Position numbers and translations under genes: made by a program. From Bacteroidaceae bacterium (GTDB lineage Bacteria > Bacteroidota > Bacteroidia > Bacteroidales > Bacteroidaceae): DNA of 60,055 nucleotides. Numbering within the stretch: the stretch's first letter is position 1; each line of letters starts with the position of its first letter. The notes below the pieces were generated by a model. It was given only the letters and a program-made list of their open reading frames with translations, was not told the DNA's origin and did no database searches. This document shows, one piece after another, positions 1-60,055 of the stretch. The stretch is taken from NCBI GenBank assembly GCA_017615245.1, contig JAGAAL010000001.1, forward strand, positions 1 through 60,055. Direction: 5' to 3'.

Positions 1-279
1 AAGGATGTCTACCATGAAGAGGATGACATCACATTCCTCGATAGCAATCATGACTTGTTTACGGATTTCTTCCTCAAAAATATCATCGGAATTGACCACC
101 CATCCACCTGTATCGACTACAGAGAATTCCTTGTTTCCCCATTCACACTTACCATACTGACGGTCGCGAGTCGTACCAGCCTCCTCGCTCACGATAGCAT
201 GACGCGTCTGAGTCAAACGATTGAACAAGGTGGACTTGCCCACATTGGGACGACCTACTATTGCTACTAAGTTTGCCAT
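1..279 (-). CDS. der: GTPase Der (EngA), N-terminal part, cut by window edge
   Basis: Reading leftward from the ATG at 279 gives 93 codons of the first G domain of Der, the tandem-GTPase ribosome assembly factor that acts on the 50S subunit. The protein opens [17 protein letters not shown], with the P-loop GRPNVGKS at residues 9-16. GTTRDR (switch I/G2) and DTGGW (G3) follow. The second G domain and the KH-like domain lie outside the window. It sits 28 bp downstream of era, on the same strand, as expected for the yceD-rpmF-era-der cluster of Bacteroidetes. Recognition is secure; only completeness is limited. Confidence 0.95.
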
Positions 280-307
280 TCTTTATCGTTTTTATTGATT
301 CGTATTC

Positions 308-1189
308 TTAAATATCATTATAACCAAAGAGATTCAACTCCTTATCGGAACTTCGCCAGTCTTTGTCGACCTTCACATAGGTTTCCAAGTAGATTTTTTT
401 ACCAAAGAACTTCTCTAACGACTTACGTGCTTCAGTTGCAACCTTCTTCAAAGCCTTCCCCTGATGTCCGATGATAATACCTTTCTGGCTATCACGCTCT
501 ACATAAATGACTGCGTTAATCCGTATCAGGTTCCCCTCTTCTTTGAAGCTCTCCACTCCAACCTCTACAGAGTACGGTATCTCCTTGTCGTAGAACAAGA
601 GTATTTTCTCTCTGATGATTTCGCTGACAAAGAAGCGTGCAGGCTTGTCTGTCAACTGGTCTTTGTCGAAATAAGGCGGGCATTCTGGGATTAGCTCACG
701 TATACGTCGCAGGACAACATCTACATTGAACTTTGCGGTAGCCGAAACAGGAATAATCTCCGCATTAGGTAGCATCTCATGCCACTCTTCCACCAATTGC
801 ACTAACTTATCCTGCTGGGTGAGGTCGATCTTGTTGATGAGTACCAATACTGGCACATTCATCTTTGCCACTTTCTGCAAAAACTCGCCGTTCTTATCGA
901 CCGTCTCAATTGGATCTGTCACGTAGAGCAACACATCAGCATCAGCCAATGCGCTCTCTGAGAACGCAAGCATCGACTCCTGCAACTTGTAGTTGGGTTT
1001 CAATACACCAGGAGTATCACTAAACACGATTTGTACATCTTCGTCGTTGATGATGCCCATGATACGATGACGTGTTGTCTGAGCCTTGAATGTAGCAATA
1101 GAAATACGCTCACCGACGAAAAGATTCATCAGCGTAGACTTACCCACATTGGGATTTCCCACGATATTTACAAAACCAGATTTATGCAT
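308..1189 (-). CDS. era: GTPase Era
   Basis: This is a 293-residue GTPase that binds the 3' end of 16S rRNA and checks 30S maturation. The P-loop GNPNVGKST is at residues 11-19, DTPG at 58-61 and NKID at 119-122. A C-terminal KH domain contains the loop GIIIGHQGKALKK. Length is normal for the family. The ATG at 1189 gives MHKSGFVNIVGNPNVGKS, the usual Bacteroidetes start. It lies between rpmF and der and is probably co-transcribed with both. In relatives I recall fabH between rpmF and era; here only 65 bp separate rpmF and era, with no room for it. Confidence 0.97.
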   Translation of the reverse strand: MHKSGFVNIVGNPNVGKSTLMNLFVGERISIATFKAQTTRHRIMGIINDEDVQIVFSDTPGVLKPNYKLQESMLAFSESALADADVLLYVTDPIETVDKNGEFLQKVAKMNVPVLVLINKIDLTQQDKLVQLVEEWHEMLPNAEIIPVSATAKFNVDVVLRRIRELIPECPPYFDKDQLTDKPARFFVSEIIREKILLFYDKEIPYSVEVGVESFKEEGNLIRINAVIYVERDSQKGIIIGHQGKALKKVATEARKSLEKFFGKKIYLETYVKVDKDWRSSDKELNLFGYNDI

Positions 1190-1254
1190 AAATTCCGAAA
1201 ATGATAAAAAAACGCACCGTATATGTTTATGCGATGCGTTTGTTATTAAATGGT

Positions 1255-1440
1255 TTAGATTGCTTCTTCTTTCACAATTGCAACCTTACCTCTGTAATAT
1301 CCACATGCTGGGCATACTGTGTGATATACATAGAATTCACCACAATTAGGACAAACTGCCAATGTTGGAGCTACGGCTCCGTCATGAGTTCTTCTTTTAC
1401 GTCCTCTTGTTTTTGATTGTCTTCGTTTTGGATGTGCCAT
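1255..1440 (-). CDS. rpmF: 50S ribosomal protein L32
   Basis: This is a 61-residue basic protein beginning MAHPKRRQSKTRGRKRRTHD, the conserved L32 N-terminus. Two CxxC pairs follow (CPNCGEFYVYHTVCPACGYY), which make up the zinc ribbon of zinc-binding L32. It is a structural protein of the large ribosomal subunit. It follows the DUF177 gene by about 45 bp, the pairing found across most bacteria. The start is unambiguous. Confidence 0.97.
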   Translation of the reverse strand: MAHPKRRQSKTRGRKRRTHDGAVAPTLAVCPNCGEFYVYHTVCPACGYYRGKVAIVKEEAI

Positions 1441-1484
1441 ATTCTTATACTTTTTACGATTTACGATTGATATTGTTATCTACG

Positions 1485-1952
1485 CTACTCCTCATCGAGT
1501 GGATTGACAGGTGTCAACTGCTCAAGTTTTGCCATCATCGCCTCGTCACATTGTCCGTCTTCATGGACAAGTTTCATTGGCAGGCTCAGGACAATGAGTT
1601 CGTAGATGAATTGTGAAACATCTATCACACCTTCGCTTTCCGGAATGACAACACACTCGCCTTCATCAGCATATTCAGCTCCAAGTTTCACGGTCAGCGT
1701 GTCATCCGTATCTATGGGTACTTCGACATCAGCCAAACAACGGTCGCAAGGAGCGAATACTGTGCCTTCGGAGTGAAAGTGAAAACGGAAAACAGATTGT
1801 GTGCTGCCTTCAATATGCAGTGTGGTCGTCACTTGACCTCGCTGCACAAGTCCGTCGATGTTCTGGAAAAACGCATCATTAATGTCATACGTTATTTCCT
1901 TCCCGTCAACATTGTGGGCAAGCAAATCAATCGTGTATTTGTCCGTCTTCAT
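1485..1952 (-). CDS. yceD: DUF177 family protein (YceD-like, 23S rRNA accumulation)
   Basis: The protein has about 155 residues and belongs to the DUF177/YceD family, which is linked to 23S rRNA accumulation and almost always encoded next to rpmF. It carries the family cysteine motif APCDRCLADVEVPID in the middle and an acidic C-terminus. I place the start at the ATG at 1952 (MKTDKYTIDLL). A GTG two codons upstream at 1958 would add only two residues. The biochemical role is inferred from family knowledge; the assignment rests on the CxRC motif and on synteny. Confidence 0.85.
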   Translation of the reverse strand: MKTDKYTIDLLAHNVDGKEITYDINDAFFQNIDGLVQRGQVTTTLHIEGSTQSVFRFHFHSEGTVFAPCDRCLADVEVPIDTDDTLTVKLGAEYADEGECVVIPESEGVIDVSQFIYELIVLSLPMKLVHEDGQCDEAMMAKLEQLTPVNPLDEE

Positions 1953-1981
1953 GTTCACAATTGCTCACAATTCTTGTTTAA

Positions 1982-2974
1982 TTATTCAGCACGGAGTGTG
2001 AAGCGCTTGAAGTCAGACACAGTAAGGTCTTTGTCTACGCTCTGCAGATACTGAGCAACGCTAACCTTGCTGTCGTCAATGTAAGCCTGATCAAGCAGAC
2101 AAGACTCCTTGAAGAACTTAGAGAGCATACCATTGGCGATGTTCTGAATCATCTGCTCTGGCAGGTTCGCAGCTTTCTCTTCAGCGACCTTTGCTTTGAT
2201 TTCGCGTGCCTGTGCAGCCTGCTCAGGAGTAATCCAACCTTTGGTAGTATTTGACTCAATGTGGTCTTCACTATCAACGTGTGCAGGATTGATACCTGCC
2301 TTCTTCAATGCAACCTCAACAGCCTTATTGATTTGGTTCTGCTTTGCCTTTTCAACGTCTGCAGCGAGTTCTGCATCCTTTACTGACTGAGGAACTGAAG
2401 CCTCGTTGAGTGCAATTGGTGACATTGCAGCAACCTGCATTGCGATGTTCTTTGCTACACTTTCATCGCAAGCCTTGTTCATAGCGACAAGTGTGCAAAG
2501 GAAATTCTGACCCATGTGGTTGTATGCGCAAACGTATTCACCTTCAACTACATTATAGCCATCGAGTTCCATCTTCTCACCAGTTACACCTGAACGCTCT
2601 ACGATGGCATCAGGAACTGGAGTTCCGTCCAATGAAAGAGCCTTAACTTCGTCAAGAGTCTTGCACTTGTTAGCAACTGCGAGGTCGAGAATCTTCTGTG
2701 CAAGTGCAACGAAGTCTGCATTCTTTGCTACAAAGTCGGTTTCACACTTGAGTGCAATCATGGCAGCAAACTTGCCGTCCACCTTTGCGAGTACACATCC
2801 TTCTGCTGCTTCACGGTCAGAACGCTTTGCTGCAACCAATTGACCCTTCTTACGGAGGATCTCCATTGCTGCTTCCATATCACCGTTTGCCTCAGTAAGG
2901 GCTTTCTTACAATCCATCAGACCTGCCTGAGTCTTCTGGCGAAGTGTATTGATTTCTGCTAATGTAATAGCCAT
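1982..2974 (-). CDS. tsf: Elongation factor Ts
   Basis: This is a 330-residue EF-Ts, the nucleotide-exchange factor that reloads EF-Tu with GTP. The N-terminal UBA-like segment reads LRQKTQAGLMDCKKALTEA, the usual family opening. The core motif KCETDFVAKN, which contacts EF-Tu, is near residues 76-85. The length is typical for Bacteroidetes EF-Ts. It follows rpsB by 35 bp and closes the rplM-rpsI-rpsB-tsf ribosomal run. The next gene on the same strand, yceD, starts 30 bp further, so read-through is possible. Confidence 0.97.
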   Translation of the reverse strand: MAITLAEINTLRQKTQAGLMDCKKALTEANGDMEAAMEILRKKGQLVAAKRSDREAAEGCVLAKVDGKFAAMIALKCETDFVAKNADFVALAQKILDLAVANKCKTLDEVKALSLDGTPVPDAIVERSGVTGEKMELDGYNVVEGEYVCAYNHMGQNFLCTLVAMNKACDESVAKNIAMQVAAMSPIALNEASVPQSVKDAELAADVEKAKQNQINKAVEVALKKAGINPAHVDSEDHIESNTTKGWITPEQAAQAREIKAKVAEEKAANLPEQMIQNIANGMLSKFFKESCLLDQAYIDDSKVSVAQYLQSVDKDLTVSDFKRFTLRAE

Positions 2975-3009
2975 AATTATTCCTTATTAATATTATATAT
3001 GATACTACT

Positions 3010-3912
3010 TTATTCTTTCTCTTCTGCAGAAGTTTCTTCTGCTGCCGGTGTCTCCTCAACTGCAGGAACTTCCTCAACTACAGGAGCTTCCTCAACTGCA
3101 GGAGCTTCCTCTTCAGCAACAACTTCAGCCTTCTTTACAGGCTTACGAGTACGCTTTGGTTTAACTGGCTCATCAGCCACAACTTCCTGCTGCTCACCAG
3201 CTGCTTCCATATCAATCTTCTCAACCTTACGCTCTTCGAGACCCTCTGCGATTGCATCACAACATGCTGCAAGGATTACTTCGATAGACTTTGATGCATC
3301 ATCGTTTGCAGGAATCATGAAATCGATGTTGTCTGGGTTTGAGTTTGTATCTACGATAGCAAATACAGGAATACCAAGACGGTTGGCCTCATGAACAGCG
3401 ATGTGCTCTTTCATTACGTCAACCACGAAGAGTGCAGAAGGCAGACGAGTAAGGTCGGCAATTGAACCAAGGTTCTTCTCGAGCTTCTCACGCTTACGAC
3501 GAATCTGAAGGTTCTCACGCTTTGAGAGCTTGTCGTATGTACCATCTGCCATGAGCTTGTCAATGTTTGACATCTTCTTCACAGCCTTACGGATTGTTGG
3601 GAAGTTGGTCAACATACCACCTGGCCAACGCTCGATTACATATGGCATGCCAATAGCTTGTGCTTTCTCTGCCACGATGTCCTTTGCCTGCTTCTTGGTA
3701 GCAACAAAGAGGATACGCTTGCCAGACTTTGCAATCTGCTTAAGGGCATCTGCTGCAACATCAATATGCTCTACTGTTTTATTGAGGTCGATGATATGAA
3801 TACCATTACGCTCCATGAAGATATAAGGAGCCATTGCTGGATTCCATTTTCTCTTGAGGTGTCCGAAATGACAACCTGCTTCCAATAATTGTTCAAAATT
3901 AGTTCTTGACAT
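3010..3912 (-). CDS. rpsB: 30S ribosomal protein S2
   Basis: This is a 300-residue S2 protein. The N-terminus is MSRTNFEQLLEAGCHFGH, with the family signature LEAGCHFGHLKRKWNPAMAPYIF. The conserved segment VERWPGGMLTNF-like (VIERWPGGMLTNFPTIRK) is present. After about residue 245 comes a low-complexity tail of EEAPAVEEAPVVEE-type repeats that is rich in Glu, Ala and Val. Such acidic S2 tails are common in Bacteroidetes. A stem-loop lies in the 113-bp gap between rpsI and this gene and may be regulatory (listed separately). Confidence 0.97.
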   Translation of the reverse strand: MSRTNFEQLLEAGCHFGHLKRKWNPAMAPYIFMERNGIHIIDLNKTVEHIDVAADALKQIAKSGKRILFVATKKQAKDIVAEKAQAIGMPYVIERWPGGMLTNFPTIRKAVKKMSNIDKLMADGTYDKLSKRENLQIRRKREKLEKNLGSIADLTRLPSALFVVDVMKEHIAVHEANRLGIPVFAIVDTNSNPDNIDFMIPANDDASKSIEVILAACCDAIAEGLEERKVEKIDMEAAGEQQEVVADEPVKPKRTRKPVKKAEVVAEEEAPAVEEAPVVEEVPAVEETPAAEETSAEEKE

Positions 3913-3965
3913 AATTTTCTTTCTTTGTTTTGTTTGTTTACTTTCTTTTTAAGTTGATTGAACCC

Positions 3966-4000
3966 AACTCTCAAGTAGCCATCATTGGATCTTGGGAGTT
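3966..4000 (-). promoter_or_regulatory. Stem-loop in rpsI-rpsB intergenic leader
   Basis: On the minus strand AACTCCCAAG pairs with CTTGAGAGTT (9 of 10 positions, one C-A mismatch) across a 15-nt loop that contains a small CCA/TGG hairpin. It lies 54 nt upstream of the S2 start codon. I see no -7 box inside the gap, so it would act within the polycistronic message, for example as an S2 feedback site or a processing site. The function is inferred; only the pairing is seen. Confidence 0.4.
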
Positions 4001-4025
4001 TAGATGCTAAACAATTCGTTAAGCA

Positions 4026-4412
4026 TTAACGCTTACTGAACTGGAATCTGCGGCGTGCCTTTGGACGACCTGGTTTCTTACGTTCTACGATACGGGCATC
4101 ACGAGTGATGAAGCCTTCAGCACGGAGTGCCTTCTTGTCTTCCTCATTAATCTTAACAAGTGCGCGGGCAATTGCAAGACGGAGAGCCTGTGACTGACCA
4201 GTGAAACCACCTCCATAGAGGTTTACCTTAATATCATACTTTTCTGCTACATCAAGAAGGTTTAATGGTTGCTTTACAACGAACTGTACGAGTTCAGATG
4301 GGAAGTAATCCTTAAGATCTCTCTTGTTGATTGTGATCTTACCTGTTCCTTCTGTAAGATATACGCGTGCTACTGCGGCCTTACGACGACCAATTGCATG
4401 AATCATTTCCAT
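4026..4412 (-). CDS. rpsI: 30S ribosomal protein S9
   Basis: This is a 128-residue S9 protein. It starts MEMIHAIGRRKAAVARVYL and carries the family signature GGGFTGQSQALRLAIARAL. It ends in the basic tail GRPKARRRFQFSKR, whose terminal Lys-Arg contacts P-site tRNA in known ribosomes. An alternative ATG two codons in is possible, but the first fits related proteins better. It follows rplM by 12 bp, the near-universal L13-S9 pair. Confidence 0.97.
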   Translation of the reverse strand: MEMIHAIGRRKAAVARVYLTEGTGKITINKRDLKDYFPSELVQFVVKQPLNLLDVAEKYDIKVNLYGGGFTGQSQALRLAIARALVKINEEDKKALRAEGFITRDARIVERKKPGRPKARRRFQFSKR

Positions 4413-4424
4413 ATACCTTCTTTT

Positions 4425-4886
4425 TTATTTCAATGTATTAATATCAATTTCTTTTGGACTCTGAGCCTGCTGCTTGTGCTCTGCACCTTCATAAATATAA
4501 AGGTTGCCTAACAATTTGGTGCCAAGGTGACCCTTGGTAAGCATACCTTTTACAGCATGGCGAAGGATTCTCTCATATCCATGAGGACGCTTTGACAATT
4601 CTGCTGGGCTTGCCTTGTGCTGACCACCTGGATAACCAGAGAATGTGAGGTACTGCTTTTCTGTCCATTTCTTTCCTGAGAACTTAACCTTGCTTGCGTT
4701 GATAATGATTACGTTATCACCACAATCCTGGTTAGGTGTAAAGCATGGTTTGTACTTACCACGCAAAATCTTTGCAACCTTTGAGCTAAGACGACCAACT
4801 GTCTGGTCAGTTGCATCTACGACGACCCATTGCTTCTCAGCTTCTGCTGTTGTCACAAAACGGGTCTTCTCACTTAATGTATTCAT
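4425..4886 (-). CDS. rplM: 50S ribosomal protein L13
   Basis: This L13 protein has about 153 residues. The core motifs are present: WVVVDATDQTVGRLSSKVAKIL, the GDNVIIINASKV strand, and KRPHGYERILRHAVKGML. An in-frame ATG at 4910 would add eight residues (MNNLNKEQ), but the ATG at 4886 gives MNTLSEKTRF, which matches related L13 N-termini, so I use it. The gene heads the rplM-rpsI-rpsB-tsf operon. A well-spaced promoter and a leader of about 180 nt with several stems lie upstream, which hints at autoregulation. Confidence 0.95.
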   Translation of the reverse strand: MNTLSEKTRFVTTAEAEKQWVVVDATDQTVGRLSSKVAKILRGKYKPCFTPNQDCGDNVIIINASKVKFSGKKWTEKQYLTFSGYPGGQHKASPAELSKRPHGYERILRHAVKGMLTKGHLGTKLLGNLYIYEGAEHKQQAQSPKEIDINTLK

Positions 4887-5070
4887 TTGTTCTTTGTTTA
4901 AGTTATTCAATTAACATCACGAAAAATCACTCCCTTACCGTCCTTCCTTTCGGAATTAGCGGCGGAGATTAGTTTTATTTGAGTGATTCACAGACCACTG
5001 AACCGGCCAAAGTTCACGCTATCTACACACCCTTTTGAGAGAACTAATTACTCTCTCTGATAATAATCGG
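4887..5070 (-). promoter_or_regulatory. Structured 5' leader of the rplM operon (candidate L13/S9 autoregulatory RNA)
   Basis: From the predicted start of transcription near 5070 to the L13 ATG there are about 180 nt with clear secondary structure on the minus strand. A first hairpin GAGAGA/TCTCTC lies at plus coordinates 5037-5057. An 8-bp closing stem pairs 4925-4932 with 4981-4988 (AATCACTC/GAGTGATT). Inside it is a TTCC-GAAA-GGAA hairpin with a GNRA-type tetraloop (4944-4955). The leader is far longer than the 20-30 nt leaders of neighbouring genes. Ribosomal-protein operons often carry such autogenous sites. Regulation by L13 or S9 is inference. Confidence 0.5.
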
Positions 5071-5074
5071 CTTG

Positions 5075-5105
5075 CAAAGGTACTGCTTTTTCACGAACTG
5101 ACAAA
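5075..5105 (-). promoter_or_regulatory. Promoter of rplM operon
   Basis: The minus strand reads TACCTTTG (5075-5082) as the -7 box. TTTG (5102-5105) serves as the -33 box, 19 bp upstream. This is the Bacteroidetes primary-sigma consensus. It is back to back with the promoter of the outer-membrane gene at 5188. Confidence 0.75.
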
Positions 5106-5131
5106 ACTTTTTCACTTATTTTTGCTTCTTC

Positions 5132-5163
5132 TTTGGCTGTTTATAAACTTTTTCTTAACTTTG
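5132..5163 (+). promoter_or_regulatory. Promoter of outer-membrane barrel gene
   Basis: TTTG (5132-5135) and TAACTTTG (5156-5163) are separated by 20 bp and match the Bacteroidetes -33/-7 consensus. The ATG follows 25 nt after the -7 box. The longer in-frame extension of this ORF (from 5035) runs through the promoter, which supports the start at 5188. Confidence 0.75.
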
Positions 5164-5187
5164 CACCGTAAAACAGACAAAGACAAG

Positions 5188-6246
5188 ATGAAAAAGGTTC
5201 TATATACGACTTTCGCGTTCGTGCTTTCTTGCACTATTTCTTTCGCCCAGTTTCGGGTGGAACATCTGGATTTGTCTGTAACTGGAGGCTCAGACGGAGT
5301 GGGATTTGAACTCGCAACCCCTATCAGCGACAGATTCCGTGTTAGAACAGGAGCGTCTTTCTTCTCAAAGTCATCTAACGATATCAAGTTCGACATCGAA
5401 ATAGGCGAATTCGATTCTAAACTAACTCTTGAACAAAACAAAGCTCTTTCTGCTGAAAAATTCAACAAGATTGCTACGACACTGGGAGGAGTTACAGGCG
5501 AAAAGCTTGACCAACAAATCAATATCATACGAGATTATTCGTTCAACAATTTCAAGTTACTGATCGACTATTACCCTTGGCAAAGTAAGCATTGGTACAT
5601 AACTGCCGGATTCTTTTGGGGAAACAGCGCCATTCACAAGTACTATAACACAACCACAGACATGACGGAACTGATGATGGTGACGATGTACAACAATATG
5701 CGCAAAAGCGCGTTGGCTGAAGAGCCACTGATTACCTATAACGGGCACTCTGTTTACCTACCCTATTCCTTCACCTCTGACATCATTGATTATGGAGATA
5801 TGAGTATCGTCATCGGGCAATACAAACATGATGTTTATGCTCAAAACGATATTCTGTGGGATTACGACACCTATGATCCCATCACAGGTGAAATCCTGTA
5901 CCAGAAAGGAGACGTACGCTATGCGAAAGGTGACCTCATCCACAAAAAAGGAGATTACTACCACATGCAACCCGATGAGAACAACATGGTGAAAGCTAAC
6001 TCCAAAATCAACAGTTTCCGTCCGTATATCGGTATAGGATACGAAGCTTTTCTCACAAAAGACAAGCGAACAAGCTTGTCATTCAATGCCGGCGTACTCT
6101 TCATCGACATTCCGAAAACAACCATGCACGATGGCCTTGATATAGATAGCGATTTATGGCTTATGAACAGGGAATTTGAAGACTCTTTACCTTGGTCTCC
6201 ACCCTATCCAGTTTTCAATCTGCGCATCACACGCCGTCTATTCTAA
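5188..6246 (+). CDS. Secreted outer-membrane beta-barrel-like protein, unknown function
   Basis: The protein has about 352 residues. Its signal peptide (MKKVLYTTFAFVLSCTISFAQ) has a cleavage site after SFA. Most of the chain alternates hydrophobic and polar residues, with a barrel-style repeat of aromatic strand ends (for example FKLLIDYYPWQSKHWYITAGFFWG). It ends in a terminal strand FNLRITRRLF, typical of outer-membrane barrels. A Tyr/Asp/Gly-rich loop near residues 210-270 (KGDVRYAKGDLIHKKGDYYHM) could be extracellular. I cannot name a family with confidence. It is monocistronic, with its own promoter and a hairpin downstream. Confidence 0.75.
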   Translation: MKKVLYTTFAFVLSCTISFAQFRVEHLDLSVTGGSDGVGFELATPISDRFRVRTGASFFSKSSNDIKFDIEIGEFDSKLTLEQNKALSAEKFNKIATTLGGVTGEKLDQQINIIRDYSFNNFKLLIDYYPWQSKHWYITAGFFWGNSAIHKYYNTTTDMTELMMVTMYNNMRKSALAEEPLITYNGHSVYLPYSFTSDIIDYGDMSIVIGQYKHDVYAQNDILWDYDTYDPITGEILYQKGDVRYAKGDLIHKKGDYYHMQPDENNMVKANSKINSFRPYIGIGYEAFLTKDKRTSLSFNAGVLFIDIPKTTMHDGLDIDSDLWLMNREFEDSLPWSPPYPVFNLRITRRLF

Positions 6247-6270
6247 CACATTCAAACAAACCCAACTCAA

Positions 6271-6300
6271 AAGGGGATATGCCCAAAGACATATCCCCTT
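6271..6300. terminator. Hairpin between convergent genes, likely bidirectional terminator
   Basis: AAGGGGATATG (6271-6281) pairs perfectly with CATATCCCCTT (6290-6300) across an 8-nt loop. It lies 25 bp after the barrel gene and about 20 bp after the stop of the convergent InlB-repeat gene. No long T-run follows on either strand, so termination efficiency is uncertain. Confidence 0.6.
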
Positions 6301-6320
6301 AATATAAGAATAACCAACAT

Positions 6321-8036
6321 TTACTTTATCATCACTTTCTTTGTAGAGCCGTCACCCATACGAATGATATGAATACCCTTCAGTGGAGTGGTTGCAGAAA
6401 TGCCATTCATCTGAATACGGTAAACAAATTTACCGTTAGCCTCTACCAAGTTAATGCCATCCACATAGTTGGCATAAATGATAACATCGTGGGCAGGCAT
6501 CGTAGCTGGCACTTCAAGCCACTCTACCAATGTATAGCGTTCGCTGTCAAGTGATGTTGGAAGCGGAATAGTTGCCCCATACTCTACCGTAATAGTTTTC
6601 AGGACATTATCGCCATACATAAAGGTAACCTTGTAGCTATTGACACTGAATGTACCTGTAATTACGACATCATGGGCAGGCATCGTCTCAGGAAGTTCAC
6701 TCCATCCAGAGAAAGTATAACCTTCCTTTACAGGTTCTTGCTCTGCTGATAAAGTAACACCATAGTTTACTTCAAGAGTCTTGTAATCCGAGCCATCTAC
6801 CTGATAAGTCAATTTATAGCTATTAACCGTGAACGAGCCTGTAACCACCACATCGTGAGCAGGCATTGTCTTAGGAAGTTCGCTCCATCCGGAGAAGGTA
6901 TAACCTTCCTTTATAGGAGCAGTTACAGCAGCAATGGTCTCACCCACCTTCAGTTCTGAAGTCTGGTAAACCTGTCCATCAACCATATAGGTAACTGTAT
7001 ATTTCAGGTTTGCCTTATACTCTGCATACTCTGACTCCGTCATAATTGTCACTTCTTCAGGAGTACCCGTTGGAACCTGCAAATATGACTGATTTGCATT
7101 CAGATAGCGTTTGCCATCATCCCCCCACCAATTTACATGAAGATTTGTGGTTTGAGTATCAAAAACAAGTTTTCCCTCTGCATTAACGTGCAACACGCGC
7201 ATAGAGGAAGCCGCAAAAGGAGTTATAGCATCCTTTGATTTTTCTCTGAATTCATTACAGAAAAATACGCCAGCCAATTTATTGTTAGTCACTGCCGGAT
7301 ATGAACCCGCCAAGAGATTCAATCTATTGTCAGACTTATCTGCAGATGAGCATTCAATGATTACTGGAGTGGATGCAGGTATGACCTCTGTCTCGATTGG
7401 CTTGATAACTGCAATTCCACCATCTATAACACTAATTGTGTAAGCTTTCATTCCAGCAGATGCAAATGAAAATGCGAAATCTGCATAGAAAGGAGCATAA
7501 TACTTATCACCTACAGCCAATGTTGGCTTCACGCCAAAATAGCTATCTGTATTAGCATTAATAGGTTCAGCTATCCAACGAGTAGCTGTTCCTTTACCTG
7601 TAGTTCCTATCGCATGGTAGTCACCACCCCAGCTGCCAGTATCAGAGAGATAAACAGTCATTCCTGACTCAGTTGCATATACCTGATACAAAGTGTTACC
7701 ACCAGCTTCACCCAATTTCTTAATCTGCAAGTAATGCTGAATCATCTTATACACTCCCGTACTTTGAGCCTGGGCATCCCATTTTTCTCCGTCTATATGT
7801 TTCATGTAAAGCACAGAAGCAGGTTCAGAAATTGCATTATCAAGTTCTGGCCATAATTGCAGTGCTCCCATATCAGCAGTCGTTGCGACATAATTGATGC
7901 TTCCGGTATTATCGCATACCCAAATATAGTAACCTGTACCATAGTTCTTCACACGATAAAAGCCATCACCATTCAACTGAGCATACGACAACAAGGCTGA
8001 TGAGACAGTTAGTAAAAACACAACAAATCGTTTCAT
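6321..8036 (-). CDS. Secreted protein with three InlB B-type (Listeria-Bacteroides) repeats and a type IX-like C-terminal tail
   Basis: The protein has about 571 residues. The start at 8036 gives a signal peptide MKRFVVFLLTVSSALLSYAQ; the upstream in-frame ATG at 8078 would hide it. Residues 20-330 form an unassigned region rich in Tyr, Trp and Gly. Three repeats of about 61 residues follow (GYTFSGWSELPKTMPAHDVV type), the Listeria-Bacteroides repeat also found in internalins and large surface proteins. The last about 30 residues (LKGIHIIRMGDGSTKKVMIK) resemble the short C-terminal sorting tails of type IX cargo, and porQ is encoded at 37.8 kb. A cell-surface or secreted location is inferred; the binding partner is unknown. 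Confidence 0.75.
   Translation of the reverse strand: MKRFVVFLLTVSSALLSYAQLNGDGFYRVKNYGTGYYIWVCDNTGSINYVATTADMGALQLWPELDNAISEPASVLYMKHIDGEKWDAQAQSTGVYKMIQHYLQIKKLGEAGGNTLYQVYATESGMTVYLSDTGSWGGDYHAIGTTGKGTATRWIAEPINANTDSYFGVKPTLAVGDKYYAPFYADFAFSFASAGMKAYTISVIDGGIAVIKPIETEVIPASTPVIIECSSADKSDNRLNLLAGSYPAVTNNKLAGVFFCNEFREKSKDAITPFAASSMRVLHVNAEGKLVFDTQTTNLHVNWWGDDGKRYLNANQSYLQVPTGTPEEVTIMTESEYAEYKANLKYTVTYMVDGQVYQTSELKVGETIAAVTAPIKEGYTFSGWSELPKTMPAHDVVVTGSFTVNSYKLTYQVDGSDYKTLEVNYGVTLSAEQEPVKEGYTFSGWSELPETMPAHDVVITGTFSVNSYKVTFMYGDNVLKTITVEYGATIPLPTSLDSERYTLVEWLEVPATMPAHDVIIYANYVDGINLVEANGKFVYRIQMNGISATTPLKGIHIIRMGDGSTKKVMIK
6469..7010 (-). repeat. Three coding repeats of 183 bp (InlB B-type repeat units)
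   Basis: The same phrase (ACATCRTGRGCAGGCATYGT on the plus strand) recurs at about 6484, 6667 and 6850, a period of exactly 183 bp or 61 codons. The two upstream (N-terminal) units are nearly identical at DNA level, suggesting recent duplication. The third has diverged. Confidence 0.8.
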
Positions 8037-8134
8037 AAAAAACTCCTTAATTACTAAAAAGAAGGTACAGGTAGGCATGTGCTTTCCTATACCTTCTAAT
8101 TTATTTATAATCGTTTGAAATCGTTTATGCTTAT

Positions 8135-9274
8135 TTATTCACCTACAACGATTACACAACGGTTCTTATCATTCTCTGGGAATGGCTGAACAGTATCACC
8201 AAATGACTCAACTGTCATACGACTTGCTGCAATGCCCTTCTCCTGAAGAATCTTAGCAACCTTTTCAGCACGCTGCTTAGCATAGCCCTGGTTGATCTTT
8301 GGATTACCAGTGCCCTTGTCGGCATAACCGCTGATAGAGATGCTCTTTGTAGGATACTTGTTACACCATGCAACAATCTTATCGATAGTTGAGTTTGCAG
8401 TAGGATCTGAGAGACGAATTGCATAGAAGAAAGTCTCCTTGAGAGGTTCAACTTCTGCCTGCTTATTAGTATTCTTCTCTACTTCTACATACTTAATAAC
8501 CTCCTTTGGAACCTCAACAATCTTCTCAACTTCAACAACACGGTTGCAAGGCTCTACGACCTTAGAAGTATGAGTTGCGCCAAGAGCGACCTTCACACCT
8601 GCGAGTGCGTTGAAATAGAAGTCTGGATTAGGAGCTTTCTTTGAGTTATAGCGGTCGCTAAGCATGTTTGCCTGAACTTCAAGACCTACAGCAACACGGT
8701 CGCTAACACGGAAGTCTGCAGTAACACCTGCACGTCCGTTCAGACGAACCTTAGTTCCATCCCATACATAACGGAGCCATTGGTCAGCATTTGGGCGGAA
8801 AGCTGTTGCACCTGGATAGAGTGCTGTGAGGGTATTGTTTACCTGAACAGCCTCATCATTGTCGAAAGCGATGTTTGCACCAATGCCTGCAAAAACACCA
8901 AGGTTGAAGAAACGATTTGCCTTATAACCACATACGAGGTTGGAAAGGTTAAGGGTTACATCCAAAGAAGGAGCAACATATTTCCATTTCCATGCATATT
9001 CATTTCCGTCAATAGTAGAACCTGCCTTGCTCTGCCAAGCATTTACAGAAAGGCGAGCACCAACGAGTGGGTTGAAGTTGTAGCCGACAGTTACTTGTGC
9101 GTTTGGAGAAATCAGATCACTAAAATCACGCTCTCCCAAAGTATATTGAGCTCCACCCTGCAACTGGAAATACCAGTGTGGTTTGAATACCTCAATAGTT
9201 TGCTGTTCCTGAGCAGATGCACTCATGATGCCAAGCGCAAGAGCAGCGGTGAATAATACTTTCTTTATATTCAT
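8135..9274 (-). CDS. OmpA family outer-membrane porin with peptidoglycan-binding domain
   Basis: This is a 379-residue protein with signal peptide MNIKKVLFTAALALGIMSASAQ. Residues 25-240 look like an N-terminal beta-barrel (VTVGYNFNPLVGARLSVNAW and similar strands). A linker follows with the repeat VEVEKIVEVPKEVIKYVEVEK. The C-terminal OmpA domain (about 280-379) has the signature SISGYADKGTGNPKINQGYAKQRA, which binds peptidoglycan in the family. It should tie the outer membrane to the cell wall. It follows the coiled-coil lipoprotein gene by 50 bp on the same strand and may be co-transcribed with it. Confidence 0.9.
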   Translation of the reverse strand: MNIKKVLFTAALALGIMSASAQEQQTIEVFKPHWYFQLQGGAQYTLGERDFSDLISPNAQVTVGYNFNPLVGARLSVNAWQSKAGSTIDGNEYAWKWKYVAPSLDVTLNLSNLVCGYKANRFFNLGVFAGIGANIAFDNDEAVQVNNTLTALYPGATAFRPNADQWLRYVWDGTKVRLNGRAGVTADFRVSDRVAVGLEVQANMLSDRYNSKKAPNPDFYFNALAGVKVALGATHTSKVVEPCNRVVEVEKIVEVPKEVIKYVEVEKNTNKQAEVEPLKETFFYAIRLSDPTANSTIDKIVAWCNKYPTKSISISGYADKGTGNPKINQGYAKQRAEKVAKILQEKGIAASRMTVESFGDTVQPFPENDKNRCVIVVGE

Positions 9275-9324
9275 AATTCTTAATATTTTACTTATTTATA
9301 ATATAATAAGGTGTAACTATCGGA

Positions 9325-12213
9325 TTAGTACTGAACATAGTACTTGTGCATAGAGATCTTACCAGAATAGTCAAGAGCAGAGTATGCAACCTCATAAATA
9401 TAACCCTTAGGGAGTGTAGCAACTACTGAACACTGGTTACCATCAATAACAGTATTCATCATGTCACTTGCATTTGCAGTAGTGAGAGCAAGCTTACATG
9501 CAGCATCACCTGCCTGTGCGCTAGCACCACCCTTGAATACGTTAGTAACCGCAATATGCTTCTTGAATGCAGGTGTCAAAATTTCTGCAGTATAAGAAGT
9601 GAGAATGAACTCAACAGTTCCTGCCTTCAACTGGCTGGCTACGCCCTTAGCACGGCTGGCAACCTTCATACCTGTAGCTCTGTTACCTACCAGGAGAATT
9701 GGTTGTATGCGATAATTTCCGTCATTGATGAAGTCAGTTATCTTGTCGTTGAAATAGTCGATATATCTCTTAATATCATTCGTAGAAATCTTATCAACCA
9801 AATCACCTATGTCTGACAAATGAGCGTTAACATAATTGATATAGCTATTAGCATCGTTAACAATCTCCTTCAAGCTCTTAAGCATCTCATTGATATCAGC
9901 AAACTCACCCTGTGCAGCTCCCCACATAGATTTTACTAAGTCACTCAAATCGCAAACATAATAAATATTTTTCGTATAACCATCAACATGGATATCCTGA
10001 GAGAAGTCGATCTCGACATAAGCATCTGGGTCATATACTGCCTCAGGAATTGTTACGGTACCACGCTCAACACCTGACTGATATACCTTATATGTATAAG
10101 TAGGTACAGTAATTTGATCATCCTGAACTTCAAATTTCTTTGAGAAGTCAATCGTGAAGTCCTGACCATCGATAGTAATATCATCGTCAATTTCAACTTT
10201 GAAGAGAGCAAGCTGACCTTCAGTCAATTCCTGCAATTCAATCTTCTTAATCTTGAGACCCTGCAAATCCTTACGCATTTCTCTCATGATTTCATTAGGA
10301 ATCCTGCTCTTAATTCTATCACCAATGCGATCTACAATCTCGATTGCACGTTCATAACCAGGAACAGTATATACATGCTCATCCTGAAGGAATGCATAAG
10401 AGAGTGGCTTAATCGCTGTAGCTGCTATACCATACTGTGAGTATACGCTATGTTCACCATTATAATCAGTCCATGATGCCTTCAAACCCTGTGCTGGAAG
10501 AATACCATCGAACTGGCGATAGAATACATCTGCCAAAGAAGCTAAACCTGCGAATGAACGCTTTTTCACTGCTTCCTTAGCTGCTTCTACCCAACCTTCC
10601 TTAATATTAACCTTTACAGCCTGAATGTCCTCTTCATTCAAGGTAGCTGTTGCAGAATAGAAACCGTTAGTCTCTGCTGAACGAGTATAGCCAAACATGA
10701 GCTCTACGTCATTTTCCTTCTTCAATGGGCTAAGGGTAATCTTTGAAGGATCGTCCTTAGAATTAACAAGTTCAAGAGTCTGACCAGCAAAGTCAACAGA
10801 ACCTGGGTTCACAGTCATGTAAATAGTACCAGCATTGCCTTCTACATCATTGAAGAGAGTGCTGTTACCTGGTTTTCTGTACTGAGAAACAGTCTTAATC
10901 ATGTCCCAATCAGCGTCACTCAAGGTCTGTGAATTCTTTACATAATTAGCAGTTTCCTTTGTTGGGAACACAACTGGGTTATCACTCTGGCCATAGAATG
11001 CCACAAGGACATTTGAGTTAATGCCAAATGGCAATGCAAATGTACCAAATACAGGATTCTCGGTAGCCTGAACAACAATACCTGTGATAAGGCTCTTGAG
11101 AGCTTCGTCAACCTTGTCAAGACGACCTGTAATCGTATCAATTTGGTTAGTGATGGTCTCAATATCCTTTGTATTCTGCTCAACCAAAGCTGCTAGAGCA
11201 TCGATGCTATCCTGAAGAAGCTGATCTGCATCCTGGTATGCCTGCTCCAATGTAGGTATCTTAACATTGAGGATATCGTCAACACTGTCAGTCAAGTCTT
11301 CTAAAGCAATTGCAAGCAAGTCAATCTCATTCTGGAGAAGAGAATCTGCACTAATACGGTTCTTTTCAGCAGTCTTAATTGCTTCGTCGAGTTGCTGGGT
11401 AAAGGTATCAAGGTCATTAACTTGATTACCCAAATCTGACACTGTTCCTTCAAGAGCTTTTACCCAAGTAGAATCATTCTTTGCACGCTCAAGTGCTTCA
11501 TTTGCAATCTTAGAGAAATCATCAACTGTGCTCTCCAATGCATCAATTCGAATAGAATCAGCCTTAGCAAGTGCAAGTGCATAAGCTGCGTCCTTAACAA
11601 CCTGAGTTACCTTAGAATCAAGAGCCAGGAAATCCGACTGCTTTGCATAAAGATCAAGAAGATTGTCTACTTCTGTTTTTGTGTAATAATCCTTAAATTT
11701 ATCAAAGAGAATGCTATCATTCTTGCTAGTAGTTTTCTGCAATGCTTCAAGGGCAGCACCAAGGTCAGTTACTGTATTATTAATAGTGGTAATCTGGCCA
11801 AGGATCTTTGTTATACTACCAGCAATTGCACTTGTAGTATCCTGCAACAAAGCATTGAGAGAATCAATCTGAGCCTGCAAGCCCTTATCTGTTGCACGCA
11901 AAACAGCGATTGAATCAACCAATCTAGTAATCTCCGTCTGGTCAGCCTTTGCGTCAATTGAGTCGTGAAGGCGATCCATTCTGATACCACAATTAGTACG
12001 ACATCTCTGCTGAACTGCTACGATTGAATCTCTCAACTGAGCAATTGTAGCATAATTTGTGGCAATCCAAGTTCTCAGATTTGCATCGTTTTTGTTAAAC
12101 TGAATTAACAAATCGTTGTACTCATCCTCATCGTAATCCTTACAAGAGTCGAATACACTCATGCTAAACAACACCATTGAAAGCATGAAAACGGAAGTAA
12201 GAAATTTCTTCAT
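9325..12213 (-). CDS. Large coiled-coil lipoprotein, predicted surface-exposed
   Basis: This is a 962-residue protein with a lipoprotein signal: a hydrophobic segment ending VFDSC, with Cys at residue 24, then KDYDEDEYND. The acidic residues right after the Cys resemble the Bacteroidetes lipoprotein export signal that sends lipoproteins to the cell surface. Residues about 35-390 are heptad-rich (LQAQIDSLNALLQDTTSAI and similar) and predict a long coiled coil. The rest is a mixed globular part ending KISMHKYYVQY. The role is unknown. Adhesin, stalk or envelope scaffold are possibilities. It heads a possible unit with the OmpA gene and has its own promoter facing yicC. Confidence 0.75.
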   Translation of the reverse strand: MKKFLTSVFMLSMVLFSMSVFDSCKDYDEDEYNDLLIQFNKNDANLRTWIATNYATIAQLRDSIVAVQQRCRTNCGIRMDRLHDSIDAKADQTEITRLVDSIAVLRATDKGLQAQIDSLNALLQDTTSAIAGSITKILGQITTINNTVTDLGAALEALQKTTSKNDSILFDKFKDYYTKTEVDNLLDLYAKQSDFLALDSKVTQVVKDAAYALALAKADSIRIDALESTVDDFSKIANEALERAKNDSTWVKALEGTVSDLGNQVNDLDTFTQQLDEAIKTAEKNRISADSLLQNEIDLLAIALEDLTDSVDDILNVKIPTLEQAYQDADQLLQDSIDALAALVEQNTKDIETITNQIDTITGRLDKVDEALKSLITGIVVQATENPVFGTFALPFGINSNVLVAFYGQSDNPVVFPTKETANYVKNSQTLSDADWDMIKTVSQYRKPGNSTLFNDVEGNAGTIYMTVNPGSVDFAGQTLELVNSKDDPSKITLSPLKKENDVELMFGYTRSAETNGFYSATATLNEEDIQAVKVNIKEGWVEAAKEAVKKRSFAGLASLADVFYRQFDGILPAQGLKASWTDYNGEHSVYSQYGIAATAIKPLSYAFLQDEHVYTVPGYERAIEIVDRIGDRIKSRIPNEIMREMRKDLQGLKIKKIELQELTEGQLALFKVEIDDDITIDGQDFTIDFSKKFEVQDDQITVPTYTYKVYQSGVERGTVTIPEAVYDPDAYVEIDFSQDIHVDGYTKNIYYVCDLSDLVKSMWGAAQGEFADINEMLKSLKEIVNDANSYINYVNAHLSDIGDLVDKISTNDIKRYIDYFNDKITDFINDGNYRIQPILLVGNRATGMKVASRAKGVASQLKAGTVEFILTSYTAEILTPAFKKHIAVTNVFKGGASAQAGDAACKLALTTANASDMMNTVIDGNQCSVVATLPKGYIYEVAYSALDYSGKISMHKYYVQY

Positions 12214-12317
12214 TTTGTTTGATTTTTGTTTAATTAAAAAATTATTTTAGTAACTATTTGTAATATTATCAGTCGTTAATTTAAAACACGGGACATTATA
12301 ACTGCCCAAAATCGTTG

Positions 12318-12347
12318 CAAAGATACACATTTTATATTAACGGCAAA
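12318..12347 (-). promoter_or_regulatory. Promoter of coiled-coil lipoprotein gene
   Basis: The minus strand shows TATCTTTG (12318-12325) and TTTG (12344-12347), 18 bp apart. About 100 nt of AT-rich leader separate it from the ATG at 12213. Confidence 0.6.
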
Positions 12348-12462
12348 CACTTTTTTCTAAAAAATTGCTAAAAAACGATGTAAATTGTTTGAATTTTGTG
12401 TTTTTGAGCCTATTTTGGGGTATTTTTCAACAGTTCACCTATTATATTTACATATAATTTCT

Positions 12463-12470
12463 TAACTTTG
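12463..12470 (+). promoter_or_regulatory. -7 box of the yicC-gmk-nadD operon
   Basis: TAACTTTG lies 24 nt before the chosen yicC ATG. No good -33 TTTG is visible at the normal distance. The longer ORF form starts inside this box, which argues for the ATG at 12495. Confidence 0.6.
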
Positions 12471-12494
12471 CACTCGCAAAAAGACATACATCAT

Positions 12495-13385
12495 ATGATA
12501 TTATCAATGACTGGCTACGGAAAAAGCGTAGCAAATTTCAATGGGAAAAAGATTCATGTTGAAATCAAATCGCTCAACTCAAAAGCACTCGATTTATCAA
12601 CACGTATCGCCCCTCTTTATCGTGAGAAAGAAATAGAGATACGTAACTATATCGCAGCCGAACTTGAGCGAGGCAAAGTAGATTTTGTCCTTTGGATTGA
12701 AAAAGACGAAACACAAAGCGCCACACCCATCAACACCGCATTGGTTTTAGATTATTACAAACAAATCAAGGAATTGGCTGCCACTTTAAACCTCGACATG
12801 TCAGGGCTCCAGACCGCAAACGAATGGATGAAAACACTTCTTCGTATGCCAGAAGTGCTTACGCGCACAGAAATAGAAGAACTGTCTGACGAAGAATGGG
12901 CAATTGTTTTCGCTGCTGTCAAAGAGGCTGTTGCCAATTTGGTTGAATTCCGCAAACAGGAAGGTGTGGCTTTAGCAAAAAAGTTCCAGGAAAAAATCGA
13001 CAACATCTCTGCTTTGTTAGCAAGTATTGAACCATTCGAAAAGGAACGTACCGAAAAGATTCGTCAGCGCATCGTAGCCAATCTCACTCAATTCATTGGT
13101 ATCGACTACGACAACAACAGACTTGAACAAGAGATGATTTACTATATTGAGAAACTCGACATTTCAGAAGAAAAACAGCGCCTAACCAACCACATCAAGT
13201 ATTTTGCCGAAACGATGGCAACTGGTCATGGGCAAGGCAAAAAACTTGGGTTTATTGCACAGGAAATGGGTAGAGAGATCAACACAACTGGCAGCAAATC
13301 CAATCAAGCAGAAATGCAAAATATTGTCGTCAAGATGAAGGACGAGCTTGAACAGATTAAAGAACAAGTGCTAAACGTATTGTAA
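12495..13385 (+). CDS. yicC: YicC/YloC family endoribonuclease
   Basis: The protein has about 296 residues. It opens MILSMTGYGKSV, the hallmark of the YicC family (endoribonucleases in E. coli and B. subtilis), and includes the conserved segment EIKSLNSKALDLSTRI. The C-terminal DUF1732 part contains ETMATGHGQGKKLGFIAQEMGREINTTGSKSN, which is close to invariant in the family. It sits directly upstream of gmk, a pairing seen in many phyla. The start at 12495 is chosen over 12468 because the latter falls within the promoter. Confidence 0.93.
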   Translation: MILSMTGYGKSVANFNGKKIHVEIKSLNSKALDLSTRIAPLYREKEIEIRNYIAAELERGKVDFVLWIEKDETQSATPINTALVLDYYKQIKELAATLNLDMSGLQTANEWMKTLLRMPEVLTRTEIEELSDEEWAIVFAAVKEAVANLVEFRKQEGVALAKKFQEKIDNISALLASIEPFEKERTEKIRQRIVANLTQFIGIDYDNNRLEQEMIYYIEKLDISEEKQRLTNHIKYFAETMATGHGQGKKLGFIAQEMGREINTTGSKSNQAEMQNIVVKMKDELEQIKEQVLNVL

Positions 13386-13388
13386 ACC

Positions 13389-13967
13389 ATGCAACAAGGT
13401 AAACTTTTCATCATTGCAGCGCCCTCTGGCACAGGCAAGTCCACCATTGTAAAATACTTGATGGAACAAGACCTCAACATGCATTTCTCCATCTCTTTAA
13501 CAACACGTTCTCCTCGTGGGAAAGAGAAAAATGGTGTAGAGTATTTCTTCACTTCTGTGGAAGATTTCCGCACCCATATTACAAACAACGACTTCATCGA
13601 ATACGAGGAAGTCTATGCCGGTTGTTTTTATGGCACCCTGAAATCGCAGGTCGAGAAGCAGATTGCCCAAGGGCAAAACGTAATCTTCGATGTAGACGTC
13701 AATGGAGGCATCAATATCAAGAACCATTTTGGAGATGAGGCACTTAGTATCTTCATCATGCCGCCCAGCATACAAGAACTGCGTAATCGTCTGGAAAAAC
13801 GCGGCACAGATAGCGCAGAGGTGATTGACCAGCGTATTGCAAGAGCAGAATACGAAATCAGCCAAGCTCCTTTTTTCGACAAGACTGTCATCAATGATGA
13901 TTTAGCAATTGCCAAATCAGAAGTGCTTGAATTAGTCAAGAATTTTCTCAACCAGCAGGAATTATAA
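13389..13967 (+). CDS. gmk: Guanylate kinase
   Basis: This is a 192-residue kinase that converts GMP to GDP with ATP. The P-loop IIAAPSGTGKST is near residues 7-18. The GMP-binding signature begins SLTTRSPRGKEKNGVEYFF and continues to EYEEVYAGCFYGT. VIFDVDVNGG (Walker B-like) follows. Length is normal. It begins 3 bp after the yicC stop, so the two are almost certainly co-translated, and nadD follows 23 bp later. Confidence 0.97.
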   Translation: MQQGKLFIIAAPSGTGKSTIVKYLMEQDLNMHFSISLTTRSPRGKEKNGVEYFFTSVEDFRTHITNNDFIEYEEVYAGCFYGTLKSQVEKQIAQGQNVIFDVDVNGGINIKNHFGDEALSIFIMPPSIQELRNRLEKRGTDSAEVIDQRIARAEYEISQAPFFDKTVINDDLAIAKSEVLELVKNFLNQQEL

Positions 13968-13990
13968 CTATTAATAAGTCATTGAATTCC

Positions 13991-14554
13991 ATGCGTATTG
14001 CAATTTACGGAGGAACATTCAACCCCATCCACATCGGACACACCTCGTTGGCGCAGTCTTTAGTTGAAAAACAGATTGTAGACGAGGTGTGGTTGATGGT
14101 TTCACCTCAGAATCCACATAAAGGGCCTGATGCTGCGCCCTATGAAGATCGGCTTGCGATGGCGCAACTTGCGACACAAGAGATGGAAGGCATTCGAGTG
14201 AGTGACTTCGAACGCAATCTACCCATTCCTTCTTACACCTACACTACACTCACACTACTCTCAGAGCAATATCCACAACACCAGTTCCATTTGGTGATAG
14301 GAGCGGACAATTGGGAAAACTTCCCTCGCTGGTACCATGCTACAGATATCCTCAGCACCTACCCCATTCTGATTTATCCACGTCCCAATTACCCTATTGA
14401 TATTTCTACTGCACCAGAAGAATCTTCTGTCACGATAGTAGACAGTCTTTTGTACGATATCAGCAGCACAGACATTCGCAAGCACAAAAAACTGAGAAAG
14501 ATAAACCCTGACGTACTTAAATACATCAGGGCTCACCACCTATACAATTTTTGA
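13991..14554 (+). CDS. nadD: Nicotinate-nucleotide adenylyltransferase
   Basis: The protein has about 187 residues and transfers AMP from ATP to nicotinate mononucleotide in NAD synthesis. The nucleotidyltransferase motif GGTFNPIHIGH is at the N-terminus, and the second motif SSTDIRKHKK is near residue 160. The start at 13991 (MRIAIYGGTF) is preferred over the ATG three codons upstream. It is the last gene of the yicC-gmk-nadD unit, as in other Bacteroidetes. Confidence 0.95.
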   Translation: MRIAIYGGTFNPIHIGHTSLAQSLVEKQIVDEVWLMVSPQNPHKGPDAAPYEDRLAMAQLATQEMEGIRVSDFERNLPIPSYTYTTLTLLSEQYPQHQFHLVIGADNWENFPRWYHATDILSTYPILIYPRPNYPIDISTAPEESSVTIVDSLLYDISSTDIRKHKKLRKINPDVLKYIRAHHLYNF

Positions 14555-14579
14555 TTCCAATAAACGGGAATTGTTTTTT
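14554..14579 (+). terminator. Weak terminator-like hairpin after nadD
   Basis: ATTCC (14554-14558) pairs with GGAAT (14567-14571) across 8 nt, and a TTGTTTTTT run follows. The stem is only 5 bp. The position, just after nadD and before the convergent thiL stop, fits a terminator. Confidence 0.35.
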
Positions 14580-14625
14580 CCATTAAGGAGAAAATCTGTT
14601 ACTATTAAGGGTAACAAAAAAGAAC

Positions 14626-15684
14626 CTACGATTCATTCTTCAAAGGGTTCCATCCTTGTGCCTTCAAATCAAACACACTACCGTCACGCGTAATCAGCAC
14701 TTTGCCGTCTTCCGCTTTAGTGATATATCCTATCATACGCACATCTTCCAACTTCTCTATCTTCTCTTTGTCTGTCAAAGCTACTGTAAACAAGAGTTCG
14801 TAATCCTCCCCTCCATTCAACGCACATGTCGTTACATTCATGTTGAATTCCTCAGCCTGCGAGGCTGTTTCATAATCCAAAGGGATATGTTCTTCGTAGA
14901 TTCTGCATCCACAGTTGCTTTGCTCACAGATATGCATCAATTCGCTCGACAATCCATCCGAGATATCCATCATTGATGTAGGTTGGATGCCCTTTTCTTG
15001 CAATTTCAGGATAATATCACGTCGTGCTTCAGGCTTCAACTGACGCTCCAACAAGTACTCCTTACCAGCAAAGTCCGGCTGAGCCATCTCAAGGGTTTCG
15101 TTGCCATGATGCTCCTGCAACTGCTGATAATAGACCGCCTTCTCGCGCTCCAACAACTGTAGGCCCATATAAGCAGCACCCAAATTACCTGTCACACAAA
15201 TCAGGTCTCCTTGTTTGGCTCCATCACGACAGACAGCCTTACCTTTCTCTACATCACCAATACAGGTAATGCTGATGGTGAGTCCCGTCATCGAACTGGT
15301 GGTATCTCCTCCCACAATATCCACACCATGTGCCTCACAAGCTAGTTGCAGACCATTGTAGAATTCCTCCATGTCCTCTACTGAGAAACGCTGACTGATA
15401 CCCAGACTGACCGTAATTTGTCGAGGCATTCCACCCATCGCGTACACATCGCTAAAGTTCACCATCGCCGACTTATATCCCAGATGTTTCAAGGGCACAT
15501 AAGTCAAGTCGAAGTGTACACCTTCCAACAACAAGTCTGTCGTTACCAGTACATCCTTCTCTTGCGGATAGTGTAACACTGCACAATCATCTCCCACTCC
15601 CTTCTGAGTAGAGTGATTCTGCAGCTTCACAGTTGACGTAAGATGTTTAATCAGGCCGAATTCTCCTAACTCCTCTATCTTCAT
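14626..15684 (-). CDS. thiL: Thiamine-monophosphate kinase
   Basis: This is a 352-residue member of the PurM/ThiL fold that phosphorylates thiamine monophosphate to thiamine pyrophosphate. Motifs are GVGDDCAVL near residue 30, DLLLEGVHFDL, VDIVGGDTTSS near 122 and MDISDGLSSEL near 244. Length is slightly above average but normal for Bacteroidetes. It starts 2 bp after the purine nucleoside phosphorylase stop and is the last gene of a minus-strand run. No TPP riboswitch is evident, which fits its position far from thiamine biosynthesis genes. Confidence 0.95.
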   Translation of the reverse strand: MKIEELGEFGLIKHLTSTVKLQNHSTQKGVGDDCAVLHYPQEKDVLVTTDLLLEGVHFDLTYVPLKHLGYKSAMVNFSDVYAMGGMPRQITVSLGISQRFSVEDMEEFYNGLQLACEAHGVDIVGGDTTSSMTGLTISITCIGDVEKGKAVCRDGAKQGDLICVTGNLGAAYMGLQLLEREKAVYYQQLQEHHGNETLEMAQPDFAGKEYLLERQLKPEARRDIILKLQEKGIQPTSMMDISDGLSSELMHICEQSNCGCRIYEEHIPLDYETASQAEEFNMNVTTCALNGGEDYELLFTVALTDKEKIEKLEDVRMIGYITKAEDGKVLITRDGSVFDLKAQGWNPLKNES

Positions 15685-15686
15685 TC

Positions 15687-16496
15687 CTATACTTTTTTAA
15701 TCAATTCTTTCATCAATGCAGTCATGCGTGGCTGGGCTGCATCAGCAGCAGCCTGTACTTCTTCGTGACTCACACTGACAGCCTGATCGAAACCACCCAA
15801 ATCCGTGATGACAGAGATACCAAAGACACGAATACCGCAATGAACGGCCACAATCACCTCTGGCACAGTCGACATACCTACTGCATCAGCTCCCATACCT
15901 CTAAACATACGATACTCGGCTGGAGTTTCAAAAGTAGGGCCTTGCGTACCAAGATATACGCCCTTAAAGATCTTAATGCCTAATCGGTCGGCTGCCTCTT
16001 CTACGATTTTGATGAACTCAGGGTCATATGCCTGATGCATACTTGGGAAACGTGGACCAGTAGGGAAATTCTTTCCTCTCAGCGGATGCTCTGGGAACAT
16101 GTTAATATGATCTTTCAACACCAGCAGATCGCCCACGCTGAAGAGAGGATTCATACCTCCTGCAGCATTGCTGACAAACAGGTTCTTGATACCCAGCTCG
16201 TACATCACACGTACGGGAAAGGTTACTTCCTTCATCGAATAGCCTTCATAGTAGTGGAAACGACCTTGCATCGCAATGATTTCCTTACCACCCAACTTAC
16301 CAAAAAGCATTTTCCCACTATGTCCCTCTACGGTTGATACAGGCATATTGGGTATTTCACTATAAGAGATTTCTGTTTCCACCTCGATTTCGTCTGCGAG
16401 ATGTCCCAGTCCGGAACCCAGAATGATGGCTGTTTCCGGCTTACTTGTCATCCGTTCCTTGAGGAACGTTGCTGTTTCTTGAATTTTTGCGTACAT
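15687..16496 (-). CDS. Purine nucleoside phosphorylase (trimeric, PNP/MTAP family)
   Basis: This is a 269-residue enzyme that splits purine nucleosides with phosphate to base and pentose 1-phosphate. The N-terminal phosphate-binding loop is AIILGSGLGHLADEIE. The conserved QGRFHYYEGY and FVSNAAGGMN follow. YLGTQGPTFETPAEYRMFRGMGADAVGMSTVPE carries the purine-site Glu and the Met-Ser pair. Its coding start overlaps the 3' end of lpxK by 56 bp. The first in-frame ATG (16496) is kept because it gives the expected N-terminus. Confidence 0.94.
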   Translation of the reverse strand: MYAKIQETATFLKERMTSKPETAIILGSGLGHLADEIEVETEISYSEIPNMPVSTVEGHSGKMLFGKLGGKEIIAMQGRFHYYEGYSMKEVTFPVRVMYELGIKNLFVSNAAGGMNPLFSVGDLLVLKDHINMFPEHPLRGKNFPTGPRFPSMHQAYDPEFIKIVEEAADRLGIKIFKGVYLGTQGPTFETPAEYRMFRGMGADAVGMSTVPEVIVAVHCGIRVFGISVITDLGGFDQAVSVSHEEVQAAADAAQPRMTALMKELIKKV

Positions 16497-17520
16497 AGTC
16501 TAATATTTGTTGGTTAAAGATTGTTTCTGCTTGTTGCAACACCTCCACCTCAATCGGTAAGGTGTACACCTTTTTCTTGATAGTCAACTGGCTCAAATCC
16601 AGTCTCGCTTTGTCCTTCTCGGTTGTTACCACGATACTTGGTTTGTCATCTGGTAATTGCTGATAGGCTGCTTCGATGCGTTCATAATCCTGTGGAGAGA
16701 AAGCATGATGGTCGTCAAACTGAATCGTTGTTACGTTTGTCTGCTCCTTTAGCATCTGCTCCATCGGCGTAGCGTCAGCAATACCTGTCACCATCAGCAC
16801 ACGATACTGATTCAACTGACTCAGCGGGATGATTTTCTCGTCTTGGTACAAATCCCCATAGCGGAATCTGGTAAAATACAACTGCTGAAAGTCTTGAATA
16901 CACAGTCTTTCCCGATATTCTCGTACAGACACTTCGTCCAACTCCCCATTCAGCTTCGTCACCATCACCACATCTGCCCGCTTCAGCCCTCCTGCATTCT
17001 CACGTAGTCGTCCTGCTGGCAACAGATAATCCTTATCTATCGGCCGATTACTGTCCACCAATACGATGTTCAGTCCCGCCTTTATTCGTCTATGCTGGAA
17101 GGCATCATCCAAGAGAATCACATCCACATCAGCGGTTTCCTTGCCATTCATCAGACGTTCCACACCCTCACAGCGGTCCGCATCCACAGCAACTATCAGG
17201 TCGGGGAATTTCGACTTCATCTGATAGGGTTCATCGCCTATATCTGCTGCTGTCGAGGTTGCTGTAGCCAACATAAATCCTTGTGTTTTCCGTTTATAGC
17301 CTCTACTTAGTACCGCCACCTTATATCCTTCCCGCTGAAGCAGCCGAATCAAGTACTCCGTATGGGGTGTCTTGCCTGTACCGCCTACCGTCAGATTGCC
17401 TACACATATAATGGGTAAATCATAGGACTTCGTTTTCAGAATCCTATGATTATACATGAAGTTGCGCACCGATGTCACCCCATCATATATCCACGCTAAT
17501 GGTAGTAACAGACTATACAT
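16441..17520 (-). CDS. lpxK: Tetraacyldisaccharide 4'-kinase
   Basis: This is a 359-residue LpxK, which phosphorylates lipid A disaccharide at the 4' position on the inner face of the cytoplasmic membrane. A short N-terminal hydrophobic segment (MYSLLLPLAWIYDGV) is followed by ICVGNLTVGGTGKTPHTEYL with the P-loop GGTGKTP. LDDAFQHRRI (Walker B-like) and a C-terminal TTEKDKARL motif are also present. Its last 56 bp overlap the start of the phosphorylase gene, and it lies 51 bp after sppA, a neighbour in many Bacteroidetes. Confidence 0.95.
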   Translation of the reverse strand: MYSLLLPLAWIYDGVTSVRNFMYNHRILKTKSYDLPIICVGNLTVGGTGKTPHTEYLIRLLQREGYKVAVLSRGYKRKTQGFMLATATSTAADIGDEPYQMKSKFPDLIVAVDADRCEGVERLMNGKETADVDVILLDDAFQHRRIKAGLNIVLVDSNRPIDKDYLLPAGRLRENAGGLKRADVVMVTKLNGELDEVSVREYRERLCIQDFQQLYFTRFRYGDLYQDEKIIPLSQLNQYRVLMVTGIADATPMEQMLKEQTNVTTIQFDDHHAFSPQDYERIEAAYQQLPDDKPSIVVTTEKDKARLDLSQLTIKKKVYTLPIEVEVLQQAETIFNQQILDYVRKNSRNSNVPQGTDDK

Positions 17521-17571
17521 AACAAGTCAGTCCAGGCATTCCGCCCTACGGAACACCTGGACCTATGTTGC

Positions 17572-19362
17572 TTATAAGTTAAACTTCAGACGATATGGCA
17601 ATGCTGCCTGTATTCTGTCTTTGCTCTGGAGGTCTCTTGCCGAACGATAGATGTCATAGAACTCACCCAGATTCTGCTTCATCTGTGCCTCAGCAATACT
17701 GCTCTCAGAAGTCTTGTCCATAATCTGCTCGAAGAATGACTTCTGAACCGGATAGGTCTTCACTGTACACTCTTTAATCTTTGCCTTTTTCTTTGCTACA
17801 GCGATTGCATCATCAAGGTTACCGAGTTGGTCAACAAGTCCCAATTTCTTTGCATGAACGCCTGTCCACACACGTCCTTCCCCAATTACCTTGATTGAAT
17901 CCTGAGACATTCCTCGTCCGTCAGCACAACGCTTCGTAAAGAGTTCGTAGCCACGATTGATGTATCCCTGCAGCAACGCACTCTCGTTTTCGTTGAATGG
18001 ACGATAGTAACCTCCGAAGTCTGCATATTCGTTCGTCTTCACCGTTGCCACATTCAGACCCAACTTGTCGTTCATCAGCTCGCTTGCATCTGGGAACATA
18101 CCAAAGATACCGATTGAGCCTGTGAGGGTTGTTGGCTCTGCTACAATCCAGTCTGCCGCACAAGAAATATAGTAACCTCCGCTAGCTGCATAACCACCCA
18201 TAGAAACAATGATTGGTTTCTTTGCCTTAATGTTCATCACCTGATGCCAGATTTGTTCAGAAGCGAATGCGCTACCACCTGGAGAATTCACGCGGAGTAC
18301 AACAGCCTTTACATCGTCGTCTTTCGCCAACTTGAGCAAATCCTCTGATACCTTGCTACCAACAATCATTTCATCAGAGCCGAATGAAGTTGGAGACTCT
18401 TCCTGCACGATTTCACCTGTTGCATAGTAAACTGCTACGATATCGCCGCTCATGCTCTTTGGAGAGTTGTTCGCAGCTTTCGCTACATTACCGAACTTTG
18501 CCTCGTTATATTTGCCCTCCTTATTCTTGTCGTCCTTCATCATATTTGAAATCACAGCAGAGATTTCGTCGGCAAATACCCGCTTGTCCACGATCTTGTT
18601 CTTCACGTAGTACTTCGTATCCTTCAGCATCATACCGCTATCTACGAGTGCATCCAGTTTCTCCTTCGACAGCTTTCTCGACTTGCTGATGTCGTCCAGC
18701 ATTTCGTCCCAGATTTCGTCACTCAATACGGTCAGCTGCTCACGGTTAGGTTCGCTCATATCGTCGAGCAGATAAGGTTCTACAGCCGACTTATATGTAC
18801 CCACTTTGAACACCTGAGCCTTCACACCAATCTTCGCCATGAGGTTCTTGTAATACATCGTCGAGAGCGACATACCAGCCAGTTCAACCATACCTTCCGG
18901 GTTAATCAGCAGCGAGTCGGCTGTACTACAGAGGTAATAAGCACCCTGTCCGTAGTCGTCGGCATACGATACGATGAATTTACCATCCTTTTTGAAGTCA
19001 ACCAGCGCATCACGCAGTTCCTGCAACATTGCAGGTGTACCACCGCTGAAGCTGCCCACTTTCAGATAGATACCCTTGATATCATCATTTTCTTTTGCGC
19101 TCTTGATGGCAGTCAGCAGATCATTCAGACCCAGACTTTCACTACTGCTACCCATTAATTCCGCAAACGGATTATCCACAGAACGCTCGTCCAGCGAACC
19201 GTCCAAGTTAATCAACATTACTGAATTGCTCTCAATAGGTTCAGATACAGAGGACATTGATGCCAGTCCTGAGAGTGCCAACAGAGAGAAGATGCCTATG
19301 ATAAGGCTTAAGAGAAGAATGCCAACGATTGTGGCCAATGTGTACTTTAAAAATTCTTTCAT
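17572..19362 (-). CDS. sppA: Signal peptide peptidase SppA, 67K type
   Basis: This is a 596-residue membrane serine protease that degrades cleaved signal peptides. One N-terminal transmembrane segment (residues about 9-32) is followed by two tandem SppA/ClpP-like domains. The catalytic Lys is in FKVGTYKSAVEPYLL near residue 190, and the nucleophile Ser is in GGYAASGGYYIS near residue 395. Length and arrangement match the E. coli double-domain type. The start is 7 bp after the stop of the GH105 gene, so the two are likely co-transcribed. Confidence 0.94.
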   Translation of the reverse strand: MKEFLKYTLATIVGILLLSLIIGIFSLLALSGLASMSSVSEPIESNSVMLINLDGSLDERSVDNPFAELMGSSSESLGLNDLLTAIKSAKENDDIKGIYLKVGSFSGGTPAMLQELRDALVDFKKDGKFIVSYADDYGQGAYYLCSTADSLLINPEGMVELAGMSLSTMYYKNLMAKIGVKAQVFKVGTYKSAVEPYLLDDMSEPNREQLTVLSDEIWDEMLDDISKSRKLSKEKLDALVDSGMMLKDTKYYVKNKIVDKRVFADEISAVISNMMKDDKNKEGKYNEAKFGNVAKAANNSPKSMSGDIVAVYYATGEIVQEESPTSFGSDEMIVGSKVSEDLLKLAKDDDVKAVVLRVNSPGGSAFASEQIWHQVMNIKAKKPIIVSMGGYAASGGYYISCAADWIVAEPTTLTGSIGIFGMFPDASELMNDKLGLNVATVKTNEYADFGGYYRPFNENESALLQGYINRGYELFTKRCADGRGMSQDSIKVIGEGRVWTGVHAKKLGLVDQLGNLDDAIAVAKKKAKIKECTVKTYPVQKSFFEQIMDKTSESSIAEAQMKQNLGEFYDIYRSARDLQSKDRIQAALPYRLKFNL

Positions 19363-19369
19363 TGTTCTA

Positions 19370-20482
19370 CTATTTTAATGATTTATAATATTCACATGCT
19401 GCGAGGAGCCATGCTCCTGTGCCGAATGGATGTTGCGACTTGGCATCTGCGATGCGGGTCGGGTCGGGTTTCTCGCCTATCGGCTGCACATACCCTATTC
19501 CGCCATCTGGCTGAAGAGCGATTGTAGTGAGATACTTCCACGCCTTGTCAATCACAGGTTTGAACTCCTTAGCGTTGAGCAATCCGTTGTTCACCCCCCA
19601 TTGCATTCCGTACGTGAAGAACGCCGTTCCGCTCGTCTCATATCCTGGAGCATCAGCCTCGCAGAGCATCGAGCGCGTCCAGTATCCGTCTGGCTGTTGG
19701 CACTCAGCTACCGCTTTCGCCAGTTGCTGGAACCGTTGCACGTAGAAGGGTCGGTATTTGCAGTCTTTCGGAAGGTCCTGCAACACCTTTGCCAGTCCTG
19801 CCAGCACCCATCCGTCGCCTCGTGCCCAGAAGCTCTTGCCTTCGTTGCAAGCCGTCTTCACCTTCGGCCACACATACTTGCCGTCCCTGTAATACAGATG
19901 TTGGTCCTTGTCCCACAGCAGGTCGTCCGTCCACTTGAAACACTCATACTGCTTGTCCAGCAACCGCTCGTTGTGAGTCACCGTGTAGAGCTTCGAGAAG
20001 ATGGGGAGTCCCATGTATAGGGCATCCGACCACCACCAGTAATCTGCTTCCTTCGATTTCGCCTGATACATCATCACCTCGAGCGTGCGCTGCAGCCTTT
20101 CAGCCCGATGTTCCAACTTATACAAGTCGATATACACCTGAAAGCAAATCTGCCAGTCAGCAAAGAGTACATGGTTCATATCCTCACCATACGTTGCATA
20201 TTCCCATTTCGATTTATCCGTCTGGGTAGCACCCTTCCAGTGATTATATTCCGCCCACGCTAAGGCATAATCCAGATACTCCTTCTTTTTCGTCAACTCA
20301 TATACCGCCTGATTGCCTGTGAAATACGCTGCGTTGTCCCAGAATCCCCTGCATTGCGGAGTACGAGTTGCCTGCCAATGGTCGTTCACCTTCTCTATCA
20401 TCTCCATCACCTCGACATTGGTTTGACCATATGACGCACATACTGCAAAAAAAACTACAGCAACTATCAATATTTTTTTCAT
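19370..20482 (-). CDS. GH105 family unsaturated rhamnogalacturonyl/glucuronyl hydrolase, secreted
   Basis: The protein has about 370 residues. The start at 20482 gives a signal peptide MKKILIVAVVFFAVCASYG; an ATG three codons upstream is also in frame. The alpha/alpha-barrel motifs of GH105 (YteR/YesR) are visible: a DMNHVLFADWQ-type segment, YWWWSDALYMGLPIF with the catalytic Asp, WARGDGWVLAGL, and PDGYWTRSM with GYETSGTAFFTYGM. The family releases unsaturated uronic acid from rhamnogalacturonan products of lyases. It heads a transcript running into sppA, which is otherwise unrelated. Confidence 0.88.
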   Translation of the reverse strand: MKKILIVAVVFFAVCASYGQTNVEVMEMIEKVNDHWQATRTPQCRGFWDNAAYFTGNQAVYELTKKKEYLDYALAWAEYNHWKGATQTDKSKWEYATYGEDMNHVLFADWQICFQVYIDLYKLEHRAERLQRTLEVMMYQAKSKEADYWWWSDALYMGLPIFSKLYTVTHNERLLDKQYECFKWTDDLLWDKDQHLYYRDGKYVWPKVKTACNEGKSFWARGDGWVLAGLAKVLQDLPKDCKYRPFYVQRFQQLAKAVAECQQPDGYWTRSMLCEADAPGYETSGTAFFTYGMQWGVNNGLLNAKEFKPVIDKAWKYLTTIALQPDGGIGYVQPIGEKPDPTRIADAKSQHPFGTGAWLLAACEYYKSLK

Positions 20483-20737
20483 ATCATCCATTTTTTAGAC
20501 TTCAACTTTATTCTTGACGGCTTTGAAGGGAAGTTAAAGGGAAGTTATCGCGGTCCTTGACCGCTTGGAAGTTAAAAGGACGATACATCCAGAGCTTGTC
20601 GAAGGAATGTCTGCAAACACCCTATGCTATCGTCCCTTCAATTGACTCCGTCGAACTAAAGTTTCCCTTTAACTCCTTTTCCATTCCCTTCCATTCTTCT
20701 CCACCCCACTAAACTCTAAATGAGTTTCTTTCCGCTG

Positions 20738-20769
20738 CGAATTTACACATTATTTATAATATAGCCAAA
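20738..20769 (-). promoter_or_regulatory. Candidate promoter of the GH105-sppA unit
   Basis: On the minus strand TTTGG (20765-20769) is 19 bp upstream of TAAATTCG (20738-20745). The latter matches TAnnTTTG at all but one position. The leader to the GH105 ATG would be about 250 nt. Confidence 0.4.
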
Positions 20770-20796
20770 TTTTGTTGTACTTTTTAGAAAAAACTA

Positions 20797-20826
20797 TTGC
20801 TGATTTCAATCTTATGCGTACCTTTG
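20797..20826 (+). promoter_or_regulatory. Promoter of thioesterase gene
   Basis: TTGC (20797-20800) and TACCTTTG (20819-20826) are 18 bp apart. The ATG follows 26 nt later. Confidence 0.65.
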
Positions 20827-20852
20827 CAACCAAAATGTAAAATCGAGCAAGA

Positions 20853-21251
20853 ATGGACATACAAGAATTACTGAATCGAACCGACCGCTTCGCAGCCCAC
20901 GCAGGGTGCCAGCTTACAGAAGTTGACGAACATCATGCAGTAGCCGAAATGACTGTGACAGCCGACCATCTCAATGGCGGCAATGTATGTCAGGGAGGAG
21001 CCTTATTTACCCTCGCCGACCTCGCTATCGCCGCCCTGATGAACTATAGCGGCCAACTCACCTTCGGCATCAGCAACAGCATCATGTATGTTTCGAGCGC
21101 CCACGAAGGCGACCACCTTCGAGCCGAAGCCGTTCAAGTAGCCAACCACCATAAGATTCCCTCCGTCGAAGTCCGAGTAACCAACCAAACAGGACAACTC
21201 ATCTGCCACGTTACGGGTATGGGCTACCGGAAATCCGCACAACTCCAATAA
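20853..21251 (+). CDS. Hotdog-fold acyl-CoA thioesterase, PaaI family
   Basis: This is a 132-residue hotdog protein. The PaaI/YbdB-type active-site segment HLNGGNVCQGGALFTLADLAIA is near residues 38-60, followed by the beta strands FGISNSIMYVSSA. Such enzymes hydrolyse aryl- or acyl-CoA thioesters. The substrate cannot be told from sequence. It is monocistronic, with its own promoter. Confidence 0.85.
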   Translation: MDIQELLNRTDRFAAHAGCQLTEVDEHHAVAEMTVTADHLNGGNVCQGGALFTLADLAIAALMNYSGQLTFGISNSIMYVSSAHEGDHLRAEAVQVANHHKIPSVEVRVTNQTGQLICHVTGMGYRKSAQLQ

Positions 21252-21424
21252 GAAATGCAACTATCAATTATGTAACATACTTGCACACATGTAACATCAG
21301 CATCATTTTCTGCATTTTTTCCCTCCTTAAACGCCCCAAAAAGTCGTTGTTTGAAAAACACGCCCACAGGCATCTGTGAAGCCGATTTGTAAATTTTTTG
21401 TAAATTTTTCGGGCAAACGCTCGA

Positions 21425-21465
21425 AAAATGTAAATTTTTTGTCAACTAATTTTCTTGGTGGTTTT
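21425..21465 (+). repeat. 41-bp perfect repeat, copy 1 (promoter-associated)
   Basis: This segment is identical over 41 bp to 43845-43885. It begins AAAATGTAAATTTTTTGTCA and includes the -33 TTGG (21455-21458) of the downstream promoter. Both copies lie directly upstream of a gene for an exported protein. Confidence 0.85.
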
Positions 21466-21485
21466 TGGCATTTTCCCTAACTTTG
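21455..21485 (+). promoter_or_regulatory. Promoter of the lipoprotein-LRR-secreted protein operon
   Basis: TTGG (21455-21458) is 19 bp upstream of TAACTTTG (21478-21485). The ATG of the lipoprotein gene follows 29 nt later. The -33 element is inside the 41-bp repeat. Confidence 0.75.
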
Positions 21486-21514
21486 CAGTCGAAAACAAAT
21501 AAAATACAAAAGGT

Positions 21515-22183
21515 ATGAAACGATTGGTATATATTCTTAGCATTCTGACTCTGTTCGTTATCTTTTCTTGTGCTGTACACCGGCCAGCATATTTAAAGGG
21601 CTATCATTTTCCCTATACTAGCGGAAAATTTTATGCCTATTCATGCGATTTCATATGGTCGATAGACATCCCGGTTACCAAGAATGTATCGTTTCACGAT
21701 GATGGTGGTACGTTCGCTGGAATCATATATGCCTACAATGATTCCTCAATCATTTATGTAACTACAAAAAAAAGGTTTGTGAACTATTCACATATTGTAT
21801 CTTCCGTCAATGCCGTAGATTCTTTACGTCGTTTTAGAGATGTATTTTATGAAGCTTTTCTTCCTTATAAAGACACATTAGATTTTCGTGGAATTGATAA
21901 TGAGGGAATTGCGTGGAGAGATAGGACAGTACGTATATACAGTTCATTTTTCAGCGTTGGATATATTCTTAAGGATTCTACAAACACAAAACAATATGAT
22001 GATTACATAGAGTCATTAAAATTGGATTATACTGTTCCTGATCAAGAAGATATTGACAATGAAATAAGATATACACATGAGACGGACGGTGATAGCGTTT
22101 TTTATAGACGGTTAGAAGAATTAGAAGCAAAAGAAAAAGAAATAAACGAACACTCAAAAACAAATCGAATATGGAACGAATAA
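21515..22183 (+). CDS. Hypothetical lipoprotein
   Basis: This is a 222-residue protein with a lipoprotein signal: MKRLVYILSILTLFVIFSC, Cys at residue 19, then AVHRPA. The lack of acidic residues after the Cys argues against surface export. The body has several aromatic-rich strands (YHFPYTSGKFYAYSCDFIWSI), and the C-terminal 40 residues are charged and helical (RRLEELEAKEKEINEHSK). No family is recognised. It is the first gene of a three-gene unit and overlaps the LRR gene by 13 bp. Base composition is visibly AT-richer than in the flanking core genes. Confidence 0.7.
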   Translation: MKRLVYILSILTLFVIFSCAVHRPAYLKGYHFPYTSGKFYAYSCDFIWSIDIPVTKNVSFHDDGGTFAGIIYAYNDSSIIYVTTKKRFVNYSHIVSSVNAVDSLRRFRDVFYEAFLPYKDTLDFRGIDNEGIAWRDRTVRIYSSFFSVGYILKDSTNTKQYDDYIESLKLDYTVPDQEDIDNEIRYTHETDGDSVFYRRLEELEAKEKEINEHSKTNRIWNE

Positions 22184-23535
22184 GATTAATCACATTATTG
22201 CTTTCTATGCTGTTCTTTTCAATCAGCACAAGTGCAAACATCATAACAAGTGGCACATGTGGAAAGAATGTCGCCAAGAGTGTCAAATGGGAACTGGACG
22301 ATGACGGAGTATTAACCATCAGCGGCGAAGGACCTATGGAGGATTTTGAAGAATCAAATGTGTCTTGGCAGCAATATCGTTCTAGGATAAAGAAAGTAAT
22401 CATTACAGATGGAGTAACATCTATTGGCAAACTTGCATTCGTAGGTTGTTCTGAATTAAAAGAAGTCATATTTCCTGATGTCCTTCAATCTATCGGAGAA
22501 CGTGCTTTCCAAAATTGCTTAGAATTAAAAAAGGTCATATTTCCTGATGCCCTTCAATCTATCGGAGAGCGTGCTTTTAGTAACTGTTTAACATTATCCC
22601 TTTTATATATACCCAATTCTGTTAAATTTATCGGGTGGCTTGCACTTCCAAATGTCCATATTACCGTTGGTGAAGATAATCCAAATTATTGTGCCATTCA
22701 GGATGTCCTGTACACAAGAGATCTTGACACATTGATTTTCTGTGCCAAACAGCGAAAAGGAACCGTTGAAATCCCCAATACTGTACGCCATATCGCTGAT
22801 TTTGCATTCTCTGGCTGTAAAGAGCTAAAGGAAGTATCTATTCCAAACTCTGTTATTACTATTGGCCGGGAAGCTTTTATGGAGTGCAAAAGCTTACATG
22901 CCATAAAGATTCCAGACTCCGTCGTTTCAATGGGATGGAATTCATTATCCGGATGCACAAATCTCACAAAGATTAGTATAGGTAAATCTTTGACATCAAT
23001 AGGGGAGAATTATAAAAAGAATATTACTAGTTGCCCAAAACTCACTAAGATAAGTGTCAGCGAAGATAATCCCTATTTCACAGTAATAGACGGCATCTTA
23101 TATACAAAAGAAATTGACACTCTTATCTGCTGTCGAAAGGATATCATGGAAGTCACAATTCCTAATACCGTCAAAGTTATTATTTGGGGTGCGTTCGAAT
23201 ATTGTAAAAATATTAGCAGTATATCAATTCCTGAAGGCGTTGAACAAATCCCTGGTTATACGTTTTATGGCTGTAAAAATCTGAAAAGCGTGTATTTCCC
23301 CAAATCCTATGTGAGAATTGACTCACAAGCATTCCTAGGATGTAATAATTTGAAAAAAATATATCTTCAAAGTTCAAATCCAAATGGGGACATCCTATTT
23401 TGTGTTAAAACAGGACAGTGTACCTTCTATGTTCCCAAAGGTGCAGGTAAAATATACGAAAAATGGCGTGACCCTAGCATACATTCTAACGAACCTTTCA
23501 AATTTGATAAAGTTGTAGAATATGATTATAAGTAA
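22171..23535 (+). CDS. BspA-like leucine-rich repeat (LRR_5) secreted protein
   Basis: This is a 454-residue protein with a signal peptide (residues 1-22, ending STSAN). An N-terminal domain with VKWELDDDGVLTISGEGPMEDF is the usual entry to BspA-type proteins. About ten LRR_5 repeats of about 23 residues follow (SIGERAFQNCLELKKVIFPD type), broken twice by SEDNPYFTVIDGILYT-type segments. BspA proteins of oral and gut Bacteroidales bind host matrix or other bacteria; the ligand here is unknown. No C-terminal anchor is evident. Residues about 95-140 contain two near-identical repeats (see repeat entry). Confidence 0.85.
   Translation: MERIRLITLLLSMLFFSISTSANIITSGTCGKNVAKSVKWELDDDGVLTISGEGPMEDFEESNVSWQQYRSRIKKVIITDGVTSIGKLAFVGCSELKEVIFPDVLQSIGERAFQNCLELKKVIFPDALQSIGERAFSNCLTLSLLYIPNSVKFIGWLALPNVHITVGEDNPNYCAIQDVLYTRDLDTLIFCAKQRKGTVEIPNTVRHIADFAFSGCKELKEVSIPNSVITIGREAFMECKSLHAIKIPDSVVSMGWNSLSGCTNLTKISIGKSLTSIGENYKKNITSCPKLTKISVSEDNPYFTVIDGILYTKEIDTLICCRKDIMEVTIPNTVKVIIWGAFEYCKNISSISIPEGVEQIPGYTFYGCKNLKSVYFPKSYVRIDSQAFLGCNNLKKIYLQSSNPNGDILFCVKTGQCTFYVPKGAGKIYEKWRDPSIHSNEPFKFDKVVEYDYK
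22453..22590 (+). repeat. 69-bp tandem duplication within the LRR gene
   Basis: Units 22453-22521 and 22522-22590 are nearly identical (GAATTAAAAGAAGTCATATT and GAATTAAAAAAGGTCATATT openings). Each encodes one 23-residue LRR. Other repeats in the gene are much more diverged, so this duplication looks recent. Confidence 0.85.
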
Positions 23536-23542
23536 AATAGTT

Positions 23543-24097
23543 ATGAAGAGAATCGTATTAATATTATTGAGCGTTTGTCTGTTACAAACCATGTATTGTC
23601 AAGAAGGGGAGAATGGAGCATTGAATAGGCTTGAATCCTCCTTCATGGAGTATGGTCGAACCCATACGAATGATACTGTTTTGACAGCAGATTTCTATAT
23701 TGAGAAAATCAAGAAAGAACATGCTAAGACAAAACGGACAAACACTTCTATGGTAATGAGAGGCCCTTCAGATAGCACTAAGCAACTCTATTCTATTTAT
23801 ATGAGAAATCAAGGGAAATTGTATAAACTTGTTACTGTTGTTAATAAAGCCGTCAAATCGGAAGGAATCAAAATCAAAGAGGGGGAGACATATCATCTGA
23901 CAATCATTCCAATGTGTGAAAGAGTGTGGAATGGAATGCCTGTATTTGATCAAGACTTTTTTCATCCTTTTGAAGGCTTCGATATAAAAAGGTTCGACGA
24001 CAAATATGGGCTTGATAGTTTTTATAGGTCAGACGATTTAGATGGATTGTATATAAAGACAAATGATACTCCATTAGAAACCTACATTAAAGCCTAA
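23543..24097 (+). CDS. Hypothetical secreted protein
   Basis: The protein has about 184 residues. The start at 23543 gives the signal peptide MKRIVLILLSVCLLQTMYCQ; the upstream ATG at 23522 overlaps the LRR stop. The mature part is polar. A segment LYKLVTVVNKAVKSEGIKIKEGETYHLTIIP may form a small beta domain. No family is recognised. It is the third gene of the accessory operon, 7 bp after the LRR gene. Its 3' end overlaps the convergent DUF6266 gene by 4 bp. Confidence 0.65.
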   Translation: MKRIVLILLSVCLLQTMYCQEGENGALNRLESSFMEYGRTHTNDTVLTADFYIEKIKKEHAKTKRTNTSMVMRGPSDSTKQLYSIYMRNQGKLYKLVTVVNKAVKSEGIKIKEGETYHLTIIPMCERVWNGMPVFDQDFFHPFEGFDIKRFDDKYGLDSFYRSDDLDGLYIKTNDTPLETYIKA

Positions 24098-24711
24098 CCG
24101 TTCGTATTGAACTGACCCACATACACCGTATCTGATGTACTCCCACTCTTCTTTCTTCTCATAAAGGCATAGAGATGTAAAGGGTGACCCATCCAATTCT
24201 CTGGAATACAGGCATCAACCACACCAACAGCGCGCAGGACTGGTTCTGCACAATAGCCTTCGTGCAGATCGGGACAAAACACAAAGAGATAGAACTCATC
24301 TGATTTGTTCTGAGATATAGAATCGGTTTGGAAAGTCACATGAACACCACCTTGTGCATTCACTTCAGCAGAAATAACGTATGCAGGTTCTACCGAACCT
24401 TTTGCAATACAAATACGGGGGTAGTCGATACCGTCATCATCGAAGCAGTTCTTGTTGAGACGCTTGAACATGCTGTGACTATTGAGTTTGTTACGCACAG
24501 CAAGGTGGTGAAGCCCAATCGCATGTCCCGCTTTCATCGCCGAAGAAAGACGGGAAATCTCGGCAAAAGCATTACGGTGCGCCTGCTGTGCTTCTGTCTG
24601 CGGATTAGCTACCGACTCAGGCATACGCCTTGTATACTCACGCCCGTGCCAGGAACTATGGATTACGTTCCCCTCTTTACCACTCTTTTTTCCTCCTTTA
24701 TACGTTGCCAT
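24094..24711 (-). CDS. DUF6266 family protein
   Basis: This is a 205-residue protein without a signal peptide. The N-terminus has a Gly/Lys-rich turn followed by GNVIHSSWHGREYTRRMP and VANPQTEAQQAHRNAF. These match the opening of DUF6266 proteins, a Bacteroidetes family of unknown function often present in several copies. The C-terminal half is beta-rich (ISAEVNAQGGVHVTFQTDS). It is alone on the minus strand in this islet, with a clear promoter about 300 nt upstream. Confidence 0.7.
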   Translation of the reverse strand: MATYKGGKKSGKEGNVIHSSWHGREYTRRMPESVANPQTEAQQAHRNAFAEISRLSSAMKAGHAIGLHHLAVRNKLNSHSMFKRLNKNCFDDDGIDYPRICIAKGSVEPAYVISAEVNAQGGVHVTFQTDSISQNKSDEFYLFVFCPDLHEGYCAEPVLRAVGVVDACIPENWMGHPLHLYAFMRRKKSGSTSDTVYVGQFNTNG

Positions 24712-24916
24712 CTTCGTTTCGTTTTATTGATAATTATTTTCCACACATTTTCTACCGTACCCAGCCTTTCCTCAACTTCAATTCAACCTTACCTCCACTT
24801 TGCCTCTATATAGCCACATATACTTGCCTATAACTAACAATAGAGCTACTCCTTCGATATATATGAAATACATTTGCGATGCCTATGAGAAACCCTTGAG
24901 TTACCTGCGAGTTACC

Positions 24917-24960
24917 ATAGACTTGGTATAGAGTTGGTATAGAGTTGATATAGACTTGGT
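24917..24960. repeat. Four tandem 11-bp repeats
   Basis: The unit ATAGASTTGRT occurs four times without gaps: ATAGACTTGGT, ATAGAGTTGGT, ATAGAGTTGAT, ATAGACTTGGT. The period is about one helical turn. The array lies about 55 bp downstream of the predicted DUF6266 start of transcription, inside its leader. Confidence 0.85.
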
Positions 24961-25015
24961 GGAGCTTGCTTTCTGAAGTATCTTTGTGGGGAAAATAGGA
25001 TTTATAAATCAACTG

Positions 25016-25046
25016 CAAAGATACAACATTTCTTGGAAACTACCAA
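25016..25046 (-). promoter_or_regulatory. Promoter of DUF6266 gene
   Basis: On the minus strand TTGG (25043-25046) is 19 bp upstream of TATCTTTG (25016-25023). This is a full match to the -33/-7 consensus. The predicted leader is about 300 nt, unusually long for this window. Confidence 0.7.
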
Positions 25047-25095
25047 ATATTTTCAAAGAAAATATGACATAAAAATGCTTTTTTCAGATATTTAG

Positions 25096-25126
25096 TTGCG
25101 TATGTCAGAAACTCTTCTTACCTTTG
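25096..25126 (+). promoter_or_regulatory. Promoter giving a near-leaderless transcript
   Basis: TTGC (25096-25099) and TACCTTTG (25119-25126) lie 19 bp apart. The ATG of the next gene is at 25131, only 4 nt after the -7 box. That is about where transcription should start. Confidence 0.65.
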
Positions 25127-25130
25127 CAAC

Positions 25131-25715
25131 ATGAATAGTGACAAATTCATTGAATTCTGGAACAGAGTGTACTATGCAGCATATAGCATCCACTACTTTA
25201 TCAGTTGCTATATCTTAGACCCAATCATCATGAATGTGATTGTGCATCCACTCTATTCATTCATGAATCTTTTCCCTGCGATGAAACGAAGAAATGAGAG
25301 AAAAGGTATAACCCCCGAAACCATCAAGAAAACGACGGAGGAAGTGTACGACAACCCTTCAAGCGGTCACCTGATGTATTTCGTAAATGGATTCTTTTCG
25401 CTCGTGCAGGCTCTCCCCATTTTGCTATGCATCAGTATCCTGGAGTACTATATGGGTGGGAGCATCAGGGATTGGTGGTTCAGTAATCTCGCTTTAATCA
25501 TCATTGTCATTTGGGGACTTGGTTTACTGCTCCAATATTTCTTTGCATGGAAGAACGACCGCTACCTCACCTATTTCGCGAAATTCGGGAAGGAGAGCCG
25601 GAAGAAACGGGTGCTGTGGAGCATAGGGCTGTTGATTGTCTTTATCGTGCTGTTGCTCGCTACCGTTTATATTTTCATCGAGGCAGAGAAGCGACACGGA
25701 TTTTGGAAAAATTAA
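25131..25715 (+). CDS. Small integral membrane protein, unknown function
   Basis: This is a 194-residue protein with an N-terminal amphipathic/hydrophobic stretch (YAAYSIHYFISCYIL). It has three clear transmembrane segments: about 85-105 (FFSLVQALPILLCISILEY), 117-138 (LALIIIVIWGLGLLLQYFFAW) and 163-183 (LWSIGLLIVFIVLLLATVYIFI). The intervening loop is basic. No family is recognised. The only plausible start is the ATG at 25131, so the mRNA is probably leaderless. It is the last gene of the accessory islet. Confidence 0.7.
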   Translation: MNSDKFIEFWNRVYYAAYSIHYFISCYILDPIIMNVIVHPLYSFMNLFPAMKRRNERKGITPETIKKTTEEVYDNPSSGHLMYFVNGFFSLVQALPILLCISILEYYMGGSIRDWWFSNLALIIIVIWGLGLLLQYFFAWKNDRYLTYFAKFGKESRKKRVLWSIGLLIVFIVLLLATVYIFIEAEKRHGFWKN

Positions 25716-25750
25716 AGGAAAAGTGAATAGAAAAGAGTGAATAATCAAAA

Positions 25751-25782
25751 AACTCCTAACTCCTAACTCCTAACTCTTAACT
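25751..25782. repeat. Heptanucleotide tandem repeat AACTCCT
   Basis: There are three perfect AACTCCT units (25751-25771), one variant AACTCTT and a partial AACT. The array ends 6 bp before the -7 box of the CCA enzyme gene, so it occupies the place of the -33 element. Confidence 0.85.
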
Positions 25783-25788
25783 TTTTCG

Positions 25789-25796
25789 TACCTTTG
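25789..25796 (+). promoter_or_regulatory. -7 box of the CCA enzyme-symporter unit
   Basis: TACCTTTG lies 17 nt before the ATG at 25814. The -33 position is occupied by the heptad repeat and shows no TTTG. Confidence 0.6.
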
Positions 25797-25813
25797 CAGT
25801 TGCATTTTATTTT

Positions 25814-27316
25814 ATGAAACTACTGACAGACGAAGAGTTGAGGCAAGCACTCGACAAAGACATATTTCATTTGATATCTGAGACGGCTGACGAACTCGGC
25901 CTGGAATGCTATGTGATTGGGGGATATGTGCGCGACCTGTTCTTGGAACGCCCAAGCAACGATATTGATGTGGTGGTGATCAGAAAGCCCCTCTCTGACT
26001 CCCCCGAGGGGGAGAGAAGCAAGACGACGCCCATAGGATGCCTCATTGCATCAGAGGTGCAGAAGAAGTTGGGACACTTCGACATGCTCAGGTCGGGACA
26101 AAAGGCACACTTAGCGGTATTCAAGAACTTCGGGACAGCACAGCTGAAATGGAACGGGATAGAGATTGAGTTCGTGGGTGCACGGAAGGAGAGTTACAGT
26201 CACGATTCGAGAAAGCCTGTGGTGGAGGACGGCACGATAGAGGACGACCAGAACCGCAGGGACTTCACCATCAATGCGATGGCGCTGTGTCTGAACGGCG
26301 ACAGGTTTGGTGAGTTGGTTGATCCTTTCGATGGGCTGTACGACCTGGAGGACGGCATCATCGCCACACCGCTTGACCCAGACATCACTTTCAGCGACGA
26401 CCCCTTGCGCATGATGCGTTGCATCCGCTTTGCCACGCAGCTGAACTTCTACATCGAAGATGAGACGTTCGAAGCGCTGGAACGCAACAAAGAACGTATC
26501 CGCATCATCTCTGGCGAACGGATTGCAGAGGAACTGAACAAAATCATCATGTCGCCTACCCCATCGAAGGGGTTCATCGACTTGGAACGCTGCGGACTAT
26601 TGGAGATTATCTTCCCGGAGCTTTATGCATTGCAGGGAATAGAAAGCAGAAACGGACGTGCTCACAAGGACAACTTCTATCACACATTGGAGGTATTGGA
26701 TAATGTAGCGAAGCAGACAGACCCCGAGTCTTCCCTCTGGCTTCGATGGGCCGCTATATTGCACGATATCGGGAAACCGAAGAGCAAGAAGTGGGATAAT
26801 GTGCAGGGATGGACGTTCCACAACCATAACTACATAGGCGAAAAGATGGTGCCGCAGATATTCCGTAGGATGAAACTGCCGATGAACGAGAAGATGAAGT
26901 ATGTGGAAAAACTCGTGGGGCTGCACATGCGACCTATCGCTATCGCTGACGATGAAGTAACTGATTCGGCTGTACGACGTCTGCTGTTCGAAGCAGGAGA
27001 CGATATCGACGATCTGATGCTGCTCTGCAATGCGGATATCACATCAAAAAATGAGGAACGGAAACGACAGTTCCGTCAGAATTTCGCGTTGGTGAAGGAA
27101 AAGTTAGTTGCCATCGAGGAGAAGGATCGCATCCGCAACATGAAGTTCGCTGTCGACGGAGAGGAAATCATGCAGATGTTTGGCTTGCAGCCAAGCCGCG
27201 AGGTGGGTATGCTGAAGAACGCCATGAAGGAGGCGATTCTCGACGGTATCATCCCCAACGAGCATGATGCATGTGTGGAGTTTTTAAGGAAGGTGAGGAG
27301 GGAGTCTGAATGCTGA
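25814..27316 (+). CDS. CCA tRNA nucleotidyltransferase / poly(A) polymerase family with HD domain
   Basis: This is a 500-residue enzyme that adds or repairs the 3' CCA of tRNAs. The nucleotidyltransferase head has YVIGGYVRDLFLERPSNDIDVVV (GGxxRD and the DxD metal site), FVGARKESYS and RRDFTINAMA. The tRNA-binding neck follows, then an HD phosphohydrolase domain (FYHTLEVLDNVA, AAILHDIGKPKSKK). Between the DxD motif and the next conserved helix there are about 20 extra residues (RKPLSDSPEGERSKTTPIGC). They are encoded by a G/C palindrome that looks like an inserted repeat element. The stop overlaps the symporter start by 7 bp. Confidence 0.93.
   Translation: MKLLTDEELRQALDKDIFHLISETADELGLECYVIGGYVRDLFLERPSNDIDVVVIRKPLSDSPEGERSKTTPIGCLIASEVQKKLGHFDMLRSGQKAHLAVFKNFGTAQLKWNGIEIEFVGARKESYSHDSRKPVVEDGTIEDDQNRRDFTINAMALCLNGDRFGELVDPFDGLYDLEDGIIATPLDPDITFSDDPLRMMRCIRFATQLNFYIEDETFEALERNKERIRIISGERIAEELNKIIMSPTPSKGFIDLERCGLLEIIFPELYALQGIESRNGRAHKDNFYHTLEVLDNVAKQTDPESSLWLRWAAILHDIGKPKSKKWDNVQGWTFHNHNYIGEKMVPQIFRRMKLPMNEKMKYVEKLVGLHMRPIAIADDEVTDSAVRRLLFEAGDDIDDLMLLCNADITSKNEERKRQFRQNFALVKEKLVAIEEKDRIRNMKFAVDGEEIMQMFGLQPSREVGMLKNAMKEAILDGIIPNEHDACVEFLRKVRRESEC
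25989..26019. repeat. G/C palindromic repeat element inside the CCA enzyme gene
   Basis: CTCCCCC (25999-26005), GA, GGGGGAG (26008-26014) forms a perfect 7-bp stem flanked by CTCT/AGAG. Similar CCCC...GGGGAGA palindromes occur in non-coding DNA at 31298-31323 and 43224-43258. Confidence 0.7.
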
Positions 27317-28746
27317 TTGCAATCCTGATATATTTTGCAATCCTGCTGATAGTTGCCCGTCTCACAGGAAAAGGCAGCAATGATGCATTCTTCAGGGCTG
27401 GACGGAAATCTCCTTGGATGCTAGTCGCTTTCGGAATGATTGGTGCTTCCATCAGTGGGGTTACATTCATCGGCGTACCTGGGTGGGTGATGACGACGGA
27501 TATGACCTACATACAGATGTGTCTGGGATTTATCGTGGGTTATGTCATCGTAGCTTTTGTGTTGCTTCCGCTCTACTATAAGTTGGGGCTTACCTCTATC
27601 TATACTTATCTGCAACACCGATTGGGAAACACTAGCTACAAAACGGGTGCTTGGTTCTTCATCATCTCAAAACTAATGGGTGCTGCCGCAAAATTCTATG
27701 TCGTGGTGCAGATTCTGCAAGTGTGTGTAGCCGACCAATATGGCATCCCATACGCTGTGACGGCTATCATCACGTTACTGTTTATATGGATATACACAAG
27801 AAGAAGCGGTATTCGAACATTAGTATGGACAGATGTATTACAAACTTTCATCTTATTGACGGCACTCGTTATCATCCTTATCCAAGTATGCGCAAAGCTT
27901 GATTTTTCTTTCGCGGATGCCTGGACAGCTATCTGGAACAATCCACATGCCAAGATGTTCGAATTCAGCGACTGGACCTCGAAACAGCAATTCTGGAAGC
28001 AGTTTCTCAGCGGCATCTTTGTGGTGATTGTGATGACAGGACTGGATCAGGATATGATGCAGAAGAACCTGACCTGCAAGAACCTGCGAGCAGCCCAAAA
28101 AGATATGTGCAGCTACGGAGTGATGTTCGTGCCTGTCAATCTGCTGTTTCTGGCTCTCGGTATCCTGCTCCTGCTGCTTTACAGCCAAATCGGAATGGAG
28201 ATTCCAGAAAAAGGAGATGCACTCTTGGCGAATATCGTCCTATCGGGCACATTAGGTCAGACTGCAATGATTTGCTTTGGTATCGGGGTGGTTGCAAGCG
28301 CGTTCTCGAGTGCCGACTCATCGATGACAGCCCTCACCACCTCGTTCTGTATTGATATCCTGCAGAAAGAGTACGACGAGCGACTCCGTAAACGTGTCCA
28401 TCTGCTGGTGATGATTGCCTTCCTGATTTGCACGTTGGCCTTCAACGCTATAGGAAGCGGCAGCGTGATGGACTTGATTTATACGTTGGTGAGCTATACG
28501 TATGGACCGTTGCTGGGACTATTTGCGTTCAGCATATTCACAAAATGGCAGCTAAATAACAAGTGGGTACCTTTTGTAGCAATTGCATCACCTATCTTAT
28601 GCTATGTCATAGATTATGCCACCTTGCAACTGACGGGGTACAAGTTTGGCTACGAAATACTGATGTTCAATGGGTTGCTGACCTTTATTGGTCTTTGGGC
28701 AATTCGATGCGGAAAGTCGTACCCTTCCCCAACTCAGAAGATTTGA
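27310..28746 (+). CDS. Sodium:solute symporter (SSS family)
   Basis: This is a 478-residue protein with about 13 transmembrane segments. SSS family features are visible: an early GRKSPWMLVAFGMIGASISGVTFIGVPGW segment (TM2, sodium and substrate contacts), YTRRSGIRTLVWTDVLQT near residue 160, and GVVASAFSSADSSMTALTTSFCIDI (TM9 with the SSxDS sodium-site serines). The solute is unknown. It starts 7 bp before the end of the CCA enzyme gene, so translational coupling is likely. Its last 62 bp are antisense to the coding end of the histidine kinase gene. Confidence 0.92.
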   Translation: MLIAILIYFAILLIVARLTGKGSNDAFFRAGRKSPWMLVAFGMIGASISGVTFIGVPGWVMTTDMTYIQMCLGFIVGYVIVAFVLLPLYYKLGLTSIYTYLQHRLGNTSYKTGAWFFIISKLMGAAAKFYVVVQILQVCVADQYGIPYAVTAIITLLFIWIYTRRSGIRTLVWTDVLQTFILLTALVIILIQVCAKLDFSFADAWTAIWNNPHAKMFEFSDWTSKQQFWKQFLSGIFVVIVMTGLDQDMMQKNLTCKNLRAAQKDMCSYGVMFVPVNLLFLALGILLLLLYSQIGMEIPEKGDALLANIVLSGTLGQTAMICFGIGVVASAFSSADSSMTALTTSFCIDILQKEYDERLRKRVHLLVMIAFLICTLAFNAIGSGSVMDLIYTLVSYTYGPLLGLFAFSIFTKWQLNNKWVPFVAIASPILCYVIDYATLQLTGYKFGYEILMFNGLLTFIGLWAIRCGKSYPSPTQKI

Positions 28747-29848
28747 CGAATATCTTGCCCTTGTGATATTCCTCTACAATACGTTTTGCTAACGAGAGCC
28801 CAAGGCCCCAACCGCGAGCCTTCGTGGTGAAACCTGGCTTGAAGACAGACTTGAAATGGCTCTTCGGCATACCCTTACCTGTGTCCGTCACTTCGAGTAC
28901 GACGCTATCGCCCCAGTCTTGCAGATACAGATCGATGCGTCCTGTTCCGTTCATCGCATCTACCGCATTCTTACACAGATTCTCGACCACCCACTCAAAG
29001 AGCGAAGCCACCATTTTAACCTCGATACGATGATCGGGGAAATGGGTCGTAATGATGACCTTGCTCGATGTACGACGCTCCATATATTCTACCACTCGGC
29101 TGAGTACCTCCTTGATGTCCACCTCTTTTGGTTCAGGTATCGAACCAATCTTCGAGAAACGTTCGGCAATACGCTCAAGACGTTTCACATCTTTCTCCAT
29201 CTCAGGCAGCATCTCATCGTCAGGATATGTATCTCGGAGCACCTCTGTCCAAGCCGTCAATGAAGAGATAGGTGTACCCAACTGATGAGCCGTTTCTTTC
29301 GAAAGTCCTACCCACACCTTATTCTGCTCGGCTTTCATCGAAGAGAACAAGGCGAAAAGTGCAATCAGTACAAAGATGATAACGACACCTAATTGTATAT
29401 AGGGATAGACCGCCAGACGCTTCAACATCAGCGATTCGTCGTAACATATCTCGATGTAGTCGTCTGCGTCATCCAAGTTGATCCGGATGGTTTGATTAGC
29501 TTGCTTCATGGCTTGAGCCATCGATTTGATTTCGGGCAAAGAGTCTTCTTCGGCTTTGAACACCTTTCCCAGGTTTCGAGAAGTCTGCACATCGCCATCA
29601 CGATCTAGCACTACCACAGGGATCGTGTTGTTGCCGTTCAGGACCTTCAACACCAGGTTGATGTCGGTATTCTCATCGGCCTGATTGAGCGAACGCATCG
29701 CTTCTGCCCACACCTCCATCTTATTGAGTTCCTCTTTCTTGAGGTCGTCAATCAAGTATTTCGATGTCAACAACGAAGCGATGGCAATAATGATTGCCAC
29801 AATAATCAGTAACAGCTTCACATTTTTGATACGTTCAAACCACTTCAT
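28685..29848 (-). CDS. Orphan membrane sensor histidine kinase
   Basis: This is a 387-residue protein. TM1 is at about 10-29, a periplasmic sensor of about 120 residues follows (30-150), and TM2 is at about 152-172. The H-box is KETAHQLGTPISSLTAW near residue 187. The ATPase domain has ENLCKNAVDAM (N-box), VTDTGKGMPKSHF (G1) and GWGLGLSLAKRIVEEY (G2). No HAMP or receiver domain is evident, and no response regulator gene lies in the window, so the partner must be encoded elsewhere. The ETAHQLGTP H-box form is known from a Bacteroidetes kinase group. The 3' end overlaps the symporter gene by 62 bp. Confidence 0.92.
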   Translation of the reverse strand: MKWFERIKNVKLLLIIVAIIIAIASLLTSKYLIDDLKKEELNKMEVWAEAMRSLNQADENTDINLVLKVLNGNNTIPVVVLDRDGDVQTSRNLGKVFKAEEDSLPEIKSMAQAMKQANQTIRINLDDADDYIEICYDESLMLKRLAVYPYIQLGVVIIFVLIALFALFSSMKAEQNKVWVGLSKETAHQLGTPISSLTAWTEVLRDTYPDDEMLPEMEKDVKRLERIAERFSKIGSIPEPKEVDIKEVLSRVVEYMERRTSSKVIITTHFPDHRIEVKMVASLFEWVVENLCKNAVDAMNGTGRIDLYLQDWGDSVVLEVTDTGKGMPKSHFKSVFKPGFTTKARGWGLGLSLAKRIVEEYHKGKIFVKSSELGKGTTFRIELPKDQ

Positions 29849-29935
29849 GTTAATAAAAACGTAAAATAGTCTGTTTTATTGCGCATATTTTTCACTTTTT
29901 TTAAGTAAACCGGGATGGGATCCAGAAAAAAGTCG

Positions 29936-29943
29936 TACCTTTG
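29936..29943 (+). promoter_or_regulatory. -7 box of the barrel-like protein gene
   Basis: TACCTTTG is followed by a leader of about 60 nt that is nearly all A and T (AATTAAAAAAAATAAAAATT). Such A-rich leaders support initiation without a Shine-Dalgarno sequence in Bacteroidetes. No clear -33 element is seen. Confidence 0.6.
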
Positions 29944-30007
29944 CACCATCATTTTTTAGGGAAATGTAAAAATTAAAAAAAATAAAAATTATAAGGACGT
30001 TAGGGAA

Positions 30008-30733
30008 ATGAAAAAAGTATTAGCATCTATCGTATTGGCACTTATCTTTGCTGCCAATGTATCGGCCCAAAGCGAATGGACATTCAACACACGTGCTTGG
30101 TCGACCAACTATTTTACAACACTCATCTTTGATGCTGTGACAGTTACAACAAAGGAAGTCATATTAGACGGAGAAGATTCGGATTTAGCCGACCGAATCA
30201 TTCCTACCGCAGATCTCGTTTTCCCATTTGGAGTTAAGAAAGAGGGATTCGGAGGTATGACAGAAATTTATTGCCCATATCATCGTGCCTTCGGCAACCC
30301 ATTCAAGAACCCAGGAGACTATGGAATAGGTATCGATGCATCGTGGAAACCATCTTTTATCGGAGTCTATGCAGGCGCTTTCTATAAGAGCCAGGAAGTC
30401 GTATTCAAGCAGTTCAACAGCATTCGTGGTTACTATTTCCAACCACGCTTGGGTCTGATTGCAGGCAAGGGCGATGAACACGCCGTTGAATTGGGTGCTT
30501 TCTATGACGTCCTTACCGGTTGTGGAGGTAGGATGGCAGGTGCTAACAAGGATATGCTACGTGGCGGTTTTGGTTTTGACGTTGCTTATTCATTCTCACC
30601 CGATGATAATAGGCAGTTTCTGTTACAAATCTCGACTCCATTACACAACTTCTTCTCTAAAGATTATGAGAAAGCAACTGGATTCGATCGTCGCGTGGGC
30701 TATATCATGCTCACCAGCAGAATCAAGTTGTAA
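30008..30733 (+). CDS. Secreted outer-membrane barrel-like protein, unknown function
   Basis: This is a 241-residue protein with signal peptide MKKVLASIVLALIFAANVSAQ. The mature chain has alternating strands with aromatic ends (YFQPRLGLIAGKGDEHAVELGAFYDVL, QFLLQISTPLHNFF) and a terminal strand ending VGYIMLTSRIKL, which suggests an outer-membrane barrel. No family name can be given. It is monocistronic, between its own promoter and a strong terminator. Confidence 0.75.
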   Translation: MKKVLASIVLALIFAANVSAQSEWTFNTRAWSTNYFTTLIFDAVTVTTKEVILDGEDSDLADRIIPTADLVFPFGVKKEGFGGMTEIYCPYHRAFGNPFKNPGDYGIGIDASWKPSFIGVYAGAFYKSQEVVFKQFNSIRGYYFQPRLGLIAGKGDEHAVELGAFYDVLTGCGGRMAGANKDMLRGGFGFDVAYSFSPDDNRQFLLQISTPLHNFFSKDYEKATGFDRRVGYIMLTSRIKL

Positions 30734-30767
30734 TGAAGTAAATAGCACAGATATAATGAACAAACCA

Positions 30768-30803
30768 ACAGGGGACTTATGACTAAGTTCCCTGTCTTTT
30801 TTT
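30768..30803 (+). terminator. Rho-independent terminator
   Basis: ACAGGGGACTTA (30768-30779) pairs with TAAGTTCCCTGT (30784-30795) with one G-T wobble and a 4-nt loop. A C and seven T residues follow. This is the clearest intrinsic terminator in the window. Confidence 0.9.
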
Positions 30804-30887
30804 GCTATCTTTGACTGCATTGAAGATAAAATACGCCTCGGATTTTTTTAAATCGACGGAGTCAAATGAAAATAAATATAAATTTAT

Positions 30888-30918
30888 TTTGCAATTCAAC
30901 CGATTTTTACTATCTTTG
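30888..30918 (+). promoter_or_regulatory. Promoter of rsfS-ftsH-cdsA run
   Basis: TTTG (30888-30891) and TATCTTTG (30911-30918) are 19 bp apart. The rsfS ATG follows 17 nt later. Confidence 0.75.
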
Positions 30919-30935
30919 TCGCAAAATTAGAAAGA

Positions 30936-31295
30936 ATGAAGAGATTGAACAAGTTTGTCAAGACCGTCGTCGACGGTATTCAAGAAAAGAAGGGAAAGAA
31001 TATTCGTGTGGTCGACCTATCGAAAATTGACGACACGATATGCAATTATCTGGTAATTTGCGAAGGAAACACACCTACTCAAGTACATGCTATCGCGGAA
31101 TCCGTAGGCGATATGATGCGCGAGAAGCGTGACGCACGTCCACTTACTGTAGACGGGCAGCGCAACAACCTTTGGATTGCAATGGATTATGCTGATATCG
31201 TGGTACATGTGTTTGTGCCTGAATGTCGGCAATTCTATGATATCGACAACCTGTGGGAAGATGCAGACCTGACAGACATCCCAAATCTTGATTAA
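30936..31295 (+). CDS. rsfS: Ribosome silencing factor RsfS
   Basis: This is a 119-residue member of the DUF143/RsfS family, which binds L14 and blocks subunit joining when nutrients are short. The conserved body is seen: IRVVDLSKIDDTICNYLVICEGN, then RPLTVDGQRNNLWIAMDYADIVVHVF. The length is normal. It is the first gene upstream of ftsH and cdsA, an order found in other Bacteroidales. Confidence 0.95.
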   Translation: MKRLNKFVKTVVDGIQEKKGKNIRVVDLSKIDDTICNYLVICEGNTPTQVHAIAESVGDMMREKRDARPLTVDGQRNNLWIAMDYADIVVHVFVPECRQFYDIDNLWEDADLTDIPNLD

Positions 31296-31297
31296 GA

Positions 31298-31323
31298 CCC
31301 CTCAGCCCCCTTTAGGGGGAGAT
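31298..31323. repeat. G/C palindromic repeat element in rsfS-ftsH spacer
   Basis: CCCCCT (31306-31311), TT, AGGGGG (31314-31319) is followed by AGA. It resembles the elements at 25989-26019 and 43224-43258. It lies just after the rsfS stop and could form a hairpin in the message. No T-run follows, so it is probably not a terminator. Confidence 0.65.
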
Positions 31324-31347
31324 AAAAGTTGAAAATTAAAAGTTGAA

Positions 31348-33690
31348 ATGGCAAAAGAAACAAACAATAATAATGCATCGAACAAGATGCGTAAACCCAA
31401 ATTTAATCTAAGCTGGTTGTACTTATTCTTATTAGCGGGAGTTGCTTATGTTTTCCTGACGAAATCAAACAATCCCCCATCAAAACAACTGGCTTATACC
31501 GACTTTCAGGCATGTCTGGATAGTGGATACGTGAAGGAGATTCTTGTCAACAAGGACTATCTGACGCTGAAATTCAGCGTAGATGCCAAGGGAGAGAAAT
31601 ATATCTATGGAGATGTAAGCAAACAACAAAACCTTCGTGTTCCACAAGTGGAATTCGGCTCAGTCAGCAGTCTTGAGAACAAGATTGACTCAGCACGCGT
31701 ACATGGTAAGTTCGACGGAAAAGTAAGTTATGAACGCGACGACAATACGTTGTGGAATATTCTGATTCAGATAGGTCCCCTCATCCTGTTGGTGGTATTT
31801 TGGTTCTTTATCATGAGCCGCATGGGAGGTGGAGGTCTCGGAGGCGGCATCTTCAACTTTGGCAAGTCGAAAGCGAAATTGTTCGACCAGAATGGTACCA
31901 CTACCAAGATTACCTTCAAGGACGTGGCCGGACAGACAGAAGCCAAACGCGAAGTACATGAGATAGTAGACTTCCTGAAGAATCCGAAGAAATACACCGA
32001 ATTGGGGGGTAAGATTCCAAAGGGAGCTTTGCTGGTAGGTCCTCCAGGAACAGGTAAGACTCTGCTTGCAAAAGCAGTTGCTGGCGAAGCTGATGTTCCG
32101 TTCTTCTCAATGTCAGGTTCAGACTTCGTAGAAATGTTCGTAGGTGTAGGTGCCAGCCGTGTGAGAGACCTGTTCCAACAAGCAAAGGAAAAGTCACCAT
32201 GTATCATCTTCATCGATGAGATTGATGCTATAGGACGTGCCAGAGGCAACAAAGCAAGCATAGGAGGTAACGACGAACGTGAAAATACGCTGAACCAGTT
32301 ACTCACGGAGATGGACGGATTCGGCACGAATAGCGGTATCATTATCCTCGCAGCCACGAACCGTGCTGACGTGCTCGATAAGGCATTACTGCGTGCAGGT
32401 CGTTTTGATAGACAGATACACGTAGACCTACCTGATCTCAATGAGCGAAAAGCCATCTTCAACGTACACTTGCGTCCTATTAAGATTGACGAAACGGTCG
32501 ATGTAGACATGTTGGCTCGTCAAACCCCAGGATTCTCCGGTGCGGATATTGCAAATGTCTGCAATGAAGCCGCATTGATTGCTGCCCGGAATAACAGCAC
32601 ATGGGTCAACAAACAATGTTTCTTGGATGCTGTAGACCGTATTATTGGTGGTTTGGAGAAAAAGACCAAGGTGATGACAGCAGAAGAGAAGCGTGCTATT
32701 GCCCTCCATGAAGCAGGACATGCAACTATCAGTTGGTTCTGTCAGTATGCCAATCCTTTGGTTAAAGTGACCATCGTTCCAAGAGGACAGGCACTTGGTG
32801 CAGCATGGTATATGCCTGAGGAGCGACAGATCACCACGAAGGAAGAGATGTTGGACGACATCTGTGCCACCCTCGGAGGTCGTGCCGCAGAAGACCTGTG
32901 TATCGGCAGAATATCAACTGGTGCGATGAACGATTTAGAGAAAGTCACAAAGCGTTCGTATGGCATGATTGCCTATGCCGGCATGAGCGACTCGCTGCCA
33001 AACCTTTGCTACTACAACAACGATGAGTATTCATTCACCAAACCATATAGCGACCATACTGCTCAGTTGATTGACGAAGAAGTGAAGAAACTGATTGCTG
33101 AGCAGTACGAACGTGCAAAGCAAATTCTGCGCGAGCATAAAGAAGGACACGAAGCATTAGCACAACTGCTGATTGACAGAGAAGTGATCTATGCAGAAGA
33201 CGTAGAACGCATCTTCGGCAAACGTCCTTGGGTATCGCGAACAGAAGAAATCCTTGCTGCCAACGCAAACCAACAACCGCTCGATAACACTTACGGTACT
33301 GACCATAGTGCAGAAAACGAAGAATTTATCCGCAAGAAAGTGGTTGAAGCTGTCGTGGAAAAAGCAAAGAACGGCGAACTGACGGAAGACAAGAATGCAG
33401 GAGGAGCTAAGGAATCGGAAGGAAAGCCCAAAGAGGAGAAACATGAGCCAAAACCCTTTCACGAGTTGAAAGTCACCACTTATGAGACTCCCTCTGCAGA
33501 AGATGTAGTGTATGACGAAACAGACACGATGGAGCCTTTCGAGCTGATTGACCCCATAGAACCCACATCCCAACCTGAACCAGCAACAGCGCCAGCTGAC
33601 AACACACAAGATGCTGAGCCTCAACAGCAGGCAAGTGAGGGAGATAAAACCGCCACAAACCCACAAGAGCAAACGTTGTTTGGGTGGTAA
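31348..33690 (+). CDS. ftsH: ATP-dependent zinc metalloprotease FtsH
   Basis: This is a 780-residue membrane AAA+ protease for quality control of membrane and regulatory proteins. TM1 is at about 22-40, a periplasmic FtsH-extracellular domain spans about 41-135 and TM2 is at about 136-157. The AAA domain has VGPPGTGKT (Walker A), FIDEIDAIG (Walker B) and the SRH segment [21 protein letters not shown]. The protease motif is HEAGH near residue 455. After about residue 665 a charged low-complexity tail of over 100 residues follows ([18 protein letters not shown]), longer than in E. coli FtsH. Confidence 0.97.
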
Positions 33691-33739
33691 GAGAGAAAGT
33701 GAAGAATGAAGAGCAAATAGAGAAAAGTAAATAGTGAAC

Positions 33740-34597
33740 ATGAATAGTACTTTTATCATACGCACCATTACAGGACTGACATTCGTAGCAGTTGTCGTAG
33801 GATGCATTCTTTGGCATCCTATCAGTTATGGTATTCTGTTTGCCCTCTTTTCAGGAGCGACAACATGGGAGTTCTGCTCACTTATGAACAAGTACCAAGG
33901 CTGCCAAGTCAATCGTCTGATAACGACCGTAGCGTCTGTGTATCTGTTTGGTGCAATCATGGCATTCAACGCCAATATTACAGGTGCGGAGATATTTATT
34001 CCGTACTTGATTACGCTGGTGTATCTGTTGATTGTGGAACTCTATTTCCCTAAAAACAATGTGCTGATGAACTGGGCTTTCACCATGATGTCACAACTAT
34101 ACATCGCTCTACCATTTGCATTACTCAACACCCTGTCGTTTATCTCAGTAAAATATGGTGTGGTTTACAACCCCGTATTCGTACTGTCGGTGTTTATCTT
34201 CATCTGGTTTGGCGACTCAGCTGCCTATGGATTTGGCACTTGGTTGGGACGTCATAGATTGTTCCCCCGCATTTCACCCAAGAAATCGTGGGAAGGATGT
34301 ATCGCAGCCTTTGTGATTGCTATCGGAGCATCACAAGTAATTGCTACGTTCAATCAGAGTTTTGCTGTAGAGGAGTTACCCAATCGGCTTGCGTGGGCAG
34401 GTCTATCCATTGTTGTCATAGGATTTGGCACTTGGGGAGACTTGGTAGAATCGCTGATAAAACGAAAGTTAGGCATCAAAGATTCAGGTAAGATTCTGCC
34501 TGGGCATGGAGGAATGCTCGACCGGTTTGACAGTTCACTTCTTGCCATTCCAATGGCGGTTGTATATATCTACACCATGAACGAATTATTAGGATAA
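33740..34597 (+). CDS. cdsA: Phosphatidate cytidylyltransferase
   Basis: The enzyme has about 285 residues and makes CDP-diacylglycerol from phosphatidate and CTP. It has about eight transmembrane segments and the C-terminal CDS signature, here SLIKRKLGIKDSGKILPGHG followed by GMLDRFDS. The start is the ATG at 33740; a GTG two codons upstream (33734) is in frame. It is 49 bp downstream of ftsH, as in related genomes, and feeds phosphatidylethanolamine synthesis. Confidence 0.95.
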   Translation: MNSTFIIRTITGLTFVAVVVGCILWHPISYGILFALFSGATTWEFCSLMNKYQGCQVNRLITTVASVYLFGAIMAFNANITGAEIFIPYLITLVYLLIVELYFPKNNVLMNWAFTMMSQLYIALPFALLNTLSFISVKYGVVYNPVFVLSVFIFIWFGDSAAYGFGTWLGRHRLFPRISPKKSWEGCIAAFVIAIGASQVIATFNQSFAVEELPNRLAWAGLSIVVIGFGTWGDLVESLIKRKLGIKDSGKILPGHGGMLDRFDSSLLAIPMAVVYIYTMNELLG

Positions 34598-34626
34598 TGA
34601 AAAATAATAACTAAAAATAATACAAA

Positions 34627-36618
34627 ATGGAAGAATTAGTAAACAATGAACCTGTAATCCAACAAAAAGAAGTTGATACAGAAGCAACTACAGCAACTGA
34701 AGTTGTAGCCACAGAAGCAGTAGAACAAGAACAGCCAGTAGAACAACAACCTACAGAAGTAGCCGAACCTGAGGCAGAAACTGTACCAGAGGTAGAGGTA
34801 GAGCCAAAAGCCGAACCAGAACCTGAGGCAGAAACTGTACCAGAGGTAGAGCCAGAAGCCGAACCAGAACCTGAACCAAAGGTGGAGCCGGAAATTGAGA
34901 CTGAGTCAAAGGCTGAACCTGAAGCTGAGTTGCAGATTCCGAACACGAAAGAAGGAATCATTGAGCGTTTAAAGGAAATCGCAGGAAGCGATGAAGAGGT
35001 TAACCGTCAGGAAGTAGATACCCTAAAAAGCCATTTCTACCGCATCCTCAAGACAGAAGGAGAGGCTGCCTACAAACAATATGTTGATGAAGGAGGCAAT
35101 CCAGAAGCATACACACCAGTCATCGACCCTACAGAACAATTGTTCAAGGAAGAGATGAATATCATCAGGGAAAAGCGTGCCGCCCAACACAAAGCATTAG
35201 AGCAGCAGAAAGAACAAAACTACTTGAGGAAACTGCAGATTATCGAGAAAATCAAAGTGATTCTCGACAATCCTGATGAGGTTAATAAATCGTACAACGA
35301 ATTCCGTGCACTTCAAACAGAATGGAACAGCATCAAAGATGTTCCTGCAGAAAAGAATACAGAACTTTGGAAGACCTATCAGGTGAACGTAGAGAAATAC
35401 TACGACACATTGAAGCTCAATAACGAATTCCGTGCTTACGACTTCAAGAAGAACCTTGAGTTGAAAACGGCATTGTGTGAAGCAGCAGAACGATTGACAG
35501 AAAGCAACGATGTAGTAGGTGCATTCCGTACATTGCAAAACCTCCATCAGCAGTTCCGCGAAATTGGTCCTGTAAGCAGGGAACTCCGCGAAGAAGTATG
35601 GCATCGCTTTAAAGAAGCGTCAACCACCATCAACAAACGCCATCAGGAGTACTTCGAATCACGCAAGGAAGAAGAGAACCAGAACTTGGATCAAAAGACC
35701 GCTATCTGCGAGATTATTGAAGGTTTTGATCTTAGTGGCCTGAAATCATATTCTGATTGGAATAAGATAAGTGAAAAGGTAATCAGTCTCCAAGCTAAGT
35801 GGAAAACGATAGGATATGCTCCACAAAAGATGAACCAGAAGATCTATGATCGTTTCCGCACGGCTTGTGATATGTTCTTTGCTCGTAAAGCCGAAGCGCT
35901 CAAGGAAGTTCGCGAGACCCAAAGCGATAACCTCAAGAAGAAAATAGAATTAGTGGAAAAAGCAGAGGCGTTGAAGGACAGCACAGAATGGAAGAAGACT
36001 GCTGACGAACTGATTGCACTCCAGAAAGAATGGAATGCCATAGGGCCTATTTCAAGAAAACAGAGTGTAGCACTATGGAATCGATTCCGTGCTGCTTGCG
36101 ACACCTTCTTTGAAGCAAAGAAAGCGAATACTTCTTCACAGCATGGCGAACAGGCAGAAAACTTGAATAAGAAGAAAGCGATTGTAACCCGTCTTGAGGC
36201 AATCGTACCAGAAGAAACGACAGAACTTCATCAAATGCTGAAAGACGCTCAGAGCGAATGGAACGAAATCGGACATGTGCCATACAAAGAGAAAGACGCT
36301 GTATTCCAAGCATTCCGCGCTCAAATGGATCGTCTCTATGACTTCCTCGGAGAAAGTGCATCCCGACGCCGTGTAGAACGATTCAAGAGTACTGTCAGCG
36401 AAGGTGGCGGCGACCGCATGAGAGACAAGTTGGTTCGTCAGGCAGAAATCTTAGAACAAGAGATTAAAACCTACGAAAACAACCTTGGTTTCCTCAATCT
36501 CTCGAAAGGTAATAAGAGCAGCAACTTAGTTGAAGAGCTGCACCATAAAGTCGACAAGTTGAAAGCCGACTTGAAAGAGATCCGTGAGAAGATTAAAATC
36601 GTCGATGCAAATTCATAA
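34627..36618 (+). CDS. DUF349 domain-containing protein with acidic N-terminal repeats
   Basis: This is a 663-residue cytoplasmic protein. Residues 1-105 are almost entirely Glu, Pro, Val and Ala, with a tandem 18-residue repeat (EPEAETVPEVE core). The rest consists of several DUF349 helical repeats of about 70 residues, each with a W-x-x-I/IG-x-x-P turn (EWNAIGPISRKQ, KWKTIGYAPQKMN, EWNEIGHVPYKEKD). A C-terminal coiled coil follows (about 600-663). DUF349 function is poorly defined. It lies 29 bp after cdsA and 66 bp before meaB. Confidence 0.85.
   Translation: MEELVNNEPVIQQKEVDTEATTATEVVATEAVEQEQPVEQQPTEVAEPEAETVPEVEVEPKAEPEPEAETVPEVEPEAEPEPEPKVEPEIETESKAEPEAELQIPNTKEGIIERLKEIAGSDEEVNRQEVDTLKSHFYRILKTEGEAAYKQYVDEGGNPEAYTPVIDPTEQLFKEEMNIIREKRAAQHKALEQQKEQNYLRKLQIIEKIKVILDNPDEVNKSYNEFRALQTEWNSIKDVPAEKNTELWKTYQVNVEKYYDTLKLNNEFRAYDFKKNLELKTALCEAAERLTESNDVVGAFRTLQNLHQQFREIGPVSRELREEVWHRFKEASTTINKRHQEYFESRKEEENQNLDQKTAICEIIEGFDLSGLKSYSDWNKISEKVISLQAKWKTIGYAPQKMNQKIYDRFRTACDMFFARKAEALKEVRETQSDNLKKKIELVEKAEALKDSTEWKKTADELIALQKEWNAIGPISRKQSVALWNRFRAACDTFFEAKKANTSSQHGEQAENLNKKKAIVTRLEAIVPEETTELHQMLKDAQSEWNEIGHVPYKEKDAVFQAFRAQMDRLYDFLGESASRRRVERFKSTVSEGGGDRMRDKLVRQAEILEQEIKTYENNLGFLNLSKGNKSSNLVEELHHKVDKLKADLKEIREKIKIVDANS
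34768..34878 (+). repeat. 54-bp tandem repeat in DUF349 gene
   Basis: The sequence starting CCTGAGGCAGAAACTGTACC at 34768 recurs at 34822, a period of 54 bp (18 codons). It encodes the Glu/Pro/Val-rich N-terminus. Confidence 0.75.
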
Positions 36619-36684
36619 AAGCCCTATATATTAATAAGGTGTAACTTCGTCATTGAAGTATAGACAGACGTTGTTCATTTAATT

Positions 36685-37803
36685 ATGGAACATCCAGAAA
36701 ATAGTGCAGAATACGAAGGACTAATGGTGAATGCCGGAGTGGATCATCAGGAAATGGTGAATCCATATTTGAAGAGTATCCGTAAGAAACGTACGAAACT
36801 CTTCACTCCTGCTGAATATGTTGAAGGAATCCTCAAGGGAGATGTCACTCGATTGAGTCAGGCAGTAACCCTTGTGGAGAGTACTCTTCCAGAACATCAG
36901 GTCATCGCACAAGAAGTGATAGAGAAGTGTTTGCCGTACTCAGGCAGTTCTGTCAGAGTCGGCATCTCTGGCGTTCCAGGAGCAGGTAAGTCTACCAGTA
37001 TCGATGCATTTGGCATTCATGTGCTTGAAAACTATGGAGGCAAGCTTGCCGTATTAGCCATCGACCCATCGAGCGAAAAGACCAAAGGTAGTATCCTTGG
37101 AGATAAAACCCGTATGGAACGTCTTGCGGTCCATCCCAAATCGTTCATTCGCCCTTCACCGACAGCAGGTTCACTCGGAGGTGTCGCAAGAAAAACTCGC
37201 GAAACCATCATCCTTTGTGAAGCTGCAGGATATGACAAGATATTCGTAGAAACCGTTGGAGTCGGGCAAAGTGAAACGGCATGTCACTCTATGGTTGACT
37301 TCTTTCTGTTGATACAGTTAGCAGGTACCGGAGATGAACTACAGGGTATCAAGCGCGGTATTATGGAGATTGCAGATGGTATTGTGATTAACAAAGCCGA
37401 CGGTAACAATGTAGAGAAAGCAGAGTTGGCTGCCAGCCATTTCCGTAACGCACTCCATTTGTTCCCCTTGCCCGATAGCGGACTGATTCCAGAAGTACTC
37501 TGTTACTCTGGATTCTACGGGCTGAATATCGACAAAGTGATGGATATGGTGTTCAACCATGTGGAGAAGACGAAAGCATCAGGCTATTTCCAGTATCGCC
37601 GAAACGAACAGTCGAAATACTGGATGTATGAGAGCATCAATGAGCATCTGAAGAACAACTTCTTCTACAACGAACAAATCAAGCAAATGATTCCTACAAT
37701 GGAGAATCAGGTATTGGGCGGACAAATGACTTCGTTCGTAGCTGCCAACAAATTGCTTGAAGAATATTATCAGTTAATGCATAACAAAAACATATATGAA
37801 TAA
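36685..37803 (+). CDS. meaB: Methylmalonyl-CoA mutase-associated GTPase MeaB
   Basis: This is a 372-residue G3E-family GTPase that loads and protects adenosylcobalamin in methylmalonyl-CoA mutase. The P-loop GVPGAGKST is near residues 95-103. IDPSSEKTKGSILGDKTRM, FVETVGVGQSE and NKADGNN (base recognition) follow. The length is a little above E. coli ArgK/YgfD. The mutase genes are not in the window. The 3' end overlaps porQ by 8 bp. It supports a succinate-propionate metabolism with B12, typical of the group. Confidence 0.95.
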   Translation: MEHPENSAEYEGLMVNAGVDHQEMVNPYLKSIRKKRTKLFTPAEYVEGILKGDVTRLSQAVTLVESTLPEHQVIAQEVIEKCLPYSGSSVRVGISGVPGAGKSTSIDAFGIHVLENYGGKLAVLAIDPSSEKTKGSILGDKTRMERLAVHPKSFIRPSPTAGSLGGVARKTRETIILCEAAGYDKIFVETVGVGQSETACHSMVDFFLLIQLAGTGDELQGIKRGIMEIADGIVINKADGNNVEKAELAASHFRNALHLFPLPDSGLIPEVLCYSGFYGLNIDKVMDMVFNHVEKTKASGYFQYRRNEQSKYWMYESINEHLKNNFFYNEQIKQMIPTMENQVLGGQMTSFVAANKLLEEYYQLMHNKNIYE

Positions 37804-38743
37804 GGTAACAAAAAAAATAGGGGTTCTGTGTACCTTCCTACTGGCTTGCACAGGAATCAATGCACAGGAAGGTAGTACCGGTTACCAATTTCTTGAGATT
37901 CCCACGTCAGCGCATGCGGCAGCTTTGGGAGGCAACAACATCAGCATTATCGAAGATGATGCTTCGTTGCTATTTACAAACCCTGCTCTGACAATCAACA
38001 CCTCAGACAAAACACTCAATCTCAACTATGCTTCATATATTTCGAGCACGAATAAGTTGAGTGCTGCCTTTGTGAAACACATGGGTGAACGTGGAACTTG
38101 GGCATTTGGTGCACAACTCCTGAACTATGGAGATTTGATTGAGACAGATGCCAACTTTAATACGACAGGATCGTTCTCCGCAAAGGACATCGACGTTCAA
38201 TTAGGATATGCCTATCTGTTTACCGACAATCTTTCGGGTGGTGTACAAGGAAAAGTGCTACTCTCTAATTACGGAGAATTCAAATCTACGGCCATCGCTG
38301 TCGATCTCGGCCTGAACTACTATACTCCCGAGTACGGATGGTCGTTCAGCGTTGTCGCCCAAAACTTAGGAGGACAAGTCGATGCGCTTTATGAAACACA
38401 CGAAAAGATGCCATTCAACTTAGCATTAGGTGTATCTAAAGATTTTGAGAACGCTCCTATCAGATTGTCTGTTACATTCGACAAACTCACCGATTGGGAT
38501 GTCAAGAAACCGATTCACCATCTCACATTTGGTGCAGATATCTTCCCTTCAAGTACCACATGGGTTGCAATAGGTGTCAATCCACGCAGGTCAAAAGAGA
38601 TGAAAATACAGGACAGCAGCCATTGGGCAGGAGTATCCATTGGTGCTGGTTTGTCTTTGAAGAAAATAAAAATCGGGCTGGCATACGGAAAGTACCATGT
38701 TGCCGCCTCATCACTCTTAATCAATGCCAGTTATGCATTCTAA
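37796..38743 (+). CDS. porQ: Type IX secretion system protein PorQ
   Basis: This is a 315-residue outer-membrane protein of the PorQ/PorV superfamily. The signal peptide ends at INAQ, followed by the family opening [23 protein letters not shown] and [13 protein letters not shown]. Repeating barrel strands run to a final LLINASYAF. In the type IX system PorQ helps anchor or process cargo at the outer membrane. It lies directly before cmk and ispH, a conserved Bacteroidetes order. Its start overlaps the meaB stop, and its end overlaps the longest cmk frame by 20 bp (11 bp with the start used here). Confidence 0.88.
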
Positions 38744-39428
38744 AATAATTGTAGCTCTCGACGGACACTCTTCGTGTGGAAAAAGCACGATGGCGAAATG
38801 GTTGTCCAAACAAGTAGGTTATATCTATGTTGACACAGGCGCTATGTATCGCGCCGTTACACTCTTTGCACTTCGGAACAACTTTATCACGTCTGAAGGA
38901 ATTGACGAAGAAGGTCTGAAAGCAGCCCTGAAGGATGTAACCATCAGTTTCAAACTCGACGAGGAGACCCGTCTCCCTCTGACCTGTCTCAATGGTGAAA
39001 TCGTGGAACACGAAATCCGCCTGATGGAAGTATCGAATAACGTCAGCCCTATCGCCGCACTGCCTTTTGTCCGTGAAGTACTCACCGCCCAACAGCAGCA
39101 GATGGGTGTAGAGAAAGGCATTGTAATGGACGGGCGCGATATCGGAACAGCGGTATTTCCCAATGCAGAACTGAAAGTATTTGTTACCGCTTCTGCAGAA
39201 GTACGTGCGAAACGCCGCTACGATGAACTTATCGAGAAAGGCGAGACAGATGTCAACTTCGAAGATATCCTGAAGAATGTGCAGGAGCGTGACTATATTG
39301 ACTCCCACCGTGAAGTCAATCCGCTACGTCAAGCCGACGATGCGTTGGTGCTTGACAACTCGTTCATGACCAAAGACGAACAAAACCAATGGTTATTAGA
39401 TAAGTTCAACCAAGTGATTAATTCATAA
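38733..39428 (+). CDS. cmk: Cytidylate kinase
   Basis: The kinase has about 231 residues and acts on CMP and dCMP. The P-loop [13 protein letters not shown] is near the N-terminus. [17 protein letters not shown] and [13 protein letters not shown] (acceptor site) follow, then [12 protein letters not shown] (lid). Two starts are possible: 38724 (MPVMHSK) or 38733 ([11 protein letters not shown]). I use the second because it overlaps porQ less. The choice is not certain. ispH follows after 2 bp. Confidence 0.95.
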
Positions 39429-39430
39429 CG

Positions 39431-40291
39431 GTGTTTATTGAAATCGACAACGGTTCGGGCTTCTGCAACGGTGTGACGACAGCCATCCGCAAAGCTGAAG
39501 AAGAGTTGAGTGCATCCAGCACCCCACTCTATTGTCTTGGCGACATCGTACACAACGGCAGGGAGTGTGAGCGTCTGAAAGCATTAGGTCTTATCAGCGT
39601 CAACAAAGCGTCGCTTTCCAATCTTCACGATACGAAGTTGTTGTTGCGGGCACATGGAGAGCCGCCATCAACATATCGTCAGGCAGAAGCACAGAATATA
39701 CAGATTATCGATGCCACATGTCCTGTTGTGCTGCATATTCAGAAACGCATCAAAGCCGATTACGATGCCGATCCAGAGCACAAAAAGCAGATTGTCATCT
39801 ACGGCAAGAATGGACATGCTGAGGTAATCGGATTGGTGGGACAGACCGAAGGGAACGCCATCGTAATTGAGAACCTTGAAGACGCCCAGAAACTCGATTT
39901 CACACGTAACATCCAACTCTATTCTCAGACAACAAAGTCGCTCGAAGGGTTCCGTGAGATTGTCAGTTACATCAGCGAGCACATGCAAGACGGAGCCGAG
40001 TTCAATTACTTTGACACCATCTGCCGACAAGTTGCCAACCGCATGCCTCACATCCGTGAATTTGCGGAACGCCACGATGTCATCCTCTTCGTTTGTGGGA
40101 AGAAGAGTTCCAACGGGAAGGTGCTCTATTCTGAATGCCTGAATGTCAACTCACATTCACACATGATTGAAGATGCTTCTGAGATTGATAATTCATGGTT
40201 CGAAGGAGCTGAATCTGTTGGCATTTGTGGTGCCACATCTACTCCTAAGTGGTTGATGGAGCAATGTCGTGATGCCATTTTGAAAAAATGA
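39431..40291 (+). CDS. ispH: 4-hydroxy-3-methylbut-2-enyl diphosphate reductase
   Basis: This is a 286-residue iron-sulfur enzyme for the last step of the non-mevalonate isoprenoid route. The three cluster cysteines are visible in GSGFCNGV (residue 12), DATCPVV and DTICRQVANR. LLRAHGEPPSTY, YGKNGHAEVIGLVGQTEGN and ATSTPKWLMEQ match substrate-site regions. The start codon is GTG (39431), 2 bp after cmk. The stop overlaps topB by 4 bp (ATGA), indicating tight co-translation. Confidence 0.95.
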   Translation: MFIEIDNGSGFCNGVTTAIRKAEEELSASSTPLYCLGDIVHNGRECERLKALGLISVNKASLSNLHDTKLLLRAHGEPPSTYRQAEAQNIQIIDATCPVVLHIQKRIKADYDADPEHKKQIVIYGKNGHAEVIGLVGQTEGNAIVIENLEDAQKLDFTRNIQLYSQTTKSLEGFREIVSYISEHMQDGAEFNYFDTICRQVANRMPHIREFAERHDVILFVCGKKSSNGKVLYSECLNVNSHSHMIEDASEIDNSWFEGAESVGICGATSTPKWLMEQCRDAILKK

Positions 40292-42390
40292 TTGTTTGTA
40301 TAGCCGAAAAACCCAGTGTCGCTAAAGATATAGCTAACGTACTTGGTGCAAAAAACACCAAGCAAGGGTATATTGAAGGAAATGGATATCAGGTTACATG
40401 GACTTTTGGCCATCTGTGTGAACTCAAGGAGCCAAACGAATACAATCCCCGTTGGCAGCATTGGGATTTATGGGATTTACCTATGATACCCCCACGTTTC
40501 GGTATCCGATTGAAGGACGATGCTGGCGTAAAGAAGCAGTTTGCTATCATCGAGCAACTAATGCAGAATGCCGACGAGATTATCAACTGCGGTGATGCCG
40601 GACAAGAAGGAGAACTAATTCAACGATGGGTGATGCAGAAAGCAGGAGCGAAATGTCCCGTGAAACGTCTGTGGATTAGTTCACTTACAGAAGAATCTAT
40701 CCGTGAGGGGTTCAACACGTTGAAAGACCAGTCGGAATACCAATCACTCTACGAAGCAGGATTAAGCCGTGCCATCGGTGATTGGACACTTGGCATAAAC
40801 GCCACACGTCTCTATACCATTAAGTATGGGCAGAATCGTCAAGTGCTGTCGATCGGACGTGTCCAGACACCAACTCTCGCCATGATTGTGCGACGTCAGC
40901 AAGAGATTGAGAACTTCGTACCCGAACAATACTGGATTCTATCCACCATCTATCGAGATACTACCTTCCAAGCGACGAAAGGCAAGTTCACCACACAAGA
41001 GGAAGGATTGGAATTCTTGGAAAAAGTACGTAACTATCCTTTTGAAGTTACCGATGTGTCTGCAAAGAAAGGAACAGAGGCACCTCCTCGCTTGTATGAC
41101 CTCACGTCTTTACAAGTCGATTGCAATCGCAAGTTCAACATGTCAGCCGACCAGACTTTACAGACCATCCAAAGTCTCTACGAAAAGAAATTCACCACCT
41201 ATCCCCGTGTCGACACCACATTCCTGAGCGATGACATCTATCCCAAATGTCCTAAAATCCTTAAGGGATTAAAGGGGTATGAGCAGTTTACACAACCACT
41301 GGAGGGAAAGAAACTACCAAAATCCAAGAAATTTTTCGATTCTTCCAAGGTTACTGACCACCATGCAATCATCCCTACTGGCGTGCCAGCACAAAATCTA
41401 TCCGATTTCGAGAAACGTGTTTACGATCTGGTAACCCGTGCCTTCATCGCTGCATTCTACCCCGATTGCAAATTCCTTACGACAACTGTGTTGGGCAAAG
41501 CCGCCGATGTTGAGTTCAAAGTGACGGGTAAGCAAATTACCGAACCTGGATGGCGAGTCATTTTTCAGAAAGACAAAGAGAACACCACAGATGGTGCCGA
41601 CAACGACCAGTCAGGCGAACAACAAGTAGAAGAGAAGACACTTCCTGCCTTTACGGTTGGCGAATCAGGACCTCATGAGCCATCGTTGATGGAAAAATGG
41701 ACAACCCCTCCTAAGCCATACACAGAAGCTACGCTACTACGTGCGATGGAGACCGCAGGCAAGTTTGTTGAAGATGAAGAACTGCGCGATGCGCTGAAAG
41801 AAAACGGCATAGGACGCCCATCTACACGTGCGGCAATTATCGAAACTCTATTTAAACGACGTTACATCCGCAAGGAACGGAAATCGTTGGTAGCCACCCC
41901 TACTGGTGTAGAACTCATCGGATTGATACGTGAGGAGCTGTTGAAGAGTGCTGAACTGACAGGTATGTGGGAAAAGAAACTGCGACAGATAGAGCACCAT
42001 GACTACAGCGCCCCACAATTCATTGGCGAGCTCAAACAAATGGTGACAGATATCGTGAACACCGTTCGAGCTGACAATTCCAACCGTCGTATCACCATCA
42101 TGGAGGAAGAAGTCAAAGGAAAGAAGAAAAAAACTGTCACCACGACCGCTACAAACGCCCCTGCAGGCTTCCAACCTCGCAAGAAAAAGGCTGCTGCAAC
42201 CAAGCAGACAACACAGCAATCGCCCGCTACACCCCCAGCCATTCAAACTGATGGTACTGACCAATGGGTAGGGCTTCCTTGTCCTGTGTGCCATGAAGGA
42301 CATATCATCAAAGGAAAGACTGCTTATGGCTGTTCGCGTTGGAAAGAAGGTTGCACCTATCGTCGCCCATTCGATGTTCCACAAAACTGA
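40288..42390 (+). CDS. topB: DNA topoisomerase III
   Basis: This is a 700-residue type IA topoisomerase. The TOPRIM domain has IAEKPSVAKDIA and CGDAGQEGELIQRW. The active-site Tyr is in TTYPRVDTTFLS near residue 311. The cap segment NGIGRPSTRAAIIETL is near residue 500. A lysine-rich linker (KGKKKKTVTTTATNAP) leads to a C-terminal zinc-finger-like segment CPVCHEGHIIKGKTAYGC. It decatenates DNA and processes recombination intermediates. The gene overlaps ispH by 4 bp and the following peptidase gene by 17 bp. Confidence 0.96.
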   Translation: MIVCIAEKPSVAKDIANVLGAKNTKQGYIEGNGYQVTWTFGHLCELKEPNEYNPRWQHWDLWDLPMIPPRFGIRLKDDAGVKKQFAIIEQLMQNADEIINCGDAGQEGELIQRWVMQKAGAKCPVKRLWISSLTEESIREGFNTLKDQSEYQSLYEAGLSRAIGDWTLGINATRLYTIKYGQNRQVLSIGRVQTPTLAMIVRRQQEIENFVPEQYWILSTIYRDTTFQATKGKFTTQEEGLEFLEKVRNYPFEVTDVSAKKGTEAPPRLYDLTSLQVDCNRKFNMSADQTLQTIQSLYEKKFTTYPRVDTTFLSDDIYPKCPKILKGLKGYEQFTQPLEGKKLPKSKKFFDSSKVTDHHAIIPTGVPAQNLSDFEKRVYDLVTRAFIAAFYPDCKFLTTTVLGKAADVEFKVTGKQITEPGWRVIFQKDKENTTDGADNDQSGEQQVEEKTLPAFTVGESGPHEPSLMEKWTTPPKPYTEATLLRAMETAGKFVEDEELRDALKENGIGRPSTRAAIIETLFKRRYIRKERKSLVATPTGVELIGLIREELLKSAELTGMWEKKLRQIEHHDYSAPQFIGELKQMVTDIVNTVRADNSNRRITIMEEEVKGKKKKTVTTTATNAPAGFQPRKKKAAATKQTTQQSPATPPAIQTDGTDQWVGLPCPVCHEGHIIKGKTAYGCSRWKEGCTYRRPFDVPQN

Positions 42391-43087
42391 AATCATCCAG
42401 ATACACGAACTGAGCGTACAACTCACATGGAAAAGCAATGTACGCATGATGCGAGTACGGGTATTGCCACCCGACGGCATCATTCGTGCGACTGCTCCTC
42501 GGTGGACAAGCCGCAAAGCCGTCATTGAGTTCCTCTCCGAGCGATACGAATGGATGCAGAAAGCCGTTCAGAAAGTTCAGTCACGTCCACGTCCCACCTC
42601 ACTCAACTACTCCGAAGGCGAACAGGTGTTGCTGTTTGGTACGCCCTATACCCTACATATCCAAACAGTATTATCCAAGGAGAAAGCCCATGTTTCTCTT
42701 GATGCGTCATCCATCACCTTGCACCTCGAACCCGAAGCCTCTCGTGAGAAACGCGCAGCACTCCTGCAAACATTCTACAAGGAGCGTCTATCGATGGTGG
42801 TTGCTGTCTACATGAACGACTATCAAACCAAACTCAACTGCGCGCCCATTCCCTTCCGCATCCTGCGTCGCAAAAGTGTATGGGGGACGTACAACGTGCG
42901 TAACCGCTCAATCATCTTCAACCTCGCACTCGCCCAAGCGCCCTTGGAATGTGTACAATATGTTGTGCTACACGAGATGACCCATCAATATGTACATGCT
43001 CACAATGCCGAGTTCTATCAACGCATGTCTGCCCTCATGCCCGATTGGAAACAACGACGCAAGGCGCTCAAGGCAATGGTGATGTAA
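42374..43087 (+). CDS. YgjP/SprT-like zinc metallopeptidase (DUF45 family)
   Basis: The protein has about 237 residues and the zinc signature YVVLHEMTHQYVHAHNAEFY (HExxH plus a downstream His). KSVWGTYNVRNRSIIFNLALA upstream matches the WGSC-type strand of the DUF45/WLM group. The in-frame ATG at 42293 lies deep inside topB. The ATG at 42374 (MFHKTEIIQIHEL) overlaps topB by only 17 bp and is preferred. Cytoplasmic; the substrate is unknown. It ends the long plus-strand run. Confidence 0.85.
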   Translation: MFHKTEIIQIHELSVQLTWKSNVRMMRVRVLPPDGIIRATAPRWTSRKAVIEFLSERYEWMQKAVQKVQSRPRPTSLNYSEGEQVLLFGTPYTLHIQTVLSKEKAHVSLDASSITLHLEPEASREKRAALLQTFYKERLSMVVAVYMNDYQTKLNCAPIPFRILRRKSVWGTYNVRNRSIIFNLALAQAPLECVQYVVLHEMTHQYVHAHNAEFYQRMSALMPDWKQRRKALKAMVM

Positions 43088-43223
43088 CCATTACTCCCAC
43101 TTTGTTTGTACATTAAATTGTTTTTCTCCGTAGTTATGGCGTTTTCTCCCCGCCTGGGGAACAATTTTTACCTAACTACGCCGTAAATTCCGCTGAATTC
43201 TTACGGTTATATTGTTAGGGAGC

Positions 43224-43258
43224 AGCCCCCTCAAATCTCCCCCTCAAGGGGAGACTTC
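43224..43258. repeat. G/C palindromic repeat element
   Basis: TCTCCCC (43236-43242), CTCAA, GGGGAGA (43248-43254) is a perfect 7-bp stem preceded by AGCCCCCTCAAA. It is similar in shape to the elements at 25989-26019 and 31298-31323. Confidence 0.65.
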
Positions 43259-43504
43259 CTGTACCCTCCCTTAATGGAAAATTTTGTTACCCCTAGGGGC
43301 TGCAAAATCACGCTTGATTTTCATGGTGACAAATGTTGTGCAAGCCGAGCGCAGAGAAAGGGCCCGTTTCTATGCCAAGGCGCTGCCAACATTGCAGGAC
43401 CATCTTAAATGGTACTGCAAAGATACAACATTGAGAGTGCGGTCTACGATTTTTTACCAACTTTTTTTCGAGAAAATGAAAAAAATCCGTAGTCATTTTC
43501 AGTC

Positions 43505-43637
43505 ATAGTCAAAGTAGTCAAACTCGTTTTCAGAATCCAAAAAACTGCCACTATAGAATATAATAATAAATTTATTATTATATTCTATAGTGAGTCCAAG
43601 TCCATGTTCCAGAATTGAGTTTGACTACTTTGACTAT
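43505..43637. repeat. Nested inverted-repeat element: 21-bp terminal arms around a 44-bp perfect palindrome
   Basis: The outer arms ATAGTCAAAGTAGTCAAACT(C) (43505-43525) and their exact reverse complement (43617-43637) enclose a 44-bp perfect palindrome (43549-43592). The palindrome starts CACTATAGAATATAATAATA and is centred between 43570 and 43571. There is no ORF inside and no obvious target-site duplication. The structure could fold as a long RNA hairpin or extrude as a DNA cruciform. It could be a small non-autonomous mobile element (MITE-like) or a binding or recombination site. Confidence 0.85.
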
Positions 43638-43676
43638 CACATCCTGTCTTTCCCGATGAAATGGGCAGAAATTGGT

Positions 43677-43712
43677 AATTGTTTCAAATGTCTCATGTTT
43701 TTTGAAACAATT
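43677..43712. repeat. 12-bp inverted repeat (hairpin)
   Basis: AATTGTTTCAAA (43677-43688) pairs exactly with TTTGAAACAATT (43701-43712) across 12 nt and is followed by TTT. It may be a terminator for a transcript entering from the left. The arm TTTGAAACAA recurs at 43832-43841. Confidence 0.6.
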
Positions 43713-43844
43713 TTTACGATATGAAACGTTTTGCATTCGTTAACATTTGTTTTTCTTCACCAAAATCGTTGTTGTAGATAGTTGTAGAAACGTTTTTGAG
43801 AGGGTTTTGTGAACTTTTTGTAAATTGTTAATTTGAAACAAATG

Positions 43845-43885
43845 AAAATGTAAATTTTTTGTCAACTAATTTTCTTGGTGGTTTT
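43845..43885 (+). repeat. 41-bp perfect repeat, copy 2 (promoter-associated)
   Basis: This is identical to 21425-21465 and again spans the -33 TTGG (43875-43878) of the next promoter. Flanking sequence is different apart from AT-richness and the -7 box. Confidence 0.85.
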
Positions 43886-43905
43886 CATTTTTTTTTGTTA
43901 CTTTG
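43875..43905 (+). promoter_or_regulatory. Promoter of alpha-2-macroglobulin gene
   Basis: TTGG (43875-43878) is 19 bp upstream of TTACTTTG (43898-43905), one mismatch from TAnnTTTG. An A-rich leader of about 75 nt precedes the ATG at 43987. Confidence 0.65.
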
Positions 43906-43986
43906 CAGCGAATTTAGAGACTTGCGTCTCAACAGAGACCGAAACAGAAGCGAAAAATGAATAAAAACTAAAAAAAAATAAGGTTT

Positions 43987-46900
43987 ATGAAACGTATTGT
44001 TAGAATTATTTCACTAATTGCCATTATTGGTATGATGAATGTATCAGATTTGTTTGCCCAGACCACTTATGAGTCGATGTGGGCAGAAGTAGAAAAGGTG
44101 GCAGAGAAGGATCTTCCCCGCCAAGTAACTGAAAAAACGCAGCTGATTTACAACAAAGCGCGTAAAGAGAAGAACTTCCCGCAGATGATGAAGGCGTGGG
44201 TTCGTATCGTAGAGACCAAAAGCACGATCGATGCCGACAGTTTCCGTCTGGCCGACATCCGTCCTGCCGACTACACCACACCTACTGAGGAAGCTATCTA
44301 CAACGCCATCATGGGTTCGGGCTATCTGGCCATGCGTAACAACAACTCCATTAGGAAAGATGAGGATAGTGTGGCTCACTACACCAAGATGGGTAACGAG
44401 TTGCTCGCAAAGAGTTTAAAAGATAAAAAGGAACTCGCGCGCGAGAAAGCATCCGACTACCTCCCTCTGTTCACCCTTCACGAGGACAGCCGCCTATTTG
44501 GTCACGACCTGCTGAGCGTACTGACTCGCTTCGCTTGGTTACGCTGCACGGAAAATGAATTGAGGTTCTATGAAGATGCAAGAGATTTCTACAAGCAGGA
44601 AAACAATCGTGAGGCCTACACCCTGATGCAGCTGGAGTGTCTCGACATAGAGGAAATGCCAGCAGCAAAGCACGAAAAGGCGCTGTTGGCATTGTTGGAA
44701 GAGTCGAAAGGTCTTGAGGCAGCAGCCGATGTTGCATTGGCCTATGCAGAATCTCTGGAAGAACAAATCAATAGCTCTCGCAATCCCGACAGCAAAGAAA
44801 CCAAACTCGCCAAACGCGACCAGCTGCTGGCGTTTGTACGTGATGCACAGGTTCAGTACAAAGACTCCAAACTGGTGAACTGCTTCAAGATAATCGAGAA
44901 GAACATGCTGCATGGAAGCATCCAGTTCAGTGCTACGGGCGAAGACGTCATCGCCAATCGTCCGTTCACCTTCAAGCTGACCTATACAAATATGTCGGGC
45001 GTGAAACTCAGCATTCGACAGTATAACGGAAAAGACAACTACGGCCGACTGAAGCTGGACGGCAAACTGATTCTGGAACGCAACTACACCTTCACCAACG
45101 ATGAGAAAACACGTGCACGTATCGCCCAGAACCTACCCTACGATGGTGAGTTCACGGACAAGCTGACCCTGCCTGCCGACCACTATGTGGCCATCATGGA
45201 GAATGGTGGTGTCAGCGAAGCCAGAGAATTCCGTCTTTCAACCATCCGTCTCACCGACCTGAGTCTGCCTGGCCGTAAACACATCTTCACCGTAGTCGAT
45301 GCAGTGACAGGACGTCCGGTCAAGGGAGCAACGGTCTATCTTACGACTGGCAACCAAGAAGCCATATCACTCAAATGCAACGATAACGGAGAATGCACCT
45401 TCACTGCCCCAGAACGGAAATACTACACCGCATACGCCTATCTACAACAAAATGACCGCACAGAAACAATTGGTGTATCGGGCTACAATCTCAGCGAGAA
45501 ACCTGAGGTCACAGGACGTCTGAACATCTTTACCGACCGCGCCATCTATCGTCCTGGACAGAAAGCCCTCGTGGGTGTGATAGCCTATCAGAGCGATGGC
45601 GACGAATCCGAAATCCTGCCATTTACCGACTTAGAGGTCTGGCTCGATGATGCCAACGGCCAGACCGTAGAGACCACGACCGTCAAGACCAACGAATGGG
45701 GAACAGCTGACGTCGAGTTCACCATTCCGAAAGACCGCCTGCCTGGCAACTACCACGTCGCGGTTAACTTCGAGGGACCAAAAGGCGAACATTCCCCTTC
45801 TATAACCCAGCATATCAGGGTCGAGGAATACAAGCGTCCTACCTTCGAAGTATCGAACAAGAGCACAGACGAGGAGCGCGAGATTACCTTTGGCGACTCC
45901 GTACACGTCACCTTCAACGCCAAGAGCCTCACAGGTGTGCCTGTTCAGGGTGCAACCGTGAAATACACGCTCTCGAGTGCCAACACCAACTACCGCAGTT
46001 GGTATTCAGTCCGTTGGGAAGAGATAGAAACCGGTGAACTGACTACCGACGATGAAGGAAATGCAAAGGTTGCGTTTCGCATTGCCGAGAATGAGCTTAA
46101 CGCAGAGTTGGATCGTGTCGTACGTTATCAGCTGAAAGCCGAAATCACAGACGTTGCTGGCGAGAGTCACGAGACGTACTATTACACAGCCGTATCAAAA
46201 CGTGGCTTCAGCCTTTCATATAGTGGCCGTTCGAGCTACGACACCTCCAAGCCTGTCGAAGCCAAGGTAAAAGCCTTTAATGCCAGCCACGAAGAGTTGA
46301 CCGTGAGCGGCTCCTACACCGTTCGCAAGCGCAATTCAGACAAGAACGACCCCGCACTCTACAATGGTGAATTCACAACCAACCAGAACATCGTCATTCC
46401 TTCGCTCCCGATGGGAACCTACAAGTTCGAATTCAAGGCTAAGGACTCTCATGGCAACGAAATCACAGAGACTGAGGACATCAGCTTCTACAACACCAAC
46501 GAAGCTGTCACACCAGGCAGCAAGATGGACAAAGCACGTACTGACTTCGACCACGATTTCAGTGTAACAGAGAATTATAATTTCTCAGAAAGCAAGCCAG
46601 CCGTATTCTACTTCTCGCCACTCGAGGACGATGCCTACGTATCCTATACTATCATTGCAAACGGCAAAGTCATGGAACGCAAGTTCCTTACCCTCGACCG
46701 TAAGCTGTACAAGTTCACCATCAACTACCAGCGAGCCTACGGTGACGGCATCTGTGTGGTTCTTGGTTATGTACGCAACGGCCATGTTTACTCTAACACA
46801 CACACTTTCAGCTACTCAAGACCCGATACCAATCTGCGCTTCACGTGGAAGACGTTCCGCGACAAACTCACACCTGGCCAGAAGGAGACATGGGTACTCA

Positions 46901-49743
46901 CCGTGAAGGATAAAGACGGCCGTCCAGTCAATGCTGCCGAGATGATGGCGACGATGTACGACGCCTCGCTCGATGCGTTCGCAACCAACAACTGGTGGTT
47001 CTACATCAATCGCTACAGCGGTATCGACCGTGGTTCGTTCGCAACCTCTAATGGAAGCCACCGTACCGTATTCACCATCCGTCACCTCCTCGACACGCCC
47101 GAGTTGATGTACAGAGAGTTCGACGAACTGACATCCTACTTCTCCTACCTTGGCATGCGTCCTGTGATGTATCGAAGCAACATGCGCTTGAGAGGGGCTG
47201 CAGGTGCAAATGGCATAGCTATACCTATAGCAGAAATCTCGATGGCAAAACAAACCATCGATATGGAAGAGTTCGAAGGCTTGGAGATGACTTCTGTCGA
47301 TGAAGCCTTGCAGGGACGTATCGCAGGACTTGATATCGTGATGGATAGTGGAAACTTGGGAAGTGGCTCAACGCGCCTCAGAGGAAGTTCTGCCGCAGGT
47401 ATGGTATTAGAACCACAAAAACCTATCGAGATGCGCAGCAACTTCGCTGAGACTGCCTTCTTTTGTCCTCACCTGCTGACAGACGAGAACGGTGATGTTC
47501 ACATCAGCTTCACCCTTCCTGAGAGCCTCACACGCTGGAAGTTCCTGGGATTCGCCCACACGAAGGATGTTCGCTACGGAAACGTCGATACGACCATCGT
47601 GGCAAAGAAAGACTTCATGATTCAACCTAACATGCCTCGCTTCGTCCGCGAAGGCGATAAAGTCAGCATCGCATCACGTATAGTCAACCAGAGCGAAACG
47701 ACACAGACCACCACCGTACGCTTCATCATCAAGGATGCCGATACCGATGAAATCATCTGGGCAGAGAAGAAAGAAGTCGTTGTCGAGGCAGGCAAGACCG
47801 CACAGGCTGTCTTCAACTACAACGTATCCGACCGCTTCCCACTCCTCATCTGCGAAATCACAGCCGAGAGTGCCGACTTCACCGACGGCGAGCGCAACTA
47901 TCTGCCTGTACTCTCATCAAAGAAATATGTGACTGAAGCCGCTCCGTTTTATGTATTCCGCGGCGAAAACAAGAACGTAGACCTCAGCAGCCTGTTCAAC
48001 GAGAACAGCGCGACAGCCACTCAGAAGCGTATGGTGCTCGAGTTCACAGCTAACCCCACTTGGACTGTCATCGAATCACTCGCATGTATCAAGTTGCCTG
48101 AGTACGACAACGCACCATGTTTCGCTGCTTCGCTCTATTCCAACACGATGGGACAGCGCATTGCAGCTCAGATTCCAGGATTCTACGACATCCTCAAGAG
48201 CCAGACTGTAGAAAGCGATTCAGAACTCAGCAAAGACGAGGACCTGAAAGACATCGTGCTCAAGGAGTCACCTTGGTTGCGCGACGCATTGAAAGAGAAG
48301 AACCAACGTGCCGAACTCATCGACTTCTTCGACGAGCAACTCATGACACAACGTATCAGCACCGCCAGGAAACGTCTGCAACACCTGCAGAACCGCGACG
48401 GCTCATGGAGCTGGTTCGATGGCATGGATGGCAGCTACTACATCACAGAGGCTGTCGTTGAAGACCTCATTCTCCTCGCATCCGACGACGACGAAGTGAA
48501 GAAGATGACAGAAAAAGGACTTGCATACCTCGACAAAGAAAATCTGTCCGACTACAAGGAAATGAAGCGCCTCGGGTTTAAGCTGCAAACCTCTGAGAAA
48601 GTACTCCGTTATCTCTATCTCTCAGCCTTGATGCCTGATCGCAAAGTCAGCAGCGACATCAAGAAGATGCGTGAGGAATACCTTACTATCCTCGAGAAGC
48701 AGACACGTACGTTCACCATCTACGGCAAAGCCAACGGAGCCTTCATCCTGCAAGCCTTCGGACATACGAAGAAAGCCCAGGAGTTCCTGCAGTCAGCAGT
48801 CGAATACAGTATCACCAAACCAGGCATGGGACGCTATTACGCCACCGATAAGGCACAGTACTCATGGCGCGACAACAAGATTCCAACTCACCTCGCAGCC
48901 ATGAAGGCCATCCGCGGCTCTGAGCGTACCGACCGCACCCTCCTCCTCGCAGACATGCAGGTATGGTTACTGCGTCAGAAGCAAAGCCAGCAGTGGGACA
49001 GCCCAATGAACACCATCGGCGCCATCCAGTTCCTCTTGGAAGAGGAGGCGAATAAGCCTAATGGAGCTAATGGAGCCTATGAGAGAAGTCTTCCTAACTT
49101 CTCCCTCGACGGTACGCGTCTCAGCACACCTATCGACACCACGAAGTTCCTGGCTGAACAGTTAGGTTATGTGAAGACACAAGTTGACAACAGCCTCGTC
49201 AATGGAGGTATCCGCCAACTCAACGTACAGTCCACAGAGGCCCTCACAGGCAATGAAGCCTTTGACCGCGGCCCGTCGTCCATCTCATGGGGAGCTGTCT
49301 ACACCCAGTTCAATGAAGAACTGACCAACCTCAAGAACCAGTCGTCAGGCGAATTGCAGATTACCCGTCGCATCATGAAAGACGGCAAGGACCTTGAAGG
49401 AACGCTCCACGTAGGTGATAAAGTGACAGTACGCCTTACCGTCAAGGCCGACCGCGATATGGACTTCGTACAGATCCGCTCACAGCATCCAGCATGCTTC
49501 GAGCCAACCAACCAGCTGTCAGGTTATCGCTTCATGGGTGGTCTCGGAGGCTATGTAGCCCGTCACGATGCATCTACCGATGTCTTCTTCGACAAATTCC
49601 GTAAGGGAAGCGTCACCTACGACCTCGAGTTCTACGTGACACGCACAGGTGAATACCTCTCAGGTATCGCCACAGCCCAGTGTGCCTACGCTCCAGAATT
49701 TGTTGCACACACTGGTGGCGACAAGGTCGTTGTAGGGGAATAA
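43987..49743 (+). CDS. Giant alpha-2-macroglobulin family protein with a SusC plug-like segment before the A2M domain
   Basis: This is a 1918-residue exported protein with a signal peptide ending at LFAQ (residue 25). The N-terminal part (about 26-320) is helical. MG domains follow (ITQHIRVEEYKRPTFEV near 610; FTDRAIYRPGQKALVGV near 515 is the MG2 signature). The A2M domain begins FAETAFFCPHLLTDENGDVH near 1155, and a helical thioester-type domain ends the chain. The thioester motif CxEQ is absent at the expected place. At residues about 1104-1135 lies SVDEALQGRIAGLDIVMDSG followed by NLGSGSTRLRGSS, the plug signature of SusC-type receptors. It occupies the position of the protease bait region. 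Bacterial macroglobulins are thought to trap proteases; the role here is inferred. Confidence 0.9.
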   Translation: MKRIVRIISLIAIIGMMNVSDLFAQTTYESMWAEVEKVAEKDLPRQVTEKTQLIYNKARKEKNFPQMMKAWVRIVETKSTIDADSFRLADIRPADYTTPTEEAIYNAIMGSGYLAMRNNNSIRKDEDSVAHYTKMGNELLAKSLKDKKELAREKASDYLPLFTLHEDSRLFGHDLLSVLTRFAWLRCTENELRFYEDARDFYKQENNREAYTLMQLECLDIEEMPAAKHEKALLALLEESKGLEAAADVALAYAESLEEQINSSRNPDSKETKLAKRDQLLAFVRDAQVQYKDSKLVNCFKIIEKNMLHGSIQFSATGEDVIANRPFTFKLTYTNMSGVKLSIRQYNGKDNYGRLKLDGKLILERNYTFTNDEKTRARIAQNLPYDGEFTDKLTLPADHYVAIMENGGVSEAREFRLSTIRLTDLSLPGRKHIFTVVDAVTGRPVKGATVYLTTGNQEAISLKCNDNGECTFTAPERKYYTAYAYLQQNDRTETIGVSGYNLSEKPEVTGRLNIFTDRAIYRPGQKALVGVIAYQSDGDESEILPFTDLEVWLDDANGQTVETTTVKTNEWGTADVEFTIPKDRLPGNYHVAVNFEGPKGEHSPSITQHIRVEEYKRPTFEVSNKSTDEEREITFGDSVHVTFNAKSLTGVPVQGATVKYTLSSANTNYRSWYSVRWEEIETGELTTDDEGNAKVAFRIAENELNAELDRVVRYQLKAEITDVAGESHETYYYTAVSKRGFSLSYSGRSSYDTSKPVEAKVKAFNASHEELTVSGSYTVRKRNSDKNDPALYNGEFTTNQNIVIPSLPMGTYKFEFKAKDSHGNEITETEDISFYNTNEAVTPGSKMDKARTDFDHDFSVTENYNFSESKPAVFYFSPLEDDAYVSYTIIANGKVMERKFLTLDRKLYKFTINYQRAYGDGICVVLGYVRNGHVYSNTHTFSYSRPDTNLRFTWKTFRDKLTPGQKETWVLTVKDKDGRPVNAAEMMATMYDASLDAFATNNWWFYINRYSGIDRGSFATSNGSHRTVFTIRHLLDTPELMYREFDELTSYFSYLGMRPVMYRSNMRLRGAAGANGIAIPIAEISMAKQTIDMEEFEGLEMTSVDEALQGRIAGLDIVMDSGNLGSGSTRLRGSSAAGMVLEPQKPIEMRSNFAETAFFCPHLLTDENGDVHISFTLPESLTRWKFLGFAHTKDVRYGNVDTTIVAKKDFMIQPNMPRFVREGDKVSIASRIVNQSETTQTTTVRFIIKDADTDEIIWAEKKEVVVEAGKTAQAVFNYNVSDRFPLLICEITAESADFTDGERNYLPVLSSKKYVTEAAPFYVFRGENKNVDLSSLFNENSATATQKRMVLEFTANPTWTVIESLACIKLPEYDNAPCFAASLYSNTMGQRIAAQIPGFYDILKSQTVESDSELSKDEDLKDIVLKESPWLRDALKEKNQRAELIDFFDEQLMTQRISTARKRLQHLQNRDGSWSWFDGMDGSYYITEAVVEDLILLASDDDEVKKMTEKGLAYLDKENLSDYKEMKRLGFKLQTSEKVLRYLYLSALMPDRKVSSDIKKMREEYLTILEKQTRTFTIYGKANGAFILQAFGHTKKAQEFLQSAVEYSITKPGMGRYYATDKAQYSWRDNKIPTHLAAMKAIRGSERTDRTLLLADMQVWLLRQKQSQQWDSPMNTIGAIQFLLEEEANKPNGANGAYERSLPNFSLDGTRLSTPIDTTKFLAEQLGYVKTQVDNSLVNGGIRQLNVQSTEALTGNEAFDRGPSSISWGAVYTQFNEELTNLKNQSSGELQITRRIMKDGKDLEGTLHVGDKVTVRLTVKADRDMDFVQIRSQHPACFEPTNQLSGYRFMGGLGGYVARHDASTDVFFDKFRKGSVTYDLEFYVTRTGEYLSGIATAQCAYAPEFVAHTGGDKVVVGE

Positions 49744-49824
49744 ACACACAAGTTTTATGATTAGTGTGCATATTCCGTGAAAGTGCCACACAATAGCACT
49801 TAGCGAACTTTAATTGTCAAAAAT

Positions 49825-49866
49825 ACACGCATTTTTTGTCCAATGTGCAAAAATGCGTGTTTTTTG
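49825..49866 (+). terminator. Rho-independent terminator of the macroglobulin gene
   Basis: ACACGCATTTTT (49825-49836) pairs exactly with AAAAATGCGTGT (49849-49860) across 12 nt, followed by TTTTT. It lies 82 bp after the stop codon. Confidence 0.85.
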
Positions 49867-49942
49867 TTGCACACTCAAAAAAATCTTGTGAATTTTCGGA
49901 AAAAAGTTGTGGTTTTCTTATTCATAATTGAAAGAATAACTG

Positions 49943-49950
49943 TAATTTTG
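49943..49950 (+). promoter_or_regulatory. -7 box of acyl-CoA synthetase gene
   Basis: TAATTTTG lies 21 nt before the ATG at 49972. The longer ORF form (from 49843) would run through the terminator and this box, which supports the ATG at 49972. Confidence 0.5.
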
Positions 49951-49971
49951 CAGTCACAAAAGAAAATAGGC

Positions 49972-51648
49972 ATGATTGAGCATTTCTTAAAACAGGCAGA
50001 ATTTAGTAGCATGGAAGACTTCGAACGCAACTTTGAGTTCGTCGTTCCCCCACGTTTCAACTTCGCTTATGACATCATGGACCGCTGGGCCGAAGAGCAA
50101 CCGGCAAAGCTCGCGCTGCTTTGGACCAACGATAAAGGAGAGGAACACCGTTTTACCTTTGCCGACATGAAGCGGATGAGCGACAACATCGTGTCGTACC
50201 TCACGGGTATCGGCGTCAAGAAAGACGATATGGTGATGTGCATCCTGAAACGCCGTTACCAGTTCTGGCCGCTCATCATCGCGCTACATAAGATAGGTGC
50301 CGTCATCATCCCTGCCACCTATCTGCTGACTGACAAGGATATAATCTATCGTTGCCACGAAGCCGATATCAAAACCATCATCGCATGTGGTGACGAAGAA
50401 ATCATCGAACACATTAATGCTGCCTACCCCGAATGCCCGTCTGTGCAGCAGCGCATCAGCATCGGTCCAGAAATACCAGAAGGCTGGCTCGCACTTACAG
50501 AGGAAGACATTCAGAACGGACATGGAGCCATCGACCCAGCTGTAGCAGAATTGCGTGAGAAGCACTACGGAGGCAGTCAGGACCACATGATCATGTATTT
50601 CACCAGCGGAACGAGCGGCGAACCGAAGATGGTGATCCACGACTATAACTATGCACTTGCCCACCTCACCACTGCTGCCTTCTGGCACAACGTGAAGCCC
50701 GACAGCCTGCATTTCACCGTATCGGACACAGGATGGGGCAAAGCCGTATGGGGTAAGCTCTACGGACAATGGATTGTGGGTGCAGCCGTATTCGTGTACG
50801 ACCACGACATTTTCCGCCCAGCCGATGTGCTCAAACGGATGGAGACCTATCGCATTACATCGTTCTGCGCACCGCCAACCATCTATCGCTATCTCATCCG
50901 CGAAGATCTTAGTAAATACGACCTCAGCGCCCTCAACTATGTCACCACAGCAGGCGAGGCTCTCAATCCTTCAGTATCAGAGAAGTTCTTCCAACTGACA
51001 GGTCTCCGCATCCATGAGGGATTCGGACAGACAGAGACCACCTGTACCCTTGGTACATTCAGTTGGATGCCTGTCAAACCAGGTAGCATGGGTAAGCCCA
51101 ATCCGCAGTACGACATCCGTCTGATGATTGACGGTCGTGAAGTTGGGAATGACGAAGTAGGCGAAATCGTAGTGCGTACAGCAGAGAAAGTTCCTATCGG
51201 ATTGTTCAACGAATACTATCGCAATGCCGAACTCACCAAGGAGGTATGGCATGACGGTTACTATCATACAGGCGACCTCGCAACCCGCGATGCTGATGGC
51301 TACTATTGGTACGTAGGACGTCACGACGATGTCATCAAGAGTGCCGGCTACCGCATCGGTCCATTCGAAGTGGAGAGCGCCCTGATGACCCACCCTGCCG
51401 TCCTTGAATGTGCTGTCACAGCCGTTCCAGACCCACAGCGTGGTCAGGCGGTCAAGGCGACCGTAGTCCTTGCCAAAGGATGGGAGCACATGAAGAGCAA
51501 GCGTAGCTTCCCACACGAGCTCAAGGAACACGTGAAGAGCGTCACAGCCGCTTACAAGGCTCCGCGCATCATCGAGTTCGTCGACGAACTGCCAAAAACC
51601 ATCAGCGGAAAAATCCGACGAGTGGAAATCCGCGGAGATAAAGAATAA
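49972..51648 (+). CDS. AMP-forming acyl-CoA synthetase (acetyl/medium-chain type)
   Basis: The enzyme has about 558 residues and belongs to the ANL superfamily; it activates a carboxylic acid with ATP and CoA. Motifs are MYFTSGTSGEPKMVIHD (phosphate loop, near 205), EGFGQTETTCTLG (A5), YHTGDLATRDADGYYWYVGR (A7/A8), DDVIKSAGYRIGPFEVE (hinge) and PKTISGKIRRVE with the catalytic Lys. The opening FVVPPRFNFAYDIMDRWAEE resembles medium-chain synthetases of the ACSM type more than canonical Acs. The substrate cannot be fixed from sequence. It is monocistronic between two terminators. Confidence 0.9.
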   Translation: MIEHFLKQAEFSSMEDFERNFEFVVPPRFNFAYDIMDRWAEEQPAKLALLWTNDKGEEHRFTFADMKRMSDNIVSYLTGIGVKKDDMVMCILKRRYQFWPLIIALHKIGAVIIPATYLLTDKDIIYRCHEADIKTIIACGDEEIIEHINAAYPECPSVQQRISIGPEIPEGWLALTEEDIQNGHGAIDPAVAELREKHYGGSQDHMIMYFTSGTSGEPKMVIHDYNYALAHLTTAAFWHNVKPDSLHFTVSDTGWGKAVWGKLYGQWIVGAAVFVYDHDIFRPADVLKRMETYRITSFCAPPTIYRYLIREDLSKYDLSALNYVTTAGEALNPSVSEKFFQLTGLRIHEGFGQTETTCTLGTFSWMPVKPGSMGKPNPQYDIRLMIDGREVGNDEVGEIVVRTAEKVPIGLFNEYYRNAELTKEVWHDGYYHTGDLATRDADGYYWYVGRHDDVIKSAGYRIGPFEVESALMTHPAVLECAVTAVPDPQRGQAVKATVVLAKGWEHMKSKRSFPHELKEHVKSVTAAYKAPRIIEFVDELPKTISGKIRRVEIRGDKE

Positions 51649-51653
51649 AGGGA

Positions 51654-51679
51654 AAAGGAGCAAGTTGCTCCTTTTTTTT
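51654..51679 (+). terminator. Rho-independent terminator of acyl-CoA synthetase gene
   Basis: AAAGGAGC (51654-51661) pairs with GCTCCTTT (51667-51674) around AAGTT, and the T-run continues to 51679. It lies 6 bp after the stop. Confidence 0.9.
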
Positions 51680-51722
51680 ATGCTTTTTCGTGAAAAAGTT
51701 TCGGGTTATAGGAAATTATTAC

Positions 51723-51730
51723 TATCTTTG
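51723..51730 (+). promoter_or_regulatory. -7 box of the GH43 gene
   Basis: TATCTTTG lies 27 nt before the ATG at 51758. A possible -33 element TTTC is 20 bp upstream. Confidence 0.6.
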
Positions 51731-51757
51731 CGCCATTAACTAACAAATCCATTTGGC

Positions 51758-53989
51758 ATGAAAGGATTATTACTGACTATAGTAGCATTGATGGGTACGG
51801 CTACGGGGACGTGGGCTTATGATGGCGACAGCATCATCTGGATGAAGGCTTCGCAAATGGGGGCGGTGTATAAGACGACATCTGCTAGTCGTGTGAGTGT
51901 GCACGACCCTTCAATCGTGGTCGACAAAAACACATCGACAGGCGCTAAGACGTATTATATCTTTGGATCGCATCGTGCCTGTGCCCGTACGACTGACATG
52001 AAGAACTGGACAAGTCAGTCGTGGAACTACGGCGTGGTGCAAGCAAATGGAAGCGTGACCTCTACCACCAACTTCGCAGGGGTGTTCAAGACGAACCAGA
52101 CGAAAAAGGTGAAGGTGCTGAAAGACGGCGTAGAAACGGAAGTGACATTTGGTAACTTCGACTGTGAAGCATGGCGCTATACCCAGAACAACCCATCGTT
52201 GGGCGGCAATCAATGGGCACCCGATGTACTGTGGAACCCTCACATGGGAAAATGGTGCATGTATATGAGTCTGAATGGAGACAACTGGCGCTCTGTGATT
52301 GCGATGCTGACAGCCGACAAGATTACAGGACCGTATGTGTATCAGGGACCTGTGGTGTACTCAGGATTCCAATGGAGCGATCCTGCCGATCAGACATATA
52401 AGAAGACCGATCTGGAACTGGTTATCGGCACCCAGACGAGTTTGCCTGCACGCTATAACGTGGGAGGCAGCTGGGGCCGCAGATGGCCCAATAACATCGA
52501 CCCTTGTGTGTTTTTCGACGAGGAGGGTGAGCTATGGATGGCGTACGGCTCGTGGAGCGGAGGCATCTTCATGCTGAAACTCGACAAAACGACTGGTCTT
52601 CGCGACTACACCACCACCTATCCTGGCACGAACAACAACTCAGACGGAGTGACGAGCGACCCTTACTTCGGCAAGAAGATAGCAGGCGGCTACTATGTGT
52701 CGGGCGAAGGAGCCTACATCGAACATATCGGCAACTACTACTACCTGTTTGTGACCCACGGAGGACTTGAAGCCTCAAAAGGCTATGAGATGCACTACTA
52801 CCGTTCGAAGAATCCCAATGGACCATATACCGACGGAAGCAGCACCAGCGCCATCTTCCCCAGCTATATGATGAACTACGGACCAAGTGCAGCCACCACT
52901 CGCGGCATGAAGATTGTGGGTTCGCACCAATGGGACACAATGAAATACGCCGAGATGAGTCAGGGACACAACTCCGTGCTTCTAGATGATGACGGACGTG
53001 CCTATCTTATCTATCACACACGTTTCAACTCAGGCAATGAAGGGTTTGAGGACCGTGTACACCAACTGTTTGTAAACGAGAAAGGATGGTTGGTTGCCTC
53101 ACCTTTTGAGTTCAACGGCCTGACGGGTGTAAATGCCCAATTTACCCAAGGGATGATAGACTCGACTGAGATTTGTACCAAACAGCAAATTATCGGCACC
53201 TATCAGGTGATGATGCATCCTTACAAGGTGGACTATGCGAATAACGCCTTTTCGACTCCAGGCATTGCAGTTTTGAAAACAAACGGCAGCATCACAGGAG
53301 ACTATATCGGCACTTGGCGACGCAAGGCTGGCACATCGTATATCACCTTGAAGATCCGCCCCAAGGGAACATCTTCTACAGATGCGGTAGAGTACTACGG
53401 TGTGGTTGTACCACAGGTATTCAGTGGCACGAATGCGACAACTGTCGCTTTCACAGCCATCTCTTCTGCAGGAGTGAGCGTATGGGGAAGTAATATGGAC
53501 GGCAACTATGCGGTAGATTACAACTACACGAATGTCGTGAAGGACAATATGCCTGTAACCGCACGCCAACTCATCAAGACAGACATAGACCTCAGCATCA
53601 AGGGGCTGAAATATGGAGCAAGTGTCAGTTGGACATCCGACCAGCCTGACCTATTTACAGACGAAGGCAAGCTGATGGTTCCTTACGAAGCAGATGGCGA
53701 TACTGCTGTTGTGGTCGGTCTAAACTGCATCGTTCAAAAAGACAACTATGCATACAGCTATAAACGGCAGGTACGCATCCGCACCTTCAAGTCAAACCTC
53801 CCCGTGAAGGAAGATGTGAACCGCGATGGAATAGTCGACACGCAGGATGTGCTCTGCATCTATCAGTATATCCAGAATGGTTCACTTCCCATTGAAGGGA
53901 AGACGGAAGGGGGCTGTGATGTGAACGGTGACGGAATAGTGGACACACAAGATGTGCTGATGATATACCAGCATATTCTCATGCAATAA
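51758..53989 (+). CDS. GH43 family (endo-arabinanase-like) secreted enzyme with C-terminal dockerin type I
   Basis: This is a 743-residue protein with a signal peptide ending at TWAY (residue about 21). The five-bladed propeller shows SVHDPSIVVD (catalytic base Asp), NNIDPCVFFDEEGELWMAYGSWSGG and VSGEGAYIEHIGNYYYLF (acid Glu), and later MSQGHNSVLLDDDGRAYLIYHTRF. Then comes a beta domain (about 480-590) of the type found behind GH43 arabinanases. The last about 60 residues hold two copies of the calcium-binding dockerin loop (DVNRDGIVDTQDVLCIYQYI and DVNGDGIVDTQDVLMIYQHI). It probably cleaves arabinan side chains of pectin outside the cell. Confidence 0.87.
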   Translation: MKGLLLTIVALMGTATGTWAYDGDSIIWMKASQMGAVYKTTSASRVSVHDPSIVVDKNTSTGAKTYYIFGSHRACARTTDMKNWTSQSWNYGVVQANGSVTSTTNFAGVFKTNQTKKVKVLKDGVETEVTFGNFDCEAWRYTQNNPSLGGNQWAPDVLWNPHMGKWCMYMSLNGDNWRSVIAMLTADKITGPYVYQGPVVYSGFQWSDPADQTYKKTDLELVIGTQTSLPARYNVGGSWGRRWPNNIDPCVFFDEEGELWMAYGSWSGGIFMLKLDKTTGLRDYTTTYPGTNNNSDGVTSDPYFGKKIAGGYYVSGEGAYIEHIGNYYYLFVTHGGLEASKGYEMHYYRSKNPNGPYTDGSSTSAIFPSYMMNYGPSAATTRGMKIVGSHQWDTMKYAEMSQGHNSVLLDDDGRAYLIYHTRFNSGNEGFEDRVHQLFVNEKGWLVASPFEFNGLTGVNAQFTQGMIDSTEICTKQQIIGTYQVMMHPYKVDYANNAFSTPGIAVLKTNGSITGDYIGTWRRKAGTSYITLKIRPKGTSSTDAVEYYGVVVPQVFSGTNATTVAFTAISSAGVSVWGSNMDGNYAVDYNYTNVVKDNMPVTARQLIKTDIDLSIKGLKYGASVSWTSDQPDLFTDEGKLMVPYEADGDTAVVVGLNCIVQKDNYAYSYKRQVRIRTFKSNLPVKEDVNRDGIVDTQDVLCIYQYIQNGSLPIEGKTEGGCDVNGDGIVDTQDVLMIYQHILMQ

Positions 53990-54003
53990 ACAGGTATCAC
54001 CTT

Positions 54004-56031
54004 ATGAATATAACTTTTAAGATAAAGTATCGCACCCAATGGGGTGAAATAGTGTGGGTGAGTCTGTCGCAAGGCTGCGAGCCACCAATCCGCATGCCTT
54101 TGTCGACTATCGACGGCGAAGTGTGGAATGGTAACATGGAGTTACCCGATGCAACAGACGACGTCATCACCTACCGCTATTATATCGAACGTGATGGACA
54201 TGAAGAACGTGCCGAAGTAGCTACCATGCCACATATCATCTTCCCCAAGCGGGGGCAGAAAGTATATGAGCAGAACGATTGGTGGCGTGATGTCCGACAT
54301 GTGGCCGGAATAGCCGTTCCTGTATTCTCGCTGCGCAGTGAAGACAGTCAGGGTGTAGGCGATTTTGGTGACCTGATGAAACTGGTACGATGGGCTGAGC
54401 AGACAGGCATGAGAGCCGTACAGATTCTGCCTATCAACGACACCACCATCTCGCACTCATGGACCGATTCCTACCCCTATAACAGTATCTCAATCTTCGC
54501 CTTGCATCCCATGTATCTCGATCTAAAGCAGTTGGGAACCCTTGCGGACAAGAAAGCGATGGATGAATATGAAAAAGAACGCCAGCGAGTGAACAATCTG
54601 CCGCAAATCGATTACGAAGCTGTGAACAACCTGAAACGTAGCTATATGCGGAAGATGTATGAGCAGGACGGCGCCAAGGTGCTGAAGACTAAAGGGTTCA
54701 AGACCTTCTATGGAAAGAATAAGGATTGGTTACTGCCCTATGCTGCATTCTCCTACCTGCGCGATAAGTATGGCACCTCGCAGTTCTCTGCATGGCCTGC
54801 CTACAGCACCTATAACACAGAGGAGGTTGAGAAACTGGCAAAGAAAGAGCATCACGAAATCGCCTATCACTACTATCTACAATATTTCCTGCATCTCCAA
54901 TTATTAACTGTAGCCAATTTTGCCCGTCAGAATAAAATCATTCTGAAAGGCGATATACCTATCGGCATCAGTACTAACAGTGTGGAAGCATGGGTAGAAC
55001 CATTCTATTTCAACATGGACGAACAAACGGGGGCACCCCCCGATATCTTCGCCAAAGATGGACAGAACTGGGGTTTTCCAACCTACAACTGGGACGTGAT
55101 GGCACGCGATGGTTACCGCTGGTGGATACGTCGCATGCGTAAGATGGCAGAATACTTCTCCGCCTATCGCATCGACCACATCCTGGGTTTCTTCCGCATC
55201 TGGGAGATACCTTATCCACACAAAAGTGGTCTGATGGGTCAATTCTCACCAGCCCTACCGATGACAGAGGAAGACATCACACGTCGAGGCGTGCCGTTTA
55301 TTCCTGACATGTATCTGCAAGACCGGCACGACCCCACACGCTACCATATCCGCATATCAGCAAAGGAAGAAGAGTCATACAAGAACCTCAGCGGCTCGGC
55401 ACGTCTGGCTTTCGACCGCATGTATGAGGATTTCTTCTATCACCGGCATAACGATTTCTGGTACAACGAAGCTATGAAGAAGCTGCCTGCCCTCACACGC
55501 TCTACCCAAATGATAGCCTGCGGCGAAGATCTCGGCATGATACCCGCTTGTGTGGAGAAAGTGATGAACAAACTCCAAATAATGAGCCTGGAAATCCAAA
55601 GCATGCCAAAAGCTCCGGGACTTGAGTTCGGCAACCTGCAGGACAATCCCGTTCTGTCAGTATGCACTATTTCATCACACGACACTCCAACGCTACGTGG
55701 TTGGTGGGAAGAAGATCCAGAACGTGCCCAGCGTTACTATACCCATGTACTCCACCTGAAAGGTGAGGCTCCGCGTCAGCTTCCCGGCTGGATTTGTGAG
55801 ATGATTATCCGCCGACACTTAGAGTGTCCGTCCGCATTCTGCATCATTACCCTCCAAGACTGGTTAAGCATCGATGAATCCATCCGCCTGCCCGACGCAG
55901 CAGCCGAGCGCATCAACGTTCCTGCCAACCCTCGCCACTATTGGCGCTATCGTATGCACATCAACCTCGAACGTTTGCTGCAACCAAATTCCTTCACTGA
56001 ACACGTGAAAAATATAATTCATAATGCATAA
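54004..56031 (+). CDS. malQ: 4-alpha-glucanotransferase, GH77, DPE2-like with one CBM20-like domain
   Basis: This is a 675-residue cytoplasmic disproportionating enzyme for malto-oligosaccharides. Residues 1-75 resemble a shortened starch-binding CBM20 (FKIKYRTQWGEIVWVSL, EVWNGNMELP). The GH77 core starts at GIAVPVFSLRSEDSQGVGDFGDL. Catalytic residues are seen in YRIDHILGFFRIWE (nucleophile Asp), CGEDLGMIP (acid/base Glu) and ISSHDTPTLRGWW. Relatives in Bacteroidetes are usually about 890 residues with two CBM20 domains, so this copy is short. The start is 14 bp after the GH43 gene, and the S9 peptidase follows by overlap or within 5 bp. Confidence 0.9.
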   Translation: MNITFKIKYRTQWGEIVWVSLSQGCEPPIRMPLSTIDGEVWNGNMELPDATDDVITYRYYIERDGHEERAEVATMPHIIFPKRGQKVYEQNDWWRDVRHVAGIAVPVFSLRSEDSQGVGDFGDLMKLVRWAEQTGMRAVQILPINDTTISHSWTDSYPYNSISIFALHPMYLDLKQLGTLADKKAMDEYEKERQRVNNLPQIDYEAVNNLKRSYMRKMYEQDGAKVLKTKGFKTFYGKNKDWLLPYAAFSYLRDKYGTSQFSAWPAYSTYNTEEVEKLAKKEHHEIAYHYYLQYFLHLQLLTVANFARQNKIILKGDIPIGISTNSVEAWVEPFYFNMDEQTGAPPDIFAKDGQNWGFPTYNWDVMARDGYRWWIRRMRKMAEYFSAYRIDHILGFFRIWEIPYPHKSGLMGQFSPALPMTEEDITRRGVPFIPDMYLQDRHDPTRYHIRISAKEEESYKNLSGSARLAFDRMYEDFFYHRHNDFWYNEAMKKLPALTRSTQMIACGEDLGMIPACVEKVMNKLQIMSLEIQSMPKAPGLEFGNLQDNPVLSVCTISSHDTPTLRGWWEEDPERAQRYYTHVLHLKGEAPRQLPGWICEMIIRRHLECPSAFCIITLQDWLSIDESIRLPDAAAERINVPANPRHYWRYRMHINLERLLQPNSFTEHVKNIIHNA

Positions 56032-56035
56032 TAAA

Positions 56036-58537
<2,502 letters not shown>

Positions 58538-58538
58538 T

Positions 58539-60020
58539 ATGAATTTCTTTGCTATCGATTTAGGTGCCACGAGCGGGCGCACCATCCTTGGTTCCATTGA
58601 AGGAGGGAAGCTCCAGCAAAGAGAGTTGACCCGATTCCCCAATCCCATCATCCAAACGGGTGGTCATTTCTTCTGGGACATCTATGCCTTGTATCAGGAA
58701 ATCATTCGAGGCCTGCGCATCGTAGCCAACGAAGGAATTGAGATTCAGAGTATTGGCATCGATACTTGGGGTGTAGATTTCGTCTGCATAGGTCGGGACG
58801 GAGGCATCCTCCGCAACCCTTACTGCTATCGCGACCCGCACACCAACGGCATGATGGACGAGTATTTCAAACTCATTCCCAAGGAGCAGGTGTACAAGAA
58901 GACAGGCATTCAATTCATGAACTTCAACTCCCTGTTCCAGCTTTTCACGATGCATCAGCATGGTGACTCCGCCTTGGAGGCTGCCGACAAGATCCTGTTC
59001 ATCCCCGATGCCTTGATGTATATGCTGACGGGTGAGGCGGTATGTGAATACACCATCCTCAGCACCAGCCAGCTGCTCGACCCTCGTACCCGTCACATTG
59101 ACAAAGAGCTGATTGACGTCATCGGCTTGAAAGAGAGTCAGTTCGGACGTTATGTCAACCCCAGCGAGGTGGTAGGTGTGCTGACCCCCGAAGTGCAGCA
59201 ACTGACAGGACTGGGTGCTGTACCCGTCGTAGCTGTCGCAGGACACGACACCGGGGCCGCCGTAGCAGCGGTTCCTGCAAGTGATGAACGGTTTGCCTAC
59301 CTCAGTTGTGGTACATGGAGCCTGTTGGGCATTGAGACACAGGATGCCATCATCAACAGCAAGAGCTATGCCTACAACTTCACCAACGAAGGAGGTATCG
59401 AAGGCACCACCCGCTTCTTGAAGAACATCTGCGGCATGTGGCTCTTGGAGCGATGCCGTCAGGAGTGGACAGATGCGCCTACGGATATCAACCAGGTGAA
59501 TGCAGATGCCATGCAGGCCGAACCATTCCGCAGTCTCATCAATCCCGATGACCCACGCTTTGCGAACCCCACCAGTATGGTGGATGCCATTCAGGACTAT
59601 TGTAAAGAGACAGGGCAACCTATCCCCGAGGACTACCGCCAACAGGCTCGCTGCATCTTCGAGAGTTTGGCTTTGCGCTATCGTCAGGTATTAGAATACC
59701 TCCGCGAACTCGCCCCATTCCCCATCGAACGCCTCCATGTCATTGGTGGCGGCAGTCGTAATACCCATCTCATGCAGATGACCGCCGATAGCATCGGCAT
59801 CCCTGTGCTCACAGGACCTGTCGAAGGTACCGCTATCGGCAACATCATGTTGCAAGCAAAAGCAGCAGGACTGGTCAATGACCGCTTCGAGATGCGGAAA
59901 GTGATAGCAGACTCCATCGAACTGAAAACCTATCAACCTCAAGACACAGCAGTATGGGATGCTGCTTTCGAGCATTTCTCTCACCTCTTACCTCTCACAT
60001 CTAAAAACATAACCATATGA
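58539..60020 (+). CDS. rhaB: Rhamnulokinase
   Basis: The kinase has about 493 residues, belongs to the FGGY family and phosphorylates L-rhamnulose. The N-terminal ATPase motif is FFAIDLGATSGRTILGSIEGG. GIDTWGVDFVCIGRDGG and NPYCYRDPHT are typical of RhaB. VVAVAGHDTGAAVAAVP, LSCGTWSLLGIET and HVIGGGSRNTHLMQMTAD (C-terminal adenosine site) follow. The start at 58539 is just past the S9 stop; the longer form from 58464 lies within that gene. The stop overlaps rhaA by 4 bp. Confidence 0.95.
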   Translation: MNFFAIDLGATSGRTILGSIEGGKLQQRELTRFPNPIIQTGGHFFWDIYALYQEIIRGLRIVANEGIEIQSIGIDTWGVDFVCIGRDGGILRNPYCYRDPHTNGMMDEYFKLIPKEQVYKKTGIQFMNFNSLFQLFTMHQHGDSALEAADKILFIPDALMYMLTGEAVCEYTILSTSQLLDPRTRHIDKELIDVIGLKESQFGRYVNPSEVVGVLTPEVQQLTGLGAVPVVAVAGHDTGAAVAAVPASDERFAYLSCGTWSLLGIETQDAIINSKSYAYNFTNEGGIEGTTRFLKNICGMWLLERCRQEWTDAPTDINQVNADAMQAEPFRSLINPDDPRFANPTSMVDAIQDYCKETGQPIPEDYRQQARCIFESLALRYRQVLEYLRELAPFPIERLHVIGGGSRNTHLMQMTADSIGIPVLTGPVEGTAIGNIMLQAKAAGLVNDRFEMRKVIADSIELKTYQPQDTAVWDAAFEHFSHLLPLTSKNITI

Positions 60021-60055
60021 ACAGCGAACAAATCACGAAAGCCTATGAATTGGCA
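60017..60055 (+). CDS. rhaA: L-rhamnose isomerase, first 13 codons, cut by window edge
   Basis: ATG at 60017, in an ATGA overlap with the rhaB stop, opens a frame reading MNSEQITKAYELA up to the window end. This resembles the N-terminus of Bacteroidetes RhaA (a QKAYEVA-type helix), and rhaA usually follows rhaB. The call rests mostly on position. Confidence 0.65.
   Translation, partial: MNSEQITKAYELA

Follow-up and report, generated by a model that had tools for sequence, protein, structure and literature searches.

A nested palindrome in a Bacteroidaceae genome belongs to a family of elements that share architecture rather than letters and recur upstream of HU-HIG genes

What kind of element is a palindrome nested within inverted repeats, and what might it do for the genes beside it? 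The question is raised by a structure in the window analyzed here, a stretch of 60,055 nucleotides from a Bacteroidaceae bacterium, for which an earlier note had put forward a MITE-like element, a cruciform or recombinase site, and a stable non-coding RNA. The inverted arms and the central AT palindrome described in that note were confirmed (Table 1), the arms being slightly longer than the 21 bp originally given: the exact repeats at 43505-43525 and 43617-43637 lie inside arms of 24 nt, which are complementary at 23 of 24 positions (96%) and separated by 91 nt. The palindrome is composed of 22+22 nt that are 100% complementary, with a spacer of 0. The 139 nt are predicted, with DNA parameters, to fold as a stable hairpin or cruciform (-35.5 kcal/mol for single-stranded DNA versus -7.2, sd 2.3, for 200 dinucleotide shuffles; z = -12).

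Table 1. Features of the window element and of the repeated unit to which it belongs (positions in the window)
Feature	Position	Strand	Remarks
Outer left arm	43502..43525	+	tandem units around GTCAAAGTA
Left spacer, arm to palindrome, 23 nt	43526..43548	.	
Inner palindrome, perfect, 44 bp, AT	43549..43592	.	
Right spacer, 24 nt	43593..43616	.	
Outer right arm	43617..43640	+	inverted copy of the left arm
Whole repeated unit	43103..43637	.	as common to C56; similarity to C4 continues to about 43714
Promoter-like motif ATCGTAGACCGCA-N6-ATGTTGTATCTTTGC	43417..43450	-	reads leftward, away from the palindrome
Leader 3′ of the promoter	43325..43416	-	74% alike to the HU-HIG gene leader in G006 (L080); missing in C4 and C56
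Far end of the repeated unit (TGTTTGTACA...)	43103..43217	-	common to C4 and C56; partly in C1 and G003:C201

A scanner based on the presence of an AT palindrome within inverted arms distinguished one element in the 60-kb window, the 43502-43640 structure, and none in three Markov shuffles of 306 kb. It is unlikely that the palindrome is an assembly artefact, since two further copies are present on other contigs of the same genome and the architecture is also seen in G021 (locus L237), whose genome is a single contig, and in isolate assemblies, e.g. those of Prevotella sp. MA2016 and Xylanibacter ruminicola D31d.

The earlier note had proposed a search for additional copies, and these were found: the genome carries three near-identical elements at unrelated sites. 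The copies at C4:32895-33051 and C56:72472-72611 are 96% and 94% identical to the window element, respectively, and contain perfect inner palindromes of 50 bp and 48 bp; the C4 copy has one additional unit. Exact matches to GTCAAAGTAGTCAAAC were confined to the six arms of these three copies. The unit common to the copies (approximately 540 bp) is larger than the palindromic feature, while about 93 bp (43326-43417) are specific to the window copy and missing from C4 and C56. When the region 43400-43680 of the window was compared with plasmid and phage collections, no match was obtained.

Each of the three copies adjoins a promoter-like motif reading away from the palindrome, and in the window TATCTTTG matches TAnnTTTG, the consensus of the Bacteroidota -7 box. 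In all three cases the motif is directed towards a convergent gene, which it meets at the 3′ end and which encodes a YgjP-like protein, a GH3 enzyme or a SPOUT methyltransferase of the rlmH type. On its right-hand side the window element is adjacent to a gene for a bacterial alpha-2-macroglobulin. A regulatory role restricted to macroglobulin genes finds no support in the GH3 and rlmH-type neighbors of the other two copies, nor in the identity of the recurrent partner of these elements, which is an HU-HIG gene (see below).

Elsewhere in Prevotellaceae the architecture was met again, built from other sequences. A sequence-family search gave matches in 27 of 399 genomes, mostly to the promoter part, and structure scans of the matched loci revealed nested palindromes (NPs), i.e. 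inverted arms of 6-9-bp tandem units around an AT palindrome, whose arms were unrelated. Under stricter settings, one NP per locus was identified in 18 of 24 loci (the window not counted), versus none in three 306-kb shuffles. The arm units include GTCATTA, GTTGCAGT, GTTACAGT, GTGCTACA, GGTCATTT and AGCACAG. Among 40 arms (repeats of the same sequence counted) the best internal period was 6-9 bp, and it equaled 8 bp in 21 of them; the periodicity of 29 arms exceeded the 95% null of letter shuffles. Arms of the same element paired with a mean score of 19.6, compared with 7.9 for arms taken from different copies, and 6.7% of the cross-copy pairs attained the lowest own-pair score.

The scanner is neither fully sensitive nor fully specific. 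It missed loci L074, L076, L078 and L080, where NPs were recognized by an earlier scan, by eye or with a wider setting, and several of its matches were deemed by eye to be false or different (L307, the downstream ones in L326 and L355, the second in L278, the L076 match of a later scan and the first match in L407). As a background, G021 and a G046 contig (picked for holding an NP) were scanned over 400 kb each and yielded only the known HU-linked NP; with looser thresholds the same 800 kb gave five matches instead of one. At these loose thresholds, L189 (G021:C1:40001-60000) was found to contain an AT palindrome of 43 bp, nearly the same as the one in the HU-linked locus L237 and with weaker arms; it is perhaps a decayed relative.

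Genes of the HU-HIG family (PF18291), whose products are DNA-packaging proteins of the HU type, were searched directly. The named-genome sample consisted of the best 80 of 544 loci, 62 of which had at least 1 kb of upstream sequence. An NP lies within 1.1 kb upstream of the HU-HIG gene in 29 of the 62 (30 by the scanner, from which the doubtful L307 was dropped), and none was found in 1.17 Mb of shuffled sequence; the figure of 29 is likely a lower bound, because the scanner misses genuine NPs. For Xylanibacter or Prevotella ruminicola records with at least 1 kb upstream, the proportion was 7/8. Twelve other genomes, most of them picked for holding NPs, had an NP at 4 of their 30 best HU-HIG loci and at 7 of 20 further, hand-picked ones. 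In the remaining 33 of the 62 loci the scanner detected no NP, and thus HU-HIG does not need one; these loci include four of Bacteroides/Caecibacteroides (L336, L341, L363, L374) and two of Segatella copri (L312, L350). The cassettes usually comprise a further gene: among 32 NP-HU loci, a candidate small ORF is located 3′ of HU-HIG in 27, in 26 cases with a match to smalltalk (NF033879). In one locus, L080 (G006:C10), genes for HU-HIG, a BT4734/DUF3987 protein and an M15 peptidase surround a single NP. Contig ends were more frequent on one side of the sampled genes, 18 of the 80 loci (L297-L376) having less than 1 kb upstream versus 4 of 80 with less than 1 kb downstream; palindromes may break MAG assemblies. 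A pattern search for HU-HIG relatives in viral contigs returned 48 stretches, of which none was confirmed.

None of the three copies in the genome under study adjoins an HU-HIG gene, and we refer to such copies as solo. This genome contains six HU-HIG matches; the three that were examined (C14:2429, C33, C56) are all NP-free, and one match starts at a contig end. Contigs C1 and C25 start within apparent elements of this type with other arms (by eye).

The distribution of the copies bears on the MITE-like option. Both genes flanking the window element are directly adjacent, without the element, in three sister genomes (G006, G007 and G011), and no NP was found 3′ of rlmH in the other readable members of the genus. 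Judged from the side of the YgjP-like gene, G003 has an NP with different arms (GGTCATTT units) at this gene, while other YgjP loci are at a contig end or have a different neighbor. In a mobile element, the NP would be a structural end that a transposase or recombinase encoded elsewhere recognizes, perhaps in the form of a single-stranded hairpin, the HU-HIG cassettes would be its larger relatives, and the window unit would be an HU-less derivative. The presence of several near-identical HU-HIG cassettes per genome, and the promoter and leader that the solo unit of the window shares with an HU-linked one, agree with such mobility, as do the empty sites and the unrelated locations of the three units. 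We nevertheless consider this explanation unlikely. The window unit is short, non-coding and multi-copy, as expected of a MITE, but its inverted arms are found only at the right end of 43103-43637; the 133-139 bp of the palindromic feature would by themselves have terminal repeats, but the copies share more than that. Nor could target duplications be defined by eye, as the empty sites are too diverged for the insertion junctions to be recognized. A single IS3-like fragment was noticed beside L282 (by eye).

In 32 NP-HU pairs, the distance from the end of the NP to the HU start has a median of 242 nt (range 167-725), and in 31 of them a -7 box is present in this interval on the HU strand. The same box was found in 8/32 cases on the opposite strand and in 2/32 within the 300 nt that lie past the NP as seen from the gene. 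The NPs are therefore placed upstream of the promoter and outside the HU transcript. As a family, the elements place an inverted repeat ahead of HU-family gene promoters; the window copy has the promoter motif and no adjacent HU-HIG gene.

This arrangement speaks against the third option of the earlier note, a non-coding RNA, according to which the NP would be transcribed into a hairpin acting as an sRNA or attenuator. The predicted fold is strong (with DNA parameters) and Rfam searches gave matches to miRNA precursor models, all of them sub-threshold (best 33.4 bits, gathering score 94). However, no Rfam family reached its gathering score on the element, the single match in the window being an L13-Bacteroidia ribosomal protein leader at 4985-5058 (minus strand, 56.5 bits), and a promoter box separates the NP from the gene in nearly every HU-linked case. 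We regard a transcribed hairpin as extremely improbable.

The full promoter motif of the window was found at 27 places in 13 genomes (301 genomes searched), whereas the reversed pattern used as a control gave none. An NP is located upstream at 20 of these places (looser scan), a degenerate NP below the threshold (arm scores 9-10, inner scores 8-20) at five more, and the remaining two are cut by a contig end; every uncut example of the motif that was found therefore has an NP beside it, five of them degenerate. An HU-HIG gene lies within 1.5 kb of 8 of the 27 promoters, which is a lower bound, as six loci have less than 1 kb downstream. A shorter motif, ACCGCA, is present in 13 of the 29 HU loci with an NP and in 2 of the 33 without (Fisher p = 0.0007). 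Since it occurs in only 13 of the 29, NPs must accompany other promoters too, and the motif does not define the whole family.

If the NPs are control sites, are they read by their letters? In G239, three HU-HIG proteins that differ at 3-5 of 157 residues (by eye) are encoded beside NPs with the arm units AGTCATTA, CAGATGG and GGTTACGT, and the proteins of contigs C7 and C2 of G046 are 99% identical, while their arms are different. Among the 115 protein pairs whose identity is 90% or more, 7% have similar arms, and the similarity of proteins and that of their arms show a weak rank correlation (rho 0.13). Unrelated arms beside near-identical proteins speak against HU-HIG as a reader of the arm letters, and this idea was rejected.

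The arms could alternatively serve as iterons or operators for another protein, a Rep or a repressor, that reads them base by base, for example where an element carrying a BT4734/DUF3987 primase has its origin. Inverted tandem units with an AT-rich center do resemble an iteron origin, and BT4734-type genes are located near the NPs of L077 and L080. The mismatch between arms and HU-HIG counts against HU-HIG as the reader and not against other proteins. However, an NP was found within about 5 kb in just one of 39 BT4734 loci, and this one is upstream of an HU-HIG gene. On this linkage of 1/39 the primase-origin idea was rejected, and we consider base-by-base recognition in general to be very unlikely. 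An additional candidate, that the arms are addresses or memories of invading phages, was rejected: of three arms compared with viral contigs, two gave no match and the third (the AGCACAG repeat) matched four stretches, two of them with several tandem matches, which were taken for ordinary repeats.

Changes within alignable arms were counted pairwise (Table 2), because a MAFFT alignment of eight elements misaligned the tandem units.

Table 2. Arm positions unchanged, changed on one side or changed on both sides (compensated changes in parentheses) in pairs of NPs
Pair	Unchanged	One side	Both sides (compensated)
window-G001	18	1	2 (2)
window-G014	15	4	4 (3)
window-C4	23	1	0
window-C56	20	0	0
G001-G014	18	3	1 (0)
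G046 C7-C2	21	2	9 (8)
C2-C3 (G046)	22	1	2 (1)
C2-C18 (G046)	36	0	0
C7-C3 (G046)	20	0	6 (6)
L331-L370	31	1	0
L331-L330	24	6	1 (1)
L334-L354	13	0	0

Alignable arms change largely, though not always, by compensated pairs. Covariation alone is no proof of selection, as template switching between the arms also yields symmetry. The symmetry could then be a mutational by-product, with one arm copied onto the other in a functionless element, and this process would predict symmetric arms with a fast turnover of letters; arms built of tandem units and the extra unit in the C4 copy are in line with it. What it leaves unexplained is the fixed place of NPs upstream of HU-HIG promoters and the coupling of one promoter motif to the NP, so that we find it highly improbable that the element is a by-product only. 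The constant position and the association with HU point to a reason for keeping the shape, and the retention of a folded shape with nearly free letters suggests that the shape itself is recognized.

Of the options listed in the earlier note, a cruciform-type DNA site, named there together with a recombinase site, is the best supported one. We think it rather probable, with considerable reservation, that the HU-HIG/smalltalk cassettes of Prevotellaceae have a DNA control element, of which the window holds a solo copy, and that this element is read by its shape, is able to form a cruciform and controls a promoter when bound by HU-HIG. The element consists of the AT-rich palindrome and inverted tandem-unit arms placed just 5′ of a Bacteroidota-type promoter, and under negative supercoiling it would extrude as a supercoil-sensitive hairpin or cruciform. 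HU-HIG, a protein with the HU fold, would bind this distorted DNA by shape and not by letters and, once bound, would adjust the adjacent promoter, by autoregulation in the cassettes and in trans at solo copies such as that of the window. There, a leftward non-coding or antisense transcript towards the YgjP-like gene would come under HU-HIG control. If only shape matters, the arms would be free to drift or to be re-templated from each other, and so to diverge between copies.

The need for a hairpin alone leaves the tandem units in the arms unexplained. Tentatively, and with more doubt than confidence, one may picture mobile HU-HIG cassettes with a self-diversifying NP, whose arms are rewritten symmetrically and whose identity resides in shape alone, all versions still being recognized by HU-HIG and solo copies spreading as shape-controlled promoters. 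Divergence of the arms would perhaps prevent recombination among the many copies of one genome.

Binding and regulation by HU-HIG are proposed here by analogy with HU proteins, which are described as binding junctions, bulges and forks without sequence specificity (PMC5683647). For PG0121, the HU protein of P. gingivalis, bulges and loops are reported to rank first among its substrates, its own 77-bp inverted repeat is preferred over an unrelated 77-mer, and junction DNA is stabilized (PMC3969353). The preference is modest (Kd of 84 versus 68 nM for homo- and heteroduplex), one section of the paper is headed as non-discriminatory binding, and its authors consider that PG0121 might instead hinder cruciforms by absorbing supercoils (PMC3969353). 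The same paper cites the hupA promoter of E. coli, which is overlapped by a cruciform-capable inverted repeat and for which HU is a negative regulator.

The principle of an HU protein acting with an inverted repeat is thus already known. The repeats of P. gingivalis, which like the NP hosts belongs to Bacteroidota, and of hupA likewise place a cruciform-capable inverted repeat near a promoter together with an HU-type protein (PMC3969353), but they are single loci with one sequence, whereas NPs occur family-wide in many copies with a common architecture and not common letters. Tandem-unit arms, a second, nested palindrome and solo copies are described for NPs alone. The partners also differ, HU-HIG in one case and a classical HU in the other, and binding was demonstrated for PG0121, while the NP case is built from sequence.

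Two repeat families of related bacteria can be set apart by their descriptions. BrickBuilt and 464/PgRS of Porphyromonas gingivalis are likewise non-coding Bacteroidota elements with inverted and tandem repeats, but are described with a 23-nt (or 41-nt) tandem repeat inside and small terminal repeats (PMC4596501), whereas in NPs the inverted arms themselves are built of the tandem units, with the AT palindrome between them. PINSR, a 188-bp intergenic non-coding repeat of Prevotella intermedia/nigrescens, is reported at 177-184 copies per genome with one consensus and no terminal inverted repeats (PMC4755523); NPs are few per genome where examined, variable in sequence and defined by inverted repeats. 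No description of the NP element was found in the titles and abstract openings of the open-licence papers listed by the searches, which does not prove its absence in print. The smalltalk protein and bacterial HU-HIG were each met in one paper, as table entries in the portions available. A sequence-variable, tandem-armed NP tied to HU-HIG/smalltalk cassettes, as delineated here from genomic data, was not met in the literature searched.

Regulatory sites are normally conserved in sequence. NP sites seem to be conserved in shape and position, with letters turning over beside near-identical HU-HIG proteins, and would provide a clean test, set up by nature, of whether proteins of the HU fold recognize shape alone. 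They also suggest a possible role for the HU-HIG proteins of Bacteroidota. Elements of this kind can escape motif and repeat searches based on sequence.

Several other parts of the repeated unit and its surroundings showed features of their own. A short module around TTACCCCTAGGGGCTGCAAAA (43268-43310 in the window) is present, palindrome-free, at other intergenic sites (L066, L067, L166, L177). To the right of the element, CGATGAAATGGG... (43650-43672) appears by eye to be a dispersed motif, also found in C4, G014 and G007, the last of which has the motif and no palindrome at this site. The leader may form a hairpin (by eye), with the closing stem AATGTTG/CAACATT in the window, AAGTCTG/CAGACTT in G003 and AATGCGG/CCGCATT in G006; these compensated stem changes are suggestive of a structured RNA. 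The far-end module is located 3′ of a gene in all three copies of the genome (by eye) and contains a stem, also compensated between copies by eye: GTAGTTA/TAACTAC versus GTAGTGA/TCACTAC.
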